A DNA stretch of 64,000 bases from Anaerolinea thermophila (GTDB taxonomy: Bacteria; Chloroflexota; Anaerolineae; Anaerolineales; Anaerolineaceae). Made by a program: the position numbers and the translations under genes. Positions 1-64,000 of this stretch are shown one piece after another. The notes below the pieces were generated by a model. It was not told the origin of the DNA. It searched no databases and worked only from the letters and a program-made list of their open reading frames with translations. Each line of letters starts with the position of its first letter. Position 1 is the first letter of the stretch. The stretch is from assembly GCF_020723905.1 (NCBI RefSeq), contig NZ_DYHZ01000009.1, positions 62,001 to 126,000 on the forward strand, read 5' to 3'.

Positions 1-2
1 TG

Positions 3-536
3 CAGGAACTGGAACTTACCCAATCTGCACAGGCGCAGGCGCTGACGCTGGACTGGGAAACCGTCTACAACGAACTGCTCCCGCGGGTGTATAACTACTT
101 CCGCTACCGCGGTCTGGAAGACGTGATTGCCGAAGACCTGACAGCCCAGACCTTCGAAAAAGCATGGCGCAAACGCGCCAGTTACCGCCATGATCTTGCC
201 GCTTTCAGCACCTGGGTCTTGCGGATTGCCCACAATGTCGCCATGGATTATCTGCGCACGAACGGGCGTCAGGTTTCGCTGGATGATGATGTGGAAATGA
301 ACGGCGGACACATCCATCCGGAAGAGACCATGATGGAGCAGGATGAAATTTTGCGCCTGCGGCGCCTGCTGGCGCAGTTACCCCCGCGGGAACAGGAACT
401 GGTGGCGCTCAAGTACGGTTCCGGGTTAACCAACCGCACCATCGCCCAGATGACCGGCTTGAGCGAAAGCAATGTCGGCACCATTCTGCACCGCGTGGTG
501 CAGATGTTGCGGACTCAATTGAAGGACAAAGAATGA
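3..536 (+). CDS. ECF-type RNA polymerase sigma factor, 5' end outside the window
   Basis: The open frame runs in from the left edge (first full codon at 3), so the N-terminus is missing; the GTG at 87 lies inside conserved sequence and is not the real start. The visible part has sigma region 2 (VYNYFRYRG through AEDLTAQTFEKAWRKRASY and STWVLRIAHNVAMDYLR) and region 4 with a helix-turn-helix (LPPREQELVALKYGSGLTNRTIA... SESNVGTILHRVVQMLR). Such proteins direct core RNA polymerase to a small regulon. The gene overlaps the next ORF by 4 bp (ATGA), so the downstream membrane protein is a natural candidate for its anti-sigma partner. Family is clear; the regulon is unknown. Confidence 0.9.
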   Translation, partial: QELELTQSAQAQALTLDWETVYNELLPRVYNYFRYRGLEDVIAEDLTAQTFEKAWRKRASYRHDLAAFSTWVLRIAHNVAMDYLRTNGRQVSLDDDVEMNGGHIHPEETMMEQDEILRLRRLLAQLPPREQELVALKYGSGLTNRTIAQMTGLSESNVGTILHRVVQMLRTQLKDKE

Positions 537-934
537 ACGATTGGTTTTTAAGGGCATTCCGAAAAACACCGCCGCGCGACTTTCGTCAGCAGTTGTACAT
601 GCGCTTGCAGGCGGAAGAACGGCGTCTTGCCCTGTGGTGGCGCAGCGCCGCAGCATTTGTGTTGCTCCTGCTGGCGCTTTCCCCCACGCTGATCCGCACA
701 TGGAACCAGTCTGCTGCTGTTATGTCCGAAACTTTGCAACGTTCTTCAGAAAGCGCCATCTATACCACCGTTCCGGAATGGGAACAGGAACTTCCAACAA
801 CATGGGTGTATTACCCGCCCCGTGACCCTGAGGCGCTGGGTCCGCTGGATTACCGCACCGCGCAGAAGCGGCAGCAATCCCCTGCAGAGAAAACCACCTT
901 CATTGCCATGGTCATTCCCGGGGAACGGCGCTGA
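533..934 (+). CDS. Small single-pass membrane protein, possible anti-sigma factor
   Basis: 133 aa. A basic N-terminal segment of about 35 residues is followed by one hydrophobic helix (AAAFVLLLLALSPTLI, about residues 39-55) and an outer domain of about 75 residues with no motif I recognise. The start ATG overlaps the stop of the sigma factor gene, implying translational coupling. A short cytosolic N-terminus plus one helix next to an ECF sigma fits an anti-sigma factor, but no zinc-binding ZAS motif (HxxxCxxC) is present, so the role is inferred from context only. Its 3' end overlaps the convergent holB by 23 bp. Confidence 0.6.
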   Translation: MNDWFLRAFRKTPPRDFRQQLYMRLQAEERRLALWWRSAAAFVLLLLALSPTLIRTWNQSAAVMSETLQRSSESAIYTTVPEWEQELPTTWVYYPPRDPEALGPLDYRTAQKRQQSPAEKTTFIAMVIPGERR

Positions 935-1937
935 AGTCTTCCGGCAGACGCGGCATTTCCAGCAGGGTCATTTCCGCCAGCAACCGCATATTGGGGTTAC
1001 TTTCCAGACGCTGAAGATTTTCCTCCAGACGCCGGGTGACAGAGGCGGCACGCTCCAGCCCTACCTGTTGAGCAACGCGCTGAACCTGCGCGGCGTAATC
1101 CAGATGAGTCAGGGGTACACCGCTCCCGCTGGCGCACAGCAGAATATCTCTCCAGAAAGACAGCCACAACGTGAGCGCCTGAAGCAGGCGCTCGCGTTCT
1201 TTTCCGCGTGAAGCGGTCAGCCGCTCGGCATAGGCAAAGCGTTCGCGGCGCGGCGCGCTCAACAGGTGCAGGAGGTCTTCCAGTAAATGCTGACGGGCTT
1301 CCAGCAGAGCAGGTTGTTGATGCAGAGTAAGGGCATAACCGGGGCGTCCACCTGCCAGATGCGCCAGCAGGCGCGCCTTTTCTTCCGGAATGCCGTGGCT
1401 CATCAGCACCGGTGTGCAGGCTTCGGGTGCCAGCGGACGCAGGCGCAGGACCTCACAACGCGAGACGATAGTGGGTAGCAGGTCTTCGGGCGAGGTGGCA
1501 GTGATGAGCAGGATGGCACGGCTGGGAGGCTCTTCCAGCGTCTTGAGAAGAGCATTCTGAGCGCTGGCGTTGGCTTCGTGAAAACGCAACAGCAGAGCCA
1601 TGCGGTAGGGAAGTTCGCGCGGGGTCATGGCAAGGGTCTGCTGAAGTTCACGGGCTTGATCCACCTTCAGAATCATACCTTCGCCCTCAGATTGCACCAC
1701 GCTTAAGTCCACATGGCTCATCTGCTCGATTTGACGGCACACCCGGCAGGTTCTGCAGGGTTCGCCGGGAGCAAGCGGTGCAGGGCAGTTGAGCGCCTGG
1801 GCAAAGCGCAGCGCCAGCGTGCGCTTGCCAATGCCCATCGGACCGCTGAAGAGGTAGGCATGGCGCACCTCCCCGCGGCGGATATGCCCTTTGAGCAGGT
1901 CCACAGCCCAGTCGTGTCCGGAAATGTCCCAGGTCAT
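912..1937 (-). CDS. holB: DNA polymerase III delta-prime subunit (clamp loader)
   Basis: 341 aa from the chosen ATG at 1937. The AAA+ clamp-loader ATPase fold is visible: Walker A GPMGIGKRT, a four-cysteine zinc module (NCP... CRTCRVC), the stretch LLLRFHEANASAQNALLKTLEEPP, and the SRC motif (IVSRCEVLRL). With tau/gamma and delta it loads the beta clamp. The frame stays open to 2108, but that extension would run antisense through the cobalamin riboswitch on the other strand and has no family similarity; MTWDISGHDW is the normal N-terminus. Monocistronic here; its 5' end faces the btu promoter. Confidence 0.92.
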   Translation of the reverse strand: MTWDISGHDWAVDLLKGHIRRGEVRHAYLFSGPMGIGKRTLALRFAQALNCPAPLAPGEPCRTCRVCRQIEQMSHVDLSVVQSEGEGMILKVDQARELQQTLAMTPRELPYRMALLLRFHEANASAQNALLKTLEEPPSRAILLITATSPEDLLPTIVSRCEVLRLRPLAPEACTPVLMSHGIPEEKARLLAHLAGGRPGYALTLHQQPALLEARQHLLEDLLHLLSAPRRERFAYAERLTASRGKERERLLQALTLWLSFWRDILLCASGSGVPLTHLDYAAQVQRVAQQVGLERAASVTRRLEENLQRLESNPNMRLLAEMTLLEMPRLPEDFSAVPRE

Positions 1938-1976
1938 CGAGAAGTATTGTATCACGAAGACGGGAGGGAAATAAAC

Positions 1977-2005
1977 TTGACTCTCCCTGTCAAGAGTTGT
2001 ACAAT
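1977..2005 (+). promoter_or_regulatory. Sigma-70-type promoter of the B12-uptake operon
   Basis: -35 TTGACT (1977-1982), 17-bp spacer, -10 TACAAT (2000-2005). Predicted start of transcription is near 2012, just before the cobalamin riboswitch. Confidence 0.75.
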
Positions 2006-2023
2006 CCGGATAACAAAACACCC

Positions 2024-2234
2024 CCTCAGGTGCCCAAGCCCCCGGATGGGCGGGCATAATGGCGAAGCCGGTGCAAGTCCGGCACTGTCGCGCAACTGTG
2101 ATCCACACGCCGATGTGGTCAGTCAGGACGACCGCCTGAGGTGGCGTTTCTCACACTCTCGCGGAAAGGAGGTGGGAAGCGGTATGAAACCTCAAAATAC
2201 CGGCTGACCCCTCCCTGTCCCCCGTGACAGGGAG
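2024..2234 (+). promoter_or_regulatory. Cobalamin (AdoCbl) riboswitch with downstream stem-loop
   Basis: The B12-box core is clear: GAAGCCGGTGCAAGTCCGGC (from 2064) followed by ACTGTCGCGCAACTGTGA, and later AGTCAGGACGACCGCCTGAGG. The closing helix pairs CCTCAGG (2024-2030) with CCTGAGG (2135-2141). Downstream a 9-bp stem (CTCCCTGTC 2211-2219 with GACAGGGAG 2226-2234) followed by TTCGATTT may be part of the expression platform; its U-tract is poor, so whether control is transcriptional or translational is open. It lies upstream of a btuFCD-like importer, which fits repression by cobalamin. Confidence 0.92.
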
Positions 2235-2310
2235 TTCGATTTAACCGGCAACTGCGCCGGGTGCGGTAACTGGAATCTTTTTGACACTCATGGAAGAAAC
2301 AGGTCAGACG

Positions 2311-3315
2311 ATGAAACGAATATCCTCTCTTTTGCTCCTTTTCGCCCTCGTTTTGACGGCGCTTTCTGCCTGCGCACCGGCGGCAACCCCAACCGCGGCG
2401 CCGACAGCCATTCCGGCGGCAACCGCCACGCCTGCACCCACACCTACCTTTACCGTAACCGTTGCTCCGACCATCGAAGTGCCCGATGGTATGGGCGGTA
2501 CATTGAGGCTGGAAGCCCCGGCACAGCGCATTATCTCTCTGGCGCCTTCCAACACCGAACTGCTCTTTGCAGTAGGCGCCGGTCCGCAGGTCATTGCCCG
2601 CGAAGAATTTTCCAACTACCCTGAAGAAGCCCTTGCCCTGCCCAGCATTGGCGGCTCCATGGGCAAGTACGATACCGAACAAATGGTGGCGCTGAAACCC
2701 GATCTGGTGCTGGCTTCGCCACTGACTGCGCCGGAGACTCTGCAAGCCCTCAAGGATTTGGGCTTCACCATCATCGTTGTCCCCAACCCCACCAACCTGG
2801 AAGAGATGTATGCCAACATCGAACTGGTAGGCAGGGTGACCGGACGTGACGACGAAGCCCGGGCGCTGGTTGCCAGCCTGAAGGAACGCCAGCAGAAAAT
2901 TCTTGCGGTAGTGGAGAAAGCCACCGCTAAGCCCAAAGTGTTATACGAACTGGATGCCAGTCAGGACCCCTCCAAGCCCTGGACCAGCGGTCCCGGGACG
3001 TTCATTGACCAGTTAATTACGCTGGCGGGCGGGGTCAACGTTGGCGCCAGTTTGCAGGGCGAATGGGCACAGATCAGCCTTGAGGAACTGCTCGTGCAGG
3101 ATCCCGATATTATTCTGCTGGGCGATTCCAACTGGGGCGTCACCGTCGAGAGCGTTGCCCAGCGTGCCGGATGGGAGAAATTGAGCGCGGTGAAGAACGG
3201 CAAGGTCTTCCCCATCAACGATGACCTCATCAGCCGCCCGGGTCCCCGTCAGATAGACGGGCTGGCAGAACTGGTGCGCCTTCTGCACCCTGAACTGGCA
3301 AATCAAGTGCCGTAG
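2311..3315 (+). CDS. btuF: Cobalamin/corrinoid ABC transporter substrate-binding lipoprotein
   Basis: 334 aa from ATG 2311. The TTG at 2281 was rejected because MKRISSLLLLFALVLTALSAC is a textbook lipoprotein signal with the lipobox Cys at residue 21. A Pro/Thr/Ala-rich linker follows (about residues 22-50), typical of Chloroflexi surface lipoproteins. The BtuF/FepB-like fold starts at RIISLAPSNTELLFAVGAG, with EEFSNYPEEALALPSIGG and the C-terminal DIILLGDSN... region. It captures corrinoid outside the membrane and delivers it to the permease encoded next. The substrate call rests on the upstream cobalamin riboswitch; by sequence alone it could be a siderophore binder. Confidence 0.88.
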   Translation: MKRISSLLLLFALVLTALSACAPAATPTAAPTAIPAATATPAPTPTFTVTVAPTIEVPDGMGGTLRLEAPAQRIISLAPSNTELLFAVGAGPQVIAREEFSNYPEEALALPSIGGSMGKYDTEQMVALKPDLVLASPLTAPETLQALKDLGFTIIVVPNPTNLEEMYANIELVGRVTGRDDEARALVASLKERQQKILAVVEKATAKPKVLYELDASQDPSKPWTSGPGTFIDQLITLAGGVNVGASLQGEWAQISLEELLVQDPDIILLGDSNWGVTVESVAQRAGWEKLSAVKNGKVFPINDDLISRPGPRQIDGLAELVRLLHPELANQVP

Positions 3316-3326
3316 GAAACCTTCTA

Positions 3327-4349
3327 ATGAAACACACTGCTCGCCCGCTCCTTTTCTCCATACCCCCTCTCGTTCTCTCACTCCTCCTATCGGTTGCGGT
3401 GGGCAGTGTGTTCATTCCCCCCGCCGCCCTCTTCCACCTGCTGGGAGTGCGGCTGGCGGGGGGTGCCATCCCGGCGGAATGGCAGACCTTCGCCGTCATC
3501 CTGTTTGACTTACGCCTGCCACGCACCGCCCTGATGCTGCTGGCAGGGGCGGCACTGGGCGGGAGCGGTGCCGCTTTTCAGGGCTTGTTCCGCAATCCGC
3601 TGGCAGACCCTTACCTGATGGGCGTGGCTTCCGGGGCGGGTCTGGGTGCGGTGCTGGTCCTCACCGGCGGACTGCCGCGCACCCTTGCCGGTTACTTTAC
3701 CGTTCCAATTGCGGCTTTCGCCGGCGCCCTGTTGACGGTGGCTGTGGTGTATTCACTGGCACGGGTGGGACGCACCGTCCCCACCACACACCTGATTCTG
3801 GCAGGGGTGGCAGTGAGTTCCTTTACGGGCGCTCTGACCTCGTTTCTCATGCTCACCTCGACCGGAGAACTGCGCCGCGCGCTGGTGTGGCTGCTGGGCG
3901 GCGCAGCCATTGGCGGGTGGCGCCCGGTATGGGGGGCTTTGCCTTATGTTGTAGCGGGGCTGGGGGTCCTGTGCACCAGCGGGCACGCCCTCAACGTTTT
4001 TCAATTTGGCGAAGAGCAAGCCCAGCAACTGGGTTTGCCCGTCGAGCGTGTGCGTGTGATCATCATCGCCGCGGCTTCGCTGGCTACTGCCGCGGCAGTG
4101 GCGTATGCCGGAATCATCGGCTTTGTGGGGTTAATTGTCCCGCACCTGATGCGCTTCTTCTTCGGTTCCGATTACCGCCGGGTGGTGCCGCTCTCGGTGC
4201 TGGGTGGGGCAACCCTGCTCCTGCTCGCCGATGTGCTGGCGCGGGTGGTCATGGCACCGCAGGAACTACCAGTGGGCATGATTACCGCGCTGAGCGGCGC
4301 GCCGTTCTTTCTCTGGGTACTGCAACGCACCCGCCAGCAGGTCTATTAG
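3327..4349 (+). CDS. btuC: Corrinoid ABC transporter permease, FecCD family
   Basis: 340 aa, about ten hydrophobic segments. Family landmarks are LRLPRTALMLLAGAALGGSGAAFQGLFRNPLADPYLMG near residue 55-95 and AGIIGFVGLIVPHLMRFFFGSDYR near 255-280, the cytoplasmic loop that contacts the ATPase. It forms the homodimeric membrane channel. It starts 11 bp after btuF and ends 9 bp before btuD, so the three genes form one operon under the riboswitch. Confidence 0.93.
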   Translation: MKHTARPLLFSIPPLVLSLLLSVAVGSVFIPPAALFHLLGVRLAGGAIPAEWQTFAVILFDLRLPRTALMLLAGAALGGSGAAFQGLFRNPLADPYLMGVASGAGLGAVLVLTGGLPRTLAGYFTVPIAAFAGALLTVAVVYSLARVGRTVPTTHLILAGVAVSSFTGALTSFLMLTSTGELRRALVWLLGGAAIGGWRPVWGALPYVVAGLGVLCTSGHALNVFQFGEEQAQQLGLPVERVRVIIIAAASLATAAAVAYAGIIGFVGLIVPHLMRFFFGSDYRRVVPLSVLGGATLLLLADVLARVVMAPQELPVGMITALSGAPFFLWVLQRTRQQVY

Positions 4350-4358
4350 GGAGGGCGT

Positions 4359-5144
4359 ATGGAAACATCCATCATTCAAGTTCAAAACCTGTCCGTCGAA
4401 CTGGGCAACCAGCCCATCCTGCGCGAGGTGACCTTTAGCGTACAGCGCGGGGAGATTCTGGGCATTCTGGGACCCAACGGAGCGGGCAAAACCACCCTGA
4501 TTCGGGCATTGAGCGGCATTCTGCCGCCTGCCAAAGGTCGCGTGGAGGTGATGGGACGGGCGGTACACCGCCTTTCAGAAAGCGAGCGCGCCCGTCTGAT
4601 TGCCGTGGTGCCGCAAGCCCGCCACCTGCCGCCCATGTTCACCGGTAGAGAGGTGGTGCAGTTAGGACGTACTCCTTACCTGAACTGGCTCGGCAACCTC
4701 TCGGCGTACGACCGGAACTGCGTTCAACGCGCGCTGGAACGCGCCAGCGCGGTAGAACTGGCAGAACGGCAGGTGGGCGAACTCTCTGGCGGTGAGCAAC
4801 AGCGCCTTCTGCTGGCGCGGGCGCTGGCGCAGGAAACCCCCATCCTGCTGATGGACGAACCCACCACCCACCTTGACCTGCACTATCAGATCAGTTTGCT
4901 GGAAAGTGTACGCCACCTGGTAGATACCGAAGGGTTGACCGTGATCATGGCGCTCCACGACCTCAATCTGATCGGGCGCTATGCCGACCGGTTAGGTTTA
5001 CTGGTAGAAGGACGGTTGATTGCGCTGGGCACACCGGAAGAAATCCTCACCCCCGACCTGCTCAGCCCGGTGTACCGGGTACCGCTTCAGCGCCTCTCCT
5101 CGGGAGACGGCGGCAGACCGATCATCCTGCCAACCGTCCTGTGA
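4359..5144 (+). CDS. btuD: Corrinoid ABC transporter ATP-binding protein
   Basis: 261 aa. Walker A GPNGAGKTT (residues 38-46), Q-loop region VVPQARHLP, signature LSGGEQQRLLLARAL, Walker B ILLMDEPTTHLD and switch His in ALHDLNL. It powers import through BtuC. Spacing of 9 bp to btuC and SD GGGAGG support the start. The convergent sodX gene follows after 63 bp; no strong terminator is visible between them. Confidence 0.93.
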   Translation: METSIIQVQNLSVELGNQPILREVTFSVQRGEILGILGPNGAGKTTLIRALSGILPPAKGRVEVMGRAVHRLSESERARLIAVVPQARHLPPMFTGREVVQLGRTPYLNWLGNLSAYDRNCVQRALERASAVELAERQVGELSGGEQQRLLLARALAQETPILLMDEPTTHLDLHYQISLLESVRHLVDTEGLTVIMALHDLNLIGRYADRLGLLVEGRLIALGTPEEILTPDLLSPVYRVPLQRLSSGDGGRPIILPTVL

Positions 5145-5207
5145 GGGAAGAGGCATTCGCTGGCAGGAACAGGTCACATGAACTACGCTGTGCCGCCCGA
5201 AACGCCT

Positions 5208-5513
5208 TTAACCGGATCGCGGACGAGGAATATGGGCAATCACCACGCCTTCGACCTGGCGCGCTTCAATGGCGCCAAAAGTGCGACTGTCCACCGAGTC
5301 AATATCCGTGCCGCGCACGATGAGACGGCGATCGGGCAGAACCTGTGCCACGCGTTTCATCAATCTGCCATAGGCAGGGTGGGAGAACACCACCACCTCA
5401 CCCACCCGTGGAGGACGAAACCACAGAGGCAGGCGCGAAGCCAGCACAAAATCGCCGTCCTGAAACAGAGGAGCGAGGCTGGCTCCGCGCACGCGCAGGA
5501 ATTTTAGAATCAC
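5208..5513 (-). CDS. sodX: Ni-type superoxide dismutase maturation protease, S24/S26 family
   Basis: 101 aa, soluble, no membrane anchor. It carries the Ser/Lys dyad of the signal-peptidase clan: Ser12 in GASLAPLFQDGDFVL and Lys53 in LMKRVAQV, plus RGTDIDSVDSRTFGAI near the C-terminus. Family members next to sodN remove the SodN leader so that the nickel hook can form. Its ATG overlaps the sodN stop codon by 4 bp, so the two are translationally coupled. Size is typical of this minimal family. Confidence 0.85.
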   Translation of the reverse strand: MILKFLRVRGASLAPLFQDGDFVLASRLPLWFRPPRVGEVVVFSHPAYGRLMKRVAQVLPDRRLIVRGTDIDSVDSRTFGAIEARQVEGVVIAHIPRPRSG

Positions 5514-6010
5514 AGAACCGGGTAAACGATTTCCTCTTCCGGCTTGTAAGGGGCTTTGACCCGCTTGGTGGGAATGCCCTTGATCTCCCAGAAGATTTCC
5601 GCAAAGCGATTCACCAGTGCCAGCAGTTCCAGTCCGGCTTCCCGGCTGGCGCTCTGACGGGCTTTGGAGCCTGCCTGCATGATCTTATGGAAGAGGGTGG
5701 GCAGTTCGGGGTACTTCTCAACATGCTCTTTCTTGATGAAATCCCCAAAGATGACGCGGATCTCGCGCTTGCACAACTCGGCGTGTTCTTCTTTGATGAG
5801 AATGTAGCGGGTGAGCGAATTGTGGAAGGTCATGGTCTCTTTGATTTCGCCCTTGACCAGGTCTTCCATCAAGTCCACCATGCGAATGACGGTCAGCGCC
5901 GCCACCTGTGCCAGATGGGGGTCGTAAATCCCGCAGGGGATGTCGCAGTGCGCCCGGGCTTCATCGAGCCCAAACGTCTCATCGAGTTTATCCAGGAAAT
6001 GGTACAGCAT
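5510..6010 (-). CDS. sodN: Nickel superoxide dismutase precursor
   Basis: 166 aa. The nickel hook HCDIPCGIY is at residues 21-29, preceded by a 20-residue leader ending ARA. After cleavage His would be residue 1, with Cys2 and Cys6 as Ni thiolate ligands, as established for NiSOD. The mature chain would be about 146 residues, longer than the roughly 117-residue Streptomyces enzymes. The helical body (MTFHNSLTRYILIKEEHAELCKREI... MQAGSKARQSAS) follows the family pattern. It detoxifies superoxide in the cytosol. Consensus promoter upstream and SD GGGAGGGA; sodX follows directly. Confidence 0.92.
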   Translation of the reverse strand: MLYHFLDKLDETFGLDEARAHCDIPCGIYDPHLAQVAALTVIRMVDLMEDLVKGEIKETMTFHNSLTRYILIKEEHAELCKREIRVIFGDFIKKEHVEKYPELPTLFHKIMQAGSKARQSASREAGLELLALVNRFAEIFWEIKGIPTKRVKAPYKPEEEIVYPVL

Positions 6011-6043
6011 CTTTCCCTCCCTGAGAAAGCAGTTTCATAATCC

Positions 6044-6072
6044 ATAATAGAAAAGGGGAACAGGAATGTCAA
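6044..6072 (-). promoter_or_regulatory. Promoter of sodN-sodX
   Basis: On the minus strand TTGACA (6067-6072), 17-bp spacer, TATTAT (6044-6049). A near-perfect housekeeping promoter ending about 34 bp before the sodN ATG. It lies back-to-back with the infC promoter; no clear dyad operator (such as a Nur site) was recognised. Confidence 0.8.
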
Positions 6073-6129
6073 GCCAAATCGGCAGGCAATTCGCCCCACC
6101 ATTTTCAAAAAACTCTGGCACGAAAAAAG

Positions 6130-6158
6130 TTGACGAGAAAGGGTACTTTTGGTATGAT
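6130..6158 (+). promoter_or_regulatory. Promoter of infC
   Basis: TTGACG (6130-6135), 17-bp spacer, TATGAT (6153-6158). Predicted start near 6165 gives an untranslated leader of about 55 nt before the AUC initiation codon proposed for infC. Confidence 0.78.
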
Positions 6159-6220
6159 GAAAGTGCCCGCTAAACAAACGGGTAATCTATATCTATTTGT
6201 TGAAGGACGGAGAGAAGCCT

Positions 6221-6820
6221 ATCAGTACCCAAACCTTTCGTGTCAATGAGATGATCCGGGTCCCGGAAGTACGCCTGATTGGACCCGGGGGCGAAAATCT
6301 GGGCGTTGTGCCCATTCAAGAAGCCCTGCGCATCGCTCGCGATGCCGAACTGGATCTGGTCGAAGTAGCGCCTGGCGCTACCCCACCCGTTTGCCGGGTG
6401 ATGGATTTCGGAAAATTCCTCTACGAACGCGCCAAAAAAGAACGCGAAGCCAAGAAGGCACAGACGCGCATCGAAGTTAAAGAGATTCGTCTGCGCCCCA
6501 AGACCAACGAACATCACCGCGGATTCAAGACCCGGGATGCCCGCCGCTGGTTGCTGGAAGGCAACAAGGTCAAGGTCACCGTGCGCTTCCGCGGGCGGGA
6601 AATCACCTACCCCGAACTGGCACTGGAAGACCTGCGCGAAATTGCCGAGGAATTATCCGACATCGCCACCATCGAGCAGGCGCCCCTGCTGGAAGGCAAG
6701 GTCATGACCATGGTGCTCTCCCCTGCCAAGCCAGGTAAGAAAAAGAGCGAGGGCGGTCAGCCTAAAGCGGCGTCTTCGGCGAGCGAAGCGCCTGCCCCCG
6801 AGGCAGAAAAAGAATCCTGA
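6221..6820 (+). CDS. infC: Translation initiation factor IF-3, probable AUC start codon
   Basis: 199 aa from ATC 6221. IF-3 N-domain: RVNEMIRVPEVRLIGPGGENLGVV through LDLVEVAPGATPPVCRVMDFGKFLYE; lysine-rich linker; C-domain VKEIRLRPKTNEHHRGFKTRDARRWLLEGNKVKVTVRFRGRE. A tail of about 30 residues (GKKKSEGGQPKAASSASEA...) exceeds the usual length. Start choice: no ATG precedes the conserved N-terminus except the internal Met at 6251; TTG 6197 has no SD, whereas ATC 6221 has GGAG (6209-6212) at 8 nt. A non-canonical start is a known feature of infC and the basis of autoregulation in E. coli. rpmI and rplT do not follow; a terminator does. Confidence 0.9.
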   Translation: MSTQTFRVNEMIRVPEVRLIGPGGENLGVVPIQEALRIARDAELDLVEVAPGATPPVCRVMDFGKFLYERAKKEREAKKAQTRIEVKEIRLRPKTNEHHRGFKTRDARRWLLEGNKVKVTVRFRGREITYPELALEDLREIAEELSDIATIEQAPLLEGKVMTMVLSPAKPGKKKSEGGQPKAASSASEAPAPEAEKES

Positions 6821-6846
6821 ACGAAAAAAAAAGCGCACGGATGCAA

Positions 6847-6868
6847 CGGCTCTCTGAAGGGAGAGCCG
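6847..6868 (+). other. Stem-loop after infC
   Basis: CGGCTCTC pairs with GAGAGCCG, loop TGAAGG. No U-tract follows directly, so it is more likely a 3'-end stabilising hairpin ahead of the real terminator at 6893. Confidence 0.5.
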
Positions 6869-6892
6869 GACGGTTGTGTCTGTCGTTTTCAA

Positions 6893-6925
6893 GCCGTGGA
6901 GAATTCTCCACGGCGATTATTTTTT
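6893..6925 (+). terminator. Intrinsic terminator of infC
   Basis: A 22-nt perfect palindrome (GCCGTGGAG, AATT loop, CTCCACGGC) followed by GATTATTTTTT. Confidence 0.85.
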
Positions 6926-6969
6926 AGTGAGGGATGTCTGATTTTTGAATGAAGAAAAGCAGGAAATAA

Positions 6970-6998
6970 TTGACATTGTCTGAGAATCTGATTAGACT
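6970..6998 (+). promoter_or_regulatory. Promoter of the BMP-type ABC importer operon
   Basis: TTGACA (6970-6975), 17-bp spacer, TAGACT (6993-6998). Leader of about 35 nt with SD AGGAGGAG before ATG 7040. Confidence 0.78.
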
Positions 6999-7039
6999 GG
7001 AATTGTTTCCCCTATATTTTATTTCAGGAGGAGAATACA

Positions 7040-8032
7040 ATGAAGCGGGTTCTTTTTGTAGTGTTACTGTTGGCGCTGGTGCTGGCGGCTTGCACCCCAG
7101 CCACGCCAACCCAGCCTGCCAAGACGTACAAACTGGCGGCGATTTTCCCGGGCGTGATCAACGACTCGGACTACAATACCCTGGGGTACCTGGGCGCTGA
7201 AGCCGTCCAGAAGGACCTGGGCGTCCAGATGGCATACTCGGAGACGGTTGCCGTTCCTGATATTGACCGCGTGATGCGCGAGTACATTGACCAGGGCTAC
7301 AACATCATCTGGACTCACGGCGGACAGTACGTCAACCAGACCATCGAACTTGCCAAGCAGTTCCCCGATGTCGTCTTCATCGCTGAAGGCGATGCCAAAC
7401 CGGCGGAAATGCCCGCAAACGTCTGGTTCATTGACCGCAACTTCCACGTTGGCTTCTACGGCGTGGGCGCGCTGGCGGCGCGCATCACTCAGACCGGCAA
7501 AATCGGCTACATCGGCGGGCTGACCCTGCCCTTCTCGTATGCCGAAGTGCACGCCATGCAACAAGCCATCAAAGACTCCGGCAAGAACGTGGAACTCAAA
7601 GCCGTGTGGGCAGGCGATTTCAACGATCCCACCAAGGCGCGCCAGGTTGCCGACACCATGATCGCCGAAGGCTATGATGTGCTGGTTGGCTCACTCAACA
7701 ACGGGATGCTGGGCGTATTCGAAGCCGCCAAAGCCGCCACCGACAAGAAGATTCTGGTCACCGCCAAGTACACCGACAAGACCAGCATTGCCCCCGACAA
7801 CTACGTCACCTCTCTGCTGTACGATTTCGTCAAACCGATGAAAGACATCGTCGGCAAGATTCAGGCGGGCGAGAAGGGCGGCTACTACCCGCTGGGCTTC
7901 GACACCGGTGTTTCGCTCCAGACCCCCTTCAAGAACGTTGACCCGGCTGTCGAAGAAGAGATGAAGGGCGTCATCAACGATCTGGTGTCCGGTAAGATTC
8001 AGGTGGTGAAAGACACCAGCGAGATCAAATAA
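7040..8032 (+). CDS. BMP-family (purine nucleoside type) ABC transporter substrate-binding lipoprotein
   Basis: 330 aa. Lipoprotein signal MKRVLFVVLLLALVLAAC with lipobox Cys18, then a short TP-rich linker. The body follows the basic-membrane-protein (PnrA/BmpA) fold: KLAAIFPGVINDSDYNTLGYLGAEAV, PDVVFIAEGD, GFYGVGALAARITQTGKIGYIGG and VLVGSLNNGMLGVFEAAK. Family members bind nucleosides outside the membrane; some act on other solutes. It heads an operon with one double ATPase and two permeases, the standard layout. A stem-loop without U-tract follows and probably lets this gene be expressed more than the rest. Confidence 0.9.
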   Translation: MKRVLFVVLLLALVLAACTPATPTQPAKTYKLAAIFPGVINDSDYNTLGYLGAEAVQKDLGVQMAYSETVAVPDIDRVMREYIDQGYNIIWTHGGQYVNQTIELAKQFPDVVFIAEGDAKPAEMPANVWFIDRNFHVGFYGVGALAARITQTGKIGYIGGLTLPFSYAEVHAMQQAIKDSGKNVELKAVWAGDFNDPTKARQVADTMIAEGYDVLVGSLNNGMLGVFEAAKAATDKKILVTAKYTDKTSIAPDNYVTSLLYDFVKPMKDIVGKIQAGEKGGYYPLGFDTGVSLQTPFKNVDPAVEEEMKGVINDLVSGKIQVVKDTSEIK

Positions 8033-8046
8033 TCCTTTTCCTGAGA

Positions 8047-8076
8047 ATGAAGGCTCCCTGTCCGGGGAGCCTTCAT
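8047..8076 (+). other. Stem-loop between binding-protein and ATPase genes
   Basis: Perfect 12-bp inverted repeat ATGAAGGCTCCC / GGGAGCCTTCAT with a 6-nt loop and no T-run. It fits a partial terminator or RNase barrier protecting the upstream transcript. A comparable element sits at 21893-21922 in the sugar importer operon. Confidence 0.65.
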
Positions 8077-8108
8077 GCCATCTTAACCAGTCTTACGAGA
8101 AAGGACGC

Positions 8109-9653
8109 ATGAACGCACCCATCCTTTTGCACATGCGGGGAGTCTCCAAGGCTTTTGGCAGTACCCAGGCGCTGGACGACGTTTCCTTTGAACTGCGCCA
8201 GCGGGAAATTCACGGGCTACTGGGCGGTAACGGCGCCGGTAAAACCACTCTGATGAACATCCTGTTTGGGCTGTACCGCGCCGATGCCGGGGAGATTTTC
8301 CTGAACGACCAGCCGGTGCATATCACCGGACCGAAAGATGCCATTACCCACCGCATTAACATGGTGCATCAGCACTTTTTACAGGTGGGGTCTTTTACCG
8401 TGCTTGAGAACATCCTCATCGGAGCGCCGCGGAAAAACCGCTGGAACAACCGCTACGATGCCGAGGTGCAGAAAATTCAGAGCCTGCAGGAGCGTTTTGG
8501 GCTTCAGGTGCCGCTGGATGCGCTGATTGAAGACCTGCCCATGGGCATGCGTCAGAAGGTGGAAATTCTCAAAGCCCTCTACCGCGGCGTGCAGGTGCTC
8601 ATTCTGGACGAGCCCACCACCAACCTCACCCCGCAGGAAGTGGACGCGCTCTTCCAGTCCTTGCGGGTGATGGTGCAGGAAGGCTTGAGCGTGGTGTTCA
8701 TCACCCATAAACTGCGCGAGGTGATGAGCGTGTGCGACCGCATCACCGTGCTGCGCAACGGCAAAAACGTGCTCACCCTCGACCGGCAGGAGGCTTCGGA
8801 AGACGCCTTCGTGCGCGCCATGGTTGGCGAAGGCATGGATTTAAGCCGCAGTGTCATCTTTGCCCATGCCGGGCAGGACCTGCCCGCGCCTGCGCCCGTT
8901 CCTTTGCTCCGTGTGGAGGGCATTGTCACCGCGCCCGCTGAAGGCAGTGTGGCGCTGAAGGGTATTTCCTTCGATGTCCGCGAAGGGGAGATTTTCGGCA
9001 TTGCCGGGGTGGCAGGCAACGGGCAACGGGAACTGGCGGAAGTGGTTATGGGACTGCTACCGGTACAGTCCGGGCAGGTGTTCCTGCGAGATCAGACACT
9101 GCCGCATCCCGATTCCCGGCGGGTCTTGAAGGGCGATTTTGCCTACATTCCCGAAGACCGCCTGCATGATGGCTTCCTGCCGCGCGCCAGCGTGGCGCAC
9201 AACCTGATTCTGGGGCTGCACCGCCGCCCGCCCTACAGCAACGGCAGAGTCATTGACTGGAGCACGGTCTTCTCCCGCGCGCGGGAGTTGATCGGGCAGT
9301 ACAACATCAAGACTTCTGGACCGGAAGACATGGGCGGCAACCTTTCGGGGGGCAACATCCAGCGGGTGATGGTGGCACGGGCATTCTCCGCCACAGCGCC
9401 GGTGCTGGTAGCACACAACCCGACCCGCGGGCTGGACATTCCCTCAATGGATCTGGTGTACCAGAAGATGCTGGAACGCAAACGACAGGGACAGGCTACC
9501 CTGCTCATCTCAGAAGACCTGGATGAACTGATGCTGATGTGCGACCGCATCGGCGTGCTGTACAAAGGCGAACTGCTGGGCATTGTGGAACGCGGGCAGT
9601 TCGAGAAATACACCATTGGACAGATGATGAGCGGCATTCGCCCGCAGGCATGA
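8109..9653 (+). CDS. Nucleoside/simple-sugar ABC transporter double ATP-binding protein
   Basis: 514 aa with two fused ABC domains. Domain 1: Walker A GGNGAGKTT, MRQKVEILKALYRG in place of a canonical LSGG, Walker B VLILDEPTTNLTP, FITHK. Domain 2: degenerate Walker A GVAGNGQREL, signature NLSGGNIQRVMVARAF, Walker B region VLVAHNPTRGLD and LISEDLDEL. The degenerate second P-loop is normal for the RbsA/YufO class. It energises the two permeases that follow; spacing is 12 bp to the next gene. Confidence 0.92.
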   Translation: MNAPILLHMRGVSKAFGSTQALDDVSFELRQREIHGLLGGNGAGKTTLMNILFGLYRADAGEIFLNDQPVHITGPKDAITHRINMVHQHFLQVGSFTVLENILIGAPRKNRWNNRYDAEVQKIQSLQERFGLQVPLDALIEDLPMGMRQKVEILKALYRGVQVLILDEPTTNLTPQEVDALFQSLRVMVQEGLSVVFITHKLREVMSVCDRITVLRNGKNVLTLDRQEASEDAFVRAMVGEGMDLSRSVIFAHAGQDLPAPAPVPLLRVEGIVTAPAEGSVALKGISFDVREGEIFGIAGVAGNGQRELAEVVMGLLPVQSGQVFLRDQTLPHPDSRRVLKGDFAYIPEDRLHDGFLPRASVAHNLILGLHRRPPYSNGRVIDWSTVFSRARELIGQYNIKTSGPEDMGGNLSGGNIQRVMVARAFSATAPVLVAHNPTRGLDIPSMDLVYQKMLERKRQGQATLLISEDLDELMLMCDRIGVLYKGELLGIVERGQFEKYTIGQMMSGIRPQA

Positions 9654-9665
9654 GGAAGGGGTCTT

Positions 9666-10700
9666 ATGAAGAAATCAAACGCAGTCTTCTCAATCGCCCG
9701 CGCGGTGCTTCCCTACCTGCTGGCTGTGCTGGCGGCGTTTGCCGCGGCGGGCGTGTTCATCGCCTTGATGGGGTTTGACGTGTTCAAAGCCTACGGAACG
9801 ATTCTGTTCACCTCGTTCCGCACCCCCAACGGCTTTGTGCAAACCCTGCTGAAGTTCGTGCCGCTGGTGCTGCAGGCGCTGGCATTCACCATTCCGCTGA
9901 CGGCAGGCAAATTTAACATCGGCGGCGAGGGACAATTGCTGGTCGGGGCAACCGCCGCCACTGTGGTGGGCATTGTCTTTGCAAACCTGCCGCCGGTCCT
10001 GCTGATACCTCTGGTGCTGCTGGCAGGAGTGCTGGGCGGTGCGCTGTGGGGATTGATTCCAGGGTGGCTGTTGTACCGCTTTGGCATCAACGAAATCCTC
10101 ACCACCGTTCTGCTCAACTTCGTTTCGTTCAATCTGGTCAACTACGTATGTACCGGTCCTCTGCGCGACCCGGGAGCGGGACACCCGACTACCCTTGCCA
10201 TTGGTGAAAACGGCTGGCTTCCCATGCTGGTCAACAACCCGCCCCTCCACTCCGGCATTTTGCTGGCGATTCTGGTGGTGGCGGTGGTGTACTACGTCAT
10301 CACCCGCACGGTGAGCGGCTATGAACTGGTGGCAACCGGCGCCAACCCGCGCGCCGCAGGGGTGTTTGGCATCAATACCCGCTGGATGTTCATTGCCTCG
10401 CTGGTCATTGCTGGCGGCGTGGGTGGTCTCTCCGGCGCACTGGAAGTGGCGGGCGCCCAGCATCGCCTCATTGAGGGTATGCAGCACAACTTCCTGGTGC
10501 TGGGCTTGATCATCGGGCTGATTGCCAAAGGCAATAATCTGGCGGTGCCGTTCGTGGCGTTCTTCATCTCTGTGCTGGAGGTGGGCGCCAGCGCCATGCA
10601 GAGGACGCTGATGATCCCGGTGGAAATGGTTTTCATTGTTGAAGCGCTCATTCTGGTGTTCGTCCTGCTTTCCGATCTGGTACAAAAGAGGGTCTCATGA
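9666..10700 (+). CDS. Nucleoside ABC transporter permease (YufP/NupP-like)
   Basis: 344 aa, about eight to ten membrane segments. Branched-chain/ribose permease family (BPD_transp_2) features: FTIPLTAGKFNIGGEGQLLVGATAA, YRFGINEILTTVLLNFVSFNLVNYV and SGYELVATGANPRAAGVFGI near residue 220. It forms one half of the channel. The next permease starts within its last codons (4-bp ATGA overlap). Confidence 0.92.
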   Translation: MKKSNAVFSIARAVLPYLLAVLAAFAAAGVFIALMGFDVFKAYGTILFTSFRTPNGFVQTLLKFVPLVLQALAFTIPLTAGKFNIGGEGQLLVGATAATVVGIVFANLPPVLLIPLVLLAGVLGGALWGLIPGWLLYRFGINEILTTVLLNFVSFNLVNYVCTGPLRDPGAGHPTTLAIGENGWLPMLVNNPPLHSGILLAILVVAVVYYVITRTVSGYELVATGANPRAAGVFGINTRWMFIASLVIAGGVGGLSGALEVAGAQHRLIEGMQHNFLVLGLIIGLIAKGNNLAVPFVAFFISVLEVGASAMQRTLMIPVEMVFIVEALILVFVLLSDLVQKRVS

Positions 10701-11638
10701 ACGAGTTCTGGCTGACCATCATTTCTTACGCAAAACTGATTTTGCTGACCATTGTGCCGTTTGTGCTGGCGGGACAGGGCACCATGCTGGGCGGACGCAC
10801 GGGCATCTTCAACGTGGCGCAGGAAGGCATCATGCTGGTGGGAGCCTCGGTCGGTTTTCTGGTAAGTTATTTGACGCGCAGTAACGAACTGGGCATGCTC
10901 GCCGCCATGCTGTCGGGCGGACTGTTCGGGCTGGCGCTGGCATACTTCACCACCAACCTGCGCATGGATCAATTCGTCATCGGGCTGGCGCTGTTCTTCA
11001 TCGGGATCGGGTTGTCCACCCTGTTGCCAAAAATCGTCATCGGCGTGACTCTGACCCCGCCGCTCATCCCCACCCTGAAGGAAATCTCCATCCCCGTGTT
11101 AAGTCAGATTCCGGTGATTGGAGAAATTTTCTTCAAACAAAACGCGCTGGTGTACTTCTCCATCCTGCTTTCGGTGGGGTTATGGTGGTACCTGTACCGC
11201 ACACAGGTGGGCATGGAACTGCGCGCAGTGGGTGAAAATCCCCAGGCTGCCGACAGTCTCGGGGTGAACGTCACCCGTTCGCGCTACTGGACTGCCATTG
11301 TGGGGGGAATGCTCATCGGACTCGCAGGGGCATACCTGCCGATGGTGTACACCGGCACCTTCACCGAAAACATGGTCAAGGGACGCGGCTGGCTGGCGAT
11401 TGCGCTGACCTTCTTCGGCGGGTGGAAGCCCGACACCATTCTGTACGGGGCGCTGTTCTTCGCCCTGATCGAGGTGCTGGCGTACCGCGTGCAGGTGCTG
11501 GGCACAGCCATCCCATACCAGTTCCTGCTGATGCTGCCGTATCTGGCAACCATTCTGGTGATGGTGTTCTCGTTCCGCAAAGCGCGCGTACCTGCCTTCC
11601 TCGGGCAGAACTACGACCGCGAAAAGCGGGCACTGTAG
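10697..11638 (+). CDS. Nucleoside ABC transporter permease (YufQ/NupQ-like)
   Basis: 313 aa, hydrophobic throughout. Landmarks: GGRTGIFNVAQEGIMLVGASVG near residue 32, TNLRMDQFVIGLALFFIGIGLS, VGMELRAVGENPQAADSLGVNV near 175, and KGRGWLAIALTFFGGWKPD. Second half of the heterodimeric channel and last gene of the operon, closed by a bidirectional terminator. Confidence 0.92.
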   Translation: MNEFWLTIISYAKLILLTIVPFVLAGQGTMLGGRTGIFNVAQEGIMLVGASVGFLVSYLTRSNELGMLAAMLSGGLFGLALAYFTTNLRMDQFVIGLALFFIGIGLSTLLPKIVIGVTLTPPLIPTLKEISIPVLSQIPVIGEIFFKQNALVYFSILLSVGLWWYLYRTQVGMELRAVGENPQAADSLGVNVTRSRYWTAIVGGMLIGLAGAYLPMVYTGTFTENMVKGRGWLAIALTFFGGWKPDTILYGALFFALIEVLAYRVQVLGTAIPYQFLLMLPYLATILVMVFSFRKARVPAFLGQNYDREKRAL

Positions 11639-11645
11639 AAAAAAA

Positions 11646-11680
11646 GGACGGGAGCGGTTGTCCGCTCCCGTTCCTTTATT
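11646..11680. terminator. Bidirectional intrinsic terminator
   Basis: CGGGAGCGG (11649-11657), TTGT loop, CCGCTCCCG (11662-11670), followed by TTCCTTTATT on plus. On minus the same stem is followed by a T7 run. It ends both the nucleoside importer operon and the convergent membrane protein gene. Confidence 0.85.
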
Positions 11681-11694
11681 AAGACGGGGAGAAA

Positions 11695-12423
11695 TCAGGC
11701 GCGCTGGGCTTCCACTACCACGCCGCTTTCTGCCTTCATCGGCGTGGTAGCGCGCAGGAAACCGGCAAAGAGCAAAACAGCGCCGAGAAATTCGCTGATG
11801 TAGAGCGCACCCGGTACGCCCATGCGGCTGAAGGTGCCGCCAAACGCAGGCAGAAGCGCGCCCACGGCAATCAGCACGTTGCCAATGGTGCGGTGAAGAA
11901 GCACACGCCTGCGCCAGAAAAGATATGCCGAGTAGCCCGCGCCGCCCACCAGTGCGATCGTGCCATAGAGGTTGAAGAACGGCGTCAGCGTGCGCACCCC
12001 CGCGGTGATGATGGCTTTGCCGCTCAACTCACTGCCCGTATGCAGGCCACCGGTCATCAGATCGGGATCGAGTTGCGCACCAAAGACACGCACAGCGCCG
12101 TACAGCGAGCCCAGCACCAGCAGAATCATCAGGGCGTGCGCCAGTCTGCGGCGGCGCACCAGCAGATACACCGTCCCCTGTCCCAGCCACGCGGCAACCA
12201 GCATGGCGCCAAACAGATACCACAGGCGAAAGATCAGCGGGTTCCAGCCAAAGGCACCATAGAAACCCTCGCAAAACCCGCCAATGCCGTAAAACACCAT
12301 GCCGATGCCCCACAACAGCAGGTGCGCGCCGCCTTTCCGGGCAAAGCGGCGCAGGACGAAAGCGGCAAAGACAAAACTGACCGCGCTGGACAGAAACGGC
12401 AAAACCGTGTTCAGGAAGTTCAT
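11695..12423 (-). CDS. Polytopic membrane protein of unknown function
   Basis: 242 aa with about seven predicted hydrophobic helices, starting MNFLNTVLPFLSSAVSFVFAAFVL and ending with a short polar tail (ESGVVVEAQRA). Tryptophan- and glycine-rich loops (YGIGGFCEGFYGAFGWNPLIFRLWYL) resemble uncharacterised integral membrane proteins; I recognise no catalytic motif. It is preceded by a 47-aa single-pass protein on the same strand (41-bp gap) and may be the last gene of the polysaccharide region. No function assigned. Confidence 0.75.
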   Translation of the reverse strand: MNFLNTVLPFLSSAVSFVFAAFVLRRFARKGGAHLLLWGIGMVFYGIGGFCEGFYGAFGWNPLIFRLWYLFGAMLVAAWLGQGTVYLLVRRRRLAHALMILLVLGSLYGAVRVFGAQLDPDLMTGGLHTGSELSGKAIITAGVRTLTPFFNLYGTIALVGGAGYSAYLFWRRRVLLHRTIGNVLIAVGALLPAFGGTFSRMGVPGALYISEFLGAVLLFAGFLRATTPMKAESGVVVEAQRA

Positions 12424-12463
12424 AACAAATCCTCCGATGAAACAGAATGAAGGGGTTCAGGAT

Positions 12464-12607
12464 TTATTTCAACCAGCCCAGCAAAACAGCAAGACTGACG
12501 CCAATCAACGCCAGTACTGCCAGACCTACCAGCACAAGAATCAACGGAACGGCTTTTTCCCAGAACGGGGGATAGGGACGACGCGGAGAAGGTTGTTTCG
12601 ATGTCAT
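12464..12607 (-). CDS. 47-aa single-pass membrane protein
   Basis: Small ORF: MTSKQPSPRRPYPPFWEK, then one long hydrophobic helix (AVPLILVLVGLAVLALIG..., about residues 19-44) ending GWLK. GGGAGAA lies 8 nt upstream of the ATG. The basic, proline-rich cytosolic end followed by one helix is a plausible real protein rather than chance. It sits between a glycosyltransferase (75 bp upstream) and the 242-aa membrane protein (41 bp downstream). Function unknown. Confidence 0.6.
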   Translation of the reverse strand: MTSKQPSPRRPYPPFWEKAVPLILVLVGLAVLALIGVSLAVLLGWLK

Positions 12608-12681
12608 GTGTAATTCTCCCGGGCATGATTATGCCACGGGAAAATTAAGCAAACATGAGATTTTCGACCCGATTGAGAAAT

Positions 12682-13725
12682 TTACCCACCCAGCAAAATG
12701 TGCAGATAACGTTCCGCCATGACCTCAAGGTCAAAAAGGCGTTCCGCCCGGATACGGGCACGGCGGCGGGCGTTTTCTCCCTCTCCAAGCAAACGACGGG
12801 TGGCTTCCGCCAGTTCCTCACGCGAGAGGGGCGTCTCCAGGCGCCAGACCTGGCTTCCCCAGGGTGCCAGCGCGCCGCCATCCTCGCCCACCAGTTCGGG
12901 CAGAGCACCCTCGGCGTAGCCCACCACGGGCAACCCGCACGCCAGTGCCTCAATGACAGCGTTCGGGCAGGGCGGGTTGAGTTCCGCAGAAAACAGCAGG
13001 TGCGCCGAGCGGTCCAGCGCAGGGATATTGCCGCGCGGAACCACCCCCAGCCAGCGCACTTTGCCCGGCAACTGCGCATCGGCGCGGCGGCGCAGTTCCT
13101 CGACCACCTCGCCCGCCACCCACAGTTCGGCGGGTTTGCCCTGCCAGCCATCCAGACGCCGCACGAGATCCAGGGCATTGTCCAGTCCCAGCCAGTTGCC
13201 GCGGTGCAGACGCCCTTCCACCACCAGCACCCGCCAGCGGTCTGCGGGGGGGCGTTCCTCGCCCTGCAGAGAGTATTCCTGCAGGTCGACTGCGTTGTAA
13301 ATCACCGCGGCGGGTTTGTTGACCGGTCCGTACACCTTTTCCCACCAGCGGCGGGAAAATTCGGACTGGTACACAATGGCATCGGCAAGGAAATGACGGA
13401 TGAACGCCAGCAGGGCATTATTCAACTCCGAGCGCAGGAAGTGGCGCACGCCGGTAAAGCGTTTGCGATGAAGCCAGTTCATCCCGTCCAGCCGCTGAAC
13501 AATGCGCACACCACGGCGGCGCGCCCGCCACAGGGCGGGCAAATCGCGCGTACCGGCAATGACCAGAATGGCTGCACAGGTAGGGTCATCGGGGGTTTGA
13601 TGCACCTGCCAGCCGCGCCGCATCAGGGCGGCGCTCAACCGCCCGCGGAAAGATGCCGGTCCGCCCAGCCCTTCCAGGCGGGGGAGCAGACAGAGGGAAA
13701 CGGAAGCGGGGTCGGGCTGGCTCAT
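12682..13725 (-). CDS. Glycosyltransferase, GT4-like (GT-B fold)
   Basis: 347 aa. N-terminal half has the GT-B acceptor domain (LEGLGGPASFRGRLSAALMRRGW, ... VRIVQRLDGMNWLHRK); C-terminal half has the nucleotide-sugar domain with KVRWLGVVPRGNIPALDRSAHLLFSAELNPPCPNAVIEALACGLPVVGYAEGALPELV, where the PNAVIEALACGLPVV segment is the usual E(x7)E region. It transfers a sugar in surface polysaccharide assembly; donor and acceptor cannot be read from sequence. It follows wecB by 17 bp. Confidence 0.85.
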   Translation of the reverse strand: MSQPDPASVSLCLLPRLEGLGGPASFRGRLSAALMRRGWQVHQTPDDPTCAAILVIAGTRDLPALWRARRRGVRIVQRLDGMNWLHRKRFTGVRHFLRSELNNALLAFIRHFLADAIVYQSEFSRRWWEKVYGPVNKPAAVIYNAVDLQEYSLQGEERPPADRWRVLVVEGRLHRGNWLGLDNALDLVRRLDGWQGKPAELWVAGEVVEELRRRADAQLPGKVRWLGVVPRGNIPALDRSAHLLFSAELNPPCPNAVIEALACGLPVVGYAEGALPELVGEDGGALAPWGSQVWRLETPLSREELAEATRRLLGEGENARRRARIRAERLFDLEVMAERYLHILLGG

Positions 13726-13742
13726 GCCTCAGGTAGATGGAA

Positions 13743-14870
13743 TTAACGCCGGCTGGCATTGAGCAGTGCCGCCACGATGCGCTCGGCGGCATGCCCATCT
13801 CCAAAAGGATTGGCGGCTTGCGCCATGGCGCGGTAAGCGCGCTCATCTTCCAGCAGCAGGCGCGCTTCGCGCAGGATGCGCTCCGGATCAGTTCCCACCA
13901 GTTTAAGCACACCTGCCTCCACACCCTCGGGGCGTTCGGTGACTTCGCGCAGAACCAGGGTAGGCTTGCCCAGACTGGTGGCTTCTTCCTGAATACCGCC
14001 CGAGTCGGTGAGAACCAGATGGGCTTTCTGCATCAGATGCGCCATGGGCAGGTAGTCCAGTGGCGGGGTGAGGGTGATATTGGGCACATCCGAAAGCAGG
14101 CGGTAAACCGGTTCCTGCACGTTGGGGTTGAGATGGACGGCGTACAGCAGCGCCAGACGGTCGGAATACTCCTCTGCCAGAGTGCGCAGGGCGTGGCAGA
14201 TATCCTCCAGCGGTTTGCCAAAATTCTCCCGCCGGTGTGCGGTGATCAGCACCAGTTGACGTCCGCCGGGGCGCACGTCCATGCGCGCCAGCAGGTCTTC
14301 GGCTTCTTTCGGCATGGGCTGGGCGGTAATCCAGCGCAGGGCATCAATGGCAGGGTTGCCGGTGACCACGATGCTTTGCGGGGGGACGTTTTCTGCCAGC
14401 AGGTTGCGGCGGGCGTGTTCGGTGGGGGCAAAGTGCAGATCTGCCACCACACCGGCAATGCGCCGGTTGATTTCCTCAGGAAAAGGCTGGTAGCGGTCGT
14501 TGGTGCGCAAACCGGCTTCCACATGTCCCACGCGGATGCGGTGGTAGAACGCCAGAAGCGCCGCCGCCATCACCGTGGTGGTATCGCCCTGCACCAGCAC
14601 CCAGTCGGGCTTGATCTCGCTCAACACGGGATCAAGGTGGGTGAAGATGTCGGCGGTCAGTTGCGCCAGACTCTGGTTGGGCTTCATCAGGTTCAGGTCC
14701 ATGTCGGGGTGGATGTCGAACACCTCCAGCACCTGATCGAGCATCTGGCGGTGCTGGGCAGTCACGCATACCTGCGACTCGATGCCGGGGGTCTGCGCCA
14801 GCAAGCGCACCACCGGCGCCATTTTGACCGCCTCAGGACGGGTTCCAAAGATTGAGAGCACGCGAATCAT
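13743..14870 (-). CDS. wecB: UDP-N-acetylglucosamine 2-epimerase (non-hydrolysing)
   Basis: 375 aa. Hallmarks: LSIFGTRPEAVKMAPVV at the start, VQGDTTTVMAAALLAFYHRIRVGHVEAGLRT around residues 95-125, ITAHRRENFG, and LTDSGGIQEEATSLGKPTLVLREVTERPEGVEAG near the C-terminus. It interconverts UDP-GlcNAc and UDP-ManNAc in the cytosol. The product is the substrate of WecC, encoded immediately upstream with a 3-bp gap, so together they make UDP-ManNAcA for a surface polymer. Confidence 0.94.
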   Translation of the reverse strand: MIRVLSIFGTRPEAVKMAPVVRLLAQTPGIESQVCVTAQHRQMLDQVLEVFDIHPDMDLNLMKPNQSLAQLTADIFTHLDPVLSEIKPDWVLVQGDTTTVMAAALLAFYHRIRVGHVEAGLRTNDRYQPFPEEINRRIAGVVADLHFAPTEHARRNLLAENVPPQSIVVTGNPAIDALRWITAQPMPKEAEDLLARMDVRPGGRQLVLITAHRRENFGKPLEDICHALRTLAEEYSDRLALLYAVHLNPNVQEPVYRLLSDVPNITLTPPLDYLPMAHLMQKAHLVLTDSGGIQEEATSLGKPTLVLREVTERPEGVEAGVLKLVGTDPERILREARLLLEDERAYRAMAQAANPFGDGHAAERIVAALLNASRR

Positions 14871-14873
14871 GGC

Positions 14874-16157
14874 TTACCCCGCATGTTTCCGATCGCCCAG
14901 GCGGTGATAATGGAAGCCGTTGAACTGCCAGCGCTCAGGCTCCCAGCCGTTGACGCAGTCCACCACAATGCGCGCCGCGGTCAACTGCGCCACTTCTACA
15001 GGGTCGAGGTTGCGCAGGACCGTATGTCCAACCAGCAAAAGCAGAACATCGGCTTCGTCGAGGATTTCCCCCAGCGTGGGAACGGTCTCCACGCCCTCGA
15101 TGTGCGCGTCGGGTTTGAAGGGTTCGTAAGCGCGCACCTGCGCACCCGCCTGACGGAGCAAATGACAGACTTCAATGGCAGGGCTTTCACGCAGGTCATC
15201 CACATCGGCTTTGTACGCCAGTCCGAGGGCGGCAACGCGCAATCCATCCAGCGAGCCTGCCGCCTGGCGCACCCGCTCAACGACGAAGTGCGGCTGGGTA
15301 TCGTTGACCTCGCGGGCTGTGCGAATGAGGGTTGCCAGATCGGGCGCGGCTTCCACCAGAAACCACGGATCCACCGAGATGCAGTGACCGCCCACGCCGG
15401 GTCCGGGGTTAAGGATGCGCACGCGCGGATGGCGGTTTGCCAGCGCGATGGCTTCCCACACGTTGATGCCAAAACGCTCGGCAAGGCGAGCGAACTCGTT
15501 GGCAATGGCAATGTTGACATCGCGGTAGGTGTTTTCCATTAACTTGACCATCTCGGCGGTGGTGGCGTCGGTCAGGATGATCTCGCCGCGCACGAAAACG
15601 CCGTACAGGTCGCGTCCGGCTTCGGCAGAAGCGCGGTCAATGCCACCAATGACGCGGGTGTTTTCGATCAATTCCCGCAAAATTTGCCCGGGCAGAACCC
15701 GCTCGGGCGAATACGCCAGGTGAAAATCCTCACCTGCCTTCAAACCGGAACGCTCGAGGATGGGACGGACTACATCCTCGGTGGTGCGCGGCGGTGAGGT
15801 CGATTCCAGCACCACCAGCGCGCCGCGGCGCAAAACCGGAACGATGGCTTCCGCGGCGGCAATCACGAACGATAAATCTGCCTTCTTGCCCTCTTTGAAG
15901 GGCGTCGGTACCGCAATGATATAAGCATCGGCTTCCACAGGTTGAGGGCTGACCGAAAGATTGCCCGATTTCACTGCCGCCTGCACCAGCGTTCGCAGTC
16001 CCGGCTCGTAAATGTGGGTCTCGCCGTTTTGCAAACTGTGCAGAACAGCAGGGTTGACATCCACACCGGTGACCCGCAAGCCGTGCGTGGCAAAGGTGCT
16101 GGCAGTCGGCAAGCCAATATAGCCCAATCCCAGAACACAAATGTGTTGAAAACGCAT
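14874..16157 (-). CDS. wecC: UDP-N-acetyl-D-mannosamine dehydrogenase
   Basis: 427 aa from ATG 16157, chosen because AGGGAG sits 6 nt upstream; a second ATG at 16163 overlaps the SD, and the longest frame adds unrelated residues. NAD-binding motif VLGLGYIGLPTA near residue 8, VPTPFKEG, LVVLESTSPPRTTEDVV, YSPERVLPG, LMENTYRDVNIAIANEFARL, PGPGVGGHCISVDPWFL and the C-terminal domain YKADVDDLRESPAIEV. It oxidises UDP-ManNAc to UDP-ManNAcA in two NAD steps. Assignment to WecC rather than another UDP-sugar dehydrogenase is supported by wecB next door. Confidence 0.9.
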   Translation of the reverse strand: MRFQHICVLGLGYIGLPTASTFATHGLRVTGVDVNPAVLHSLQNGETHIYEPGLRTLVQAAVKSGNLSVSPQPVEADAYIIAVPTPFKEGKKADLSFVIAAAEAIVPVLRRGALVVLESTSPPRTTEDVVRPILERSGLKAGEDFHLAYSPERVLPGQILRELIENTRVIGGIDRASAEAGRDLYGVFVRGEIILTDATTAEMVKLMENTYRDVNIAIANEFARLAERFGINVWEAIALANRHPRVRILNPGPGVGGHCISVDPWFLVEAAPDLATLIRTAREVNDTQPHFVVERVRQAAGSLDGLRVAALGLAYKADVDDLRESPAIEVCHLLRQAGAQVRAYEPFKPDAHIEGVETVPTLGEILDEADVLLLLVGHTVLRNLDPVEVAQLTAARIVVDCVNGWEPERWQFNGFHYHRLGDRKHAG

Positions 16158-16264
16158 GTGCATCTCCCTGTATCGTACTGGGTAACGATTATCCCACGAT
16201 TCGAGCCATGCGGACAGGGTACGATTGGGCACGCCCGGCGTGTGCCGAATCGAAAGAGATGTTT

Positions 16265-18016
16265 CTATCTCTCCAGCGGCAGGGTAAAGGAGAAGGTACT
16301 GCCCTGCTGAACCTGACTTTCCGCCCAGATGCGTCCGCCGTGGGCTTCTACAATGTGACGGGCAATGGACAACCCCAGACCGGTGCCCTCTCCCGAACGT
16401 GAACGGTCGGCTTTGTAGAAACGCTCAAAGATGCGCTCCAGATCATCCGGCGGAATGCCAATCCCTGTATCGCGAACCGAAAAGGTCACCGATTTCCCTT
16501 CCTGTTTGACGCTCAGGGTGATGAGCCCCCCCGGCGAGGTAAATTTGATGGCGTTGTGAATCAGGTTGACCAGCACCTGCTCCACCCGATCGGCATCGGC
16601 AAGCACCTGAGGGATATCTTCCGGGCAATCTATCTGCAGAGTGAGACCTGCACGCTCCGCCTGCAAACGCATCCGTTCAGCGCCGCGCCGCAGGATGTCG
16701 CAGGGCGATACCACCTTGCGTTGAAGCGGAACCAGTCCCGATTCGATCCGGGACAGTTCCAGCAGTTCGCGCACCATCTGGGTCAGGTTGTCAATCTCCA
16801 CTTCCATCTGGCGCAGGAAACGCTGAGCCGCAGGGGGATCATCGAGCGCCCCTTCCTGTAGAGTCTCTACCAGTGCCTTGAGCGATGCCAGCGGGGTGCG
16901 CAGTTCGTGGGAGACATTGCTGACAAAGTCCCGCCGCACCCGCTCCACACGGCGCTCACGGGTCAGGTCGTGAAAGACCAGTAAAAAGGCATTTTCACTT
17001 TCCCTGCCCAGCGGGGTCAGCACCACCTGCAGGAAGCGGTGTTCCGGCAGAATTTCCACCTCCCCATCCTGCGGTGTATGGCCCTGGCGCGCCCGTTCCC
17101 ACAACTCCACAATGGCATGGTGACGCACCCCTTCAATGAGCGAAGCCCCCACAGCACGGGATTCTTCGATGCCAAACATCTCTGCCGCCGCAGAGTTGAT
17201 GAGCAGAATTTTACCGGTTTCATCCACCAGTAGAATGCCGTCGCGCATGTTTCTCAGCACCGTTTGCAGTTTCTGCCGTTCAGCGCGCAGTTGACTGACC
17301 TGCTCGCGGAGATGCTCCGACATGGTTTGAAACGCCGCCTGCAAACGGCGAATCTCATCGCCTTCGCCCCGCGCGGGTTCGCCGGTGCGTTCCGTCAGTT
17401 GCTGAGCGGTGGCGCTCAACGACTCCAGCGGCGCCAGCACCCGCCGGGTGATCCACACCGCAATCAGCACGGCAAACCCCCCGGCGATGATCGCTGCAAT
17501 AAACAGAGAGTGGTTGAGGGCTTGCTGTTCCCGCCGGATGGACTGCATGGATGCCGCCATGCGAACCACAGCCACCACCCGTTGTTGCGAAACCACCGGA
17601 ATCGCCACATAAAGCATCTCTTCGTTAACGGTGGTACTGAAGCGAATTTCCGTCGCTTCGCGGTTGCGCAGGGCTTCCTGTACCTCCGGACGGCTGAGAT
17701 GATTCTCCAGTTGATTGAGGGGTTTTTCGCTTTCCCCCACCACCCTGCCATCGGCAAGCACCACGGTGATACGCTCACCCACCAACATGGCAGAGTCCTG
17801 CACAATCTGATTGATTTGAGGGCTTTCAGGGTCTTCCAGAATGAACGGCATGATCAGGTTGCGCACCAGGCGCGCTTCCTGCAAAAGGTAGGTCTGCATC
17901 CGTTGCAGATTGTTCTGATAGAAGAGGGAAGAGAGATACAGCGTTACCCCCAGAAGGGTAAGGAAGATCAACCCCATCAGGGGAATGAAAATCCGCCAGA
18001 AAACACGTTCACGCAT
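16265..18016 (-). CDS. PhoR-like sensor histidine kinase
   Basis: 583 aa from ATG 18016 (MRERVFWRIF), 4 nt after the response-regulator stop; the longer frame overlaps that gene. Order: TM1 (about 8-30), extracytoplasmic sensor region (31-168) with GERITVVLADGRVVGES and LYVAIPVVSQQRVVAVV, TM2 (about 170-189), HAMP (190-242), PAS (250-350), HisKA with His370 in FVSNVSHELRTPLASLK, and HATPase with N box NLIHNAIKF, G1 DTGIGIPPDD and G2 GEGTGLGLSIA. The architecture matches PhoR/VicK sensors. The signal is unknown; placement among polysaccharide genes suggests cell-envelope or phosphate status. Confidence 0.92.
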   Translation of the reverse strand: MRERVFWRIFIPLMGLIFLTLLGVTLYLSSLFYQNNLQRMQTYLLQEARLVRNLIMPFILEDPESPQINQIVQDSAMLVGERITVVLADGRVVGESEKPLNQLENHLSRPEVQEALRNREATEIRFSTTVNEEMLYVAIPVVSQQRVVAVVRMAASMQSIRREQQALNHSLFIAAIIAGGFAVLIAVWITRRVLAPLESLSATAQQLTERTGEPARGEGDEIRRLQAAFQTMSEHLREQVSQLRAERQKLQTVLRNMRDGILLVDETGKILLINSAAAEMFGIEESRAVGASLIEGVRHHAIVELWERARQGHTPQDGEVEILPEHRFLQVVLTPLGRESENAFLLVFHDLTRERRVERVRRDFVSNVSHELRTPLASLKALVETLQEGALDDPPAAQRFLRQMEVEIDNLTQMVRELLELSRIESGLVPLQRKVVSPCDILRRGAERMRLQAERAGLTLQIDCPEDIPQVLADADRVEQVLVNLIHNAIKFTSPGGLITLSVKQEGKSVTFSVRDTGIGIPPDDLERIFERFYKADRSRSGEGTGLGLSIARHIVEAHGGRIWAESQVQQGSTFSFTLPLER

Positions 18017-18020
18017 GATA

Positions 18021-18737
18021 TCAGCCCTCAAAGCGATAGCCCGCACCGCGCACGGTGACGATGCGGATCGGATGCGACGGATCGGGTTCAATTTTTTCCC
18101 TCAACCAGCGGATGTGCACATCCACGGTACGGCTATCGCCAAAGTAATCCCAACCCCACAGTTCTTTCAGCAGATAATCGCGCGAGAGCACCTGTCCACG
18201 GTGCTTCATAAAGAAGTGCAGAAGGTCAAACTCTTTCGGCTTGACCGCCACCACCACATCATTAACACGCACCTCGCGGCGTACCAGATCCAGTTCCAGA
18301 TTGCCGGAAACGAGCCGTTTGCCACCCTCTTTTTCTGCACTTTCTTCGCTTTTCTGCACCTCTTCGCGAATCATGCGCACCCGCCGCAACATGGCTTTGA
18401 CCCGCGCCAGCAGTTCGCGCATGCTGAAGGGCTTGGTCATGTAATCATCGGCGCCCACTTCCAGCCCCACTACACGGTCAATCTCCTCGGTACGCGCCGT
18501 GAGCATGAGCACCGGCGTATTCATTTCATTGCGCAGGCGGCGGCACAGTTCAAAGCCATCCATTCCGGGGAGCATCACATCCAGCAGGATGACATCCGGC
18601 TGAAACTGCCGGGCAAGATCGAGGGCGAGGATGCCATCTCCGGCTACTTTGACCTCGTAACCCTGACGTTTGAGGTTGTACTCCAGCGTTTCCTGCAGGG
18701 CGCGCTCATCCTCGACGACCAGAATTTTTTCCGCCAT
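18021..18737 (-). CDS. OmpR/PhoB-family response regulator
   Basis: 238 aa from ATG 18737, preferred over GTG 18743 because GGGAGG directly precedes that GTG. Receiver domain with acidic pocket VVEDE, phosphoacceptor Asp53 in [13 protein letters not shown], Thr in LMLTA and Lys in YMTKPFS; then a basic linker ([21 protein letters not shown]) and a winged-helix domain ([50 protein letters not shown]). It pairs with the kinase that follows. The upstream glycosyltransferase ORF overlaps its start by 32 bp. Confidence 0.93.
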
Positions 18738-19938
18738 TTTCACCTCCCATCTGCTCTATCACCACCGCCAGTTGTTCTGCGAGGACCTGGCGATGAAAAC
18801 GCTCTTCCACACAGCGCCTGCCTGCCAGCCCCATTTCCCGCGCGGCTTGCGGGTTTTGCGCCAGTGCGCGCACCGCCTGCGCCAGGGCTTCTGCATCCCC
18901 CGGCGGGACAAACACTCCCGCGCCCGCTTCTTCTACCACCTCACGGATGACGCCATCAATTGCCAGCACCACTGGACGCCCCGCCGCCATGGCGTCAAAC
19001 ACTTTGTTGGGGTAGGTGGTCTTATACAACTCCAGCGGTTTAAGAATCGCCAGACAGGCATCTGACGCCGCCATGATTTCACCCATCTGCACTTTGGGGG
19101 CAGGCGGCAGGAAGAGAATTTGATGCAGCTGGCGTTCCTGCGCCTGCTTCATCAGGGCAGGCTTCTCTTTGCCATCCCCTACCAGCACAAAACAAATTCG
19201 AGGATCGTCCCGCAGGCGATCCACAGCATCCAGCACCACGCCCAGATCGTTGCTGGGTCCATGCGCACCGGCGTACAGCACGACAAAGCGATCGTCCAGA
19301 CCGTGCGCGGCACGGAAAGCCTCGCCCCGCGCGGCAGGGTCGAACATATCCGGGTCGGCGCCATTGGGCACCAGTTCCACCCATTTCGCTCCCCGCCGGA
19401 TGACGTGGTCAATGAAGCCGGGTGAATTGACCAGCACACGGTCGGCGTGGCGGTACAAAAAGCGCTCCAGCGCCAGCGAAGCGCGAATCAACAGCGGGTT
19501 GCGGAGAACCCCCATGGCAACCGCAAAAGCGGGCCAGAGGTCGCGCACCTCGAACAGGAAAGGCACACCCTTCCATCGCGCCAGCGCCCACGCGGTCAGC
19601 CCCTGAAAAATGGGCGGAGAAGTTCCCCACACCAGATCCACTTCGCGCACCTTCAGGCCCATCCAGAAAGAAGAAAGCATGAAACTCAAAAATGCCAGCA
19701 CCCGATGAAAGAAACTGCGGTGCAGGGCGGCGTAAGTGTAAGCGCGCAGGATGGTGATGCCCTCTTCCTCATCCCGGGCAGAGGTGGTTTCCACCCGGCC
19801 GGTCAGATAACTCACCGGACTGCAGATAATGGTCACCCGATGCCCGCGCCGTGCCAGATAGCGCGCCAGTTCGTGATGACGGGTACCGCCTGCCTCGCCG
19901 AGTGAGACAAAGGCTTGATGGATGAGTAGAATATGCAC
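18706..19938 (-). CDS. Glycosyltransferase family 4 (WbuB-like)
   Basis: 410 aa with a GTG start. [39 protein letters not shown] is the typical N-terminus of the WbuB-like group; [29 protein letters not shown] and the C-terminal [37 protein letters not shown] are family signatures. It probably adds GlcNAc- or FucNAc-type sugars to a lipid-linked glycan; specificity is not readable. Its 3' end overlaps the response-regulator gene, so glycosyltransferase, regulator and kinase form one transcription unit. A -10 element lies only 6 nt upstream of the GTG, suggesting a leaderless transcript. Confidence 0.87.
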
Positions 19939-19944
19939 GATTAA

Positions 19945-19950
19945 ATTGTA
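19945..19950 (-). promoter_or_regulatory. -10 element close to the GTG start of the glycosyltransferase
   Basis: TACAAT on the minus strand, six bases before the GTG. A matching -35 at 16-18 bp is weak (TCTGAA). If used, transcription would begin at about the start codon, giving a leaderless mRNA. Confidence 0.4.
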
Positions 19951-20186
19951 CCAGAGGCAGGGTGTGTTCAGATGGGTAAGTATCGGGTCAACGAGAACTT
20001 TGCCAACGCTGAAAAAGCACTCTCCACCCGGCGGGAATGGCTACCCTGTATGCTTCTTCTGGGAGAAGAATTCAAGACGAGAAAAAAGTGTTTTGAGAAA
20101 GCCAGAAGCAGTGCATTCAGGGATTGAGGACATCTGAATCCACCCGATTGGGCATAAATTTGAGAAGTGAATTTATTGTTCCGATG

Positions 20187-20192
20187 TATAAT
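20187..20192 (+). promoter_or_regulatory. -10 element of a candidate small RNA
   Basis: TATAAT at 20187-20192 with no good -35 at the right distance (TTGAGA at 20160-20165 leaves 21 bp). Predicted start is near 20199. Confidence 0.4.
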
Positions 20193-20198
20193 GAGATG

Positions 20199-20411
20199 TG
20201 AGCCTTATCCCCCTGACCAGAACGGAAGTCCGGTACCACAGCCATCTTTGCCCCTGAGGACTTTCTTTCTAACCCCTCTTCTGAAAGGCGCAGACACAGG
20301 CGGTATCCCTGTCCAGTGGACAGAGCAAACATTGCGGGGAGAAGAGAACGTGGGAAGGGCAAAGCGGATATCTGAGGCGTGAAGACGGGGGAAGGTCTAC
20401 CGCCGCTTTTT
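20199..20411 (+). ncRNA. Candidate structured non-coding RNA, rod-like, 6S-RNA-like shape
   Basis: About 210 nt in a 639-bp gene-free region, between a -10 TATAAT and a terminator. Nested long-range pairings read by eye: CCTT..CCCCC (20203-20213) with GGGGGAAGG (20387-20395); CTTTGCCC (20246-20253) with GGGCAAAG (20357-20364); CTCTTCT (20276-20282) with AGAAGAG (20340-20346); CGCA (20289-20292) with TGCG (20333-20336); apical hairpin CTGTCC/GGACAG (20309-20323). A large internal loop separates the first two helices, as in 6S RNA. The 3' end GGCG..AGAC/GTCT..CGCC then GCTTTTT (20377-20411) looks like an intrinsic terminator and competes with the closing helix. Identity is unproven; it could instead be the leader of the sugar importer operon. 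Confidence 0.45.
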
Positions 20412-20427
20412 CATCGTTGGGTGCAAA

Positions 20428-20443
20428 CACAGGCAAGCCTGTG
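20428..20443 (+). promoter_or_regulatory. Perfect palindrome, possible operator of the sugar importer operon
   Basis: CACAGGC AA GCCTGTG, a 16-bp perfect dyad 135 bp before the binding-protein start. Size and symmetry fit a repressor site, but it could equally form a hairpin in RNA. The rest of 20412-20577 shows no confident promoter. Confidence 0.4.
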
Positions 20444-20577
20444 AAGCGGGACACTGTGCAATCTTGCGTCAAAGAAGCCGAAAGGAGGTGGTCGCTATTC
20501 ATCAAACCCGCAAGAGTCCATTTTGTCCTGTACTATCACAACCATTCCGATTCCATCTCTTTCAAAAGGAGAAACGT

Positions 20578-21876
20578 ATGTCAAAGAAATTCTGGTATTC
20601 CCTGATGGCAGTGCTGATTCTGACTGCCGTGGTGCTTTCGGCATGCGGAGGTGCGGCAACGCAAGCCCCCGCTGAAGCCACCCAACCGCCGGCTCAGGGC
20701 GGAAAAGAGGTGGAGGTCTTTTCGTGGTGGACGGGTGGCGGCGAAGCCGCGGGCCTGGAAGCCATGATTAAGGTCTTCAACACCAAGTATCCCGATATCA
20801 AATTTATCAACGCGGCAGTGGCGGGCGGCGCTGGCACCAATGCCCGCGCTGTGCTGGCAACCCGTCTGCAATCCGGCGATCCCCCCGATTCCTGGCAGGG
20901 GCACGCCGGTCAGGAGTTGATCGGTACGTATGTGGCGGGCGGTCAGATTCAACCGCTCAACGACCTGTATGAGTCCGAGGGCTGGCTGAAGGTGATGCCC
21001 GAGACGCTCATCCCGCTCATCTCGCAGGATGGCAAGATTTACTCCGTCCCGGTCAACATCCACCGCGCCAACGTGCTGTGGTACAACCCCAAGATCCTGG
21101 AAGAGAACAAAATCGCCGTGCCCACCACCGTTGATGAGTGGTTCGCCGCGATGGATAAACTCAAAGCCGCAGGCGTGACCCCGCTGGCGCTGGGCGAGCA
21201 GTGGACGAAGATGCACCTGCTCGAGACCGTGCTGCTGGGCACGCTGGGCGCTGAGAAGTACAACGGTCTGTGGAACGGCACCACCGACTGGGGCAGCGCT
21301 GAAGTGAAGACCGCCCTGGAGAACTTCCAGAAAGCCATGACCTACGCCAACACTGATTCGGCGTCCCTGTCCTGGCAGGATGCCGCTCAACTGGTGGTCA
21401 ACGGCGATGCCGCCTTCAATGTGATGGGCGACTGGGCAGAAGGCTACTTCCGCGAACTGGGCAAGAAACCCAGAGTGGATTACGGCTGGGCGCCGGTGCC
21501 CGGAACGGTGGGCGTCTTCCAGTTCCTGTCCGACTCGTTTGTGCTGGCAGTTGGCGCACCCGATCCAGAAGCCGCGGTGGCATGGCTGAAAGTGGCTGGC
21601 TCCAAGGAAGGACAGGAAGCCTTCAACCCCGTCAAAGGCTCCATCTGCGCCCGCACCGACTGCGACAAATCCCTCTTTGGCGAATACCTGCAATCGGCAA
21701 TGGATGACTGGGCAAGCAATGTGGTGGTTGGCTCGCTGACTCATGGCGTGGTTGCCAACGACTCGTGGAAGAGCGAAATTGACACTGCCCTTGGGTTGTT
21801 CGTCTCCAATGGCGATCTCGCCGCCTTCCAGACGGCGCTGGTGAACGCCTGCAAAGCCTCGGGCCCCTGCAAGTAG
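20578..21876 (+). CDS. Carbohydrate ABC transporter substrate-binding lipoprotein (family 1)
   Basis: 432 aa from ATG 20578, with AAGGAG 7 nt upstream; the longer frame is rejected because MSKKFWYSLMAVLILTAVVLSAC is a lipoprotein signal (Cys22). After a Pro/Ala/Gln linker comes the solute-binding fold: VEVFSWWTGGGEAAGLEAMIKVFNTKYP, ARLQSGDPPDSW-type hinge (LATRLQSGDPPDSWQGHAGQEL), VPVNIHRANVLWYNPKILEENKI, and DAAFNVMGDWAEGYF. It resembles GtsA-type glucose/mannose binders. Two cysteine-containing loops near the C-terminus (ICARTDCDKS, NACKASGPCK) could form disulfides. First gene of the sugar importer operon; no ATPase gene is present nearby, so a shared MsmK-type ATPase is likely. Confidence 0.9.
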   Translation: MSKKFWYSLMAVLILTAVVLSACGGAATQAPAEATQPPAQGGKEVEVFSWWTGGGEAAGLEAMIKVFNTKYPDIKFINAAVAGGAGTNARAVLATRLQSGDPPDSWQGHAGQELIGTYVAGGQIQPLNDLYESEGWLKVMPETLIPLISQDGKIYSVPVNIHRANVLWYNPKILEENKIAVPTTVDEWFAAMDKLKAAGVTPLALGEQWTKMHLLETVLLGTLGAEKYNGLWNGTTDWGSAEVKTALENFQKAMTYANTDSASLSWQDAAQLVVNGDAAFNVMGDWAEGYFRELGKKPRVDYGWAPVPGTVGVFQFLSDSFVLAVGAPDPEAAVAWLKVAGSKEGQEAFNPVKGSICARTDCDKSLFGEYLQSAMDDWASNVVVGSLTHGVVANDSWKSEIDTALGLFVSNGDLAAFQTALVNACKASGPCK

Positions 21877-21892
21877 TCTTTTCATGCGCATC

Positions 21893-21922
21893 ATGGGGCT
21901 TCATCTACGGGTGAAGCCCCAT
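21893..21922 (+). other. Stem-loop after the sugar-binding protein gene
   Basis: Perfect 11-bp stem ATGGGGCTTCA / TGAAGCCCCAT with an 8-nt loop followed by TCCTCTTAA, not a strong U-tract. Likely sets excess expression of the binding protein relative to the permeases, like the element at 8047. Confidence 0.65.
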
Positions 21923-21956
21923 TCCTCTTAACTCTGCTGCAAAAGGCAGGTGCTCC

Positions 21957-22844
21957 ATGTTCAAAAACAAGGATCGGTATCTTTCCTTTCTGTTGGTCCT
22001 GCCTTCCATCCTGGCAGTGATGATCTTCATTTACGGGTTTATTGGATGGTCCATTCGGGTCTCGCTCTCCAAATGGAAGGGGCTGACCCCCAATTTCGAA
22101 TGGGCGGGGTTGAAAAATTACATTGACCTGTTCTCCGACCCGCGCTTCATGGTAGATATCCGCAATACGGTCATCTTTACGGTGGTTTTTGTGGTGGGCT
22201 GTATTGTGGTGGGCTTCCTGCTGGCAGTCATGCTCGATCAGGGGCTGAAGGGAGAGGCCTTCTTCCGCACTCTGTTCCTCTTCCCCATGGCAATTTCCTT
22301 CATCGTCACCGGCGTTGTCTGGCGCTGGTTGATGAACCCGGCAACCGGCTCACGCATGAGCGGGTTGAATCTGCTCTTTTCCTACCTCAACCTGGATTTT
22401 CTGATCAACAACTGGCACACCACGCCCACCTGGGGCATTGCCGCCGTGGCGCTGGCGGCAATCTGGCAAATGTCCGGCTATACCATGGCGCTGTACCTGG
22501 CGGGCTTGCGCTCCATTCCTCTGGAACTGCGCGAAGCCGCCCAGATTGATGGCGCCAGCGAACTGCAAATCTACCGCTACGTCATCCTGCCCATTTTGAC
22601 GCCGGTGACGTTGAGCGTGCTGATTATTTTAGGACACATCTCCCTCAAAGTATTCGACCTGATCATCGCCATGGCTGGCAAGCAACTGGCGCTGGACGTA
22701 CCCGCCATCTACATGTGGCAAACCACTTTCGACGGGCTGTTTTACGCGCGCGGCGCCGCCATTGCCACTCTTCTGCTCATCAGCGTGGCGGTGTTGATTG
22801 TTCCTTATATGTGGTTCACCCTGCGAAGTGAGAAGCAACTATGA
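21957..22844 (+). CDS. Sugar ABC transporter permease (MalF type)
   Basis: 295 aa, six helices. The EAA loop LREAAQIDGASELQIYRYVILPIL (about residues 190-213) docks the ATPase. N-terminus KDRYLSFLLVLPSILAVMIFIYGFIGWSIRVSLSKW is typical of UgpA/GtsB-type subunits. The next permease overlaps by 4 bp. Confidence 0.93.
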   Translation: MFKNKDRYLSFLLVLPSILAVMIFIYGFIGWSIRVSLSKWKGLTPNFEWAGLKNYIDLFSDPRFMVDIRNTVIFTVVFVVGCIVVGFLLAVMLDQGLKGEAFFRTLFLFPMAISFIVTGVVWRWLMNPATGSRMSGLNLLFSYLNLDFLINNWHTTPTWGIAAVALAAIWQMSGYTMALYLAGLRSIPLELREAAQIDGASELQIYRYVILPILTPVTLSVLIILGHISLKVFDLIIAMAGKQLALDVPAIYMWQTTFDGLFYARGAAIATLLLISVAVLIVPYMWFTLRSEKQL

Positions 22845-23665
22845 AAACGAAATCTCTGCGCACTGGCAAAAACTGGCTGTATGGACCATTAATTTTCATG
22901 TCCATTTTTTACCTGCTTCCCATGTACGTCATGCTGGTGACAGGATTCAAGCCTTTCGAAGAGGTGGACCTCAAAACAATGTGGGCGCTTCCCCGCCACA
23001 TTGCTTTTGATAACTACGTGGAAGCCTTCCGCCACCTCGCACCTTCTCTGCGCAACAGTTTCGTCATGGTCATCCCTGCCACCATCATCTCTTCCTTCCT
23101 CGGCTCCATAAACGGCTACGTGCTGGCAAAGTGGAAATTCAAAGGCGCCGATGTGATTTTCCCGCTCATCCTGTTCGGGATGTTCATCCCCTACCAGAGC
23201 ATTCTCATTCCCCTGGTGCAGTTTATGAAGTCCGTCAATCTCACCGGCATCCCGGGGTTGATTCTGACACACGTCATTTACGGCATCCCCATCACCACGC
23301 TGACCTTCCGCAACTACTACGCCAGTCTGCCACAGGAATTGATCGAAGCCGCCCGCATTGACGGGGCGAGCATGCTGGGGGTGTACCGCTGGATTTTGCT
23401 CCCCATTTCCATTCCCAGTTTTGTGGTGGTGCTGATCTGGCAGTTTACCTCGGCATGGAACGACTTCCTGTTCGCGGTGGTGCTGACGGGCAACACCCAG
23501 TGGCCCATCACCGTGGCGCTGAACAACATGGCGGGCAGTCAAATCATCGCCTGGAATGTGCAGATGGCAGGCTCACTGCTGGCGGCATTACCCACCCTGC
23601 TGGTGTACCTCTTCCTTGGACAGTACTTCCTGCGCGGCTTGCTGGCTGGCTCGCTGAAAGGTTAA
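22841..23665 (+). CDS. Sugar ABC transporter permease (MalG type)
   Basis: 274 aa, six helices, with the EAA loop LIEAARIDGASMLGVYRWILLPI near residues 167-188 and the usual N-terminal FYLLPMYVMLVTGFKPFEEVD. It completes the heterodimeric channel with the preceding subunit. ATGA overlap upstream; the oxidoreductase starts 8 bp after its stop. Confidence 0.93.
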   Translation: MKTKSLRTGKNWLYGPLIFMSIFYLLPMYVMLVTGFKPFEEVDLKTMWALPRHIAFDNYVEAFRHLAPSLRNSFVMVIPATIISSFLGSINGYVLAKWKFKGADVIFPLILFGMFIPYQSILIPLVQFMKSVNLTGIPGLILTHVIYGIPITTLTFRNYYASLPQELIEAARIDGASMLGVYRWILLPISIPSFVVVLIWQFTSAWNDFLFAVVLTGNTQWPITVALNNMAGSQIIAWNVQMAGSLLAALPTLLVYLFLGQYFLRGLLAGSLKG

Positions 23666-23673
23666 GGTGAGGC

Positions 23674-24663
23674 ATGGCACAGAAACCGCTCAACTGGGGT
23701 ATTCTCTCGACGGCGCACATCAACCGCGCCCTGATTCCTGTATTGCAGTCCTCACCGCGTACCCGCCTGCTGGCGGTGGCATCGCGCAGTCTGGAGTCGG
23801 CGCAAGCCTATGCGCGGGAGTGGCGCATTCCCCGGGCATACGGCAGGTATGAAGACTTGCTTGCCGACCCGGAGATTGACATTATCTATAACCCGCTCCC
23901 CAACCACCTGCACGCTGTGTGGACCATTCAAGCCGTGCAGGCGGGCAAGCATGTGCTGTGCGAAAAGCCGCTTGCTCTTACCCTGGAAGAAGTGGACGCC
24001 ATTCGAGCGGCGGCACAGGCGCACGGAAAAGTGGTGGCCGAAGCCTTCATGTACCGGCACCACCCCCAGACCCTCAAAGTGAAAGAAATTGTGGAGAGCG
24101 GCATGATCGGCGCGGTGAAAATGGTGCGCGGGGCGTTCACCTTCACCCTCGAGCGTCCGGGCAACTACCGCCTCGAGCCGTCCATGGGCGGCGGCAGTCT
24201 GTGGGATGTGGGCTGTTACCCGCTGAGTTACGCCCGCTTTGTGCTGGGGGCAGAACCGCTGGAAGCCTTTGGCTGGCAGACGCTCAATGCCGCCGGGTGC
24301 GAAATGTCCTTTGTGGCGCAGTTGCGCTTCCCGGATGAGGCTTTCCTGCAGTTCGAGAGCAGTTTCGAGCGCCCTCCGCGCGCCTTCATGGAATTTGTGG
24401 GCACTCTGGGGCGTCTGGAAGTGCCCGATCCCTTCAAGCCGGGCCTGTCCACGCGCCTGCTGCTCACCCGTGAGGGGCGCACCGAGACGATTCGGGTCAG
24501 AGGGAAGGAACTGTACCTTGGCGAGGTAGAGGACATGTGCGACGCAGTTCAGATGGGCAAGTCCCCGCGCATCTCTCTGGAAGACAGCCGCGGCAATGTT
24601 GCCGCTCTGCTGGCGTTGATCGAGTCTGCACGGCGCGGTGTGCCGGTAACAGTGAAGGGTTAG
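23674..24663 (+). CDS. Gfo/Idh/MocA-family NAD(P)-dependent oxidoreductase
   Basis: 329 aa. Rossmann half begins LNWGILSTAHINRALIPVLQ rather than the usual GxGxxG, followed by IIYNPLPNHLHAVWTIQAVQAGKHVLCEKPLALTLEEVDAI, where EKP carries the conserved catalytic Lys region; then VVAEAFMYRHHPQTLKVKEIVESGMIG and GGGSLWDVGCYPLSYARFVLG. Such enzymes oxidise or epimerise sugars or sugar acids, or act as trans-dihydrodiol dehydrogenase relatives. Its position as last gene of the sugar importer operon suggests it processes the imported sugar; the substrate is unknown. Confidence 0.88.
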   Translation: MAQKPLNWGILSTAHINRALIPVLQSSPRTRLLAVASRSLESAQAYAREWRIPRAYGRYEDLLADPEIDIIYNPLPNHLHAVWTIQAVQAGKHVLCEKPLALTLEEVDAIRAAAQAHGKVVAEAFMYRHHPQTLKVKEIVESGMIGAVKMVRGAFTFTLERPGNYRLEPSMGGGSLWDVGCYPLSYARFVLGAEPLEAFGWQTLNAAGCEMSFVAQLRFPDEAFLQFESSFERPPRAFMEFVGTLGRLEVPDPFKPGLSTRLLLTREGRTETIRVRGKELYLGEVEDMCDAVQMGKSPRISLEDSRGNVAALLALIESARRGVPVTVKG

Positions 24664-24875
24664 AGCCATTTCAATGCGGAAAGCATCTTAAAAATACCTT
24701 CCCGCTATTCTTCTTAAGATTGCGCGCACCGGTTTACGGGTATAATTTGTCGCTGCCCCGGGACGGGAAAATCACCCTGATTGGGAGGGATGGCAACGGG
24801 TGAAACGACCTATAATAAAATTGTTCGAGGCTTCTCTCCCTTTCCCCAAATCTGATCTGCATCGGTGAGTGGAAC
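24664..24875 (+). promoter_or_regulatory. Intergenic region upstream of dnaE with two TATAAT boxes
   Basis: TATAAT occurs at 24741-24746 (as ACGGGTATAATT) and at 24811-24816. Neither has a good -35 at 16-18 bp. One probably belongs to the dnaE promoter; choosing needs a mapped transcript end. A short SD-like GGTGAG precedes ATG 24876. Confidence 0.35.
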
Positions 24876-27800
24876 ATGTCTTTTGCCCATCTGCATGTCC
24901 ATACCCAATATTCTCTGCTGGATGGCTTTTCCAACCCCAGGCAGTTAGTGGCACGCGCCAAAGAGATGGGCATGCCTGCCGTTGCCATCACCGACCACGG
25001 CACCATGTTCGGGGTGATCGAGTTCTTCCAGGCTGCCACCGCCGCGGGCATCAAGCCCATTATCGGGCTGGAATCCTACATGGCGGCGCGGCGCATGCAG
25101 GATCGCGACCCCAGACTGGATAAATCCAGCACCCACCTGCTCCTGCTGGCAGAAAATCAGACCGGTTATCAAAACCTGCTCAAGATTGCCTCGGCGGCGC
25201 AACTGGAGGGTTTTTACTACTACCCGCGCATTGACCACGAATTTCTCGCCCACCATCATGAAGGGCTGATCTGCACCACCGGATGCCTCTCCGCCGAGAT
25301 CCCCGAGGCGCTCAAAGAGGGTGATTTTGAGCGCGCCCGAAAACTGACAGACTGGTACTACGAGGTCTTTGGCGCCGAGAATTTCTTCTTTGAACTGCAA
25401 AACCACGCCATTCCCGAACTGCAGGCAGTCAACCGGCAGTTAATCGAACTGGGCAAACGCTACAACGCCCGTTTCATCGCCACCAACGACGTGCACTACA
25501 TCAACCCGGAAGATGCCCATCTTCAGGATGTCCTGCTGTGCATTCAGACGGGCAACCTGCTTTCGGAACCCAAACGCTTTCGGATGAGCGTGGATACATT
25601 CTACCTGCGCTCGCCGGAAGAGATGAGCCGCCTGTTTGCCGAGATCCCAGAAGCCCTGAACAACACACTGCTCATCGCCGAGCGCTGCAATGTAGATTTG
25701 ACCAGCAAGGGCTACCACCTGCCGCGCTTCCCCGTCCCCGAGGGCTACACCGCCGAATCATACCTGCGCGAACTGTGCGAGAAGGGTTTGCGGGAACGCT
25801 ACGGCAACCGCGCCGAGGATCCCATCGTGCGGGAACGCCTGGAGTACGAACTCAGGGTCATTCACCAGATGGGCTTTGATGCCTACTTCCTCATCGTGTG
25901 GGATTTGACCCAGTACGCCCGCAAAAACGGCATCTGGTACAACGCGCGCGGTTCAGCGGCGGGTTCGATGGTGGCGTATGTGCTGGGCATCACCATGGTA
26001 GAGCCAATAGAACACGGCTTGATTTTCGAGCGTTTCCTCAACCCCGGGCGTATCTCCATGCCCGATATTGACCTCGACTTTCAGGACGACCTGCGTCCGC
26101 GGATGCTGGAGTACTGCGCCAACAAATACGGCGATGACAGGGTGGCGCAGATCATCACCTTTGGCACGCTGGGCGCTAAAGCCGCCATCCGCGATGTGGG
26201 TCGAGTGATGGACATTCCCCTGGCAGAGGTGGATCGCATCAGCAAGATGCTTTCCACCGCGCCGAACAAGAACGTGACCATTAAAGAAGCCCTGGAAACC
26301 ATCCCGGAGTTTAAGGCGGCATACGAAGAATCCGATTACCTGCGCGACCTGATTGACACGGCTGCGCGCATGGAAGGGGTGGTGCGCAACGCCGGCACTC
26401 ATGCCGCGGGTGTGGTCATCACCGATGAACCGATTGTGCAATACCTGCCCCTGCACCGTCCCACCTCCGGCTCCGAAGAAAGCCCCATCAAAACCGTCAC
26501 CCAGTTCGAGATGTCCATCATCGAAGCGCTGGGCTTGCTCAAGGTGGACTTCCTGGGGCTGGCGACGCTGACCATCATGCAGAGAGCCTGCCAGTTAATC
26601 GAACAACGCCATGGCGTGCACCTGGATTTGTACAACATCCCCACCGACGATCCCGAAACCTACGAGTTTCTGGCGCAGGGACACACTGCTGGCGTGTTCC
26701 AGTTAGAAGGCAACGGGATGACCCGCTTTCTGGTGCAGATGCGCCCGCAGAATCTGGATCACGTCATCGCCATGGTGGCGCTCTACCGCCCCGGCCCACT
26801 GGACTTCATCCCCACGTACATCCGCCGCATGCACGGCGAAGAACCCGTGCAGTACCGTCATCCGAGCCTGGAGCCCATCTTCAAAGAGACTTACGGCATC
26901 CCTGTTTATCAGGAACAGATCATGCGCGCGGCGGTGGAACTGGCGGGCTACACCATGTCCGAATCGGACGAACTGCGCAAAGCCATTGCCAAGAAACAAA
27001 AGGACAAACTGCTCAAGCACCGTGAAAAATTTATCAAAGGGGCAGTGGAACGGGGTATTGATCAGGAAACCGCCGCGGCGATTTTCGATGACTGGGAAGA
27101 GTTCGCCCGCTACGGCTTCAACAAATCGCACGCCGCCGATTACGGCGTCATCGCCGTACAGACGGCATACCTGAAGAAGCACTACACCGCCGAGTACATG
27201 ACCGCTCTGCTCTCGGCATCCAAGAACGAAACCGAAAAAGTGGCGGTGTACGTGGCAGATGCCAAAAACCTGGGCGTGCCTGTGCTTCCACCCGACATCA
27301 ACACCAGTGGATGGGACTTCACCATCGAGGATCAACCCGATGGCAAGCCCGCCATCCGCTTTGGGCTGGGCGCAGTGAAGAACGTGGGACAGAATGCCGT
27401 GGAGATGATTCTGCATGCGCGCGAGGAAGGTGGTCCCTTCCAGAGCCTGACCGACTTCGCCTCGCGGGTGGACCTGCGCGGTGTGGGCAAACGCTCGCTG
27501 GAGTGCCTCATCAAGGTGGGCGCGCTGGACCGCTTTGGAAACCGCAAGGCGCTGTTAGAGGTGATGGATACCATCCTCAACGTGAGCGCCAGCCATTTCC
27601 GCGCGGTGAGCAGTGGTCAACTGGCATTCTTTGGTGCCACAGTGGGCGCGAATGTGGATGCCATCGAAAATATCCACCTGCCTTTTACCACAGGCATGGA
27701 TATGCGCGAACAACTGGAATGGGAGCGCGAATTAATCGGGCTGTATGTGTCCGATCACCCGCTCAACCCATACTGGAACAGCATCCGCAAGCGCCTGACG

Positions 27801-28841
27801 CACTACTCCAATCAACTGGGAGAATTGCGCAACCGCACCCCTGTGGTGGTTGGTGGAATGGTGACCCGTTTCCGCCAGCACCAGACCAAAACCGGCAAAC
27901 CGATGGCGTTCATCACCCTGGAAGACCTGCGCGGTCCGATAGAACTGGTGGTCTTCCCCAGCGCCTGGGAAAAGTACCACACCCTGGTACACATGGACGC
28001 CATCCTCATTGCCGAAGGGAAAGTGGATACCGAAAACGGCGACCCCAAAGTGCTGGTGGATACGTTGAGTGAGGTGGCGCTCGAAGCCCCTGCAGAACAA
28101 TCGGCAAGTCCTTTTGAATGGTCGGGCAGTTCCATGGATGTGCCCTGGGATGAGGCTCCCTCTGAGCCCGGGTTTGACGAAGAAGAATCTGTCCACGAGC
28201 CGCAAACGGTAGCCGAACCCCGGGCGATCTATGTGCCTTCGGCGCCCGCTTCTACCCCGGCGCCGCCACAGCCCTCCAGTGGAAATGGCAAGCCCGTACC
28301 AGCCCCTGCAAAAGAAGTGGATGACCTGATTCCACCCGAAGATCCGCCCGACTGGCATCTGTACGGCTACGACCTGGCGCCCGAGGATGATTCCGCGCCG
28401 GTGGACGAGCCGGTCTCACCGGCTCTGTCCGGAACGAAAACGGCTCCGGCAAATGACGGGATCGCCAGCCCCTTGCCGCATATACCGGAAGCACCAGCCC
28501 CACCCGGACCGACCATCGGCGCATCGTTTCCCGATGTAGCCCTCATCGTCCCCCCCTATGCGCAGATGCAGACCGGCAACGACGTTCCCCGCATGGTCAA
28601 AATCACCCTGCGTTCTACAGGCGACCCCAAACGAGACATTCTGCGCATGAAACGGGTGTACAATAAACTGCATTCTCATCCGGGGAACGACCGCTTCGCC
28701 TTCTGGATTTTTGAGGGCAAAGCCGGGTATTTGTTCGAGTTCCCCAACGAGACGACCCATGTCTCGGGAGAATTGCTGGAAGAGTTATATGCCATTGTAG
28801 GAAGGGAAAATGTCCTTGTGGAACCCATTCCTGTTCATTGA
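24876..28841 (+). CDS. dnaE: DNA polymerase III alpha subunit
   Basis: 1321 aa; replicative polymerase. N-terminal PHP domain (SFAHLHVHTQYSLLDGFSN, ITDHGTMFG); palm with catalytic acidic pair in SMPDIDLDFQDDLRPRMLEY near residue 400; NARGSAAGSMVAYVLGI; fingers with MVALYRPGPLDFIPTYIRR and YGFNKSHAADYGVIAVQTAYLKKHY; helix-hairpin-helix VGKRSLECLIKVGALD; OB domain VVVGGMVTRFRQHQTKTGKPMAFITLEDLRG. It is about 160 residues longer than E. coli DnaE because of a Pro/Ala/Glu-rich linker (about residues 1085-1230) before a C-terminal module (PRMVKITLRSTGDPKRDILRMKRVY...). Non-PolC, bacterial DnaE1-type layout without an exonuclease insertion. Confidence 0.96.
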   Translation: MSFAHLHVHTQYSLLDGFSNPRQLVARAKEMGMPAVAITDHGTMFGVIEFFQAATAAGIKPIIGLESYMAARRMQDRDPRLDKSSTHLLLLAENQTGYQNLLKIASAAQLEGFYYYPRIDHEFLAHHHEGLICTTGCLSAEIPEALKEGDFERARKLTDWYYEVFGAENFFFELQNHAIPELQAVNRQLIELGKRYNARFIATNDVHYINPEDAHLQDVLLCIQTGNLLSEPKRFRMSVDTFYLRSPEEMSRLFAEIPEALNNTLLIAERCNVDLTSKGYHLPRFPVPEGYTAESYLRELCEKGLRERYGNRAEDPIVRERLEYELRVIHQMGFDAYFLIVWDLTQYARKNGIWYNARGSAAGSMVAYVLGITMVEPIEHGLIFERFLNPGRISMPDIDLDFQDDLRPRMLEYCANKYGDDRVAQIITFGTLGAKAAIRDVGRVMDIPLAEVDRISKMLSTAPNKNVTIKEALETIPEFKAAYEESDYLRDLIDTAARMEGVVRNAGTHAAGVVITDEPIVQYLPLHRPTSGSEESPIKTVTQFEMSIIEALGLLKVDFLGLATLTIMQRACQLIEQRHGVHLDLYNIPTDDPETYEFLAQGHTAGVFQLEGNGMTRFLVQMRPQNLDHVIAMVALYRPGPLDFIPTYIRRMHGEEPVQYRHPSLEPIFKETYGIPVYQEQIMRAAVELAGYTMSESDELRKAIAKKQKDKLLKHREKFIKGAVERGIDQETAAAIFDDWEEFARYGFNKSHAADYGVIAVQTAYLKKHYTAEYMTALLSASKNETEKVAVYVADAKNLGVPVLPPDINTSGWDFTIEDQPDGKPAIRFGLGAVKNVGQNAVEMILHAREEGGPFQSLTDFASRVDLRGVGKRSLECLIKVGALDRFGNRKALLEVMDTILNVSASHFRAVSSGQLAFFGATVGANVDAIENIHLPFTTGMDMREQLEWERELIGLYVSDHPLNPYWNSIRKRLTHYSNQLGELRNRTPVVVGGMVTRFRQHQTKTGKPMAFITLEDLRGPIELVVFPSAWEKYHTLVHMDAILIAEGKVDTENGDPKVLVDTLSEVALEAPAEQSASPFEWSGSSMDVPWDEAPSEPGFDEEESVHEPQTVAEPRAIYVPSAPASTPAPPQPSSGNGKPVPAPAKEVDDLIPPEDPPDWHLYGYDLAPEDDSAPVDEPVSPALSGTKTAPANDGIASPLPHIPEAPAPPGPTIGASFPDVALIVPPYAQMQTGNDVPRMVKITLRSTGDPKRDILRMKRVYNKLHSHPGNDRFAFWIFEGKAGYLFEFPNETTHVSGELLEELYAIVGRENVLVEPIPVH

Positions 28842-28872
28842 ACTGAAATCTTTTACATGAAGAGGCAATCCC

Positions 28873-29853
28873 ATGTTTAAAACGTCTATCAGAACCATTG
28901 GTGTGATGACTTCCGGGGGAGATGCACCCGGAATGAACCCGGCGATCCGTGCTGTGGTGCGCACGGCGCTGTCAAACGGTATTCGGGTCATCGGCATTGA
29001 GGACGGGTATGAGGGGATGTTAAACGGGCGCTTCCGCGAAATGGGTCCCCGCGATGTCGGTGGGATTTTACAGCGCGGCGGAACCATTCTGCGCACTGCA
29101 CGCAGTATGGAATTCAAAACCCCGGAAGGACAGCGCAAAGCCATCCGTCAGTTGAGCAGTGCTGGCATCGAAGCCGTGGTGATCATCGGGGGTGATGGTT
29201 CCCTCACCGGCGGGCTGAAACTGCAGGAACAGGGCGTGCCGGTGATCGGCATCCCCGGCAGTATTGACAACGACATCTACGGCACCGATATGTGCATCGG
29301 CGTAGATACAGCGCTCAATACCATCGTGGACGCCATTGACAAACTGCGCGATACGGCTTCCTCGCATAACCGCGCTTTCCTGGTTGAAACCATGGGACGC
29401 GATTGCGGGTATCTGGCGGTACAGGCAGGTATCATCTGCGGCGCTGAGATGACCATCATTCCCGAATACGAGACCCCCTTCGAGGAAGTTGCCGAAGCCG
29501 TGGAAGACGCCTACAAGCGTGGAAAATCTCACTGCATCATCGTGGTGGCAGAGGGCGCCAAAATGAACGCCAACGAACTGGCGGCAAAACTGCAGGAAAT
29601 GAACGTGGGCTTTGATACCCGCGTGACCGTGCTGGGACATGTTCAGCGCGGCGGCAAACCCACCGCATTCGACCGCTTCCTCGCCACCCGCTTCGGGGTT
29701 AAAGCGGTGGAGTTCCTGCTCAGCGGGCAAACCGGTGTAATGACTGCCCTCACCGGGCGCGACATCACCCCTCTGCCGCTGGCCACGGTCGTGAACAACC
29801 GCCGCACCCTGAGCGAGGAATACATCAAGATGGCGCGCATCCTGGCGCGGTAG
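28873..29853 (+). CDS. pfkA: ATP-dependent 6-phosphofructokinase
   Basis: 326 aa. Glycolytic phosphorylation of fructose 6-phosphate. GVMTSGGDAPGMNPAIRAVVR, IIGGDGSLTGG (Gly at the position that is Asp in PPi-dependent enzymes), IPGSIDNDIYGTDMCIGVDTA with the catalytic Asp, ETMGRDCGYLA, and VLGHVQRGGKPTAFDR. Gly at both diagnostic positions indicates ATP as phosphoryl donor. A Ser replaces the usual Thr in the GTIDND motif, a conservative change. It follows dnaE by 31 bp, likely in one transcript, and is closed by a terminator. Confidence 0.94.
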   Translation: MFKTSIRTIGVMTSGGDAPGMNPAIRAVVRTALSNGIRVIGIEDGYEGMLNGRFREMGPRDVGGILQRGGTILRTARSMEFKTPEGQRKAIRQLSSAGIEAVVIIGGDGSLTGGLKLQEQGVPVIGIPGSIDNDIYGTDMCIGVDTALNTIVDAIDKLRDTASSHNRAFLVETMGRDCGYLAVQAGIICGAEMTIIPEYETPFEEVAEAVEDAYKRGKSHCIIVVAEGAKMNANELAAKLQEMNVGFDTRVTVLGHVQRGGKPTAFDRFLATRFGVKAVEFLLSGQTGVMTALTGRDITPLPLATVVNNRRTLSEEYIKMARILAR

Positions 29854-29874
29854 AGAACACAAGGTGTCTTTCAG

Positions 29875-29907
29875 CCCGCTGGCTCGATGGAGCGGCGGGT
29901 TTTTTTC
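29875..29907 (+). terminator. Intrinsic terminator after pfkA
   Basis: CCCGC..GCTC stem with GAGC..GCGGG, loop GATG, then T7. It ends one base before the stop codon of the convergent mannosyltransferase gene. Confidence 0.85.
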
Positions 29908-31080
29908 TTAACCGATGAAAATCCAGAGCAAAAACAACGCCATCAATGCCAGTTGACCGAACACCCCCAGAGCAAAGCCGGTCAGGCGTTTGAGGGGGGT
30001 ATCTGCCCACCAGCCCAGAGCGGCAAAAAGAGAAAAGCCCATTAAAATGTAGCGATTGTATGCGAACAGCGGATCGCGGGCATCCCCCAACCCAAGCGCC
30101 ATGAATAATACCAGCGCCTGAAATGCCAGCCACGAGGCGGGAATTTTCTTCCAGCCCCAGATCAAACTCCAGACGACCAGAAACAGAGCCACAGAATTGA
30201 TGACCCAGTCGGGGGAGGAAAGATGCTGTGGCAACAACATCAACCACTTAACCAGATTCGTCCACGGTGGAGCGGGATAGCGGAAAAATTCCTGCTCATA
30301 CGACTGTAAGAAGGACGGAAAGCCCTGCGAGACCCGCCATGCCCAGAACCATCCCACCCCCAGCGCAGGCATGCCTGCCACGCCCAGCACTGTCCAGCGC
30401 CAGGGATGCGTGTTCCGGCGGATAAACTGCACGGCTTCCACCAGCAAAATGACCGCAAGCGGCAGAGCCGTGCTATGCGTCAATCCTGCCAGCAGGGCGG
30501 TCACCGCGCTTCCCAGCCAGCGGCGTTTTCTCGCCAGAAAGACCGAAGCCAGCACCAGCGCCAGTTCCATGCTTTGCGGGTACAGAGCAAGGAAGAAAAA
30601 ACTGCTCGGGAACACTGCCAGCGCCAGCACACCGCGCCGGGCAATGGTGGTGTTAAAGGTATCTGCCAGCAGAGCATACAGCAGGATAAGCGCCGCCAGA
30701 TAGCCCAGGGTACTCACCACATACAGGGCTTCCAGCGTGCCCATACCGGTCAGTTGTGCCAGTACTCGCGCCGTCAGCGGGTACAGAGGAAAAAAGAGGC
30801 TCACCTTCTGAACGGAATAACCCTGTTCGGCGATGATCTGGTAAAAAATGGTATCCCACCGCTGCCAGACGCCGAACAAAGCCCCTCGCCAGCCCTGAAC
30901 CACAGGCTCCAGCCCTTCGTAGAAACGCATCCCCACGGGCGGAGGTAAGGGACGAATTCTCCACACCCAAAAGCCGATGAGATGCGACAGAAGGCGCATC
31001 CCCAGCCAGATGGGCAGAACAAACCGAACAACTTCAGGTAACTGATTCCAGCAGGAACGCAACCGGTTGAGCATAGCCAT
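29908..31080 (-). CDS. Membrane mannosyltransferase, PIG-V-like (GT-C fold)
   Basis: 390 aa with about ten hydrophobic helices. The PIG-V family region is visible near residues 70-110: FGVWQRWDTIFYQIIAEQGYS followed by LFFPLYPLTARVLAQLTG, including the WD motif whose Asp is expected to be catalytic in the first outer loop. Family members use polyprenyl-phosphate mannose to mannosylate lipids or glycans outside the membrane. No partner genes adjoin it; it converges on pfkA. Start ATG 31080 or 31074; the difference is trivial. Confidence 0.8.
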   Translation of the reverse strand: MAMLNRLRSCWNQLPEVVRFVLPIWLGMRLLSHLIGFWVWRIRPLPPPVGMRFYEGLEPVVQGWRGALFGVWQRWDTIFYQIIAEQGYSVQKVSLFFPLYPLTARVLAQLTGMGTLEALYVVSTLGYLAALILLYALLADTFNTTIARRGVLALAVFPSSFFFLALYPQSMELALVLASVFLARKRRWLGSAVTALLAGLTHSTALPLAVILLVEAVQFIRRNTHPWRWTVLGVAGMPALGVGWFWAWRVSQGFPSFLQSYEQEFFRYPAPPWTNLVKWLMLLPQHLSSPDWVINSVALFLVVWSLIWGWKKIPASWLAFQALVLFMALGLGDARDPLFAYNRYILMGFSLFAALGWWADTPLKRLTGFALGVFGQLALMALFLLWIFIG

Positions 31081-31177
31081 ATTTTAGCCCGGATTGAAAA
31101 ATGGATGGATGCCCCCCGGCACCGAACCCTGCAACTGCGGGTCATGAAACCGCCGAAAAATGCCCCCAAAATCCTCC

Positions 31178-31206
31178 TTGACATCTGCATTCCTCTGCGC
31201 TACACT
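31178..31206 (+). promoter_or_regulatory. Promoter of the aromatic amino acid operon
   Basis: TTGACA (31178-31183), 17-bp spacer, TACACT (31201-31206). Predicted start near 31213, only about 5 nt before the leader-peptide ATG. Confidence 0.82.
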
Positions 31207-31217
31207 ATTGCCAACCT

Positions 31218-31295
31218 ATGTGCTCTTCTCGCGTTGCCTACTGGTTTTACTTTTATTCCGGCATCTCCCCGCGGACTGCCGGCGGCAGCGCTTAA
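31218..31295 (+). CDS. Attenuator leader peptide rich in Tyr/Trp/Phe
   Basis: 25 codons, ATG 31218 to TAA 31293. Codons 8-13 (31239-31256) read Tyr-Trp-Phe-Tyr-Phe-Tyr, six aromatic residues in a row covering all three aromatic amino acids; the full peptide has AYWFYFYS flanked by small and polar residues. It sits immediately after a consensus promoter and before a GC hairpin with a T-rich tail, then aroH. The arrangement is that of trpL/pheL-type leader peptides: a ribosome starved for an aromatic aminoacyl-tRNA stalls here and changes folding of the downstream RNA. No clear SD; the ATG is close to the predicted 5' end, so initiation may be leaderless. Assignment is by pattern only. Confidence 0.8.
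   Translation: MCSSRVAYWFYFYSGISPRTAGGSA
31258..31288 (+). promoter_or_regulatory. Attenuator regions 1 and 2 (pause hairpin / antiterminator strand)
   Basis: CCGGCA (31258-31263), directly after the aromatic codons, pairs with TGCCGG (31277-31282). Alternatively GGCGGCAG (31281-31288) pairs with CTGC..CGCC (31323-31332) of the terminator with a 2-nt bulge. A ribosome stalled at the aromatic codons would cover 31258-31263 and free the second strand for antitermination. Proposed by inspection, not by energy calculation. Confidence 0.55.
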
Positions 31296-31322
31296 CCGGA
31301 AGAGAACACCCCTCGAACGGAT

Positions 31323-31354
31323 CTGCGGCGCCAACGGCGCCGCAGTTTTCGTTT
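31323..31354 (+). terminator. Attenuator terminator upstream of aroH
   Basis: Perfect 10-bp stem CTGCGGCGCC / GGCGCCGCAG with AAC loop, followed by TTTTCGTTT. It lies between the leader peptide and aroH, so it must be bypassed for operon expression. Confidence 0.82.
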
Positions 31355-31376
31355 ATCTTACGTCTGGAGGCTGTTC

Positions 31377-31778
31377 ATGAGCATTCGCGGCATTCGCGGC
31401 ATTCGCGGCATTCGCGGCATTCGCGGCGCCACAACCATTGACGAAAATACCCCCGAAGCCATCCTGTCAGGCACCCGGGAATTACTGTTTGCTCTTCTGC
31501 AAGCCAACCCGACCCTCAAGCCCGAAGACATTGCCAGCGTGCTGTTCACCATGACCGAAGACCTCAACGCCGTGCATCCGGCGCTGGCAGCGCGTCAACT
31601 GGGCTGGGTGGATGTCCCGCTGATGTGCGCCCGCGAGATTGCCGTCCCGGGCAGTGTCCAGCGCTGTGTGCGCGTACTGATTCACTGGAATACCGACATG
31701 CCGCAGAACGCCGTGCGGCATGTCTATTTGCGCGAGGCGGTGACGTTACGTCCCGAGTATGCGAATTCTCCCAGATAA
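31377..31778 (+). CDS. aroH: Chorismate mutase, AroH class, with expanded IRG repeat at the N-terminus
   Basis: 133 aa. Monofunctional AroH-type trimeric chorismate mutase converting chorismate to prephenate: [59 protein letters not shown] and [14 protein letters not shown]-like C-terminus ([14 protein letters not shown]). The substrate-binding Arg equivalent to Bacillus Arg7 is Arg16 here because IRG is repeated five times (Bacillus has two). SD TGGAGG at 31365-31370. First enzyme gene of the aromatic operon, 28 bp before DAHP synthase. Confidence 0.93.
31382..31426 (+). repeat. In-frame 9-bp tandem repeat, five perfect copies
   Basis: Unit CATTCGCGG five times without mismatch, encoding Ile-Arg-Gly units at the start of AroH. 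Being a multiple of three, slippage changes peptide length without frameshift. Confidence 0.95.
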
Positions 31779-31806
31779 CGGTTTTTAGATTTCAGGAGGT
31801 GTGAAA

Positions 31807-32886
31807 ATGATGATCATCATGCGAGCCGATGCAACCCCAGAGCAAATCAGCCAGGTGGTGGCGCGTGTGGAGGCGGTGGGCTTACGGGCACATCTGTCTC
31901 ACGGGCAGGAACGAACCCTGATTGGTGCAATTGGCGATGACCGCACCGTTGACAAAGATCACTTCGCGGTACTCCCCGGTGTAGATCGGGTGGTGCCCAT
32001 CCTGCGACCGTATAAACTGGCATCACGCGAGTTCAGCCCGGAAAACACAGTGTTCCCGCTGGACGGCGTTTCCATTGGCGGGCAGGACATTGTGCTGATT
32101 GCCGGACCCTGCTCGGTGGAGAGCCGTTCTCAACTGCTGGAAATTGCTCAGGCGGTGCGCGAAGCCGGAGCGCATGCCCTGCGCGGTGGCGCGTACAAAC
32201 CGCGCACCTCGCCGTATGCTTTTCAGGGGCTGGGCGAAGAAGGGCTGGAACTGCTGGCAGAAGCGCGTGAAGTCACCGGTTTGCCCATCGTCACCGAGGT
32301 GATGTCGCCTGAGATGGTCCCGCTGGTGGCAAAATACGCCGATGTTCTGCAAATTGGCGCGCGCAACATGCAGAACTTTGCCCTGCTGCACGCCGCCGGA
32401 GAAAGCCAGCACCCCGTCCTGCTGAAACGCGGCATGAGCGCCACCGTTGAAGAACTGCTGATGGCGGCGGAGTACATCCTCTCGCATGGCAACCGCCGTG
32501 TGATTCTGTGCGAGCGCGGCATCCGCACCTTTGAAAACGCCACCCGCAACACCACCGACATTAACGCCATTCCGGTCATCAAGTCCCTCAGTCACCTGCC
32601 GGTCATCCTCGACCCCAGCCACTCCACCGGCAAATGGGAGTACGTCCTGCCCATTGCCCGCGCCGCCATTGCCGCCGGAGCAGACGGCTTGATTGTCGAA
32701 GTGCATCCGCATCCCGAGGAAGCCCTCTCGGATGGCGGACAGAGCCTCAAACCCGAGCGCTTTGTCGAACTGATTGAGCAGGTGCGCCGGATCGCCCGGG
32801 CGATTGGACGGGATGTGGCGCCATCCCCGCACCGCGAGGTACCCGTGACCACCCCCAGCGAACTCCCGGAGGCACACATCCAATGA
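31807..32886 (+). CDS. aroF: 3-deoxy-7-phosphoheptulonate (DAHP) synthase
   Basis: 359 aa from ATG 31807; GTG 31801 abuts AGGAGG and is too close. N-terminal ferredoxin-like regulatory domain of about 90 residues ([22 protein letters not shown]... IGAIGDD), then the TIM barrel: [102 protein letters not shown] and [13 protein letters not shown]. This is the Thermotoga/Bacillus-type class I-beta enzyme, first step of the shikimate pathway from PEP and erythrose 4-phosphate. The N-domain is where aromatic feedback inhibition occurs in this group. Confidence 0.94.
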
Positions 32887-33797
32887 GCGCGGAAAGCGAG
32901 GATGGTTTTGTCCGCTCCCTGCAGGTGCTCATCATTGGACTGGGATTGATGGGCGGATCGCTGGCGCTGGCACTGCGCGGCAAAGTACAGGCAGTGCTGG
33001 GCGTGGACACCCATGCGCCAACCCGCCAGCAGGCACTGGACCGCGGCGCGGTGGATGCAGTCAGCGCCGACCCTGCCGCACTGCTCCCTCAAGCCGATGT
33101 AATCGTGCTGGCAACACCGGTGCGGAGCATCCTGCGCCTGCTGGAGCAACTGCCTTCCCTGCATCCGGGCAGGGCGGTGGTTCTGGATGTGGGCTCGACC
33201 AAACGCGACATTGTTGAGGCAATGGCGCATCTGCCCGAGCGTTTTGACCCGCTGGGCGGGCATCCCATGTGCGGCAAAGAACATTCCTCTTTTGAACATG
33301 CCGAGGCGGACCTGTACCGCGGCGCCGTCTTTGCCCTGTGTCCGCTGGAGCGCACCTCTGCCCATGCCCGGCAGGTTGCCGAAAGCCTGGCGCGGGCGGC
33401 AGGCGCCTCTCCTTTCTGGCTGGATGCCGATACACACGACCGCTGGGTAGCCGCCACCAGTCACCTGCCCTACCTGCTGGCAGGCGCGCTGGCTTCCAGC
33501 GTCCCCCCGCAGGCTGCTCCGCTGGCAGGACCGGGCTACCGCTCCACCTCACGGCTGGCGGCACAGCCTGCCGACCTGATGCTGGAGGTGCTGGCATCCA
33601 ACCGCGATCATCTGCTCACGGCGCTGTCCCGCGCCCGGCAACATCTGGACCTTCTGGCGCAGACGCTGGAAGCGCAGGACTGGCAGACCCTGCGGACATT
33701 GCTTGAGGACAGCGCCCGGCAACGCGAAACCCTTCTCAATTCAGGTGGAGATCCTCATGAAACTCATCGTGTACCCCGGCGCGCCCCTGCGCGGTGA
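32883..33797 (+). CDS. tyrA: Prephenate dehydrogenase
   Basis: 304 aa. NAD(P) motif [19 protein letters not shown] near residue 15, [49 protein letters not shown] (usual GHPMAGSE) and [19 protein letters not shown]. It makes 4-hydroxyphenylpyruvate for tyrosine. There is no ACT domain. Its ATG overlaps the DAHP synthase stop, and its 3' end overlaps aroA by 41 bp, an unusually long overlap. Confidence 0.9.
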
Positions 33798-35082
33798 AGC
33801 ACAGGTTCCCGGCGATAAATCCATCTCCCATCGCGCTGCCCTGTTTGCCGCCATGGCGCAGGGCGAAAGCCTGATTGACAACTTCCTTGACTCCGGCGTC
33901 ACCCGCGCCATGCTGAACGCGCTGAGCGCGCTGGGTGTGACATGGCAACTGGACGGTACCCGTCTGCAGGTACGCTCTCCAGGCTGGAACCACTGGCAAC
34001 CGCCCGCCGTGCCGCTCTTCTGCGGCAACTCCGCCACCACTCTGCGCCTGCTGGCAGGCGCACTTGCCGCCGCAGGCATTCCCGCTGTGCTGGACGGTAG
34101 CCCGGGATTGCGCCGCCGTCCCATGGAACGCATTGTCGAACCCCTGCGCGCCATGGGCGTACCCATCGCCGCCGCCGATGGAGGCGGTGCGCCGTTGCAT
34201 CTGGATGCCCGCCCGGCTGGCGCTCTTCTGCGCGGGATGAAGCACACCCTGCCGGTTGCCAGCGCCCAGGTGAAAACCTGCCTTCTGCTGGCAGGACTGG
34301 CGGCAGATGCGCCTGTTGAAGTCATCGAGCCGACCCTCTCACGCGATCACACCGAACGGATGTTTAAAGGAATGGGCATTGCGCTGGAAGTGTCTCGCCT
34401 GCCAGACGGCAGTGCCCGGGTATGCCTGCATCCGCCCGGGCATCCGATCCCACCTCTGCACGGCACCATCCCGGGGGACATTTCTGCGGCGGCGTTCCTG
34501 CTGGTAGCGGCGCTGATTGTCCCCGGATCGGATGTGCTCATCCGCGGGGTCGGGCTGAACCCCACCCGCACCGGTCTGCTGGAAGCCCTCAGGGAGATGG
34601 GCGCAGAGATTGAGGTGGAGAACCCCCGCACAGTGTTTGGCGAGCCGGTAGGCGACCTGCACGTGCGCGCCTCTTCCCTGTGGGCAGGGCAGGTGCAGGG
34701 CGAGCGGGTGGTGGCAATGATTGACGAATTTCCGGCGTTTGCCGCCGCCGCTCTGTACGCGCAGGGCATCAGCACCGTCCACGACGCGCAGGAACTGCGT
34801 TACAAGGAATCCGATCGCATTGCCGCACTGGTGCAGGAAGTGCGCGCCCTGGGCGCCGCCGCCGAAGAACACCCCGACGGCTTTACCATCCACGGCGGAA
34901 GTTTGAAAGGAGGAACCGTCAACCCGCACGGCGATCACCGCCTGGCAATGGCACTGGCGGTTGCCGGACTGGCGGCTTCTCAAGCGGTAACCATTGAGCA
35001 GGCAGAAATCATTGCCGAATCGTTCCCGGCATTTGTCTCCACCCTGCAGGGACTGGGGGCGCATCTGGAGGTAATTCCATGA
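33757..35082 (+). CDS. aroA: 3-phosphoshikimate 1-carboxyvinyltransferase (EPSP synthase)
   Basis: 441 aa from ATG 33757, with SD GTGGAG inside the tyrA 3' end. Motifs: VPGDKSISHRAALFAAMAQGES (residues about 17-38), FCGNSATTLRLLAGAL, GSPGLRRRPMERIVEPLRAMG, SAQVKTCLLLAGL, EPTLSRDHTERML-like EPTLSRDHTERMFKGMG, DISAAAFLLVAAL, and RYKESDRIAALVQEVRALG. It adds enolpyruvate from PEP to shikimate 3-phosphate. The active-site segment GNSATT has Ser where many enzymes have GNAGT, as in class II-type sequences. Confidence 0.95.
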   Translation: MKLIVYPGAPLRGEAQVPGDKSISHRAALFAAMAQGESLIDNFLDSGVTRAMLNALSALGVTWQLDGTRLQVRSPGWNHWQPPAVPLFCGNSATTLRLLAGALAAAGIPAVLDGSPGLRRRPMERIVEPLRAMGVPIAAADGGGAPLHLDARPAGALLRGMKHTLPVASAQVKTCLLLAGLAADAPVEVIEPTLSRDHTERMFKGMGIALEVSRLPDGSARVCLHPPGHPIPPLHGTIPGDISAAAFLLVAALIVPGSDVLIRGVGLNPTRTGLLEALREMGAEIEVENPRTVFGEPVGDLHVRASSLWAGQVQGERVVAMIDEFPAFAAAALYAQGISTVHDAQELRYKESDRIAALVQEVRALGAAAEEHPDGFTIHGGSLKGGTVNPHGDHRLAMALAVAGLAASQAVTIEQAEIIAESFPAFVSTLQGLGAHLEVIP

Positions 35083-35987
35083 GTGCTCTGCAACTGGGGC
35101 TGATGGGCTTCCCGCTGGGTCACAGTTACTCTCCGCTCCTGCACCGTGCGGCACTGAACACCATGGGCATAGAGGGAGAATACCGCCTTTACCCTGTTCC
35201 CCCTCTGCCGGAAGGCAGGCAGGCATGGCAGACAATTTTTACCCGTCTGCGCGCCGGTTCCCTGCACGGTCTGAACGTCACCATCCCCCACAAACAGGCG
35301 GTAATGGCTGAAGTGGACGTCTGCGAGGACGAAGCCCGCATCATCGGGGCGGTGAACACTCTGGGCAGGGACACTCACGACCGTCTCTGGGGCGCCAATA
35401 CCGATGCGCCGGGCTTTCTGCGCGATCTGTACGCGCAGTTGGGAAACGCCCTGCCCGCCTGCGGCGGCAGGGCGCTGGTGCTGGGGGCAGGCGGAGCGGC
35501 GCGCGCCGTGGTTTTTGCGCTGATTCAGGCAAACTGGGAGGTGTGGGTGTGCGCCCGCCGGGGAGAACAGGCACAATTCCTGAGGGATGCCCTGCGGGCA
35601 AGTCTGCCCTCTGCCGCACTGGACGCGCTGGAGGGCATTCCCCCCCTCGGGGGGCTCCCGCCGCGCCTGAATTTGCTGGTCAACGCCACCCCGCTGGGCA
35701 TGTCCCCGTATGCAGAAGCCATGCCCTGGGACGCTTCGCTCCCCCTCCCGGAGGGGACGGCAGTGTACGATCTGGTGTACAATCCCCGGCAGACGCGCCT
35801 GATGACCTTTGCCCGTTCCTGCGGCGCGCCAGCCGCCGGAGGGCTGGGAATGCTGGTGGAACAGGCAGCCCTGGCGCTGGAACGCTGGACCGGACAGACA
35901 GCGCCTCGCTCTGCCATGTGGCAGGCGCTGGAAGAACTCCCGCCCGCAGAAGACTCTGCCCGGGACAAACCCATGGAGGAAGGTTGA
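35079..35987 (+). CDS. aroE: Shikimate 5-dehydrogenase
   Basis: 302 aa. GFPLGHSYSPLLHRAALNTMGIEGEY binds shikimate; LNVTIPHKQAVM carries the catalytic Lys; GAVNTLGR, GANTDAPGF, and nucleotide motif ALVLGAGGAARAVVFAL follow, with VNATPLGMSPYAEAMPW and YDLVYNPRQTRL. It reduces 3-dehydroshikimate with NADPH. ATGA overlap with aroA; aroC starts 2 nt after its stop. Confidence 0.94.
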   Translation: MSALQLGLMGFPLGHSYSPLLHRAALNTMGIEGEYRLYPVPPLPEGRQAWQTIFTRLRAGSLHGLNVTIPHKQAVMAEVDVCEDEARIIGAVNTLGRDTHDRLWGANTDAPGFLRDLYAQLGNALPACGGRALVLGAGGAARAVVFALIQANWEVWVCARRGEQAQFLRDALRASLPSAALDALEGIPPLGGLPPRLNLLVNATPLGMSPYAEAMPWDASLPLPEGTAVYDLVYNPRQTRLMTFARSCGAPAAGGLGMLVEQAALALERWTGQTAPRSAMWQALEELPPAEDSARDKPMEEG

Positions 35988-35988
35988 T

Positions 35989-37164
35989 ATGCCCTTACGT
36001 TTTCTCACCGCTGGCGAATCGCATGGACCTGCGCTGGTTGTTATTCTGGAAGGCATTCCGGCAGGATTGCCGCTGAATGAAGAAATCATCGCCCGCGACC
36101 TTGCCCGCCGTCAGCACGGGATGGGCGCCGGAGCGCGCATGAAACTGGAGCACGACCGCGCCCGCATCCTTGCCGGGGTCATGGCAGGGGAAACCACCGG
36201 CGCACCGCTGGCTCTGCTCATCGAAAACGCCGACCATGCCCGCTGGAAGGGGAAAGACATTGCGCCCTTCACCACCCCGCGTCCCGGACACGCCGACTTG
36301 AGCGGAGCGGTGAAGTACGGCTACCGCGATCTGCGACCGGCGCTGGAGCGGGCATCGGCGCGGGAAACCGCCGCGCGAGTGGCGGCAGGTGCGGTGTGCC
36401 GCCATCTGCTGGAGCAGTTTGGGGTGCAGGTGGGCGGATATGTGGTCTCCATCGGCAAGGTGGAGAGCCGTCTGGAGGGTATGCCCTACGGCGAACGCAT
36501 CGCCCGCGCACGGGAATCGGATGTATCCTGCCCGGATGCGCAGGCGGCAGAGGCAATGCGCTCTGCCATCCGTGAGATCATGCAGGCACGCGATACCCTG
36601 GGTGGGGTGATCGAGGTGGTGGCGTTGAATGTACCCCCGGGGCTGGGCTCGTTTGCGCAGTGGGATCGGCGGCTGGAAGCGCGCATCGGCGCGGCGCTGT
36701 TAAGCGTGCCCGCCATCAAAGGGGTGGAGTTTGGGGATGCCTTTGCCAACACCCGCCTGCCCGGCACGCAGGCGCATGACCCCATCCGTCTGAAAGGCGA
36801 CGCCATCGTCCGCACCGGCAACCGCAGTGGCGGGCTGGAAGGGGGCATCAGCACCGGTGAGCCGCTGGTGGTGCGTGCGGCAATGAAACCCATTGCCACC
36901 ACCCTGACCCCTCAGCAGACTGTGGATCTTTCTCAAGGGGTGGAAACCGAGACGCGCTATGAACGCTCCGACTTCTGCCCGGTACCGCGGGCAGTGGTCA
37001 TACTCGAAGCCATGCTGGCGTTCGTGCTGGCAGATGCCCTGCTGGAAAAACTGGGCGGCGACTCGCTGGCAGAGATTCGCCCGCGTTTTGAGACCCTGCG
37101 GCAAATGCGCTTATCGGATCTGCCCATGGAAGGCACACCGCACCGCTTCTGGGAGGACACATGA
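35989..37164 (+). CDS. aroC: Chorismate synthase
   Basis: 391 aa from ATG 35989, with GGAGGAAGG upstream; the longer frame overlaps aroE and is unrelated. MPLRFLTAGESHGPALVVILEGIPAGLPL, RRQHGMGAGARMKLEHDRARILAGVMAGETTGAPLALLIEN, RPGHADLSGAVKYGYRDLRPALERASARETAARVAAGAV and GNRSGGLEGGISTGEPLVVRAAMKPI are the family signatures. It uses reduced FMN to eliminate phosphate from EPSP. The aroKB start overlaps by 4 bp. Confidence 0.95.
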   Translation: MPLRFLTAGESHGPALVVILEGIPAGLPLNEEIIARDLARRQHGMGAGARMKLEHDRARILAGVMAGETTGAPLALLIENADHARWKGKDIAPFTTPRPGHADLSGAVKYGYRDLRPALERASARETAARVAAGAVCRHLLEQFGVQVGGYVVSIGKVESRLEGMPYGERIARARESDVSCPDAQAAEAMRSAIREIMQARDTLGGVIEVVALNVPPGLGSFAQWDRRLEARIGAALLSVPAIKGVEFGDAFANTRLPGTQAHDPIRLKGDAIVRTGNRSGGLEGGISTGEPLVVRAAMKPIATTLTPQQTVDLSQGVETETRYERSDFCPVPRAVVILEAMLAFVLADALLEKLGGDSLAEIRPRFETLRQMRLSDLPMEGTPHRFWEDT

Positions 37165-38732
37165 GCGCGGGCGAGTGGTACTTCATTTATGGTATGCCGG
37201 GGGCAGGCAAAAGCACGCTTGGCAAAGCCCTGGCGGAGCAACTGGAACTGCCTTTCTTTGATCTGGATGCGCAGATTGTTGCTCAAGCCGGGGTGGACAT
37301 TCCCACCCTCTTCGCCCGTGAAGGGGAAAGCGGCTTCCGCGCCCGCGAAAGAGAAACTCTGCGCGCTTTATTAATGGAAGAAAAAAGCGGCGGGGTGGCG
37401 GCGCTGGGCGGCGGCGCTCTTCTCAATGAGGAGAACCGCCATCTGGTGGAATCGCACGGCACGGTGCTCTGTCTGCGCGCTGAAACGGACGTCCTGCAGG
37501 CGCGCATGACAAACGCGGCGGGAGCCCGTCCGCTGGTGGCAGGAGAGGACTGGCGGGAACGCCTGCGGGCGTTGCTGGAACGCCGCGCAGAGCATTACGC
37601 TTCCTTTCCTCTGCAACTGGATACCAGCCATCTTTCACCGGAGAAAGCCGCAGCGGAAGCCCGGCGCCTGCTGGGGGCTTTCCGCCTGCGCGGCATGGGC
37701 GCGCCATACGACGTGCGCGTGCTTCCCGGCGGTCTGGATGCCTGCGGCAGTCTGATGCGTCGCCGCGGCTTGAACAGCCCGGTGGCGCTGGTCAGCGATA
37801 CGCACGTCATGCCCGTCCACGGTGAGCGCCTGCGCGCCGCGCTGGAACAGGCGGGCTACCGCGTCGTTCCCGTTACCATCCCGGCGGGGGAGGAACATAA
37901 AACCCTGCCTTCGCTGGAATCTTTGTGGAGCGCCTTTCTGGCGGGCGGGCTGGAACGCGGCAGTACGGTAGTAGCGCTGGGCGGTGGGGTGATCGGCGAC
38001 CTGGCAGGCTTTGCCGCCGCAACCTTCATGCGCGGAATTCGCTGGGTGAGCCTGCCCACCAGTTTGCTCGCCATGGTGGATGCCAGTCTGGGCGGGAAAA
38101 CCGGCGCCGACCTGCCACAGGGCAAAAACCTGATCGGGGCATTTCATCCGCCTGCGCTGGTGCTGGCGGACCCCGAAACGCTGAACACCCTGCCGGAGGA
38201 GGAAGTCCGCGCCGGGCTGGCAGAGGTGGTCAAACACGGCATCCTTGCCGACCCGGCGCTCTTTGCCCTGTGCGAACAGGGCTGGGAGGCAGTCCGTCAG
38301 CGCATGGCAGAGGTTATCCGCCGGGGGATGGCAGTAAAAGTGGGTTTCATCGAACGCGATCCATATGAAAAAGGCGAACGGGCGGCGCTCAACCTGGGAC
38401 ACACAGTGGGACATGCCATCGAGCGCGCCAGCGGATACCGCCTGCGCCACGGGGAAGCCGTTGCCATCGGGCTGGTGGTGGAAGCACAACTGGCGGAGCG
38501 GCATGGGATTGCCCGCAAAGGGCTGGCAGAGCGCATCGCCGCCTGTCTGCGGGGGCTGGGCTTACCGGAGCGCATCCCTGCCGGGCTGGATGAGGCGGCT
38601 TTCCATGCCGCGCTTCAGGTAGATAAGAAAAACGCCGGAGGGCGGGTACGCTTTGCCCTGCCGGAGGATATCGGCGCGTACCGTGTGGGGGTGGCACTGG
38701 AGGTGGACTGGTCGGAGTTTCTGGCAGGTTGA
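37161..38732 (+). CDS. aroKB: Bifunctional shikimate kinase / 3-dehydroquinate synthase
   Basis: 523 aa fusion. Residues 1-170 are shikimate kinase: P-loop GMPGAGKSTLGKALAE, FDLDAQIVAQAGVDIPTLFAREGESGFRARE, ALGGGALL. Residues about 175-523 are dehydroquinate synthase: PVALVSDTHVMPVHG, IPAGEEHKTL, ERGSTVVALGGGVIGDLAGFAAATFMRGIRWVSLPTSLLAMVDASLGGKTGADLP, GKNLIGAFHPPALVLADPETL, metal ligands in GLAEVVKHG(Glu) and LNLGHTVGHAIE plus HGEAVAIGL. The two activities are not consecutive in the pathway. Last gene of the operon; no 3-dehydroquinate dehydratase (aroD/aroQ) is present. Confidence 0.95.
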   Translation: MSAGEWYFIYGMPGAGKSTLGKALAEQLELPFFDLDAQIVAQAGVDIPTLFAREGESGFRARERETLRALLMEEKSGGVAALGGGALLNEENRHLVESHGTVLCLRAETDVLQARMTNAAGARPLVAGEDWRERLRALLERRAEHYASFPLQLDTSHLSPEKAAAEARRLLGAFRLRGMGAPYDVRVLPGGLDACGSLMRRRGLNSPVALVSDTHVMPVHGERLRAALEQAGYRVVPVTIPAGEEHKTLPSLESLWSAFLAGGLERGSTVVALGGGVIGDLAGFAAATFMRGIRWVSLPTSLLAMVDASLGGKTGADLPQGKNLIGAFHPPALVLADPETLNTLPEEEVRAGLAEVVKHGILADPALFALCEQGWEAVRQRMAEVIRRGMAVKVGFIERDPYEKGERAALNLGHTVGHAIERASGYRLRHGEAVAIGLVVEAQLAERHGIARKGLAERIAACLRGLGLPERIPAGLDEAAFHAALQVDKKNAGGRVRFALPEDIGAYRVGVALEVDWSEFLAG

Positions 38733-38738
38733 TGCGCC

Positions 38739-39191
38739 CTATTCCATTTCCAGACGCTCAAACGCCACTTCCAGACTCTCGATAAAGAGGTCTCCGCCCA
38801 GGGCATTCAGGCTGGAAAAGAGATGCGTGACCGGGCGGGCGCGGTGGAAACGCCACGTCAGCACCACGTTGCTCAAATCTTCGCTGAGCAACTGCACGGT
38901 GACATGGCGCAAATTGCCGGTACTGCCGTTGCGGAACTCATTCCACCACTGATACCAGTCCAGTGAACCGTTGACGGTACGGCGCAGGATGAGGGTGCCG
39001 TACTCCACGCCGGTTTGCACCTTTTGTGGTTCGGGGCTCCTGCTGTTGCCGGTGCGGTAGTCAGCAACCACCAGGCGCGCCTCGGGGAAAACGACTTCCA
39101 GCAAGCCGGTATTCGGCGACCAGACCTCGCCGGTACCCATATCCACGGTAAACCGGCAGGAAGGATAGGGGGTATCGCGGTAAATGGACAT
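38739..39191 (-). CDS. Phage tail tube-like protein (gp19 family), orphan
   Basis: 150 aa from ATG 39191 (GGGAG upstream). The central and C-terminal sequence fits the T4 gp19/contractile-injection-system tube family: VEYGTLILRRTVNGSLDWYQWWNEFRNGSTGNLRHVTVQLLSEDLSNVVLTWRFHRARPV, SSLNALGGDLFIESLEVAFERLEME. In that family the LxRG..YxWW, PxxxxxxSLNAxxxDxxIESLELxxE pattern is diagnostic. No sheath, baseplate, spike or lysis gene lies nearby. It probably shares a promoter with the 144-aa membrane protein upstream (gap 41 bp). Could be a domesticated tube protein with a structural role. Confidence 0.75.
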   Translation of the reverse strand: MSIYRDTPYPSCRFTVDMGTGEVWSPNTGLLEVVFPEARLVVADYRTGNSRSPEPQKVQTGVEYGTLILRRTVNGSLDWYQWWNEFRNGSTGNLRHVTVQLLSEDLSNVVLTWRFHRARPVTHLFSSLNALGGDLFIESLEVAFERLEME

Positions 39192-39232
39192 CGGGTTTGC
39201 TCCCTTCAAGAGGATAACAGGAAAAAGAGTTT

Positions 39233-39667
39233 TTACAGACTCCAGAGGAGAATCAGGTGGAGAATCCAGCCACCTAACAGGAGGACGAACAGCGCGCCAA
39301 ACAGCAGGTGCAGGTTGCGGCTGTCCAGAGCGGCACTTTCCTGAAGCGCAGGCAGGCACAGTTGGGTTTCCATCTCACGGCATGCCCGCTGACGCGCGCG
39401 GATGCGCCGGAGCAGACGGCGGGCGCTCCACATCATCAGCAGGGTGAGCAGGATACCGGTCAGGTTCAGAGCGGTAAGCAGGGGGCGAAAAGCCGGGTTG
39501 CCCAGCGCGCTCACGGCGGGAATGAACAGCACCAGCACGGCGAGCAGGATCAGGGAAACGCTCCACATCAACAGGCGTTCCTCATGCCGGAGTGCCTCCA
39601 GCGTGCGCGTATAGCGATCCTGCAGGGGCTGAGCGGCGGGTTCGCGGATGCGCGAAAGAGGGTGCAT
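39233..39667 (-). CDS. Membrane protein of unknown function
   Basis: 144 aa from ATG 39667 (AAGGAAGGAG upstream). Three hydrophobic helices (about residues 34-55, 62-85 and 122-143) separated by a basic cytosolic segment (SARRLLRRIRARQRACREME). No known motif. It precedes the tail-tube-like gene on the same strand and may be cotranscribed with it. Confidence 0.7.
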   Translation of the reverse strand: MHPLSRIREPAAQPLQDRYTRTLEALRHEERLLMWSVSLILLAVLVLFIPAVSALGNPAFRPLLTALNLTGILLTLLMMWSARRLLRRIRARQRACREMETQLCLPALQESAALDSRNLHLLFGALFVLLLGGWILHLILLWSL

Positions 39668-39709
39668 AAGACTCCTTCCTTTATCAAGTGGATAAAAAAT
39701 GGTAATTTC

Positions 39710-39715
39710 AGTATA
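39710..39715 (-). promoter_or_regulatory. Extended -10 promoter of the membrane protein/tail-tube pair
   Basis: TGC-TATACT on the minus strand, an extended -10 without a recognisable -35; predicted start near 39703, giving a leader of about 36 nt. Confidence 0.5.
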
Positions 39716-39771
39716 GCACAAATCCATTTCAGGGCAGGACCCCCCCCTTGTCCCAATCCTGCCAGTGGTAG

Positions 39772-39807
39772 AAAAAAACCGCGCCCGGATGACTTCAGGG
39801 CGCGGTT
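39772..39807 (-). terminator. Intrinsic terminator of the gatCA operon
   Basis: On minus: AACCGCGCCC, 11-nt loop, GGGCGCGGTT, then a T-run (A7 at 39772-39778 on plus). Confidence 0.88.
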
Positions 39808-39827
39808 GAGGGAACAAAACGGTGGGC

Positions 39828-41411
39828 TTACGCCAGCACGCGCGGACGGGCACTGCGCCAGGCTTCGCCCTCGGTGGCGAGTTCGTAGGCACGCCCGATG
39901 CGCAGGAGGATATCCTCGGAAAAGTCCGCACCAAGCAATTGAATGCCAATGGGCAAACCGCGGGCATCCAGTCCGGCAGGGATTGACAGCCCCGGCACAC
40001 CGGCATGGTTGGCAGGCACAGTCAACTGATCGGCATACTGCATCAGCACCGAGTCGCCGTACACGGCGTCCATCTCGAACGCGGTGGTGGGGGTGGTGGG
40101 GGTGAGCAGAGCATCCAGCCGATAGGGACCGTTGGGGTCAAAAGCCTGCTCAAAATCCCGGCGGATGAGGGTGCGCACACGCAGGGCGCGCTGATAGTAG
40201 CGCGCGCTGTACTGCGCCGCACTGACGTACATTCCCATGAGGATGCGCAGTTTGGGTTGAATGCCAAAGCCCTCGGCGCGGGTCTTGCGGTACATCTCGC
40301 GCAAATCGGCAACCGGCTGAGGCGTGCGGTAGCCGTACTTGACGCCGTCGTAGCGGTGCAGGTTAGAGGCGGCTTCCACCCGGCTGATGACAAAGTACGC
40401 CGGAATGCCGTAGCGCGTGTTGGGCATGGGTACGTCTTCGATAATCTCCGCACCCATCTGCCGCAGGAGGTCAGCCGCACGGCGCACGGCTTGCTCAATC
40501 TCTGCCGGGACGGGCTGCTGTTCAAAACCACCGTCGGGGGTGGGGTAGGTGATGCGGAAGTAATCGGGCGAAAGCCCGATGCGCAGTCCTTTCACGCCTT
40601 TTTCCAGTTCAGCCAGATAATCAGGCACGGGCACGGTGGCGGTGGTGCTGTCTCTGGGATCAGCGCCGGCGATCACCTGAAGCATCATCGCCGCGCCGCT
40701 CACATCCTTTGCCAGCGGACCCGGGCAGTCCAGCGAGGAGGCAAAAGCAATCAGCCCGTAGCGCGAGACGCGACCGTAGGTGGGCTTCAGTCCCACCACA
40801 CCGCAGAATGAGGCAGGCTGACGGATGGAGCCCGCCGTGTCGGTGCCCAGACTGAGCACGGACTCGCCCGCCGCAACCGAGGCGGCGCTCCCGCCCGAAG
40901 ACCCGCCCGGCACCCGCGAAGGGTCCCAGGGGTTGCGCGGGGTGGGCTTGAACGCCGAAGACTCGTTGGATGAGCCATAGGTGAACTCGTCCAGATTGAC
41001 CTTGCCCACCAGCAGGGCACCCGCCTGCTCCAGACGCTCCACCGGCGTGGCGGTGTAGGGAGCGATGAAGTTGGCGAGAATGCGCGAGGCAGCGGTTGAG
41101 GGGGTGCCTCTGACACAGAAGATGTCCTTGATGCTCACGGGGATGCCCGCCAGCACACCGGGGTCTTCTCCTGAGGCAAGGCGCTCATCCACCCGACGAG
41201 CCTGTTCCAGAGCGCGCTCATCGGTCAGGGTGATGAAGGCGTGCACCTTCTGCCGGTCCTCTTCGGTCAGGTCGGTGTTCTCCAGCGCGCCCATGCGCCC
41301 TTCCACCTCGCCAATGCGCTCCAGGGTGGATTGCAAAATTTCCACCGCCGAGGTCTTGCGCTCGCGCAGAAGGCGGTACAGTTCAACAGCCGAAAGATCG
41401 CACAGTTCCAT
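39828..41411 (-). CDS. gatA: Glutamyl/aspartyl-tRNA amidotransferase subunit A
   Basis: 527 aa. Amidase-signature family: catalytic Lys in IPVSIKDIFCVRGTPST, then RVPGGSSGGSAASVAAGESVLSLGTDTAGSIRQPASFCG holding the Ser-cisSer pair, and GLKPTYGRVSRYGLIAFASSLDCPGPLAKDV. It releases ammonia from glutamine and, with GatB/GatC, converts Glu-tRNAGln or Asp-tRNAAsn. It follows gatC by 6 bp; gatB is not in the window. Confidence 0.95.
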   Translation of the reverse strand: MELCDLSAVELYRLLRERKTSAVEILQSTLERIGEVEGRMGALENTDLTEEDRQKVHAFITLTDERALEQARRVDERLASGEDPGVLAGIPVSIKDIFCVRGTPSTAASRILANFIAPYTATPVERLEQAGALLVGKVNLDEFTYGSSNESSAFKPTPRNPWDPSRVPGGSSGGSAASVAAGESVLSLGTDTAGSIRQPASFCGVVGLKPTYGRVSRYGLIAFASSLDCPGPLAKDVSGAAMMLQVIAGADPRDSTTATVPVPDYLAELEKGVKGLRIGLSPDYFRITYPTPDGGFEQQPVPAEIEQAVRRAADLLRQMGAEIIEDVPMPNTRYGIPAYFVISRVEAASNLHRYDGVKYGYRTPQPVADLREMYRKTRAEGFGIQPKLRILMGMYVSAAQYSARYYQRALRVRTLIRRDFEQAFDPNGPYRLDALLTPTTPTTAFEMDAVYGDSVLMQYADQLTVPANHAGVPGLSIPAGLDARGLPIGIQLLGADFSEDILLRIGRAYELATEGEAWRSARPRVLA

Positions 41412-41417
41412 GATGGT

Positions 41418-41738
41418 TCACTCCAGCGGGGTAGTGGGCGTTTCGGGGACGACGATGTAGCCTTCGTCCACTTCGGGGGCTTGCGCCAGGATGTCCTGCG
41501 GCGCAGGGTAAGGCTGCCACTCATCCGCGCGAGGCGGCTGGCTGATTTCGGGGGTGTATGCCACTCCGTGCGAGGTGACAGGAGTGTCATCATCCAGCGG
41601 AATGGCTTCCAGTTCGTGAATGGCTTTCAACTGATAATTCAACTGCCGGCGCAGATATCCGGCTTCCTGCGCGTCCAGTTCCAGCGCGGCAAGTTCAACC
41701 AGATGGGCAAACAGTTCGGGGGTAATTTCGTCCGTCAT
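41418..41738 (-). CDS. gatC: Glutamyl/aspartyl-tRNA amidotransferase subunit C
   Basis: 106 aa. Short helical N-terminus (ITPELFAHLVELAALELDAQEAGYLRRQLNYQLKAIHELEAIPLDD) and extended tail typical of GatC, which wraps around and stabilises GatA. Coupled to gatA and preceded by a Pro/Thr-rich membrane protein 9 bp upstream. Confidence 0.9.
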   Translation of the reverse strand: MTDEITPELFAHLVELAALELDAQEAGYLRRQLNYQLKAIHELEAIPLDDDTPVTSHGVAYTPEISQPPRADEWQPYPAPQDILAQAPEVDEGYIVVPETPTTPLE

Positions 41739-41747
41739 ACTTCCCTT

Positions 41748-42194
41748 TCATGGGCTTGGATAAGAGGTAGACTCGGTGGGGGTCGCCACCGTTGGAGAAG
41801 TGGTAAAGGTAGGCGTGGCGGTATACGTTGGCGGTATCGTGAAGGTAGGGGTATTGGTGGGTGTTCGGGTATTGGTGGGAGTGCTGGTGTGCGTCGGGGT
41901 AGGGGTGAAGGTGGGCAGGCGGAAGCCCGTGGCAGTGGGTGGCAGGGTGGAGGTGGGACGCAAAGGACGCGGCGTCGCCGTGGGCGCATCAAAGGGACTG
42001 GTGCGCGCAATGGTCGGCAGAGAACGCAGGGTGGGGGTGGGCGACGGGACAAAGAGCGTCGGCACCGGGGTGGGCGGTGGGTAAGGATTGAGCATCACAT
42101 AAGGGTTGATGAAGATGATGGCAAAGACCAGGATGAGGAACACCATCCCTGCCAGCAAGACAATGGAAAGCACATCCCAGCCAGAAAGGCGCAT
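41748..42194 (-). CDS. Membrane-anchored Pro/Thr-rich surface protein
   Basis: 148 aa. One N-terminal helix (LSIVLLAGMVFLILVFAIIFI, about residues 9-30) followed by an entirely low-complexity extracellular region of Pro, Thr, Ser with TPT/PTxTP repeats. This looks like a stalk or cell-wall-spanning segment without a folded head, common in Chloroflexi. It heads the transcript that includes gatC and gatA. No enzymatic role visible; the repetitive DNA could also vary in length. Confidence 0.75.
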   Translation of the reverse strand: MRLSGWDVLSIVLLAGMVFLILVFAIIFINPYVMLNPYPPPTPVPTLFVPSPTPTLRSLPTIARTSPFDAPTATPRPLRPTSTLPPTATGFRLPTFTPTPTHTSTPTNTRTPTNTPTFTIPPTYTATPTFTTSPTVATPTESTSYPSP

Positions 42195-42214
42195 GATTCA
42201 CCTCCGCTGGTGTC

Positions 42215-42242
42215 AGTATATCCCAGACTGGGCATCTGTCAA
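42215..42242 (-). promoter_or_regulatory. Promoter of the Pro/Thr-rich protein-gatC-gatA operon
   Basis: On minus: TTGACA (42237-42242), 16-bp spacer, TATACT (42215-42220); predicted start about 14 nt before the ATG. Confidence 0.75.
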
Positions 42243-42280
42243 GTTGCGCGGCGGGCAAACGCACAGAGACGCCGCATGAT

Positions 42281-42574
42281 CTACCAGCGGCGTTTCTCTT
42301 TCCAGGCATCCGTTAATGGGATGTGCTGAGAAAATAACGTGTCGTTGCTGGGATTGCCGTCGTAGTTGATGATATTGTTGTATCCAAGCAAGAAGAGGGT
42401 TTTGCGCTTCCTTTCCTCTTCATCCATGGGAGTGTTGAAATCACTCTGATCTGGGTACTTATCCTCTTGATCCATGGGAGCGCTGAAATGACTCCAATCT
42501 GAATTCTTATCCCGCTCTTTGATCAAAACAAAAAACACGAAAAAGATAAAAAGAACCAGAATGAAAATTTCCAT
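42281..42574 (-). CDS. Small AT-rich membrane-anchored protein with duplicated segment
   Basis: 97 aa. N-terminal helix MEIFILVLFIFFVFFVLI, then a charged soluble part. A 16-residue unit is tandemly duplicated (NSDWSHFSAPMDQED and QSDFNTPMDEEE), mirrored by a 48-bp DNA near-repeat around 42424-42520. SD GGGAGG 9 nt upstream. Base composition is clearly more AT-rich than the neighbours, which may indicate recent acquisition or weak constraint. No family recognised. Confidence 0.55.
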   Translation of the reverse strand: MEIFILVLFIFFVFFVLIKERDKNSDWSHFSAPMDQEDKYPDQSDFNTPMDEEERKRKTLFLLGYNNIINYDGNPSNDTLFSQHIPLTDAWKEKRRW

Positions 42575-43088
42575 CTATGTATCCTCCCTTTCCATTTCGC
42601 CAGAATCTTTTATGTACATCATTCCTTCCCTCGAAATAAACCTCTCCAGTGAAGAACCTCTGGACGGTGCGGCTTCGAGCCATGAGAAAGATGACACCCG
42701 CCAGACTGCGGGACGGTCAGCCTGTCTCCCGGTAGGATAGATCATTACTCGAAGCGCATCGTCCCCGGCAGGGGGAATGCAGTACCTGTTAAACATCATT
42801 TTCACACCGCTGGAGTGCGCCATCCCCCCTCATGCCCCCCTGTGGATGGCGTCTTTCCCCCTTATTTGTTGCACAATTTCATTATAACTTAAAAATTACT
42901 TTTCAGACACGTTTTTGCGCGTGAAAAACGGCTTTTTCAAAGTTGAAAACGGTTAATGCAAATCATTCCCGAAGGGCGAAGGGAATCACCGTTCCTTATC
43001 CGGATGGAAAAGGCAGGTAAAGGTTATGTTTCCATACAGGGTTTTGTGGTATGCTCAAAAGGAACCTGCTCGATACAGGAAACGTCTT
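42575..43088. other. 514-bp region without a confident gene
   Basis: Holds a minus-strand 82-codon frame (42575-42823) with unconvincing composition, a GC hairpin (CGCCATCC..GGATGGCG around 42818-42853), an AT-rich stretch with TATAAT on minus (42881-42886), and on plus an extended -10 (TGG-TATGCT near 43049) that could serve the lipoprotein gene at 43089. Confidence 0.4.
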
Positions 43089-44279
43089 ATGTTTATGAGA
43101 AAAATTCTCTTTCCGCTTGCTCTGGTGGTCTGGATGGTGTGCGCCTGCGCTCCCCAGCCCACCGCAATGCCGTCCGTTCAGGAACAGGTGCTGGTTACGG
43201 CATCGCCTTCCCCATCTCCCGCGCCAACCCTTTCCCCTGCTCCATCTCCCACAGAGACCACCGCGCCCGTCCCGTCCACCGGGCAGATTCTGCCCTTCAC
43301 CCAGATCACCCGCGTGGATGCCCTGCATGGCTGGGGTGTGCGCGATACCCGTATCCTGCGCACCACAGACGGGGGACACACCTGGCAGGATGTCACCCCC
43401 GCCGACCTGCACAGCGAAATGACCGTCACCCTCTCGGGATACTTCCCCTCAGCGGATGAAGCCTGGGCGTGCCTGCCCTCCCCCGAACGGTACGATGCCG
43501 GCACCCTGTTCACCACCCGCGACGGTGGGCAAACCTGGCAATCGGCGCCTGCTCCCTTCGGCTGGGCAAACTTCTTCCGCGCGCCCGAATCCTCTCAAAC
43601 GGTGTGGGCGCAGGTATCCATGCAGGGACTGGTAGAACTGCACCGCACCCGCGACGGCGGGCAAACCTGGGAACTGGTCATGCGCTCCACTGCGGGCGAT
43701 GAAGACACTCCCGGACGCCTGCCGGTGGGCATGCACACACAGTGGCAAATTGCCGCCCGGGATGAGCAAACCCTGTGGGCAGTGGGCATCTCTCCGGCAG
43801 TGGACGGTCTGTACCTGTACCGCAGTGATGACAGCGGAGTGCGCTGGGAGCGTCATCTGCTCGACCTGCCGGAAAGCCCTTCCGGTTTCTACGCCGAGGG
43901 ACTGCGCTTCTTCGATTCCCAAACGGGAGCCTTCTCCATCTTTTACGGCGGTGAGGCTTATCAGCGCGCCTTTTTCATCACCCGCGACGGCGGCACCTCA
44001 TGGCAGTTGACCCCCGGCATCCCCGCGGTGGGCAACACCTGGACAGCGCCGGATGCCCTGCACTGGTGGGTGTGGGATGGAACGTCCCTGCGGGTTTCGC
44101 AGGACGGCGGCTGGACATGGCAAACTGCCCCCGCCAACCCTCCAGAGGCGCCTGCATTTCTGGTCTTCAGCGATGCGCTGACCGGCTGGGCGGTGCAGTA
44201 CGATGAGAAAGGACACCGCCTGTTTGGCACCACCGACGGCGCGCAGACGTGGAAACTGCTGGCGGAAGATGCGCCTTAA
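43089..44279 (+). CDS. BNR/Asp-box repeat lipoprotein (YCF48-like)
   Basis: 396 aa from ATG 43089 (or 43095). Signal MRKILFPLALVVWMVCAC is lipoprotein-like, followed by a Pro/Ser/Thr linker to about residue 70. The rest is a beta-propeller with at least six Asp-box motifs: TTDGGHTWQ, TRDGGQTWQS, TRDGGQTWEL, SDDSGVRWE, TRDGGTSWQL, SQDGGWTWQT, TTDGAQTWKL. Such propellers resemble the photosystem assembly factor YCF48 and sialidase-type scaffolds, but no sialidase active-site arginines are evident. Probably a surface binding protein of unknown ligand. Confidence 0.82.
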   Translation: MFMRKILFPLALVVWMVCACAPQPTAMPSVQEQVLVTASPSPSPAPTLSPAPSPTETTAPVPSTGQILPFTQITRVDALHGWGVRDTRILRTTDGGHTWQDVTPADLHSEMTVTLSGYFPSADEAWACLPSPERYDAGTLFTTRDGGQTWQSAPAPFGWANFFRAPESSQTVWAQVSMQGLVELHRTRDGGQTWELVMRSTAGDEDTPGRLPVGMHTQWQIAARDEQTLWAVGISPAVDGLYLYRSDDSGVRWERHLLDLPESPSGFYAEGLRFFDSQTGAFSIFYGGEAYQRAFFITRDGGTSWQLTPGIPAVGNTWTAPDALHWWVWDGTSLRVSQDGGWTWQTAPANPPEAPAFLVFSDALTGWAVQYDEKGHRLFGTTDGAQTWKLLAEDAP

Positions 44280-44282
44280 TCC

Positions 44283-45026
44283 TCAACACAGGGTCAGGCG
44301 CTGAATCAGTGCGCGGGCGTTCTCAGGCGCGTAGCCCTCAAAATCATTATTGAAGAAGACATACACACACTGCGCTCCCTGCTCTACATGGCGGCGCGCC
44401 AGCGCGGCAATTTCGTCCAGTTCCGGGTCGCTGTAACAGTGCGCATACCAGCGCGAGCGTCCATGCAGACGCAGGTAGGCATTCCTGCCGGTCAGCCAGC
44501 CGCGCAGAGGCGCGCGCGGAGCATCGGCATCGCAAAAAGACACCCCCAGCACGTTCAGCAGGTCGCGGATTTCACCGGTCAACCAGCGTTCGTGGCGGAA
44601 CTCCACCGCCACCCGCGTGGGATCGGGGAATGCCAGCAGGGCGGCGCGCAGACGTTCGGGGTCGTAAGGGGTTGAGGGCGCCAGTTGAAGCAGAATCATC
44701 CCGAGTTTCTCACCCAGCATGACAGCGCTGTCCCAAAAGGCGCGGATATCTGCCGCCACATTTTCGAGACCTTTATAGTGGGTGATGGGTTTAGGCGCTT
44801 TGAGCACGTAGGTAAAGCCCGGCGGCGCCTGCTCGCGCCATTTACGGTAGGTGCTCTCTCCGAAGGTGCGGTAAAAGGTAGCGTTGATCTCCACCGTGCT
44901 GAAAGTCTGCGTATAGTGGGCAAACCAGCGCGTTCTGGGCAGGGTTTCGGGGTAAAACAGCCCGCGCCAGTGATCATACGTCCAGCCGGATGTGCCGATG
45001 CGGTAGGGTGAAGAAGCCTCGCTCAT
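44283..45026 (-). CDS. DUF72 (YecE-like) protein
   Basis: 247 aa TIM-barrel family protein of unknown biochemical role. Signatures: YRIGTSGWTYDHWRGLFYPETLPRTRWFAHYTQTFSTVEINATFYR at the start, PPGFTYVLKAPKPITH, LGMILLQLAPS, VAVEFRHERWL, and the C-terminal YVFFNNDFEGYAPENARAL. Converges on the BNR lipoprotein gene with a 3-bp gap. SD GGGAGGAAAG supports ATG 45026. Confidence 0.9.
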   Translation of the reverse strand: MSEASSPYRIGTSGWTYDHWRGLFYPETLPRTRWFAHYTQTFSTVEINATFYRTFGESTYRKWREQAPPGFTYVLKAPKPITHYKGLENVAADIRAFWDSAVMLGEKLGMILLQLAPSTPYDPERLRAALLAFPDPTRVAVEFRHERWLTGEIRDLLNVLGVSFCDADAPRAPLRGWLTGRNAYLRLHGRSRWYAHCYSDPELDEIAALARRHVEQGAQCVYVFFNNDFEGYAPENARALIQRLTLC

Positions 45027-45110
45027 GGCTTTCCTCCCTGTGAATGTCCAGTCGTTCGCTCAGCGGTGGACAGTACACATTGAGAACAGCAGAATCAGCC
45101 AGCCCGCACG

Positions 45111-45135
45111 GCACGGTTGCACCGTGCAATTTTTT
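45111..45135 (+). terminator. Terminator-like hairpin with no assigned upstream gene
   Basis: GCACGGT TGC ACCGTGC followed by AATTTTTT on plus. The nearest plus-strand gene ends 830 bp away, so it may end a small unannotated transcript from the 45030-45110 gap. Confidence 0.55.
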
Positions 45136-45174
45136 ATGTGCGTTAACCGGCACAGGACTCCATGCCGGAGTACC

Positions 45175-45957
45175 CTAGCGGTAAATGCCCTGCGGATCGA
45201 GTTCCTCGCGTAAAATGCGCAATTCCTCGGGGGTGGGTGGTTCGGTGATGCGCAGGGAGTCCGCCACCTTCAAAGCCCAGCCAGTGTTCTCGCGCGCCAT
45301 CTCCACCGTTGCGCCCGGATGCAGGGCTGTGAGGATCAGTTCGCCGCTCTCATCCGGCTCCAGAATGCCCAGGTTGGTCACCACCGCCTGCGGACCTTTG
45401 CCGCGTACGCCGGAAGCCGCCCGTTCGCCCTTACCGCTCAGAAAGCCCGCCGAAGTATGGAAATCCACCCGCTCGGGGAAGCGGCGCTTCTGGTGGGGAG
45501 TCATGATGTAACAGCGGTTTGCCCAGGCAGCAATTTCCATCGAGCCGCCGGAGCCGGGCAGGCGCACTTTGGGATGGGCATAATCGCCGATGACCGTGGC
45601 ATTGATGTTGCCAAAGCGGTCAATCTGCGCGCCGCCCAGAAAACCCACATCCACATTGCCGCGCTGGAGATAGAGGGTGAAAATGTCGTACATACTGCAC
45701 ACAGCGGCGGCGCCGCTCACCAGGGTGGGGTCGCCAATGGAGAGGGGCAGGCGGTTGGGGCGGGCGCCAATCACCCCGGCTTCGTAAATCATGTACAGGT
45801 TAGGGGCATGGGTGCGCCGCGCCAGGTTACACGCCAGGTTGGGAATGCCCACGCCGACGAAAACCACGTCGCCATCGCGCAGCAGACGCGCCGCGTTGAT
45901 GATCATCAGTTCGCTGGATGTGTATGCGGTGTTGTCCATAGGTTCAGTATTCTCCAT
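45175..45957 (-). CDS. CoA-transferase family I, subunit B
   Basis: 260 aa. SSELMIINAARLLRDGDVVFVGVGIPNLACNLARRTHAPNLYMIYEAGVIGARPNRLPLSIGD is the SCOT/GctB-type beta-subunit start; YEAG contains the Glu expected to form the CoA thioester. GGAQIDRFGNINATVIGDY and RLPGSGGSMEIAAWANRCYIM follow. It acts with subunit A, whose gene overlaps it by 14 bp. The substrate cannot be named; relatives act on glutaconate, 3-oxoacids or cholesterol-ring acids. An alternative ATG at 45939 is possible. Confidence 0.88.
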   Translation of the reverse strand: MENTEPMDNTAYTSSELMIINAARLLRDGDVVFVGVGIPNLACNLARRTHAPNLYMIYEAGVIGARPNRLPLSIGDPTLVSGAAAVCSMYDIFTLYLQRGNVDVGFLGGAQIDRFGNINATVIGDYAHPKVRLPGSGGSMEIAAWANRCYIMTPHQKRRFPERVDFHTSAGFLSGKGERAASGVRGKGPQAVVTNLGILEPDESGELILTALHPGATVEMARENTGWALKVADSLRITEPPTPEELRILREELDPQGIYR

Positions 45958-46846
45958 AGTTCACCGGCGCGGCATAGCGCGGAGGCACCGCCAGCCGCCG
46001 ATGGGTTTCCTCGCCCAGTTTTTCCCAGTACTCGGCGCGATCGCGCACGCCGTACACCCATTCCTTTAAATATTCCTGTACTGCCTCATCGCTTTCGCTG
46101 ATGCGATCCCATTCCAGGTAAAAGGCATTATCGCGGTCGTAGTATCCCTGCGTATAGGAAGGGTGCGCACAGTACGGCACATGGCACACCGCATCCACGA
46201 TGAACTCGGGGATGATGGTGCGGTTGGGGTCGGAGCGAATCACCTCTTCTGCAACGATTTCCTCGGCAGTGACGATGACCCGCCCGGCGGCAAATGCGGC
46301 TTCCTTCTGCTCGCCCAAAATGCCCCAGATCTGGGCATTGCCATGCACATCGGCGCGCTGAACGTGCACCACAGCCACATCAGGATGGAGCGGCGGCAGA
46401 ACCACCACCTCCCGCCCGGTGTACGGATCGCGCAGGCGCCTGTAATTGGGGTTGACACGCTCCAGATCGGGTGCGGCAGTGGGGTTCATCGGCAGGAAGG
46501 GCAATCCCGAAGCGCCAGCCTGCAGGCGGGTAATCATGCCAAAATGGGAGTACTCTTCCCATTCCAGTTTACCGGCTTCGAGCAGGCGTCGCAGGACTTT
46601 CAGCGAGCCAACCCCCGGGTTGCCCATGTACGAGAAGATGATCTTGCGGGCGCACCCCGCCGCCGCCATCTGATCGTAAATCAGATCGGGGGTGGCACGG
46701 GCAAGTGTCAGGTCTTTCTTCCCCTGTCGGATGATTTCATGTCCCACAGCAAAGGGGATGAGGTGGGTAAACCCCGCCAGATACACGGTATCGCCATCGT
46801 GAATCAGGCGGGAAACGGCTTCGGAGAGTGTGCAGAGTTTGGACAT
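45944..46846 (-). CDS. CoA-transferase family I, subunit A
   Basis: 300 aa. SKLCTLSEAVSRLIHDGDTVYLAGFTHLIPFAVGHEIIRQGKKDLTLARATPDLIYDQMAAAG is typical of the alpha subunit; HVQRADVHGNAQIWGILGEQKEAAFAAGRVIVTAEEIV and IPEFIVDAVCHVPYCAHPSYTQGYYDRDNAFYLEWDRISE match the GctA/IpdA branch. It forms a heterodimer or heterotetramer with subunit B. Downstream of the P5C dehydrogenase and a 76-aa membrane protein with gaps of 4 bp, so one operon. Confidence 0.88.
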   Translation of the reverse strand: MSKLCTLSEAVSRLIHDGDTVYLAGFTHLIPFAVGHEIIRQGKKDLTLARATPDLIYDQMAAAGCARKIIFSYMGNPGVGSLKVLRRLLEAGKLEWEEYSHFGMITRLQAGASGLPFLPMNPTAAPDLERVNPNYRRLRDPYTGREVVVLPPLHPDVAVVHVQRADVHGNAQIWGILGEQKEAAFAAGRVIVTAEEIVAEEVIRSDPNRTIIPEFIVDAVCHVPYCAHPSYTQGYYDRDNAFYLEWDRISESDEAVQEYLKEWVYGVRDRAEYWEKLGEETHRRLAVPPRYAAPVNYGEY

Positions 46847-46850
46847 GGAT

Positions 46851-47081
46851 TCAGGCTTTCTTTTTCCTTTGCATGAGTTTTTTCACCGTGCGAAAGCGGG
46901 CGGGGGGTTCGCCCGGCGCAGGGCGCGGAGACGTAAGCCACAGCGCCACCGCCAGAATCAGGCAAACCGCCCCGCCGGCAAACAACCCGAACTGCGGCTG
47001 TTCGGCAATGTCGGAAAAGACGAACAGCACCAGCAGAGTGAGACCAACAAAGAACAGGAAACTACCCAGCGGCTTGCGCAT
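46851..47081 (-). CDS. Small two-helix membrane protein
   Basis: 76 aa. Two hydrophobic helices (about residues 7-24 and 32-50) and a basic, Pro-rich C-terminus (SPRPAPGEPPARFRTVKKLMQRKKKA). It is packed between pruA and the CoA-transferase genes with gaps of only 4 bp, which supports it being real. No function assigned. Confidence 0.7.
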   Translation of the reverse strand: MRKPLGSFLFFVGLTLLVLFVFSDIAEQPQFGLFAGGAVCLILAVALWLTSPRPAPGEPPARFRTVKKLMQRKKKA

Positions 47082-47085
47082 ACCC

Positions 47086-48672
47086 TCACAGACGCTTCAC
47101 CAGCGTGCGAATCTGCTCGTGCATGTAGAGCGGCAGGTAGTACACCCCGCCGGCGTTCTTGCCCGAAGCCCCCGAGGCTTTCCAACCGCCAAAAGGCTGG
47201 AAACCGGGCCAGGCGCCCGTCGTGGCGCCCTGTGGGCGGTTGGCATAGGTCACCCCGGCTTCGATGTGGTCGAAGAACCACCCCACCTCTTCCGGAGAGC
47301 CGTAGAACCCTGCCGTCAGCCCGTACATCACCTCGTTGGCGCGGGTCATGGCTTCTTCCAGGTTTTTCACTTTGGCAATGGTGGTGATGGGCACGAACAT
47401 TTCCACCTGCCACAGACGGTGATCGGCGGGCAAATCCACCGCCAGCGTGGGAGTGACAAAATAGCCTTTGGCATACTCGCCCTCGGTCAGCGTCTTTCCG
47501 CCGGTCAAAATGCGCGCGCTCTGGTGCAATTCTTCGGCGAAATTCTGGTAATCGCGATAGGACGAGGCATTGATGACCGGTCCCATGTATACGTTGCGCG
47601 CGGTGGGATCGCCGATGGTGAGTTTGCTGGTCAGGGTCACCAGACGCTCCACCAGTTCATCGTACACGGGTTCTTCAATAAACACCCGCGAGCAGGCTGA
47701 ACACTTCTGCCCCTGCAAGCCAAACGCCGAGCGCACGATCCCCACAGCGGCGTCTTCCAGGTTGGCATGCCGTGAGACAATGGCGGGATTCTTGCCGCCC
47801 AGTTCCAGAATGGTGGGACGCACCCAGCGGCTTTGAGCAAAATCACGGTAAATCTTCATGCCCACGTCATACGAACCGGTAAAGGTCACCCCGGCAATGT
47901 CGGGATGGTCAATCAGCGCCTGTCCAAGGGTACTGCCCGGACCGGTAACGAAATTAAACACGCCGTCGGGGATACCGGCATCGCGCAGACATTCCGCCAG
48001 CAAACGTGCCGTCCAGGGGGTATCGGTGGCGGGCTTCATGATGAGGGTGTTGCCGGTCACCAGCGCCGCCGCAGAAGGTCCACCAGTCAGCGCGGCGGGG
48101 AAGTTGAACGGGCTGATTACCAGCCAGACGCCGTAGGGGCGCAGGACGGAGATATTGGTGGACTGAAAACCGATCAGCGGGTCACGTCCCATCTCCACAA
48201 TGAAGCCGTTGTTGCGCTCCATGGAATCGCAGGCGTAACGGAAGAGATCGGCGGTTTCAGCAACGTCGCCGAGCGCCTCCATGCGGTTTTTGCCCACCTC
48301 CAGCGCCACTGCCGCGCCAATCTCAAAAATGCGCTGATCAATTAAATCGGCGGCTTTGCGGATGAGCGCCACCCGTTCCTGCCACGGGGTGCGGCTCCAC
48401 CGGTAGAAGGCTTTTTTCGCCGCCGCGACTGCGTCGTGAGCGTCCTGCACGGTGCCTTTCTGGAAAACGCCCAGAAATTCATCCGTGTTGGCAGGGTTGC
48501 GGTCCACGAATTTCTCATCGGCAAAGCGCTCTTTCCCGTCAATGATCATGCCGTATTCCTGTCCTAAACGGGCTTTGACCTTTGCCAGAGCCTCTTCGAA
48601 ACGGATGTGCAGTTCTTCCGGGGGGTTGAACATGGTGGCATAGGTCAACTTGAACGGACTTTCAGCGGTCAT
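47086..48672 (-). CDS. pruA: L-glutamate gamma-semialdehyde (1-pyrroline-5-carboxylate) dehydrogenase
   Basis: 528 aa aldehyde dehydrogenase, RocA type. INGKERF-like start (MIIDGKERFADEKFVDRNPAN), YGVWLVISPFNFPAALTGGPSAAALVTGNTLIMKPATDTPWTA, GVTFTGSYDVGMKIY, ELGGKNPAIVSRHANLEDAAVGIVRSAFGLQGQKCSACSRVFIEE with the catalytic Cys in QKCSACSR, and a C-terminal AGVTYANRPQGATTGAWPGFQPFGGWKASG. It oxidises P5C/glutamate semialdehyde to glutamate in proline and arginine catabolism. Perfect SD AGGAGGT; first gene of the operon leading to the CoA-transferase. Confidence 0.94.
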   Translation of the reverse strand: MTAESPFKLTYATMFNPPEELHIRFEEALAKVKARLGQEYGMIIDGKERFADEKFVDRNPANTDEFLGVFQKGTVQDAHDAVAAAKKAFYRWSRTPWQERVALIRKAADLIDQRIFEIGAAVALEVGKNRMEALGDVAETADLFRYACDSMERNNGFIVEMGRDPLIGFQSTNISVLRPYGVWLVISPFNFPAALTGGPSAAALVTGNTLIMKPATDTPWTARLLAECLRDAGIPDGVFNFVTGPGSTLGQALIDHPDIAGVTFTGSYDVGMKIYRDFAQSRWVRPTILELGGKNPAIVSRHANLEDAAVGIVRSAFGLQGQKCSACSRVFIEEPVYDELVERLVTLTSKLTIGDPTARNVYMGPVINASSYRDYQNFAEELHQSARILTGGKTLTEGEYAKGYFVTPTLAVDLPADHRLWQVEMFVPITTIAKVKNLEEAMTRANEVMYGLTAGFYGSPEEVGWFFDHIEAGVTYANRPQGATTGAWPGFQPFGGWKASGASGKNAGGVYYLPLYMHEQIRTLVKRL

Positions 48673-48859
48673 AAGGGATTACCTCCTGAATCAGGGTAGA
48701 TACGGATACGGTCGGCAAGGTCTGCCTGCTTATTAGTATAGTCATTGCCCCATTTAAAGGCAAATGCTCTGTGGTCAGAGAGGCGGTAGAGAAGATTCGC
48801 GGTGAAAATTGGAGAACGTTCACCCGCCTGCGGGAAGCATCAAAACCCCGCGGGCATGT

Positions 48860-48865
48860 TACACT
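48860..48865 (+). promoter_or_regulatory. Possible extended -10 of glpX
   Basis: TGT-TACACT, 42 bp before the ATG, with no convincing -35. The rest of 48673-48907 shows only a TATACT on minus that may serve pruA. Confidence 0.35.
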
Positions 48866-48907
48866 CAAATTGTCCGAAATCCATACTTGTGGAAAGGCAG
48901 GTTATTC

Positions 48908-49894
48908 ATGTCGGCAAGTACCCCTACGAGGAATCTGGCGCTCGATCTGGTGCGCGTGACCGAAGCCGCCGCACTGGCGGCAGGACGTTACATGGGACGC
49001 GGCGACAAAATCGCCGCCGACCATGCCGCAGTAGAAGCCATGCGCTGGGTGCTGAACAGCATCGAGATGGATGCTGTGGTGGTCATCGGCGAGGGCGAAA
49101 AGGACGAAGCCCCCATGCTCTACAACGGCGAACGCCTGGGGCTGGGCGTGCCCCCCGAACTGGATCTGGCTGTAGATCCCATTGACGGCACCCGTCCGCT
49201 GGCAATGGGCTTGTGGAACTCCATCTGCACGGTGGCACTGGCGCCGCGCGGCAGCATGTTCAACCCCGGTCCGGCGCTGTATATGGAGAAAATCGCCGTG
49301 GGACCGGAAGCCCGCGATGTGATTGACCTGAACGCTCCCGTGCGCGACAATCTGGAGAAAATCGCCCGCGCCAAGGATGAGCGCGTGGAAGACCTGACCG
49401 TCGTCATCCTGGACCGCCCGCGGCATGAGGCGCTGATTCGCGAGGTGCGTGCCTGCGGCGCGCGCATCCGCCTGATCCCGGATGGCGATGTGGCAGGTGC
49501 ATTGATGACTGCCCTGCCCGAAACGGGCATGGACGTGCTGATGGGCACTGGTGGCAGTCCCGAAGGCGTCATCGCCGCCTGCGCCATGCGCTGTCTGGGA
49601 GGCAATCTGCAGGGACGGCTGGTGGCGCGCAACCCGGAAGAGGAAGCCCGCCTGCGCGAACAGGGCTACGATCTTCAGCGGGTACTGACGCTCGACGATC
49701 TGGTCTCTTCCAGCGATGTTTTCTTTGCGGCAACCGGCATCACCAGCGGTGACCTTCTGCGCGGGGTGGATTACTTTGGGAACGGCGCCACCACCGACAG
49801 TCTGGTGATGCGCGGGCTGACCGGCACAGTGCGGCGCATCCAGGCAACCCATCGGCTGGACAGACTGGGACGCATCAGCCCGATTGCTTACTGA
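48908..49894 (+). CDS. glpX: Fructose-1,6-bisphosphatase, class II
   Basis: 328 aa from ATG 48908; the longer frame is unrelated to the family. NLALDLVRVTEAAALAAGRYMGRGDKIAADHAAVEAMR, metal-binding VVIGEGEKDEAPMLYNGE and VDPIDGTRPLAMG, PRHEALIREVRACGARIRLIPDGDVAGAL, GTGGSPEGVIAACAMRCLGG and ATGITSGDLLRGV are the GlpX signatures. It hydrolyses FBP in gluconeogenesis and can act on SBP in some bacteria. A 52-aa zinc-ribbon gene follows after 9 bp. Confidence 0.95.
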   Translation: MSASTPTRNLALDLVRVTEAAALAAGRYMGRGDKIAADHAAVEAMRWVLNSIEMDAVVVIGEGEKDEAPMLYNGERLGLGVPPELDLAVDPIDGTRPLAMGLWNSICTVALAPRGSMFNPGPALYMEKIAVGPEARDVIDLNAPVRDNLEKIARAKDERVEDLTVVILDRPRHEALIREVRACGARIRLIPDGDVAGALMTALPETGMDVLMGTGGSPEGVIAACAMRCLGGNLQGRLVARNPEEEARLREQGYDLQRVLTLDDLVSSSDVFFAATGITSGDLLRGVDYFGNGATTDSLVMRGLTGTVRRIQATHRLDRLGRISPIAY

Positions 49895-49903
49895 GGAGGA
49901 AAT

Positions 49904-50062
49904 ATGCTCGACGAACGTCCGCTCACGGGGTGCCCTGCCTGCGGCGGGGAAATTGACCTGACCTACGCCGAGCCCGGCGACACGGTCATCTGCGTTGTGT
50001 GCGGGGCAGAACTGGAGGTTCTGAGCCTCGATCCGCCCGAGGTGGAGGAAGTGGAATCCTGA
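49904..50062 (+). CDS. LysW-like zinc-ribbon small protein
   Basis: 52 aa. CPACGGEIDLTYAEPGDTVICVVCGAELEVLSLDPPEVEEVES: two CxxC knuckles and the LxLDPPE segment match the LysW/ArgW amino-group carrier proteins of lysine/arginine biosynthesis. It lacks the C-terminal EDWGE whose terminal Glu carries the substrate, ending in Ser instead, so carrier function is doubtful. SD GAGGAGGAAAT. Cotranscribed with glpX (9-bp gap) and followed by a strong terminator. Confidence 0.82.
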   Translation: MLDERPLTGCPACGGEIDLTYAEPGDTVICVVCGAELEVLSLDPPEVEEVES

Positions 50063-50068
50063 AAAATT

Positions 50069-50103
50069 GCCCACCCTCCGGGGAGATGGAGGGTGGGCTT
50101 TTT
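50069..50103 (+). terminator. Intrinsic terminator of glpX operon
   Basis: GCCCACCCTCC / GGAGGGTGGGC, 8-nt loop, then T5. It also looks like the first, diverged hairpin of the repeat array that follows. Confidence 0.85.
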
Positions 50104-50110
50104 GAGGGGG

Positions 50111-50370
50111 GAGTGAAGCGGGTATCTGTCAGAAGAGCGACAGAATCTGGCTGTTTCAGGTGCTGTTTCCCCCTCCCCTGTGCCCGCCCCCCGGCAAGAG
50201 AGGGCGGGCTTTACGAGGGGGAGTGAAGCGGGGTATCTGTCAGAGGAGCGACAGAATCTGGCTGTTTCAGGTGCTGTTTCCCCCTCCCCTGTGCCCGCCC
50301 CCCGGCAAGAGAGGGCGGGCTTTACGAGGGGGAGTGAAGCGGGTATCTGTCAGAGGAGCGACAGAATTTG
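50111..50370 (+). repeat. Tandem repeats of about 111 bp carrying GC-rich hairpins
   Basis: Copies start at 50111, 50221 and 50332 (GAGTGAAGCGGG...); the first two are almost identical over 110-111 bp and the third stops after about 40 bp at the stop codon of the convergent gene. Each full copy contains GCCCGCCC..GGGCGGGC (50182-50209 and 50293-50320) followed by TTTA, plus a small CTGTC..GACAG dyad. With the terminator at 50069 this makes three hairpins spaced 111-113 bp apart. No coding capacity is evident. Confidence 0.9.
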
Positions 50371-51552
50371 TCAGTTAAAAAGTGCCAGAAAGGCTTCGAC
50401 CACCTGCGGATCGAAGTGCGTCCCGGCGCAACGGCGCAGTTCAGCCAGCGCCTCATGATGCGAGACGGCAGGGCGATACACCCTTCCATCGGTCATGGCG
50501 GTATAGGCATCCACCACCGCAAGGATGCGCGCTCCCAGCGGAATGCGACTTCCCGCAAGCCCGTAAGGGTAGCCGGTGCCATCAAAGCGCTCATGATGCG
50601 CCAGCACCAGCATGGCAACATGTTCCAGACCTGAAAGCATCAGGATGATCTCGGCGCCTTTTTGCGGATGGGTTTTCATCACCTTCCATTCCTCAGCGCT
50701 CAATTCACCGGGCTTGCGCAGGGTCTCATCAGGGATGCCCACTTTGCCCAGGTCGTGAAGGATTGCCGCCCAGCGCACGGCTTCTACCTCTTCGGGCGGG
50801 CACCCCATGTGACGCGCCAGTTTGCCCGCCAGTTCAGTCATCCGGCGGCTGTGATCGCCGGTGTACAGGTCACGCTGTTCCAGCATGGACACCAGCGCGC
50901 GAATGGCAGTCACCTGGCTTTCGTGCAGGCGAGCGTTGAGCATGGTGCGGTGAATGGCGGCGGCGGCTTGATCGGCAATCATGACCGCCAGGCGGATACG
51001 CTCTTCATTGAAGAGCACCTCTTCCTTGCGCCAGTGGTCCCCCAGCACAATCAACCCCACAGTCTCATCCGCCACGCGCATGGGCACCAGACAGAGACTG
51101 TTCAAGTCATTTAACCCGAGATTCTGACGCACCATGGGCGTATGGACGAAATCGTACGCCTGATACACCACCGGACCCTGACTGTGAAGCACCTGGCGGT
51201 ACTCGCGCAGTGCCGCGGGCAGGCGCTCCAGCCTCCGACGCTGCATTTCGGGCAAGCGCTCATCGATTTCAATCAGGCGCGTGACCAGGCGTCCGTCTTC
51301 TTCCAGGGTGAGGATGCGGCAGTACACCACCTGTAACAAACTGAGGCTGTGCCTGGCTATGGTTTTGAGAATCGTATCCAGCCGGTTGGTCTGATTCAAC
51401 AGACGGCTGAGGTTGAAAAGGTCGGCAAAATGCTCGTTTGCCTCCGGAGCGGAGGGCGCCCCGGCAAGAACCTGATTTTGCCCGAGATACTGGTGCAATG
51501 CCATGGAAAAATCTCCCGCGATGTGCCTTTCCAACCCCACCTCGCTCCCCAT
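50371..51552 (-). CDS. GAF/HD-GYP cyclic-di-GMP phosphodiesterase-like protein
   Basis: 393 aa. Residues about 45-195 form a GAF-like sensor domain (LFNLSRLLNQTNRLDTILKTIARHSLSLLQ... LNSLCLVPMRVADETVGLIVLGDHW). Residues about 215-390 are HD-GYP: HSRRMTELAGKLARHMG, AAILHDLGKVGIPD, KTHPQKGAEIILML, VLAHHERFDGTGYPYGLAGSRIPLGARILAVVDAYTAM. HD and GYP motifs are intact, so c-di-GMP or cGAMP hydrolysis is expected. ATG overlaps the stop of the NHLP-clan gene. No receiver domain, so the input comes through GAF or partner proteins. Confidence 0.92.
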   Translation of the reverse strand: MGSEVGLERHIAGDFSMALHQYLGQNQVLAGAPSAPEANEHFADLFNLSRLLNQTNRLDTILKTIARHSLSLLQVVYCRILTLEEDGRLVTRLIEIDERLPEMQRRRLERLPAALREYRQVLHSQGPVVYQAYDFVHTPMVRQNLGLNDLNSLCLVPMRVADETVGLIVLGDHWRKEEVLFNEERIRLAVMIADQAAAAIHRTMLNARLHESQVTAIRALVSMLEQRDLYTGDHSRRMTELAGKLARHMGCPPEEVEAVRWAAILHDLGKVGIPDETLRKPGELSAEEWKVMKTHPQKGAEIILMLSGLEHVAMLVLAHHERFDGTGYPYGLAGSRIPLGARILAVVDAYTAMTDGRVYRPAVSHHEALAELRRCAGTHFDPQVVEAFLALFN

Positions 51553-51833
51553 CAGCGCTGTGGGTCAACCGAGAAAATGCGCAGGGCGCTCACCTGCATG
51601 GCAAAATCCGCCAGATCGCTGGCTTGAATGGCGGCAAGTTGCTGTTGTTCCTCGCCCTGCAGATGAAAAGCCTCTCCGCCGAAACCGCTGGCAATGGCTT
51701 GCGCCGGGTTGCTCAAAAGCAGTCGGCGAAACTGTGGACTGATCACCGCCGCGGTCAGCAGGCGGCTCAGTTCCTGTTCAGGATGCGTTCGAGAAGGTCC
51801 GGTCAGATTGCTTTCCTGAAATGAAGTGACCAT
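51552..51833 (-). CDS. NHLP-clan small protein (Os1348-like)
   Basis: 93 aa, no membrane segment. ELSRLLTAAVISPQFRRLLLSNPAQAIASGFGGEAFHLQGEEQQQLAAIQASDLADFAMQV matches the pattern of nitrile-hydratase-leader-like small proteins (two short helices with xxxAxxDPxFRxxLLxxPxxAL). In natural-product systems such domains act as leader peptides, but no core peptide or modification enzyme is present, so a signalling or docking role is more likely. Coupled on both sides: 3 bp to DUF5317, overlap with HD-GYP. Confidence 0.6.
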   Translation of the reverse strand: MVTSFQESNLTGPSRTHPEQELSRLLTAAVISPQFRRLLLSNPAQAIASGFGGEAFHLQGEEQQQLAAIQASDLADFAMQVSALRIFSVDPQR

Positions 51834-51836
51834 GCC

Positions 51837-52442
51837 TCATCCTTCCTGAGCGGCAACCGGTGAAGCAGAAACCCGGGGAACAGCAGACGGACGGTCAGCC
51901 AGCGCCCACAAAGCGCGGATGCCCCCCAGCGCCACCAGTACATCCCCCGGGCTGAATGCCGCCCGATTCCACCCGTAATGGATAAAGAAAATATCCGAAA
52001 GAAACCACAGACGGGTTTGAAACACTGGCAGGACGATGTCTTTCCCGGTGCCCAGACGCGCCCCGATTTGCCATGAGTCGGGAGACACGTGCGGAAGCAC
52101 CCGCTGAACCATCTCCGGGGAGATGGGCATCCAACCGCCGTTGAGGAGAATCACCAGCAGGTTGGATGCCAGCCCCAGTGCCAGCAGTGGAAAACCGGGC
52201 CTGGAAACATTTGCCAGGGCGAAGAGAAGCAGCCCGATCTGCGATGAAATTAAAGCCAGAGATGCCCAGAAATCCGGAATCTCGAAGCGGGTGGGAAGCA
52301 CAAAAGCGAACAACTGTGGCAGGAACGCCACGAAGAGCAAGCCCATCCAGCGCACCTCGAAGGGATGCAGTTCGCGGCGCAGAATCAGCCCGCGCAGTAC
52401 TGCCGCCGCCAGACCCACCGAAAACGCTCCGAGCAGGATCAT
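51837..52442 (-). CDS. DUF5317 integral membrane protein
   Basis: 201 aa with about five or six hydrophobic helices. NLLVILLNGGWMPISPEMVQRV, then TRLWFLSDIFFIHYGWNRAAFSPGDVLVALGGIRALW are characteristic of DUF5317. The conserved outward-facing N-G-G-x-M-P and D-I-F segments suggest a binding or transport site. Family function is unknown. It lies between a 41-aa membrane peptide (9-bp gap) and an NHLP-clan protein. Confidence 0.75.
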   Translation of the reverse strand: MILLGAFSVGLAAAVLRGLILRRELHPFEVRWMGLLFVAFLPQLFAFVLPTRFEIPDFWASLALISSQIGLLLFALANVSRPGFPLLALGLASNLLVILLNGGWMPISPEMVQRVLPHVSPDSWQIGARLGTGKDIVLPVFQTRLWFLSDIFFIHYGWNRAAFSPGDVLVALGGIRALWALADRPSAVPRVSASPVAAQEG

Positions 52443-52451
52443 GGCAATGCC

Positions 52452-52577
52452 CTAGTGGAAGAATCCACCTGCATCTTCCGGAGCGCCAGCGCCCAGGATG
52501 AAGAGCACCAGCATCAGGGCGAACACGACCAGCCGCACTTTGCGGCTATCAGCAAACAGGGAAACGAGCGTGGACAT
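52452..52577 (-). CDS. 41-aa single-pass membrane peptide
   Basis: Small ORF: MSTLVSLFADSRKVR, one helix (LVVFALMLVLFILGAGA) and a short acidic/aromatic tail APEDAGGFFH. Strong SD GGGAGGT 5 nt before ATG. First gene of the DUF5317/NHLP/HD-GYP operon. Topology would place the tail outside if the basic N-terminus stays in, so it could be a sensor subunit or a peptide signal; this is speculation from layout. Confidence 0.65.
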   Translation of the reverse strand: MSTLVSLFADSRKVRLVVFALMLVLFILGAGAPEDAGGFFH

Positions 52578-52623
52578 GGTTTACCTCCCATCAAAAAGTT
52601 CTATTTTCATCGTAGCAGGGGGG

Positions 52624-52647
52624 AGGCATCAAAACAGGCATCAAAAC
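52624..52647 (-). repeat. Two tandem copies of a 12-bp element upstream of the signalling operon
   Basis: AGGCATCAAAAC repeated exactly twice on plus (GTTTTGATGCCT on minus), 47 bp upstream of the 41-aa ORF and just beyond an extended -10 (TGC-TACGAT near 52610). Position fits an activator site. Downstream of it, 52648-52746 is AT-rich without visible features. Confidence 0.6.
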
Positions 52648-52746
52648 GGTCGTTAATTTGGCAAAATGGGAACTTTCTAATGTTTAATTTCTTAATTTAA
52701 TTCCTATTTTTAATGGGAAACCCCCGTCTGGATCGGCAGGAAGCAC

Positions 52747-52778
52747 AAAAAAATCCCGCAAGCCCAAGCCTGCGGGAT
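52747..52778 (-). terminator. Intrinsic terminator of the nusA-truB operon
   Basis: On minus: ATCCCGCA, 10-nt loop, TGCGGGAT, then T6-7 (A-run 52747-52753 on plus). Confidence 0.85.
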
Positions 52779-52858
52779 CAATAACAAAGCAATACTTCCT
52801 CACCCTCCGGCGGATGCCGTTCCACCGGAAGTCGGGAATGCATTCGTCTAACGTCTTT

Positions 52859-53782
52859 TCAGGACTGGAAGAACACCTTGCGCGGTTGCCAGGCGTTTTC
52901 CTCAGGAACATACTCCAGCAAAGCCACCAGTTCGCCCAGCACGCTGACGGCGCGCACCATGTTGCCCGGCACCGGTTCTTCAGCAGGGATGCGGTGTCCA
53001 TGGCGCACTTCGTTGACCTGTTCATCGGTCAGTTCCAGCGCAGGCCAGTCTGCCAGCGCCTCAGCAGCGGGGATGAGGTACTGGTACCAGGTGCCGTCCT
53101 GGAAGGCTTCGCGCAGTTTGCGCAGGGGAACGGCATCGCGCAGGGTAAAACGCCCGCTTTTGGTACGGCGCAAGCCTACCAGATGCGCACCACACCCCAG
53201 CGCCTGCCCCAGATCGTGCGCCAGCGATCGCACATACGTGCCCGATGAGCAGTAGATGTCAATCACCGCTTCGGGCGGCGCCCATTCGAGCAATTCCAGG
53301 CTGTACACCTTGATTTTACGCGGCGCCAGATCTACCTCTTCACCTTCACGCGCCATCTCATAGGCTCTCCGACCCTGCACTTTGATGGCTGAGTAGGGCG
53401 GCGGCACCTGTTCAATCTCGCCCACAAACTGCTGAAGGGCTTGCGCGAACTGCTCTTCGGTGATGCTCTCCACCGGCACCGAACCTGAACCGGTGACCCG
53501 CCCATCGGCATCGTAGGTATCGGTGCTTGAACCCAGGCGGATAATTGCCTGATAGCGCTTATCAGAAGCCGAGACATACTCGCTCAGACGCACCGCCGGA
53601 CCGATGAGAACGACCAGCACACCTGAAGCGCGCGGGTCCAGCGTGCCGGTGTGCCCGGCACGGCGAATATTGGTACCTTTGCGGATAATCTGCACCACAT
53701 CGTGCGAGGTCATGCCGACCGGTTTATCCACAACCAGCACCCCCGAAACCGTATTGCGAACGTCCATCGGGTTTTCCATCAT
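52859..53782 (-). CDS. truB: tRNA pseudouridine(55) synthase
   Basis: 307 aa. VSGVLVVDKPVGMTSHDVVQIIRKG, catalytic Asp in RRAGHTGTLDPRASGVLVVLIGPAVRL, DKRYQAIIRLGSSTDTYDADG, PPPYSAIKVQGRRAYEMAREG and YCSSGTYVRSLAHDLGQALGCGAHLVGLRRT are all TruB. It makes the T-loop pseudouridine of tRNA. The C-terminal PUA-like extension is short. Last gene of the transcription/translation operon, 80 bp after nrnA. Confidence 0.94.
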   Translation of the reverse strand: MMENPMDVRNTVSGVLVVDKPVGMTSHDVVQIIRKGTNIRRAGHTGTLDPRASGVLVVLIGPAVRLSEYVSASDKRYQAIIRLGSSTDTYDADGRVTGSGSVPVESITEEQFAQALQQFVGEIEQVPPPYSAIKVQGRRAYEMAREGEEVDLAPRKIKVYSLELLEWAPPEAVIDIYCSSGTYVRSLAHDLGQALGCGAHLVGLRRTKSGRFTLRDAVPLRKLREAFQDGTWYQYLIPAAEALADWPALELTDEQVNEVRHGHRIPAEEPVPGNMVRAVSVLGELVALLEYVPEENAWQPRKVFFQS

Positions 53783-53862
53783 GTCACTTCACTCCCCAGT
53801 TTTCAGACACCCTCTGTCCATAAATTTTTCCGCATACAGGTCAAAAAGGCACACTGTCCTTT

Positions 53863-54843
53863 TTATTGTCCATTCGATTTCATCATTTCTCTGGCGCTCT
53901 GGAGCAATTGCTCGGTTGCCGCCAGCACCCGCTCACAGACCTCTTCGACGGTGCCGGGAATCTCCGCTCCAGCCGCCGCCGGATGCCCGCCGCCGCCAAA
54001 CTGCACCGCCAGCGCAGACACGTCAATGCCCGGGCGCGACCGCCATGAGACCTTGACCCTGCCCTCTTTCTGTTCATTGAACAGCACCACAATGTCACAT
54101 TCGGTGGAAGAGAGGAAGTTGATTAAGTCGGCGTCATCGTTGCCGTTGTAGCCGGTGGCTTCGCGGTCCTGCTGATACAGCACCGTCCAGAACAGTCCGT
54201 TTTTCCGCTGTAAACGTTCCAGCCCAAAGCCCCAGAAACGCACGGCTTCAAAAGATTTAAGGAGCAGAGCCGCACGGTAAAGTTCCGGCAAGTCTGCCCC
54301 CCTGTCCATTAAATCTGCCGCCAGTCTCAACGCTTTGGATGTCGTGTTGGATGTTCGAAATCCTATTGTATCCGTAATAATTCCGGCAAGCAAGGCAGAT
54401 GCGGCATCTTTTTCCAGCGGGAAACCCCAAACAGGCAGTTGCTCTGCCAGAATGGCGGCAGTTGCCACTGCGCTGGGGTCCACCCAGTTGAGGCGAGCAA
54501 AGCGGGTGTTGGTGATGTGATGATCAATGTTGACGTCCACCGGCACGCCTTCGGGCAGTCCAGCGGTGCGCGGGATGTCAGACGAATCCAGCACCACCAG
54601 CAAATCCGCCTCCTGGTCGGCTGTGCGCACAATCTGCCGGCTGCCGGGCAAAAAGCGCAGGGGTTGCGGCACGCCGTCGGGCAGGATCATCTGTACCTGT
54701 TTTCCGGCAGACTGTAAACTCAACCCCAGTCCCAGCATCGAGCCAATGGCATCGCCATCCGGGCGGATGTGGGTGAGGATGCGGACACGGTGGGCGTCAT
54801 GGAGGGCTTGTGCGGGGGAGTCGCACCGGTCCAGTCCGTTCAT
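53863..54843 (-). CDS. nrnA: DHH-family nanoRNase / pAp phosphatase
   Basis: 326 aa. DHH phosphoesterase motifs: RILTHIRPDGDAIGSMLGLGLSL, LLVVLDSSDIPRTAG, VDVNIDHHITNTRFARLNWVD; C-terminal DHHA1 domain with VSWRSRPGIDVSALAVQFGGGGHPAAAGAEI. It degrades 2-5 nt RNAs and pAp in organisms without Orn. Overlaps rbfA by 4 bp, the usual place for this gene in the nusA-infB-rbfA neighbourhood. Confidence 0.92.
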   Translation of the reverse strand: MNGLDRCDSPAQALHDAHRVRILTHIRPDGDAIGSMLGLGLSLQSAGKQVQMILPDGVPQPLRFLPGSRQIVRTADQEADLLVVLDSSDIPRTAGLPEGVPVDVNIDHHITNTRFARLNWVDPSAVATAAILAEQLPVWGFPLEKDAASALLAGIITDTIGFRTSNTTSKALRLAADLMDRGADLPELYRAALLLKSFEAVRFWGFGLERLQRKNGLFWTVLYQQDREATGYNGNDDADLINFLSSTECDIVVLFNEQKEGRVKVSWRSRPGIDVSALAVQFGGGGHPAAAGAEIPGTVEEVCERVLAATEQLLQSAREMMKSNGQ

Positions 54844-55247
54844 GCCTCCTCGTCTTCATCCTCCACAGGGGGTGTGGCAGGGGCGGCAGGCGCAGGGCTT
54901 TCCTGCTCCCGCAAAGATGCCAGCAAACGCTCGATGTGATCTGCCCGTTCGGGGGTCACATCCCAGTGAAAGCGCAGGCGCGGGAAAGTGCGCAGTTCGA
55001 TGTTCGCCGCCAGAGCGCTGCGCAGGAATCCAGCGGCATGGCGCAAGCCCTCCAGCACTTCCTCTTTGCGCACCTGACCTTCCACCGCCGAGACAAAAAT
55101 ATCGGCGTATGCCAGTTCTCGATCAACCTTCACACCGGTCACCGAAATACCCGACAGACGCGGGTCGGCGACTTCGCGCACCAGGATTTCCGATAAATCC
55201 TCGCGAATGCGGTCTTCAATCCGTTTCAAGCGAATTTTCGAGGGCAT
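54840..55247 (-). CDS. rbfA: Ribosome-binding factor A
   Basis: 135 aa. RLKRIEDRIREDLSEILVREVADPRLSGISVTGVKVDRELAYADIFVSAVEG is the KH-like RbfA start; GLRHAAGFLRSALAANIELRTFPRLRFHWD follows. A Pro/Ala/Glu-rich tail of about 20 residues ends the protein. It matures the 16S rRNA 5' end at low temperature. 34 bp after infB. Confidence 0.92.
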   Translation of the reverse strand: MPSKIRLKRIEDRIREDLSEILVREVADPRLSGISVTGVKVDRELAYADIFVSAVEGQVRKEEVLEGLRHAAGFLRSALAANIELRTFPRLRFHWDVTPERADHIERLLASLREQESPAPAAPATPPVEDEDEEA

Positions 55248-55281
55248 AATGACCTACCTCTATCCACAGCGCAGGAGAAAA

Positions 55282-57063
55282 TCACGCACTCTTTTCAATG
55301 ATGTAGCACTCAATGACGTCGCCGGGCTGAATATCATTGAAGTTGCGGATGCCAATCCCGCACTCGTATCCGGCGCGCACTTCGCGCACATCGTCCTTTT
55401 GAATCTTCAGCGAGGCTATCTCGCCATCGAACAACTGTTTGCCGTTGCGGAACACCCGCACCTTGCCGTTGCGGCGGATTTCGCCTTCCGTCACCCGACA
55501 TCCGGCGACATTGCCCACTTTAGTAATGGTAAAAACCGCCAGCACGCTGGCTTTGCCCACCACCACCTCACGGGTTGCCGGTTCGAGCATGCCTTTGAGG
55601 GCTTTCTCCAGATCTTCGGTCAGACGGTAGATGATATCGTACAGGCGGATGGATACACCCTCGGCTTCTGCCAGACGGCGGGCGCTGGGTTCTGCCTGCA
55701 CGTTGAAGCCCAGGATGATGGCTTTGGAAGCGCTCGCCAGCAGGACGTCGTTATCGGTGACGTTGCCCGCTTCGGCGTGCAGGATGTTGACTTTAATTTC
55801 ACCCTTGGGCAAATCGTTGATGGAGTTAATGATCGGCTCCAGCGACCCCTGTACGTCCACCTTGAGGATGAGACGGAGTTCCTTTTCCTCGCCCGCCTGC
55901 ACCCGCGAGAAGAGTTCCTCAAGGGTGGCTTTGGGCACACGGGCGGCTTTCTGCGCCGCTTCCATCTTGCGCTGTTCCACTACAGCGCGGGCTTCACGCT
56001 CACTGGCATAACGGGTGAACAGTTCACCCACCTCAGGCACCTCGCTTAAGCCCATCACCTGCACCGGCGTGGAAGGACCTGCCGAGCGAATCTTGCGCCC
56101 GCGAAAGTCGAACATGGCGCGCAGTTTACCGTAGGCTGTTCCGGCAACAATGATATCGCCCACCTCCAGCGTGCCGTTCTGCACCAGCAGGGTGGCGACC
56201 GGACCGCGGCTCTTATCCACCTGGGCTTCCACCACCGTGCCAATCACCTTGCCTTTGGGGTTGGCGCGGATATCAATCCCCTCGGCAGTAAGCAGGATGG
56301 CTTCCATCAGATCTTCCAGTCCAATGCGCTGTTTGGCAGAAACAGGCACGACCAGGGTATTGCCACCCCACTCGTCAGGGACGAGATCCAGTTCGGCTAA
56401 CTGGCGTTTGACAAAGTCGGGGTTGGCATCGGGACGATCAATCTTGTTGAGCGCCACCACAATGGGCACCCGCGCGGCGCGGGCATGGGCAATGGCTTCA
56501 CGGGTCTGCGGCATCACGCCGTCGTTGGCGGCAACCACCAGAATGACAATATCGGCGCCCTGCGCGCCGCGTGCCCGCATGGCGGTAAAGGCGGCGTGAC
56601 CGGGGGTATCCAGAAAGGTAATCAGGCGCCCTTTATGCTCCACCTGATAAGCGCCAATGTGCTGGGTAATGCCACCGGCTTCGCCTTCGGCAACGTTGGT
56701 GTTGCGGATGGCATCCAGCAGGGTGGTTTTACCGTGATCCACGTGACCCAGGATGGTGACCACCGGAGGGCGAGGAATGAGGTTTTCGGGCTTTTCGGCG
56801 AGGATAGTGCGCCGCCACAGAGGAATTTCGCCGGTTTCGGTTTTTTCCTCTTCAACCATGCTCTCGGCAACGACTTCAAAGCCCAGTTCCGAGACCACGA
56901 TGGCGGCAGTGTCGAAATCAATCTGCTGGTTGATGTTTGCCATCACCCCGTTGGACATCAGGATCTTGATCACCTGAATAGGGCTGGATTCGGTACGCTG
57001 TGCCAGTTCACGCACGGTAATGCTCATGGGAAGTTCGATCTTCTTGCGCCCGTTGTCACTCAT
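55282..57063 (-). CDS. infB: Translation initiation factor IF-2
   Basis: 593 aa from ATG 57063, with perfect SD AAGGAGGTG; the longer frame adds unrelated residues. N-terminal IF2_N domain (MSITVRELAQRTESSPIQVIKILMSNGVMANINQQIDFDTAAIV), G domain with G1 GHVDHGKTTLLD, DTPGHAAFTAMRARGA, NKID and SAK(Q), domain II, and C-terminal domains III-IV (SIRLYDIIYRLTEDLEKALKGML... VFRNGKQLFDGEIASLKIQKDDVREVRAGYECGI). The long variable N-terminal extension of E. coli IF-2 is missing, as is usual for this lineage. Confidence 0.95.
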   Translation of the reverse strand: MSDNGRKKIELPMSITVRELAQRTESSPIQVIKILMSNGVMANINQQIDFDTAAIVVSELGFEVVAESMVEEEKTETGEIPLWRRTILAEKPENLIPRPPVVTILGHVDHGKTTLLDAIRNTNVAEGEAGGITQHIGAYQVEHKGRLITFLDTPGHAAFTAMRARGAQGADIVILVVAANDGVMPQTREAIAHARAARVPIVVALNKIDRPDANPDFVKRQLAELDLVPDEWGGNTLVVPVSAKQRIGLEDLMEAILLTAEGIDIRANPKGKVIGTVVEAQVDKSRGPVATLLVQNGTLEVGDIIVAGTAYGKLRAMFDFRGRKIRSAGPSTPVQVMGLSEVPEVGELFTRYASEREARAVVEQRKMEAAQKAARVPKATLEELFSRVQAGEEKELRLILKVDVQGSLEPIINSINDLPKGEIKVNILHAEAGNVTDNDVLLASASKAIILGFNVQAEPSARRLAEAEGVSIRLYDIIYRLTEDLEKALKGMLEPATREVVVGKASVLAVFTITKVGNVAGCRVTEGEIRRNGKVRVFRNGKQLFDGEIASLKIQKDDVREVRAGYECGIGIRNFNDIQPGDVIECYIIEKSA

Positions 57064-57169
57064 GTTCACCTCCTTGATAATCACACTCAATCCCCATTTG
57101 CGGGGCTTACACACTGCGGCGTTGTCCGGGAGGCAACCTGTATGCAGGACGCACAGGAAGATCAAACCT

Positions 57170-57508
57170 TCATGGCATCATGTCATTCCCCTGTTGTCCT
57201 GGATGGCTTTCGGAGGATTCTTCCTCCTGCGGGAGTTGCGCCACATATGCCAGCAACTGCTCCCGGTCTTCACCGCTCAATTCGGTTTTCAGGGCATGTG
57301 CCAGCGCCCCTTTGAGAGCGCGTTCCCAGCACGAGCGTAAGGCGTGAACGTAAGCCCCCCGTCCCGCCGCTTTTCCGGTGGGATCGAGGCGCACCCCCTG
57401 CGCCGTGCGGACTACCCGTACCAGTTCCCGCTTGGCGAGAACCTGCCGGCACCCCACACAGGTGCGCTGAGGCACATGCTTTACCCGTTGAACCGTTTTC
57501 TTTGTCAC
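57170..57508 (-). CDS. rnpM: YlxR-family RNA-binding protein (RnpM)
   Basis: 112 aa. KHVPQRTCVGCRQVLAKRELVRVVRTAQGVRLDPTGKAAGRGAYVHALRSCWERALKG is the YlxR fold with the RTCVGCR and GRGAYV motifs. In Bacillus the protein binds RNase P RNA and modulates its activity. The C-terminal 30 residues are acidic and Gln-rich. It lies between nusA and infB, its standard location. Confidence 0.9.
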   Translation of the reverse strand: MTKKTVQRVKHVPQRTCVGCRQVLAKRELVRVVRTAQGVRLDPTGKAAGRGAYVHALRSCWERALKGALAHALKTELSGEDREQLLAYVAQLPQEEESSESHPGQQGNDMMP

Positions 57509-57559
57509 CTCTACGTTCTTCTTTTCATCGGGCTGGTCTCCCAGCCCGGAAAATCCGAA

Positions 57560-59452
57560 TTACTCCCAGTCCCAGTCTTCCCCGCGCTTGTGCTTCTTGC
57601 GGATGAAGGACACATCGCGATCGGGGTCGTACTCCACAAAGCGGGAGCCTTTTTTCTTCTTCTTGGATTTCTTGCCCTTCTTATCGGTAGATGTCTCTTC
57701 TTCCTCTTCATCTACCACGTCCACAGGCACATCCGCACGCAGGGTGAAGAGTTCATCAAAGGAGAGTTCCTCCGTTTCCTCTTCCGCCACCGGTGCCGCC
57801 GCCATCTCCGGCTGGCTGACCGCCTCGACCGTTTCCACTGGCAAAGCCATTTCCGGCTCCGCCACGGTTTCATCCGTCACAGGTTCAACAGCCATCTGGA
57901 CGGGTGCTACCTCTGCAGATGGGGCAACCGCTTCGGGTTCTTCCTGAGGCTGTGCCGTGACCACGGTACGCTCAACCAGGGCAGTGATCTCGCTCATCGC
58001 CTTTGGACCAATTCCCTGCAGTTTGAGGATTTGATCGGGGTCGAGTTTCATCTGCATGACTACTTCGCCCACGGTGGAGAAGCCGCCTTCCTGCAAGAGG
58101 TAAGCGACATGCTCGGGCAGACCGCTGTCGAGGATGCTGGTCTGGAAGGCTTCGGCAGGGATGGAAGCGCGGATGGACTGAACGCGGTTGTCTTCCTCTG
58201 CCTTTTTCTCCATGGCGCGGCGGCTGGCACGGCGCTGGACGCGATCCACAAACTGCGCCATGCGGTCGTATTCTTCGGAAGAGAGCGGACGCCCTTCGGC
58301 TTTGCGCGCCAGCAGTCCGCTGACGGCTTCTGCGGCTTCGCGTTCCACTTCGGCAATCTGCGCGTATTCGGGGTCGGTCTGCAGGCGATGCAGGGCTTCA
58401 GCAGCGGCTTCGGTCAGGCTCTTGATGTCAATGCGCCAGCCGGTAAGTTTGGCGGCAAGGCGGGCATTCTGACCATCGCGCCCGATGGCAAGGCTCAACT
58501 GATCCTCGGGGACAACCACCGTGGCAGTCTTGCTAACCGAGGACCTGTCGTCCAGATACACGCCGGTTACCCGCGCCGGGCTGAGCGCTTTGGCGATGTA
58601 CACCGCCGGGTCGGCGTTCCATTCAATCACATCAATTTTCTCATCATGCAATTCGCGCACAATGGCCTGGATGCGCACACCGCGGATGCCCACGCAGGCA
58701 CCCACAGGGTCAATGCCGGGCTGAGTGGCAGAGACAGCAACCTTGGCGCGCTCGCCGGGTTCACGGGCGATAGAACGAATCTCCACAATGCCGTGGTAAA
58801 TTTCGGGCACTTCGGTCTCCAGCAGGCGGCGCAGGAAATTGCGGTGCGTGCGCGAGAGGATGATTTGCGGACCGCGCGGCGAGTCTTTCACCTCGGCAAT
58901 CAACGCACGGACGCGGTCATGCACGCGGAAACGCTCACCGGGGATCATCTCTTTGCGCGGCATCGTGCCTTCGGCGCGCATCTCCAGCCCGATGGTCAAG
59001 CCCTGGGCATTGACCGCCTGTACCACGCCGCTGACGATCTCGCCAACCTGTCTGGCGTAGTGATTCAACTGCATCTGGCGTTCGGCATCGCGAATGCGCT
59101 GCTGGATGACCTGACGGGCAGTCTGCGCAGCCACACGACCGAAATCGCGCGGGGTGCTTTCCACCACAATCATATCGCCCAACTGCACGTTGGGGTTATA
59201 GCGGCGGGCTTCTTCGAGGCTGACTTCGGTCAGCGGCTCGCGTACCTGCTCGACGACTTCCTTCTCCGCGTAGATGGTCACCTTACCTGTATCCAGATCG
59301 ACTTTGGCTTCCACCTGCTGCGCATTCGAGGCATTGACCGCCCGGCGGTACGCCGAAACCATCGCCGACTCCAGCGCTTTGAGAATCACATCGCGCGGCA
59401 GTTGCTTTTCTTCCAGCACTTCATTGAAAGCCAGTACAAACTCGTTCTTCAT
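57560..59452 (-). CDS. nusA: Transcription termination/antitermination factor NusA
   Basis: 630 aa, longer than most NusA (350-500). Order: N-terminal RNAP-binding domain ([40 protein letters not shown]), S1 domain (residues about 130-205), KH1/KH2 ([45 protein letters not shown]... [24 protein letters not shown]), a helical insertion, one HhH repeat ([45 protein letters not shown]), then an acidic, Val/Glu/Pro-rich tail of about 130 residues with a Lys-rich [13 protein letters not shown] segment. rimP does not precede it. Autoregulation is likely through the leader hairpin at 59492. Confidence 0.94.
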
Positions 59453-59491
59453 CGCTCTTACTCTTACTCCAAAATGAACCGGTTACAACAA

Positions 59492-59516
59492 GAAAAGTGG
59501 GGGTTGCCCACTTTTC
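59492..59516 (-). promoter_or_regulatory. Hairpin in the nusA leader
   Basis: 10-bp stem GAAAAGTGGG / CCCACTTTTC with a 5-nt loop, in the untranslated leader of about 90 nt between promoter and ATG 59452. On minus it is followed by TTGTTGTAAC, a weak terminator context, so it may be a target for NusA-dependent pausing. Confidence 0.55.
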
Positions 59517-59549
59517 AACGATGCCAATATGGGTGCGACTTGCGTTCTC

Positions 59550-59578
59550 ATTTTAACACACTCTTTTTGGGGATGCAA
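59550..59578 (-). promoter_or_regulatory. Promoter of the nusA-truB operon
   Basis: On minus: TTGCAT (59573-59578), 17-bp spacer, TAAAAT (59550-59555). Confidence 0.65.
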
Positions 59579-59632
59579 GTCTTTCATCGCGGGTTGTCAG
59601 CCCAAAGTTAAAATGTGTCCCTTTTTTCGTGC

Positions 59633-59638
59633 TACAAT
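59633..59638 (+). promoter_or_regulatory. Extended -10 directly before the Cys-cluster gene
   Basis: TGC-TACAAT, with seven bases between the hexamer and ATG 59646. Predicted transcript start coincides with the start codon, and no SD is present, so the mRNA is probably leaderless. Confidence 0.55.
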
Positions 59639-59645
59639 CTTGAAC

Positions 59646-60224
59646 ATGAAAGGGAAGTGGAAATACACCCGTGCGGTCAACCCACGTCTGTTGCGGGATG
59701 AACCCATGCGCCGCTGTACCCTGGGTGAGTGCCGCGCAGCCTGCTGTCTCCATGGGGTGTGGCTGGCAGTGGAAGAACGCGATGACCTTCTGGAACATGC
59801 CGCGCTGATTGCTCCGCACATGCCAACCACTCTGCAAGACCCGGTGGTGTGGTTCCGCGGCGAGGAAAGCATCGACCCTTACGCCCCTTCCGGAAGGGTG
59901 ATTCACAGCAACGTCTTACCCATGCCGGAGCATTACGGCGGCACGGCTTGCGTGTTTCTGCGCGAGGATCACCGATGCGCCCTGCAGGTGGCGGGCGAGG
60001 CGGCAGGCTTTCACCCCTGGCGTTTCAAACCTTTTTATTGCATTCTGCACCCGCTGGACCTGGACGAACAGGGACGCATCACCCTGGACGAGACCCCCGC
60101 CATGCTGGCAGAAGAAGGCTCGTGCCTGCGCCCCGCCGAAACGCTCATCCCGCTGACACAGACCTTTGAACCCGAACTGACCCATTTACTGGGCGAACTG
60201 CCCTCACACAACTCATCTGTATAA
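59646..60224 (+). CDS. DUF3109/YkgJ-like cysteine-cluster protein
   Basis: 192 aa from ATG 59646 (MKGKWKYTRAVNP); the longer frame runs into the divergent promoter. Cys pattern MRRCTLGECRAACCLHGVWLAVEERDDLLEHAALIAPHMP, TACVFLREDHRCALQVAGEAAGFHPWRFKPFYCILHPLDLD, EEGSCLRPAE gives at least seven cysteines arranged as in Fe-S or zinc cluster proteins of the YkgJ superfamily. Function is unknown. A phosphotriesterase-family gene follows after 13 bp. Confidence 0.78.
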   Translation: MKGKWKYTRAVNPRLLRDEPMRRCTLGECRAACCLHGVWLAVEERDDLLEHAALIAPHMPTTLQDPVVWFRGEESIDPYAPSGRVIHSNVLPMPEHYGGTACVFLREDHRCALQVAGEAAGFHPWRFKPFYCILHPLDLDEQGRITLDETPAMLAEEGSCLRPAETLIPLTQTFEPELTHLLGELPSHNSSV

Positions 60225-60237
60225 TGGAGGTGAAACC

Positions 60238-61152
60238 ATGCCCGTGTTATACACCACGCTGGGAACGCTTTCCGCCCCGCCGGAGGGCATCATCCTGCCC
60301 CATGAGCATATTTTTGTCGATTTGCGGCCGCTGGACACTCCCGACCACGGTCAGGCAAAGACCGAAGACGTGGTAGCCCTGATGGCGCCCGAACTGGAGC
60401 GCGCCCGCGCCGCCGGAATCGCCGTGCTGGTAGAGTGCACCCCCGAAGGCGTTGGCAGGCATGTGGAGCATGTTCTGGCGGTTTCGCAGGCAGTGAATTT
60501 TCCCATTCTGGTTCCCACCGGCATCTACCGGGAGCCGTGGGTGCCGGCGTGGGCGCATCACGCCGATGAAGGCATCCTGCAATCCTGGATGATGGGCGAT
60601 CTGGAGGTTGGCGTGGGCAACACCGGTGTGCGCGCCGCCTTCATCAAGTTGAGCATGGGGGACGACGGCATCACGCCGGTGGAGCGCAAGATTCTGCGCG
60701 CCGCCGCGCGGGCAGGCGCAAAGACCGGAGCCGCCATTGGCAGTCACACCATCCGCGGGCGGGTGGTGCTGGAGCAAATGGACGAACTGGAAGCCTGCGG
60801 CTTCGACCCGCACCGCTTCATCTCCATCCATGCTCAGGCAGAACCCGATTTCTCCCTCAACCTGGAGGTAGCCCGCCGCGGTGCGTGGATCGAATACGAC
60901 GGCATCGGCTGGAGCGAGGACGAGGCGTACATCCGCCGCATCCTCGACATGCTGGATGCGGGCTTCGAGTCGCAGATTCTGCTCAGCATGGATCGCGGGT
61001 GGTACGACTGCGCCCAACCCGGCGGCGGCACGCCTCATCCGTTCACCTATCTGGTGGAGGAGTTCCTGCCCAGACTGCGTACCGCCGGGGTAGATGAAGC
61101 CACCCTGCGCCGGTTGACGGTGGACAATCCCTTCCGCGCCTTTGCCCGATAA
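60238..61152 (+). CDS. Phosphotriesterase-family metal hydrolase
   Basis: 304 aa amidohydrolase-superfamily barrel. Metal-site landmarks: HEHIF (strand 1), Lys in RAAFIKLSMGDDGITPVERKILRAAARA for the carboxylated bridge, His in AAIGSHT, His in FISIHAQAEPD, and Asp in LLSMDRGWY. Family members include PTE-like lactonases and Php. The native reaction is probably lactone or phosphoester hydrolysis; a specific substrate cannot be given. SD GGAGGTG before ATG 60238. Confidence 0.85.
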   Translation: MPVLYTTLGTLSAPPEGIILPHEHIFVDLRPLDTPDHGQAKTEDVVALMAPELERARAAGIAVLVECTPEGVGRHVEHVLAVSQAVNFPILVPTGIYREPWVPAWAHHADEGILQSWMMGDLEVGVGNTGVRAAFIKLSMGDDGITPVERKILRAAARAGAKTGAAIGSHTIRGRVVLEQMDELEACGFDPHRFISIHAQAEPDFSLNLEVARRGAWIEYDGIGWSEDEAYIRRILDMLDAGFESQILLSMDRGWYDCAQPGGGTPHPFTYLVEEFLPRLRTAGVDEATLRRLTVDNPFRAFAR

Positions 61153-61263
61153 GCCCTGCGCCAGCAAGGCATTCCGGCAAACCAGCCGGTTGTGCACAGG
61201 GCTCCTCCTTGCGAATCAATACGCTCCCGATGGATCAATTAAATGAAAACCCATTGGGAGCGT
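61152..61263 (+). other. Two inverted repeats after the hydrolase gene
   Basis: AGCCCTG (61152-61158) pairs with CAGGGCT (61197-61203) around an inner CCGGC..GCCGG stem; a second repeat ACGCTCCC..ATGG (61221-61233) pairs with CCAT..GGGAGCGT (61251-61263). Terminator-like but without clean U-tracts. The rest of 61264-61374 shows nothing recognised. Confidence 0.5.
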
Positions 61264-61374
61264 GGTTTATGGCTCTCTTCACCTTGAACATCAGCCTTCA
61301 CCGCTCATCCGGCAACGTTTCAGAAAAGCGTAGAGGGCGTTTTCCTGAGTCAAAAAACCGGGGTCTCCAAAAGG

Positions 61375-61884
61375 CTAAAAATCGCGCAGTAACACCGCTT
61401 CCGGTCCGCGTTTAATTTCCCACGGATAGACAATGTATGCATCGGTGATGGCGGCGTAGTAGTCGGGGCGTAAAGTGCCGAACAGACTGCGGTAAGGGTT
61501 GAAGTGCAGGACACAGGTATAGGCAATGCCCCCGCTGGCGGTGACGCGGTTCTTCACCGCCGTCATGGTGCGTCCCGAACCCCAAACATCATCCACCACC
61601 AGAATGCGCCGCTCGCGCAGGAGACTTTCATCGGGGAACTGTAAGAACTTGGGCCATGCCAGCAAACGCGCCCGTTCGCGCTGTTTTTCGGCTTCCAGTT
61701 CATTGGGAAAATCCACCGCGGCAATGAAGATGTCGTTCACCTTCAGGGCTTCTGCCAGCATCCCCCCGGGCACCAGCCCGCCGTGTGTGATGAGCAGAAG
61801 TGCGTGAAACTCCACTTCAAATTGAGGGATAAGATGGTCAATCAGTTGATCAACGTCGTTCCAGGTAAGAATCTCGCGGCGCAT
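61375..61884 (-). CDS. Phosphoribosyltransferase family protein
   Basis: 169 aa. PRPP-binding motif RILVVDDVWGSGRTMTAVKNRV near residues 97-117, preceded by a flexible loop region and THGGLVPGGMLAEALKV near residue 33, as in hypoxanthine/xanthine-guanine-type enzymes. The C-terminal YIVYPWEIKRGPEA is the base-binding hood region. Likely purine salvage, but the exact base is not readable and some relatives are regulators. Single gene; a TATAAT lies on minus near 61917 without a clear -35. Confidence 0.82.
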   Translation of the reverse strand: MRREILTWNDVDQLIDHLIPQFEVEFHALLLITHGGLVPGGMLAEALKVNDIFIAAVDFPNELEAEKQRERARLLAWPKFLQFPDESLLRERRILVVDDVWGSGRTMTAVKNRVTASGGIAYTCVLHFNPYRSLFGTLRPDYYAAITDAYIVYPWEIKRGPEAVLLRDF

Positions 61885-62040
61885 GCCATCAGCCTGTCAG
61901 ATAAATTCGGTTCTTCAATTATATAGCAAAAGCGGCTCAAACGAGCCTTTCTGCGAACCTTCTCTCGCAGGAAAAGTATAATGAAAAAGGAAACCACAGG
62001 GTCAGGGGAGCCACCCCCCTGTCGGTAGCGGGAGGAACCC

Positions 62041-62871
62041 ATGAGCGAACTGCATCCGTATGCGCTGTTTTCCCTGCAGGAGAAGGTTGCGGTGATTACC
62101 GGCGGAGCGGGCGGGCTGGGAAGCGCCATGGTGCGGGTACTGGCGCGCGCCGGCGCCCGGGTAATCATCCTCAACCGTACGCTGGAGAAAGCCGAGCGTC
62201 TTGCCAGAGACGTGCGCAAAGAAGGCGGCAAGGCACTGGCGCTGCGCTGTGACGCGCTGCGCCCCGAAGTGCTGCGGGTGGCGCGCCAGCGCATTGTGGA
62301 GACCTTCGGGCGGGTGGATATCCTCATCAACGCCGTCGGGGGTAACCGCCCTGCCGCCACCACCGCCCCCGATCAGCCCTTCTTCCGCCTCTCGCCTGCG
62401 GCGATGAAAGCCGTCCTTGACCTGAACCTGCTGGGCACCATTTACCCCTGTCAGGTGTTCGGCGAACGTATGGCAGAACAGGGAAGCGGGGTCATCCTCA
62501 ACATCACCTCGATGGCGGCGCTGCGTCCGCTGACCCGCGTGGTGGCATATTCTGCCGCCAAAGCCGCGGTGGCAAACTTCACCCAGTGGCTGGCTGTGAC
62601 CATGGCGCGGGAGTACTCCCCCGCCATCCGCGTCAATGCGCTGGCACCGGGCTTTTTCGTCACCGGGCAGAACCGCTTTCTGCTGGTAGACGAAAACGGC
62701 GAACCCACCCCGCGCGGCAGGGATGTGCTGGCGCACACCCCCATGGGACGCTTTGGCGAACCGGAAGACCTCGCCGGAGCGGTGCTCTTTCTCGTCTCCG
62801 ATGCCTCGCGCTTCGTCACCGGCACAGTGGTGACGGTAGATGGGGGCTTCAGCGCTTTCGCCGGAGTGTAA
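62041..62871 (+). CDS. SDR-type D-mannonate oxidoreductase (fructuronate reductase)
   Basis: 276 aa. SDR motifs: VAVITGGAGGLGSAM (cofactor), ILINAVGGNRPAATT, Ser in LNITSMAALRPLTRVVAYSAAKAAVANFTQWLAV with catalytic Tyr-x3-Lys (YSAAK). The stretch NALAPGFFVTGQNRFLL...GEPTPRGRDVLAHTPMGRFGEPEDLAGAVLFLV...VTVDGGFSAFAGV closely follows the Bacillus YjmF/UxuB group that interconverts D-fructuronate and D-mannonate. SD GGGAGG. Followed 46 bp later by gnd, which suggests a sugar-acid degradation context (mannonate/gluconate). Confidence 0.82.
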   Translation: MSELHPYALFSLQEKVAVITGGAGGLGSAMVRVLARAGARVIILNRTLEKAERLARDVRKEGGKALALRCDALRPEVLRVARQRIVETFGRVDILINAVGGNRPAATTAPDQPFFRLSPAAMKAVLDLNLLGTIYPCQVFGERMAEQGSGVILNITSMAALRPLTRVVAYSAAKAAVANFTQWLAVTMAREYSPAIRVNALAPGFFVTGQNRFLLVDENGEPTPRGRDVLAHTPMGRFGEPEDLAGAVLFLVSDASRFVTGTVVTVDGGFSAFAGV

Positions 62872-62917
62872 AACGGGTATAATCAACCCGAAAAGAAAGT
62901 ACACTGGGAGGCTGTAT

Positions 62918-64000
62918 ATGACTCTGGCAAATATTGGTGTGATTGGACTGGGCGTGATGGGACGCAACCTTGTGCTGAACATGGAGCGCAACGGTTTCAC
63001 CGTGGCAGTCTTTAACAAAACCACTTCCAGAATGCACGAGTTCCTTCAGGGCGATGCCGCCGGTAAGCGCATTGTGGGGTATGAAACCATTGCCGACCTG
63101 GTGAAAGGGCTGGAGCGCCCGCGGCGCATCCTGCTGATGGTGACGGCAGGTGCGCCGGTGGACGCCATGATTGCCGAACTCAAACCCCTGCTCGAACCCG
63201 GCGATATCCTCATTGACGGAGGCAACTCCTACTTTCTGGATACCGAACGGCGCAGCCGCGAACTGGAGTCCAGCGGATTGTGGTTTGTGGGCATGGGCGT
63301 CTCCGGCGGCGAAGAGGGCGCCCTGTGGGGACCCTCCATCATGCCCGGCGGATCGGCAGAAGCCTGGCAAGCCCTGGCACCCATCCTGCAAGCCATCGCC
63401 GCCCGCGCCGAAGACGGCGCGCCCTGCGTGACGCACATCGGTCCCGGCGGGGCAGGACACTATGTGAAAATGGTGCACAACGGCATCGAATACGCCGACA
63501 TGCAGTTGATTGCCGAAATTTACGACCTGCTCTCACGCGGGGCTGGCATGAGCGCTGACGAACTGGCGGATGTATTTGCGGCATGGAATGAGGGCGAACT
63601 CAAGTCCTATCTCATCGAAATCACCTCCCACGTCCTGCGCCGCAAGGATGAATGGACCGGCAAGCCGCTGGTGGATGTCATCCTCGATGAAGCCCAGCAG
63701 AAAGGCACCGGCAAGTGGACGGGGCAGAACGCGCTGGATCTGGGGGCGCCGGTTCCCACCATTCAGGCGGCTGTAGAAAGCCGCTCGCTTTCGGCAATGA
63801 AGGAACGGCGCGTGCTTGCCAGCCGCGTGTTGGGCGGACCCAGACCCATGTACCAGGGCGAGACCCAGCCGCTGGTGGAAGCCGCCCGGCAAGCCCTGTA
63901 CGCCGCCAAAGTGATCGCCTATGCGCAAGGCTTTGAATTAATGAGCATTGCCTCACAGGAATATCACTACAACCTGCAACTGGCGGAACTGGCGCGCATC
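62918..64000 (+). CDS. gnd: 6-phosphogluconate dehydrogenase (decarboxylating), 3' end outside the window
   Basis: 361 codons visible, open to the window edge. LANIGVIGLGVMGRNLVLNMERNGFTVAVFNKTTSRMHEFL is the NADP domain; ILIDGGNSYFLDTERRSREL, GVSGGEEGALWGPSIMPGGS, HIGPGGAGHYVKMVHNGIEYADMQLIAEIYDLL (catalytic Lys and Glu regions), KGTGKWTGQNALDLGAPVPTI and FELMSIASQEYHYNLQL are all Gnd. It converts 6-phosphogluconate to ribulose 5-phosphate. ATG 62918 has GGGAGG 7 nt upstream; a TATAAT at 62881 may be its -10. Confidence 0.95.
   Translation, partial: MTLANIGVIGLGVMGRNLVLNMERNGFTVAVFNKTTSRMHEFLQGDAAGKRIVGYETIADLVKGLERPRRILLMVTAGAPVDAMIAELKPLLEPGDILIDGGNSYFLDTERRSRELESSGLWFVGMGVSGGEEGALWGPSIMPGGSAEAWQALAPILQAIAARAEDGAPCVTHIGPGGAGHYVKMVHNGIEYADMQLIAEIYDLLSRGAGMSADELADVFAAWNEGELKSYLIEITSHVLRRKDEWTGKPLVDVILDEAQQKGTGKWTGQNALDLGAPVPTIQAAVESRSLSAMKERRVLASRVLGGPRPMYQGETQPLVEAARQALYAAKVIAYAQGFELMSIASQEYHYNLQLAELARI

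Follow-up and report, generated by a model that had tools for sequence, protein, structure and literature searches.

A predicted Phe/Tyr-responsive transcription attenuator before the aro operon of Anaerolinea thermophila and related Anaerolineae

Results

The aro operon and its leader

On its plus strand, the window (the whole 64,000-nucleotide stretch of Anaerolinea thermophila DNA that was analysed, whose numbering is used throughout) carries an operon of aromatic amino acid genes preceded by a promoter, a short open reading frame and an intrinsic terminator. The features, with the evidence for each, are these.

31178..31206, plus strand: sigma70-type promoter, TTGACA-N17-TACACT (direct reading; comparison of 59 leaders)
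31218..31295, plus strand: leader peptide ORF, 25 aa, MCSSRVAYWFYFYSGISPRTAGGSA (direct reading; counterparts in relatives)
31239..31256, plus strand: regulatory codons Tyr-Trp-Phe-Tyr-Phe-Tyr (direct reading; run composition of 59 leaders)
31258..31263, plus strand: segment 1 (A), CCGGCA (covariation and folding)
31277..31292, plus strand: segment 2 (B), TGCCGGCGGCAGCGCT (duplex energies, covariation, folding)
31323..31349, plus strand: intrinsic terminator (direct reading, terminator finder, covariation)
31366..31370, plus strand: Shine-Dalgarno GGAGG of aroH (direct reading)
31377..31778, plus strand: aroH, monofunctional chorismate mutase, the operon's first gene (TIGR01796 above cut-off)
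31801..38732, plus strand: DAHP synthase (aroF), tyrA, aroA, aroE, aroC and fused aroK-aroB (best NCBIfam hits; those naming tyrA and aroE score below the curated cut-offs)

In the window sequence, the promoter has its -35 box TTGACA at 31178-31183 and, after a 17-nt spacer, its -10 box TACACT at 31201-31206. The leader ORF starts with the ATG at 31218, stops at the TAA at 31293-31295 and contains the six aromatic codons TAC TGG TTT TAC TTT TAT. The terminator is made up of a 5' arm (segment 3, 31323-31332), an AAC loop, a 3' arm (segment 4, 31336-31345) and a T run (31346-31349); its stem, CTGCGGCGCC-AAC-GGCGCCGCAG at 31323-31345, has 10 bp, 9 of them G-C, and TTTTCGTTT lies directly 3' of it. 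Direct reading thus confirms the promoter, the 25-codon ORF, the six aromatic codons and the 10-bp terminator with its T run, all of which had been listed in the initial annotation. That annotation overstated the operon in calling it complete: dehydroquinase is missing from it, and the genome's 3-dehydroquinate dehydratase match lies on another contig, outside the aro operon.

The named sequences that match AroH most closely (68% identity) carry the labels Anaerolineae and Anaerolineales. Near its start, the 9-mer ATTCGCGGC occurs in five tandem copies (31383-31427) that encode a repeated Ile-Arg-Gly motif; several relatives have one or two copies, and the array looks like a recent expansion. 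Adjoining the operon on the minus strand (38739-39356) is a gene for a protein like the tube proteins of phage tails and contractile injection systems (TIGR02241, E 2.1e-13, below cut-off). Elsewhere, a cobalamin riboswitch lies at 2011-2153 (RF00174, 67.3 bits); it is the sole Rfam match in the window, and no T-box (RF00230) was found at the aro operon.

Conservation of the leader among relatives

AroH matches were found in 68 of 151 genomes (the window's own and 150 relatives), and conservation was measured on these, the other 83 having no AroH match. With two partial matches (G137, G129) excluded, the upstream DNA of 66 aroH loci was examined. At 59 of the 66, window included, an ATG mini-ORF with at least four aromatics in eight codons is followed by a terminator before aroH, so the conservation that the initial annotation had proposed as a check is borne out. 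Four further genomes (G031, G008, G115, G144) have the leader before aroF instead of aroH, and three (G057, G109, G127) have neither a leader nor a match to the covariance model described below. An ATG ORF with at least five aromatics in eight codons was found at 58/66 loci on the forward strand, against 1/66 reverse complements and 5/1320 shuffled sequences. The terminator finder placed a terminator 23-45 nt past the leader stop in 59/59, and its weakest real score was reached by only 8 of 590 shuffled stretches.

A covariance model, R1, was built from 47 of the 59 leaders, the other 12 having been dropped before alignment for differing run or hairpin lengths. R1 matches 65 of the 151 genomes (own and relatives, those used for training among them). 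In wider searches it matches 48 of 396 genomes of the class and 24 of 301 of the phylum. Twenty of these last 24 belong to the same order or closer, including G438, whose match we read as false, and four weak matches lie outside the class. In the class search we examined 23 weaker matches, which come from G438 and from 20 genomes spread over nine other families. Seventeen precede aroH and/or aroF (at L195 after another ORF), with no start codon found for the aromatic frame at three of the 17 (L182, L195, L197); four precede aspartate kinase; one, L189, runs to the contig end and has a leader nearly that of L188; and the match in G438 (L194) looks false. Among 31 named AroH loci, R1 matches all seven labelled Chloroflexi, Anaerolineae or Caldilineaceae and none of the 24 others; L123, L128 and L129 are weak, L124 is partial at a contig end, L122 equals training genome G003 in score and position, and L126 equals training genome G114 in score. 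A plain ORF scan of the same 31 loci gave leaders at L122, L125 and L126 and possible ones at L128 and L129. Genome G018 (L097) has two tandem DAHP synthase genes, each preceded by an aromatic leader of its own with an R1 match.

The window element has no Rfam match at gathering score, and raising the limit to E 5 gave two matches only (E 0.16 and 0.35), to unrelated families and far below their gathering scores. What is new here is a leader family without an Rfam match, recurring among relatives in the order and also in nine other families of this Chloroflexota class.

Alternative pairings of the leader RNA

Segment 1 starts at or just past the last aromatic codon, segment 2 lies within the last leader codons, and segment 3 is the terminator 5' arm, whose adjoining loop also joins the 2:3 pairing. 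CCGGCA at 31258-31263 is complementary to TGCCGG at 31277-31282, as first described, and this 1:2 helix covaries. For the antiterminator, GGCGGCAG (31281-31288) had been proposed to pair with the terminator 5' arm; the best pairing that we found in the window is a different one, of 31278-31291 with 31325-31338, and comprises 31278-31281:31335-31338, 31284-31286:31330-31332 and 31289-31291:31325-31327. The predicted fold of 31209-31360 is 3.9 s.d. better than those of its shuffles, with 0/200 shuffles as good.

Covariation was analysed in the 47 aligned leaders. Taken together, the terminator and the 1:2 helix have 91.0% of cells paired and double changes at 13 of 18 pairs, each equalled by 0/500 shuffles, and a covariation score of 0.383 against 0.166 in shuffles (0/500); there was no excess of further pair types in these two helices (243/500 shuffles). 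The 1:2 helix has 84.5% of cells paired and 5/7 pairs changed on both sides, and the terminator 95.1% and 8/11. The 2:3 columns are paired in 82.9% of cells versus 80.7% when shuffled and score 0.148 versus 0.120 (both 0/500); their double-change pairs, 4/12, are equalled by 156/500 shuffles. Sliding the 2:3 partners by -3 columns gave 6 double-change pairs and 25 such cells versus 11, with only 44.1% of cells paired. The covariation that would support the antiterminator is therefore modest.

Because the 2:3 register shifts between lineages, we also compared duplex energies over all 59 leaders, with relatedness retained. Cognate 2:3 duplexes average -20.7 kcal/mol versus -17.3 kcal/mol for permuted partners, and cognate 1:2 duplexes -11.1 versus -9.1 kcal/mol (0/5000 permutations in each case); the cognate 2:3 duplex lies more than 2 s.d. 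below that leader's own shuffled segment 2 in only 36/59.

All 59 leaders were also folded under masks, a check proposed in the initial annotation. With the codon run covered and segment 4 absent, 2:3 forms with at least five expected pairs in 59/59; with the ribosome at the stop codon, the terminator forms in 59/59 and 2:3 is absent; and the terminator also forms in 59/59 without a ribosome. The trp-type switch therefore holds while segment 4 is unmade. It does not hold at equilibrium: with the run masked and the terminator complete, at least five C:D (terminator) pairs form in 51/59, including the window, where 8.7 C:D pairs compare with 1.2 B:C pairs. Antitermination would therefore need co-transcriptional timing. 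In trp attenuation, too, antitermination is thought to rely on the order of synthesis.

Which amino acids the leader reports

The initial annotation had the peptide report on Tyr, Trp and Phe together. The 462 run codons of the 59 leaders include 378 TT[TC]/TA[TC], 14 TGG, 1 TT[AG] and 0 TA[AG], counts that arise partly by construction, since runs were picked for aromatic density and stops are impossible within an ORF; for that reason the scarcity of TT[AG] and TA[AG] is not taken as separate proof. Sensing of all three amino acids on equal terms would fit the Trp codon in the window run and the TGG codons elsewhere, and we consider it unlikely given where these codons sit. Trp codons fall mostly toward the 5' side of the runs; at the three run positions nearest segment 1 they fill only 3 of 177 cells. 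In a stall model that assumes a ribosome front 12 nt beyond the first base of the A-site codon, a ribosome held at Tyr11, Phe12 or Tyr13 of the window leader covers segment 1 wholly or partly, while one held at Trp9, or likewise at Phe10, leaves it uncovered. Trp also appears to be served by other means: in the window's own genome a T-box (RF00230; L201 3008-3320) precedes trpE, with a specifier read as UGG in the alignment. T-boxes at gathering score occur at 8 of the 14 trpE loci examined; scanning the same 14 loci for a Trp-rich leader peptide gave a few short ORFs with at least two Trp or clustered aromatics, and none that was leader-like by eye. As the switch-proximal codons are Phe and Tyr and trpE has its T-box, the aro leader would mainly report Phe and Tyr, and most likely Trp has its own sensor.

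A tnaC-type arrest of the nascent peptide, responding to free amino acid and not to a lack of charged tRNA, is a considerably more remote reading. It would suit a short peptide rich in aromatics, and in three relatives a tryptophanase/tyrosine phenol-lyase-like gene follows a Tyr-rich leader. To our knowledge, arrest peptides require fixed residues; in the aro leaders no such residues were found at fixed positions, Phe and Tyr interchanging freely within the runs of the 59 leaders and the order and length of the peptide varying. Past the run, the frame used for the C-terminal part differs between leaders, while the RNA of that part is still recognisable: the segment 2 core is in phase 0 in 33 of the 44 leaders in which a core can be recognised and in another phase in 11, so that the RNA, not the peptide, is selected there. 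The genes under control are, moreover, biosynthetic.

Start of the leader transcript

The -10 box of the window ends 11 nt 5' of the leader ATG, and the transcript therefore probably begins only a few nt before that codon, judging from promoter position. A promoter scoring at least 9/12 lies upstream of 53/59 leaders, compared with 57/1180 shuffled regions. The -10 box is 6-12 nt before the ATG in 30/59 leaders, with 10 the commonest spacing, and 13-36 nt from it in 23 of the 59, so a near-leaderless start is not universal. No 4-base Shine-Dalgarno was found in the 15 nt scanned before 53/59 leader ATGs; a 5-base one occurs around the aroH start in 53/59, in an unmatched comparison that scanned 70 nt for aroH. 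As predicted from these spacings, leader ORFs that are often near-leaderless would be a second new aspect of the family.

Another reading is that the leader acts mainly through translation, by reinitiation or by masking of the aroH ribosome-binding site. We hold this to be very improbable: aroH begins 81 nt after the leader stop and has a Shine-Dalgarno of its own, as such control would have it, yet a terminator with a T run intervenes in 59/59 by the finder, and anything between 5 and 100 nt separates that terminator from the AroH match.

Related leaders before other genes

Leaders with a run of Thr codons, most with internal Met codons (e.g. MTTTMMTTTPKRVAVASS), precede aspartate kinase at 18 loci (L098-L101, L106, L108, L109, L113, L179, L180, L192, L199, L236-L239, L243, L249). 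R1, trained on aro leaders only, found 12 of the 18, eight in the relatives and four in the class. A second model, R2, whose training set combined aro leaders with aspartate kinase leaders, added the other six among 15 further matches examined; nine of the 15 are not before aspartate kinase, one of them at 41.8 bits, and at lower scores R2 returns ordinary terminators. A similar scaffold carrying Thr/Met codons at aspartate kinase in relatives is a third new aspect. We found no aspartate kinase version in the window's own genome, where R2 is strong at the window element only (next match E 0.009). At L098 the next gene encodes aspartate-semialdehyde dehydrogenase, and at several other loci the next gene resembles it by eye.

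It is conceivable, though on balance we lean against it, that one ancestral Anaerolineae scaffold of segment 2, spacer and terminator had its codons exchanged, to Phe/Tyr at the shikimate operon and Thr/Met at aspartate kinase; the Thr/Met leaders may instead have converged on a similar terminator without common descent. A shift of reading frame may have been an intermediate step in the exchange, since moving the frame one base downstream turns TAC-TAC-TAC (Tyr) into ACT-ACT-ACT (Thr). ACT makes up 48 of 130 Thr codons in the 18 leaders; in the longest frames downstream of them it makes up 74 of 574. The comparison is not independent because the leaders are related to each other, and a preference for rarer codons would also explain the excess. 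If the common scaffold is true, the entrances of two branched pathways would be served by it. The Phe/Tyr and Thr/Met leaders form a natural series for asking how attenuators change specificity.

At L104, L105 and L114, a Tyr-rich leader (e.g. MNFQILSAYAYYYYGKRNNVVPDFSRK) and a terminator-like hairpin stand before a tryptophanase/tyrosine phenol-lyase-like gene, an odd position given that the enzyme is catabolic.

Discussion

The promoter, the ORF with its codon run, three alternative pairings, the terminator and the conservation of the arrangement at the same operon are observed by sequence, comparison and folding. We conclude that the aro leader very probably attenuates transcription by a ribosome-mediated mechanism, sensing charged Phe- and Tyr-tRNA, and Trp at most weakly, and so controls the operon from aroH through aroF to aroKB. 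The observation is real and the attenuation mechanism is probably right. The trp-type logic of the initial annotation is supported, as the mini-ORF and terminator are kept in relatives and masked folding is of the trp type. The reading as a plain terminator next to a chance or remnant mini-ORF can be dismissed: the weaker R2 scaffold matches are indeed such terminators, but the upstream 390-aa ORF is divergent (29908-31080, minus strand), leaving no evident plus-strand gene to terminate, and ORF and terminator recur together across the aroH loci with low controls.

From these features we infer a transcript start, translation, stalling, read-through and an amino acid response, as follows. A ribosome would initiate at the ATG near the transcript 5' end. 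When Phe and Tyr are plentiful it would reach the stop codon and cover segment 2, in which case segments 3 and 4 would form the terminator and transcription would end before aroH. When Phe or Tyr is short, the ribosome would stall at the last aromatic codons and cover segment 1; during synthesis of segment 4 the freed segment 2 could then pair with the loop and 5' arm of the terminator, and with 2:3 formed, RNA polymerase would read through into aroH. Without translation, 1:2 would form, followed by the terminator.

Such an attenuator would put the sensing of Phe and Tyr where the common aromatic pathway begins, in a genome with a T-box at trpE. Whether two tRNA-sensing mechanisms divide the work around a single branch point in this way is now directly testable. 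As is proposed for the aro leader, the T-box (RF00230) senses uncharged tRNA, which it binds directly.

The principle of attenuation is already known, and the Anaerolineae aro leader would sense a narrower range of amino acids (Phe/Tyr) than first claimed. The trpL and pheL leaders of Escherichia coli each respond to a single amino acid, control a terminal branch and have a Shine-Dalgarno-led leader ORF. With them (Rfam Trp leader RF00513) the aro leader shares the logic of 1:2, 2:3 and 3:4 pairings and the placing of the codons before segment 1. As in that class, we find a run of end-product codons in a short and putatively translated ORF, a terminator between the leader ORF and the first structural gene (59/59), and compensatory changes in both the conserved 1:2 hairpin and the 3:4 terminator (47/59 leaders). 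Mixed-codon attenuators are also established, among them ilvL and the thrL of E. coli (Thr/Ile). In thrL, too, one leader serves mixed products, with different codons, and thrL is the likely functional counterpart of the Thr/Met leaders before aspartate kinase. In Corynebacterium glutamicum, an aroR attenuator before aroF was reportedly described by Neshat et al. in 2014.

According to excerpts of a 2013 survey, Rfam at that time contained amino acid attenuators for His, Leu, Thr and Trp only, and their origin was placed in the gamma-proteobacteria (PMC3766115). For Chloroflexi or Anaerolineae, no aromatic attenuator appears in open-access titles and abstract beginnings among the matches listed, nor is one described in the available portions of PMC4833913, PMC1262725 and PMC3766115. 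Leaderless attenuator peptides have precedents in ilvL of C. glutamicum and trpL of Sinorhizobium meliloti, whose transcripts were measured to begin with the leader ATG or 1 nt away from it in the portions consulted (PMC11857589; PMC7298713); these leaders serve other amino acids in other phyla, and their starts are measured, whereas that of the aro leader is predicted. In Shewanella, a predicted regulatory RNA before aroF carries the table note 'Attenuator sensing tyr-tRNA', for which Camakaris et al. 1980, a study of E. coli aroF-tyrA, is given as reference (PMC2659441). Tyr-tRNA sensing at the RNA level is thus proposed at aroF there as it is for the aro leader, in another phylum and, in the part of that paper available, with no leader peptide or codon run given.

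A close counterpart is aroR of C. glutamicum, a leader peptide with Phe-Tyr-Phe before aroF at which stalling raises transcription and which, in the sections of the source at hand, responds to Phe and not to Tyr (PMC11802643); it is also noted in PMC4046766. The initial annotation's statement that the known attenuators of this type respond to a single amino acid apiece is therefore wrong. The two leaders resemble each other in kind, each being a mixed Phe/Tyr peptide before DAHP synthase; the Anaerolineae run is longer, the operon behind it comprises most of the common pathway together with tyrA, and it occurs in a different phylum.
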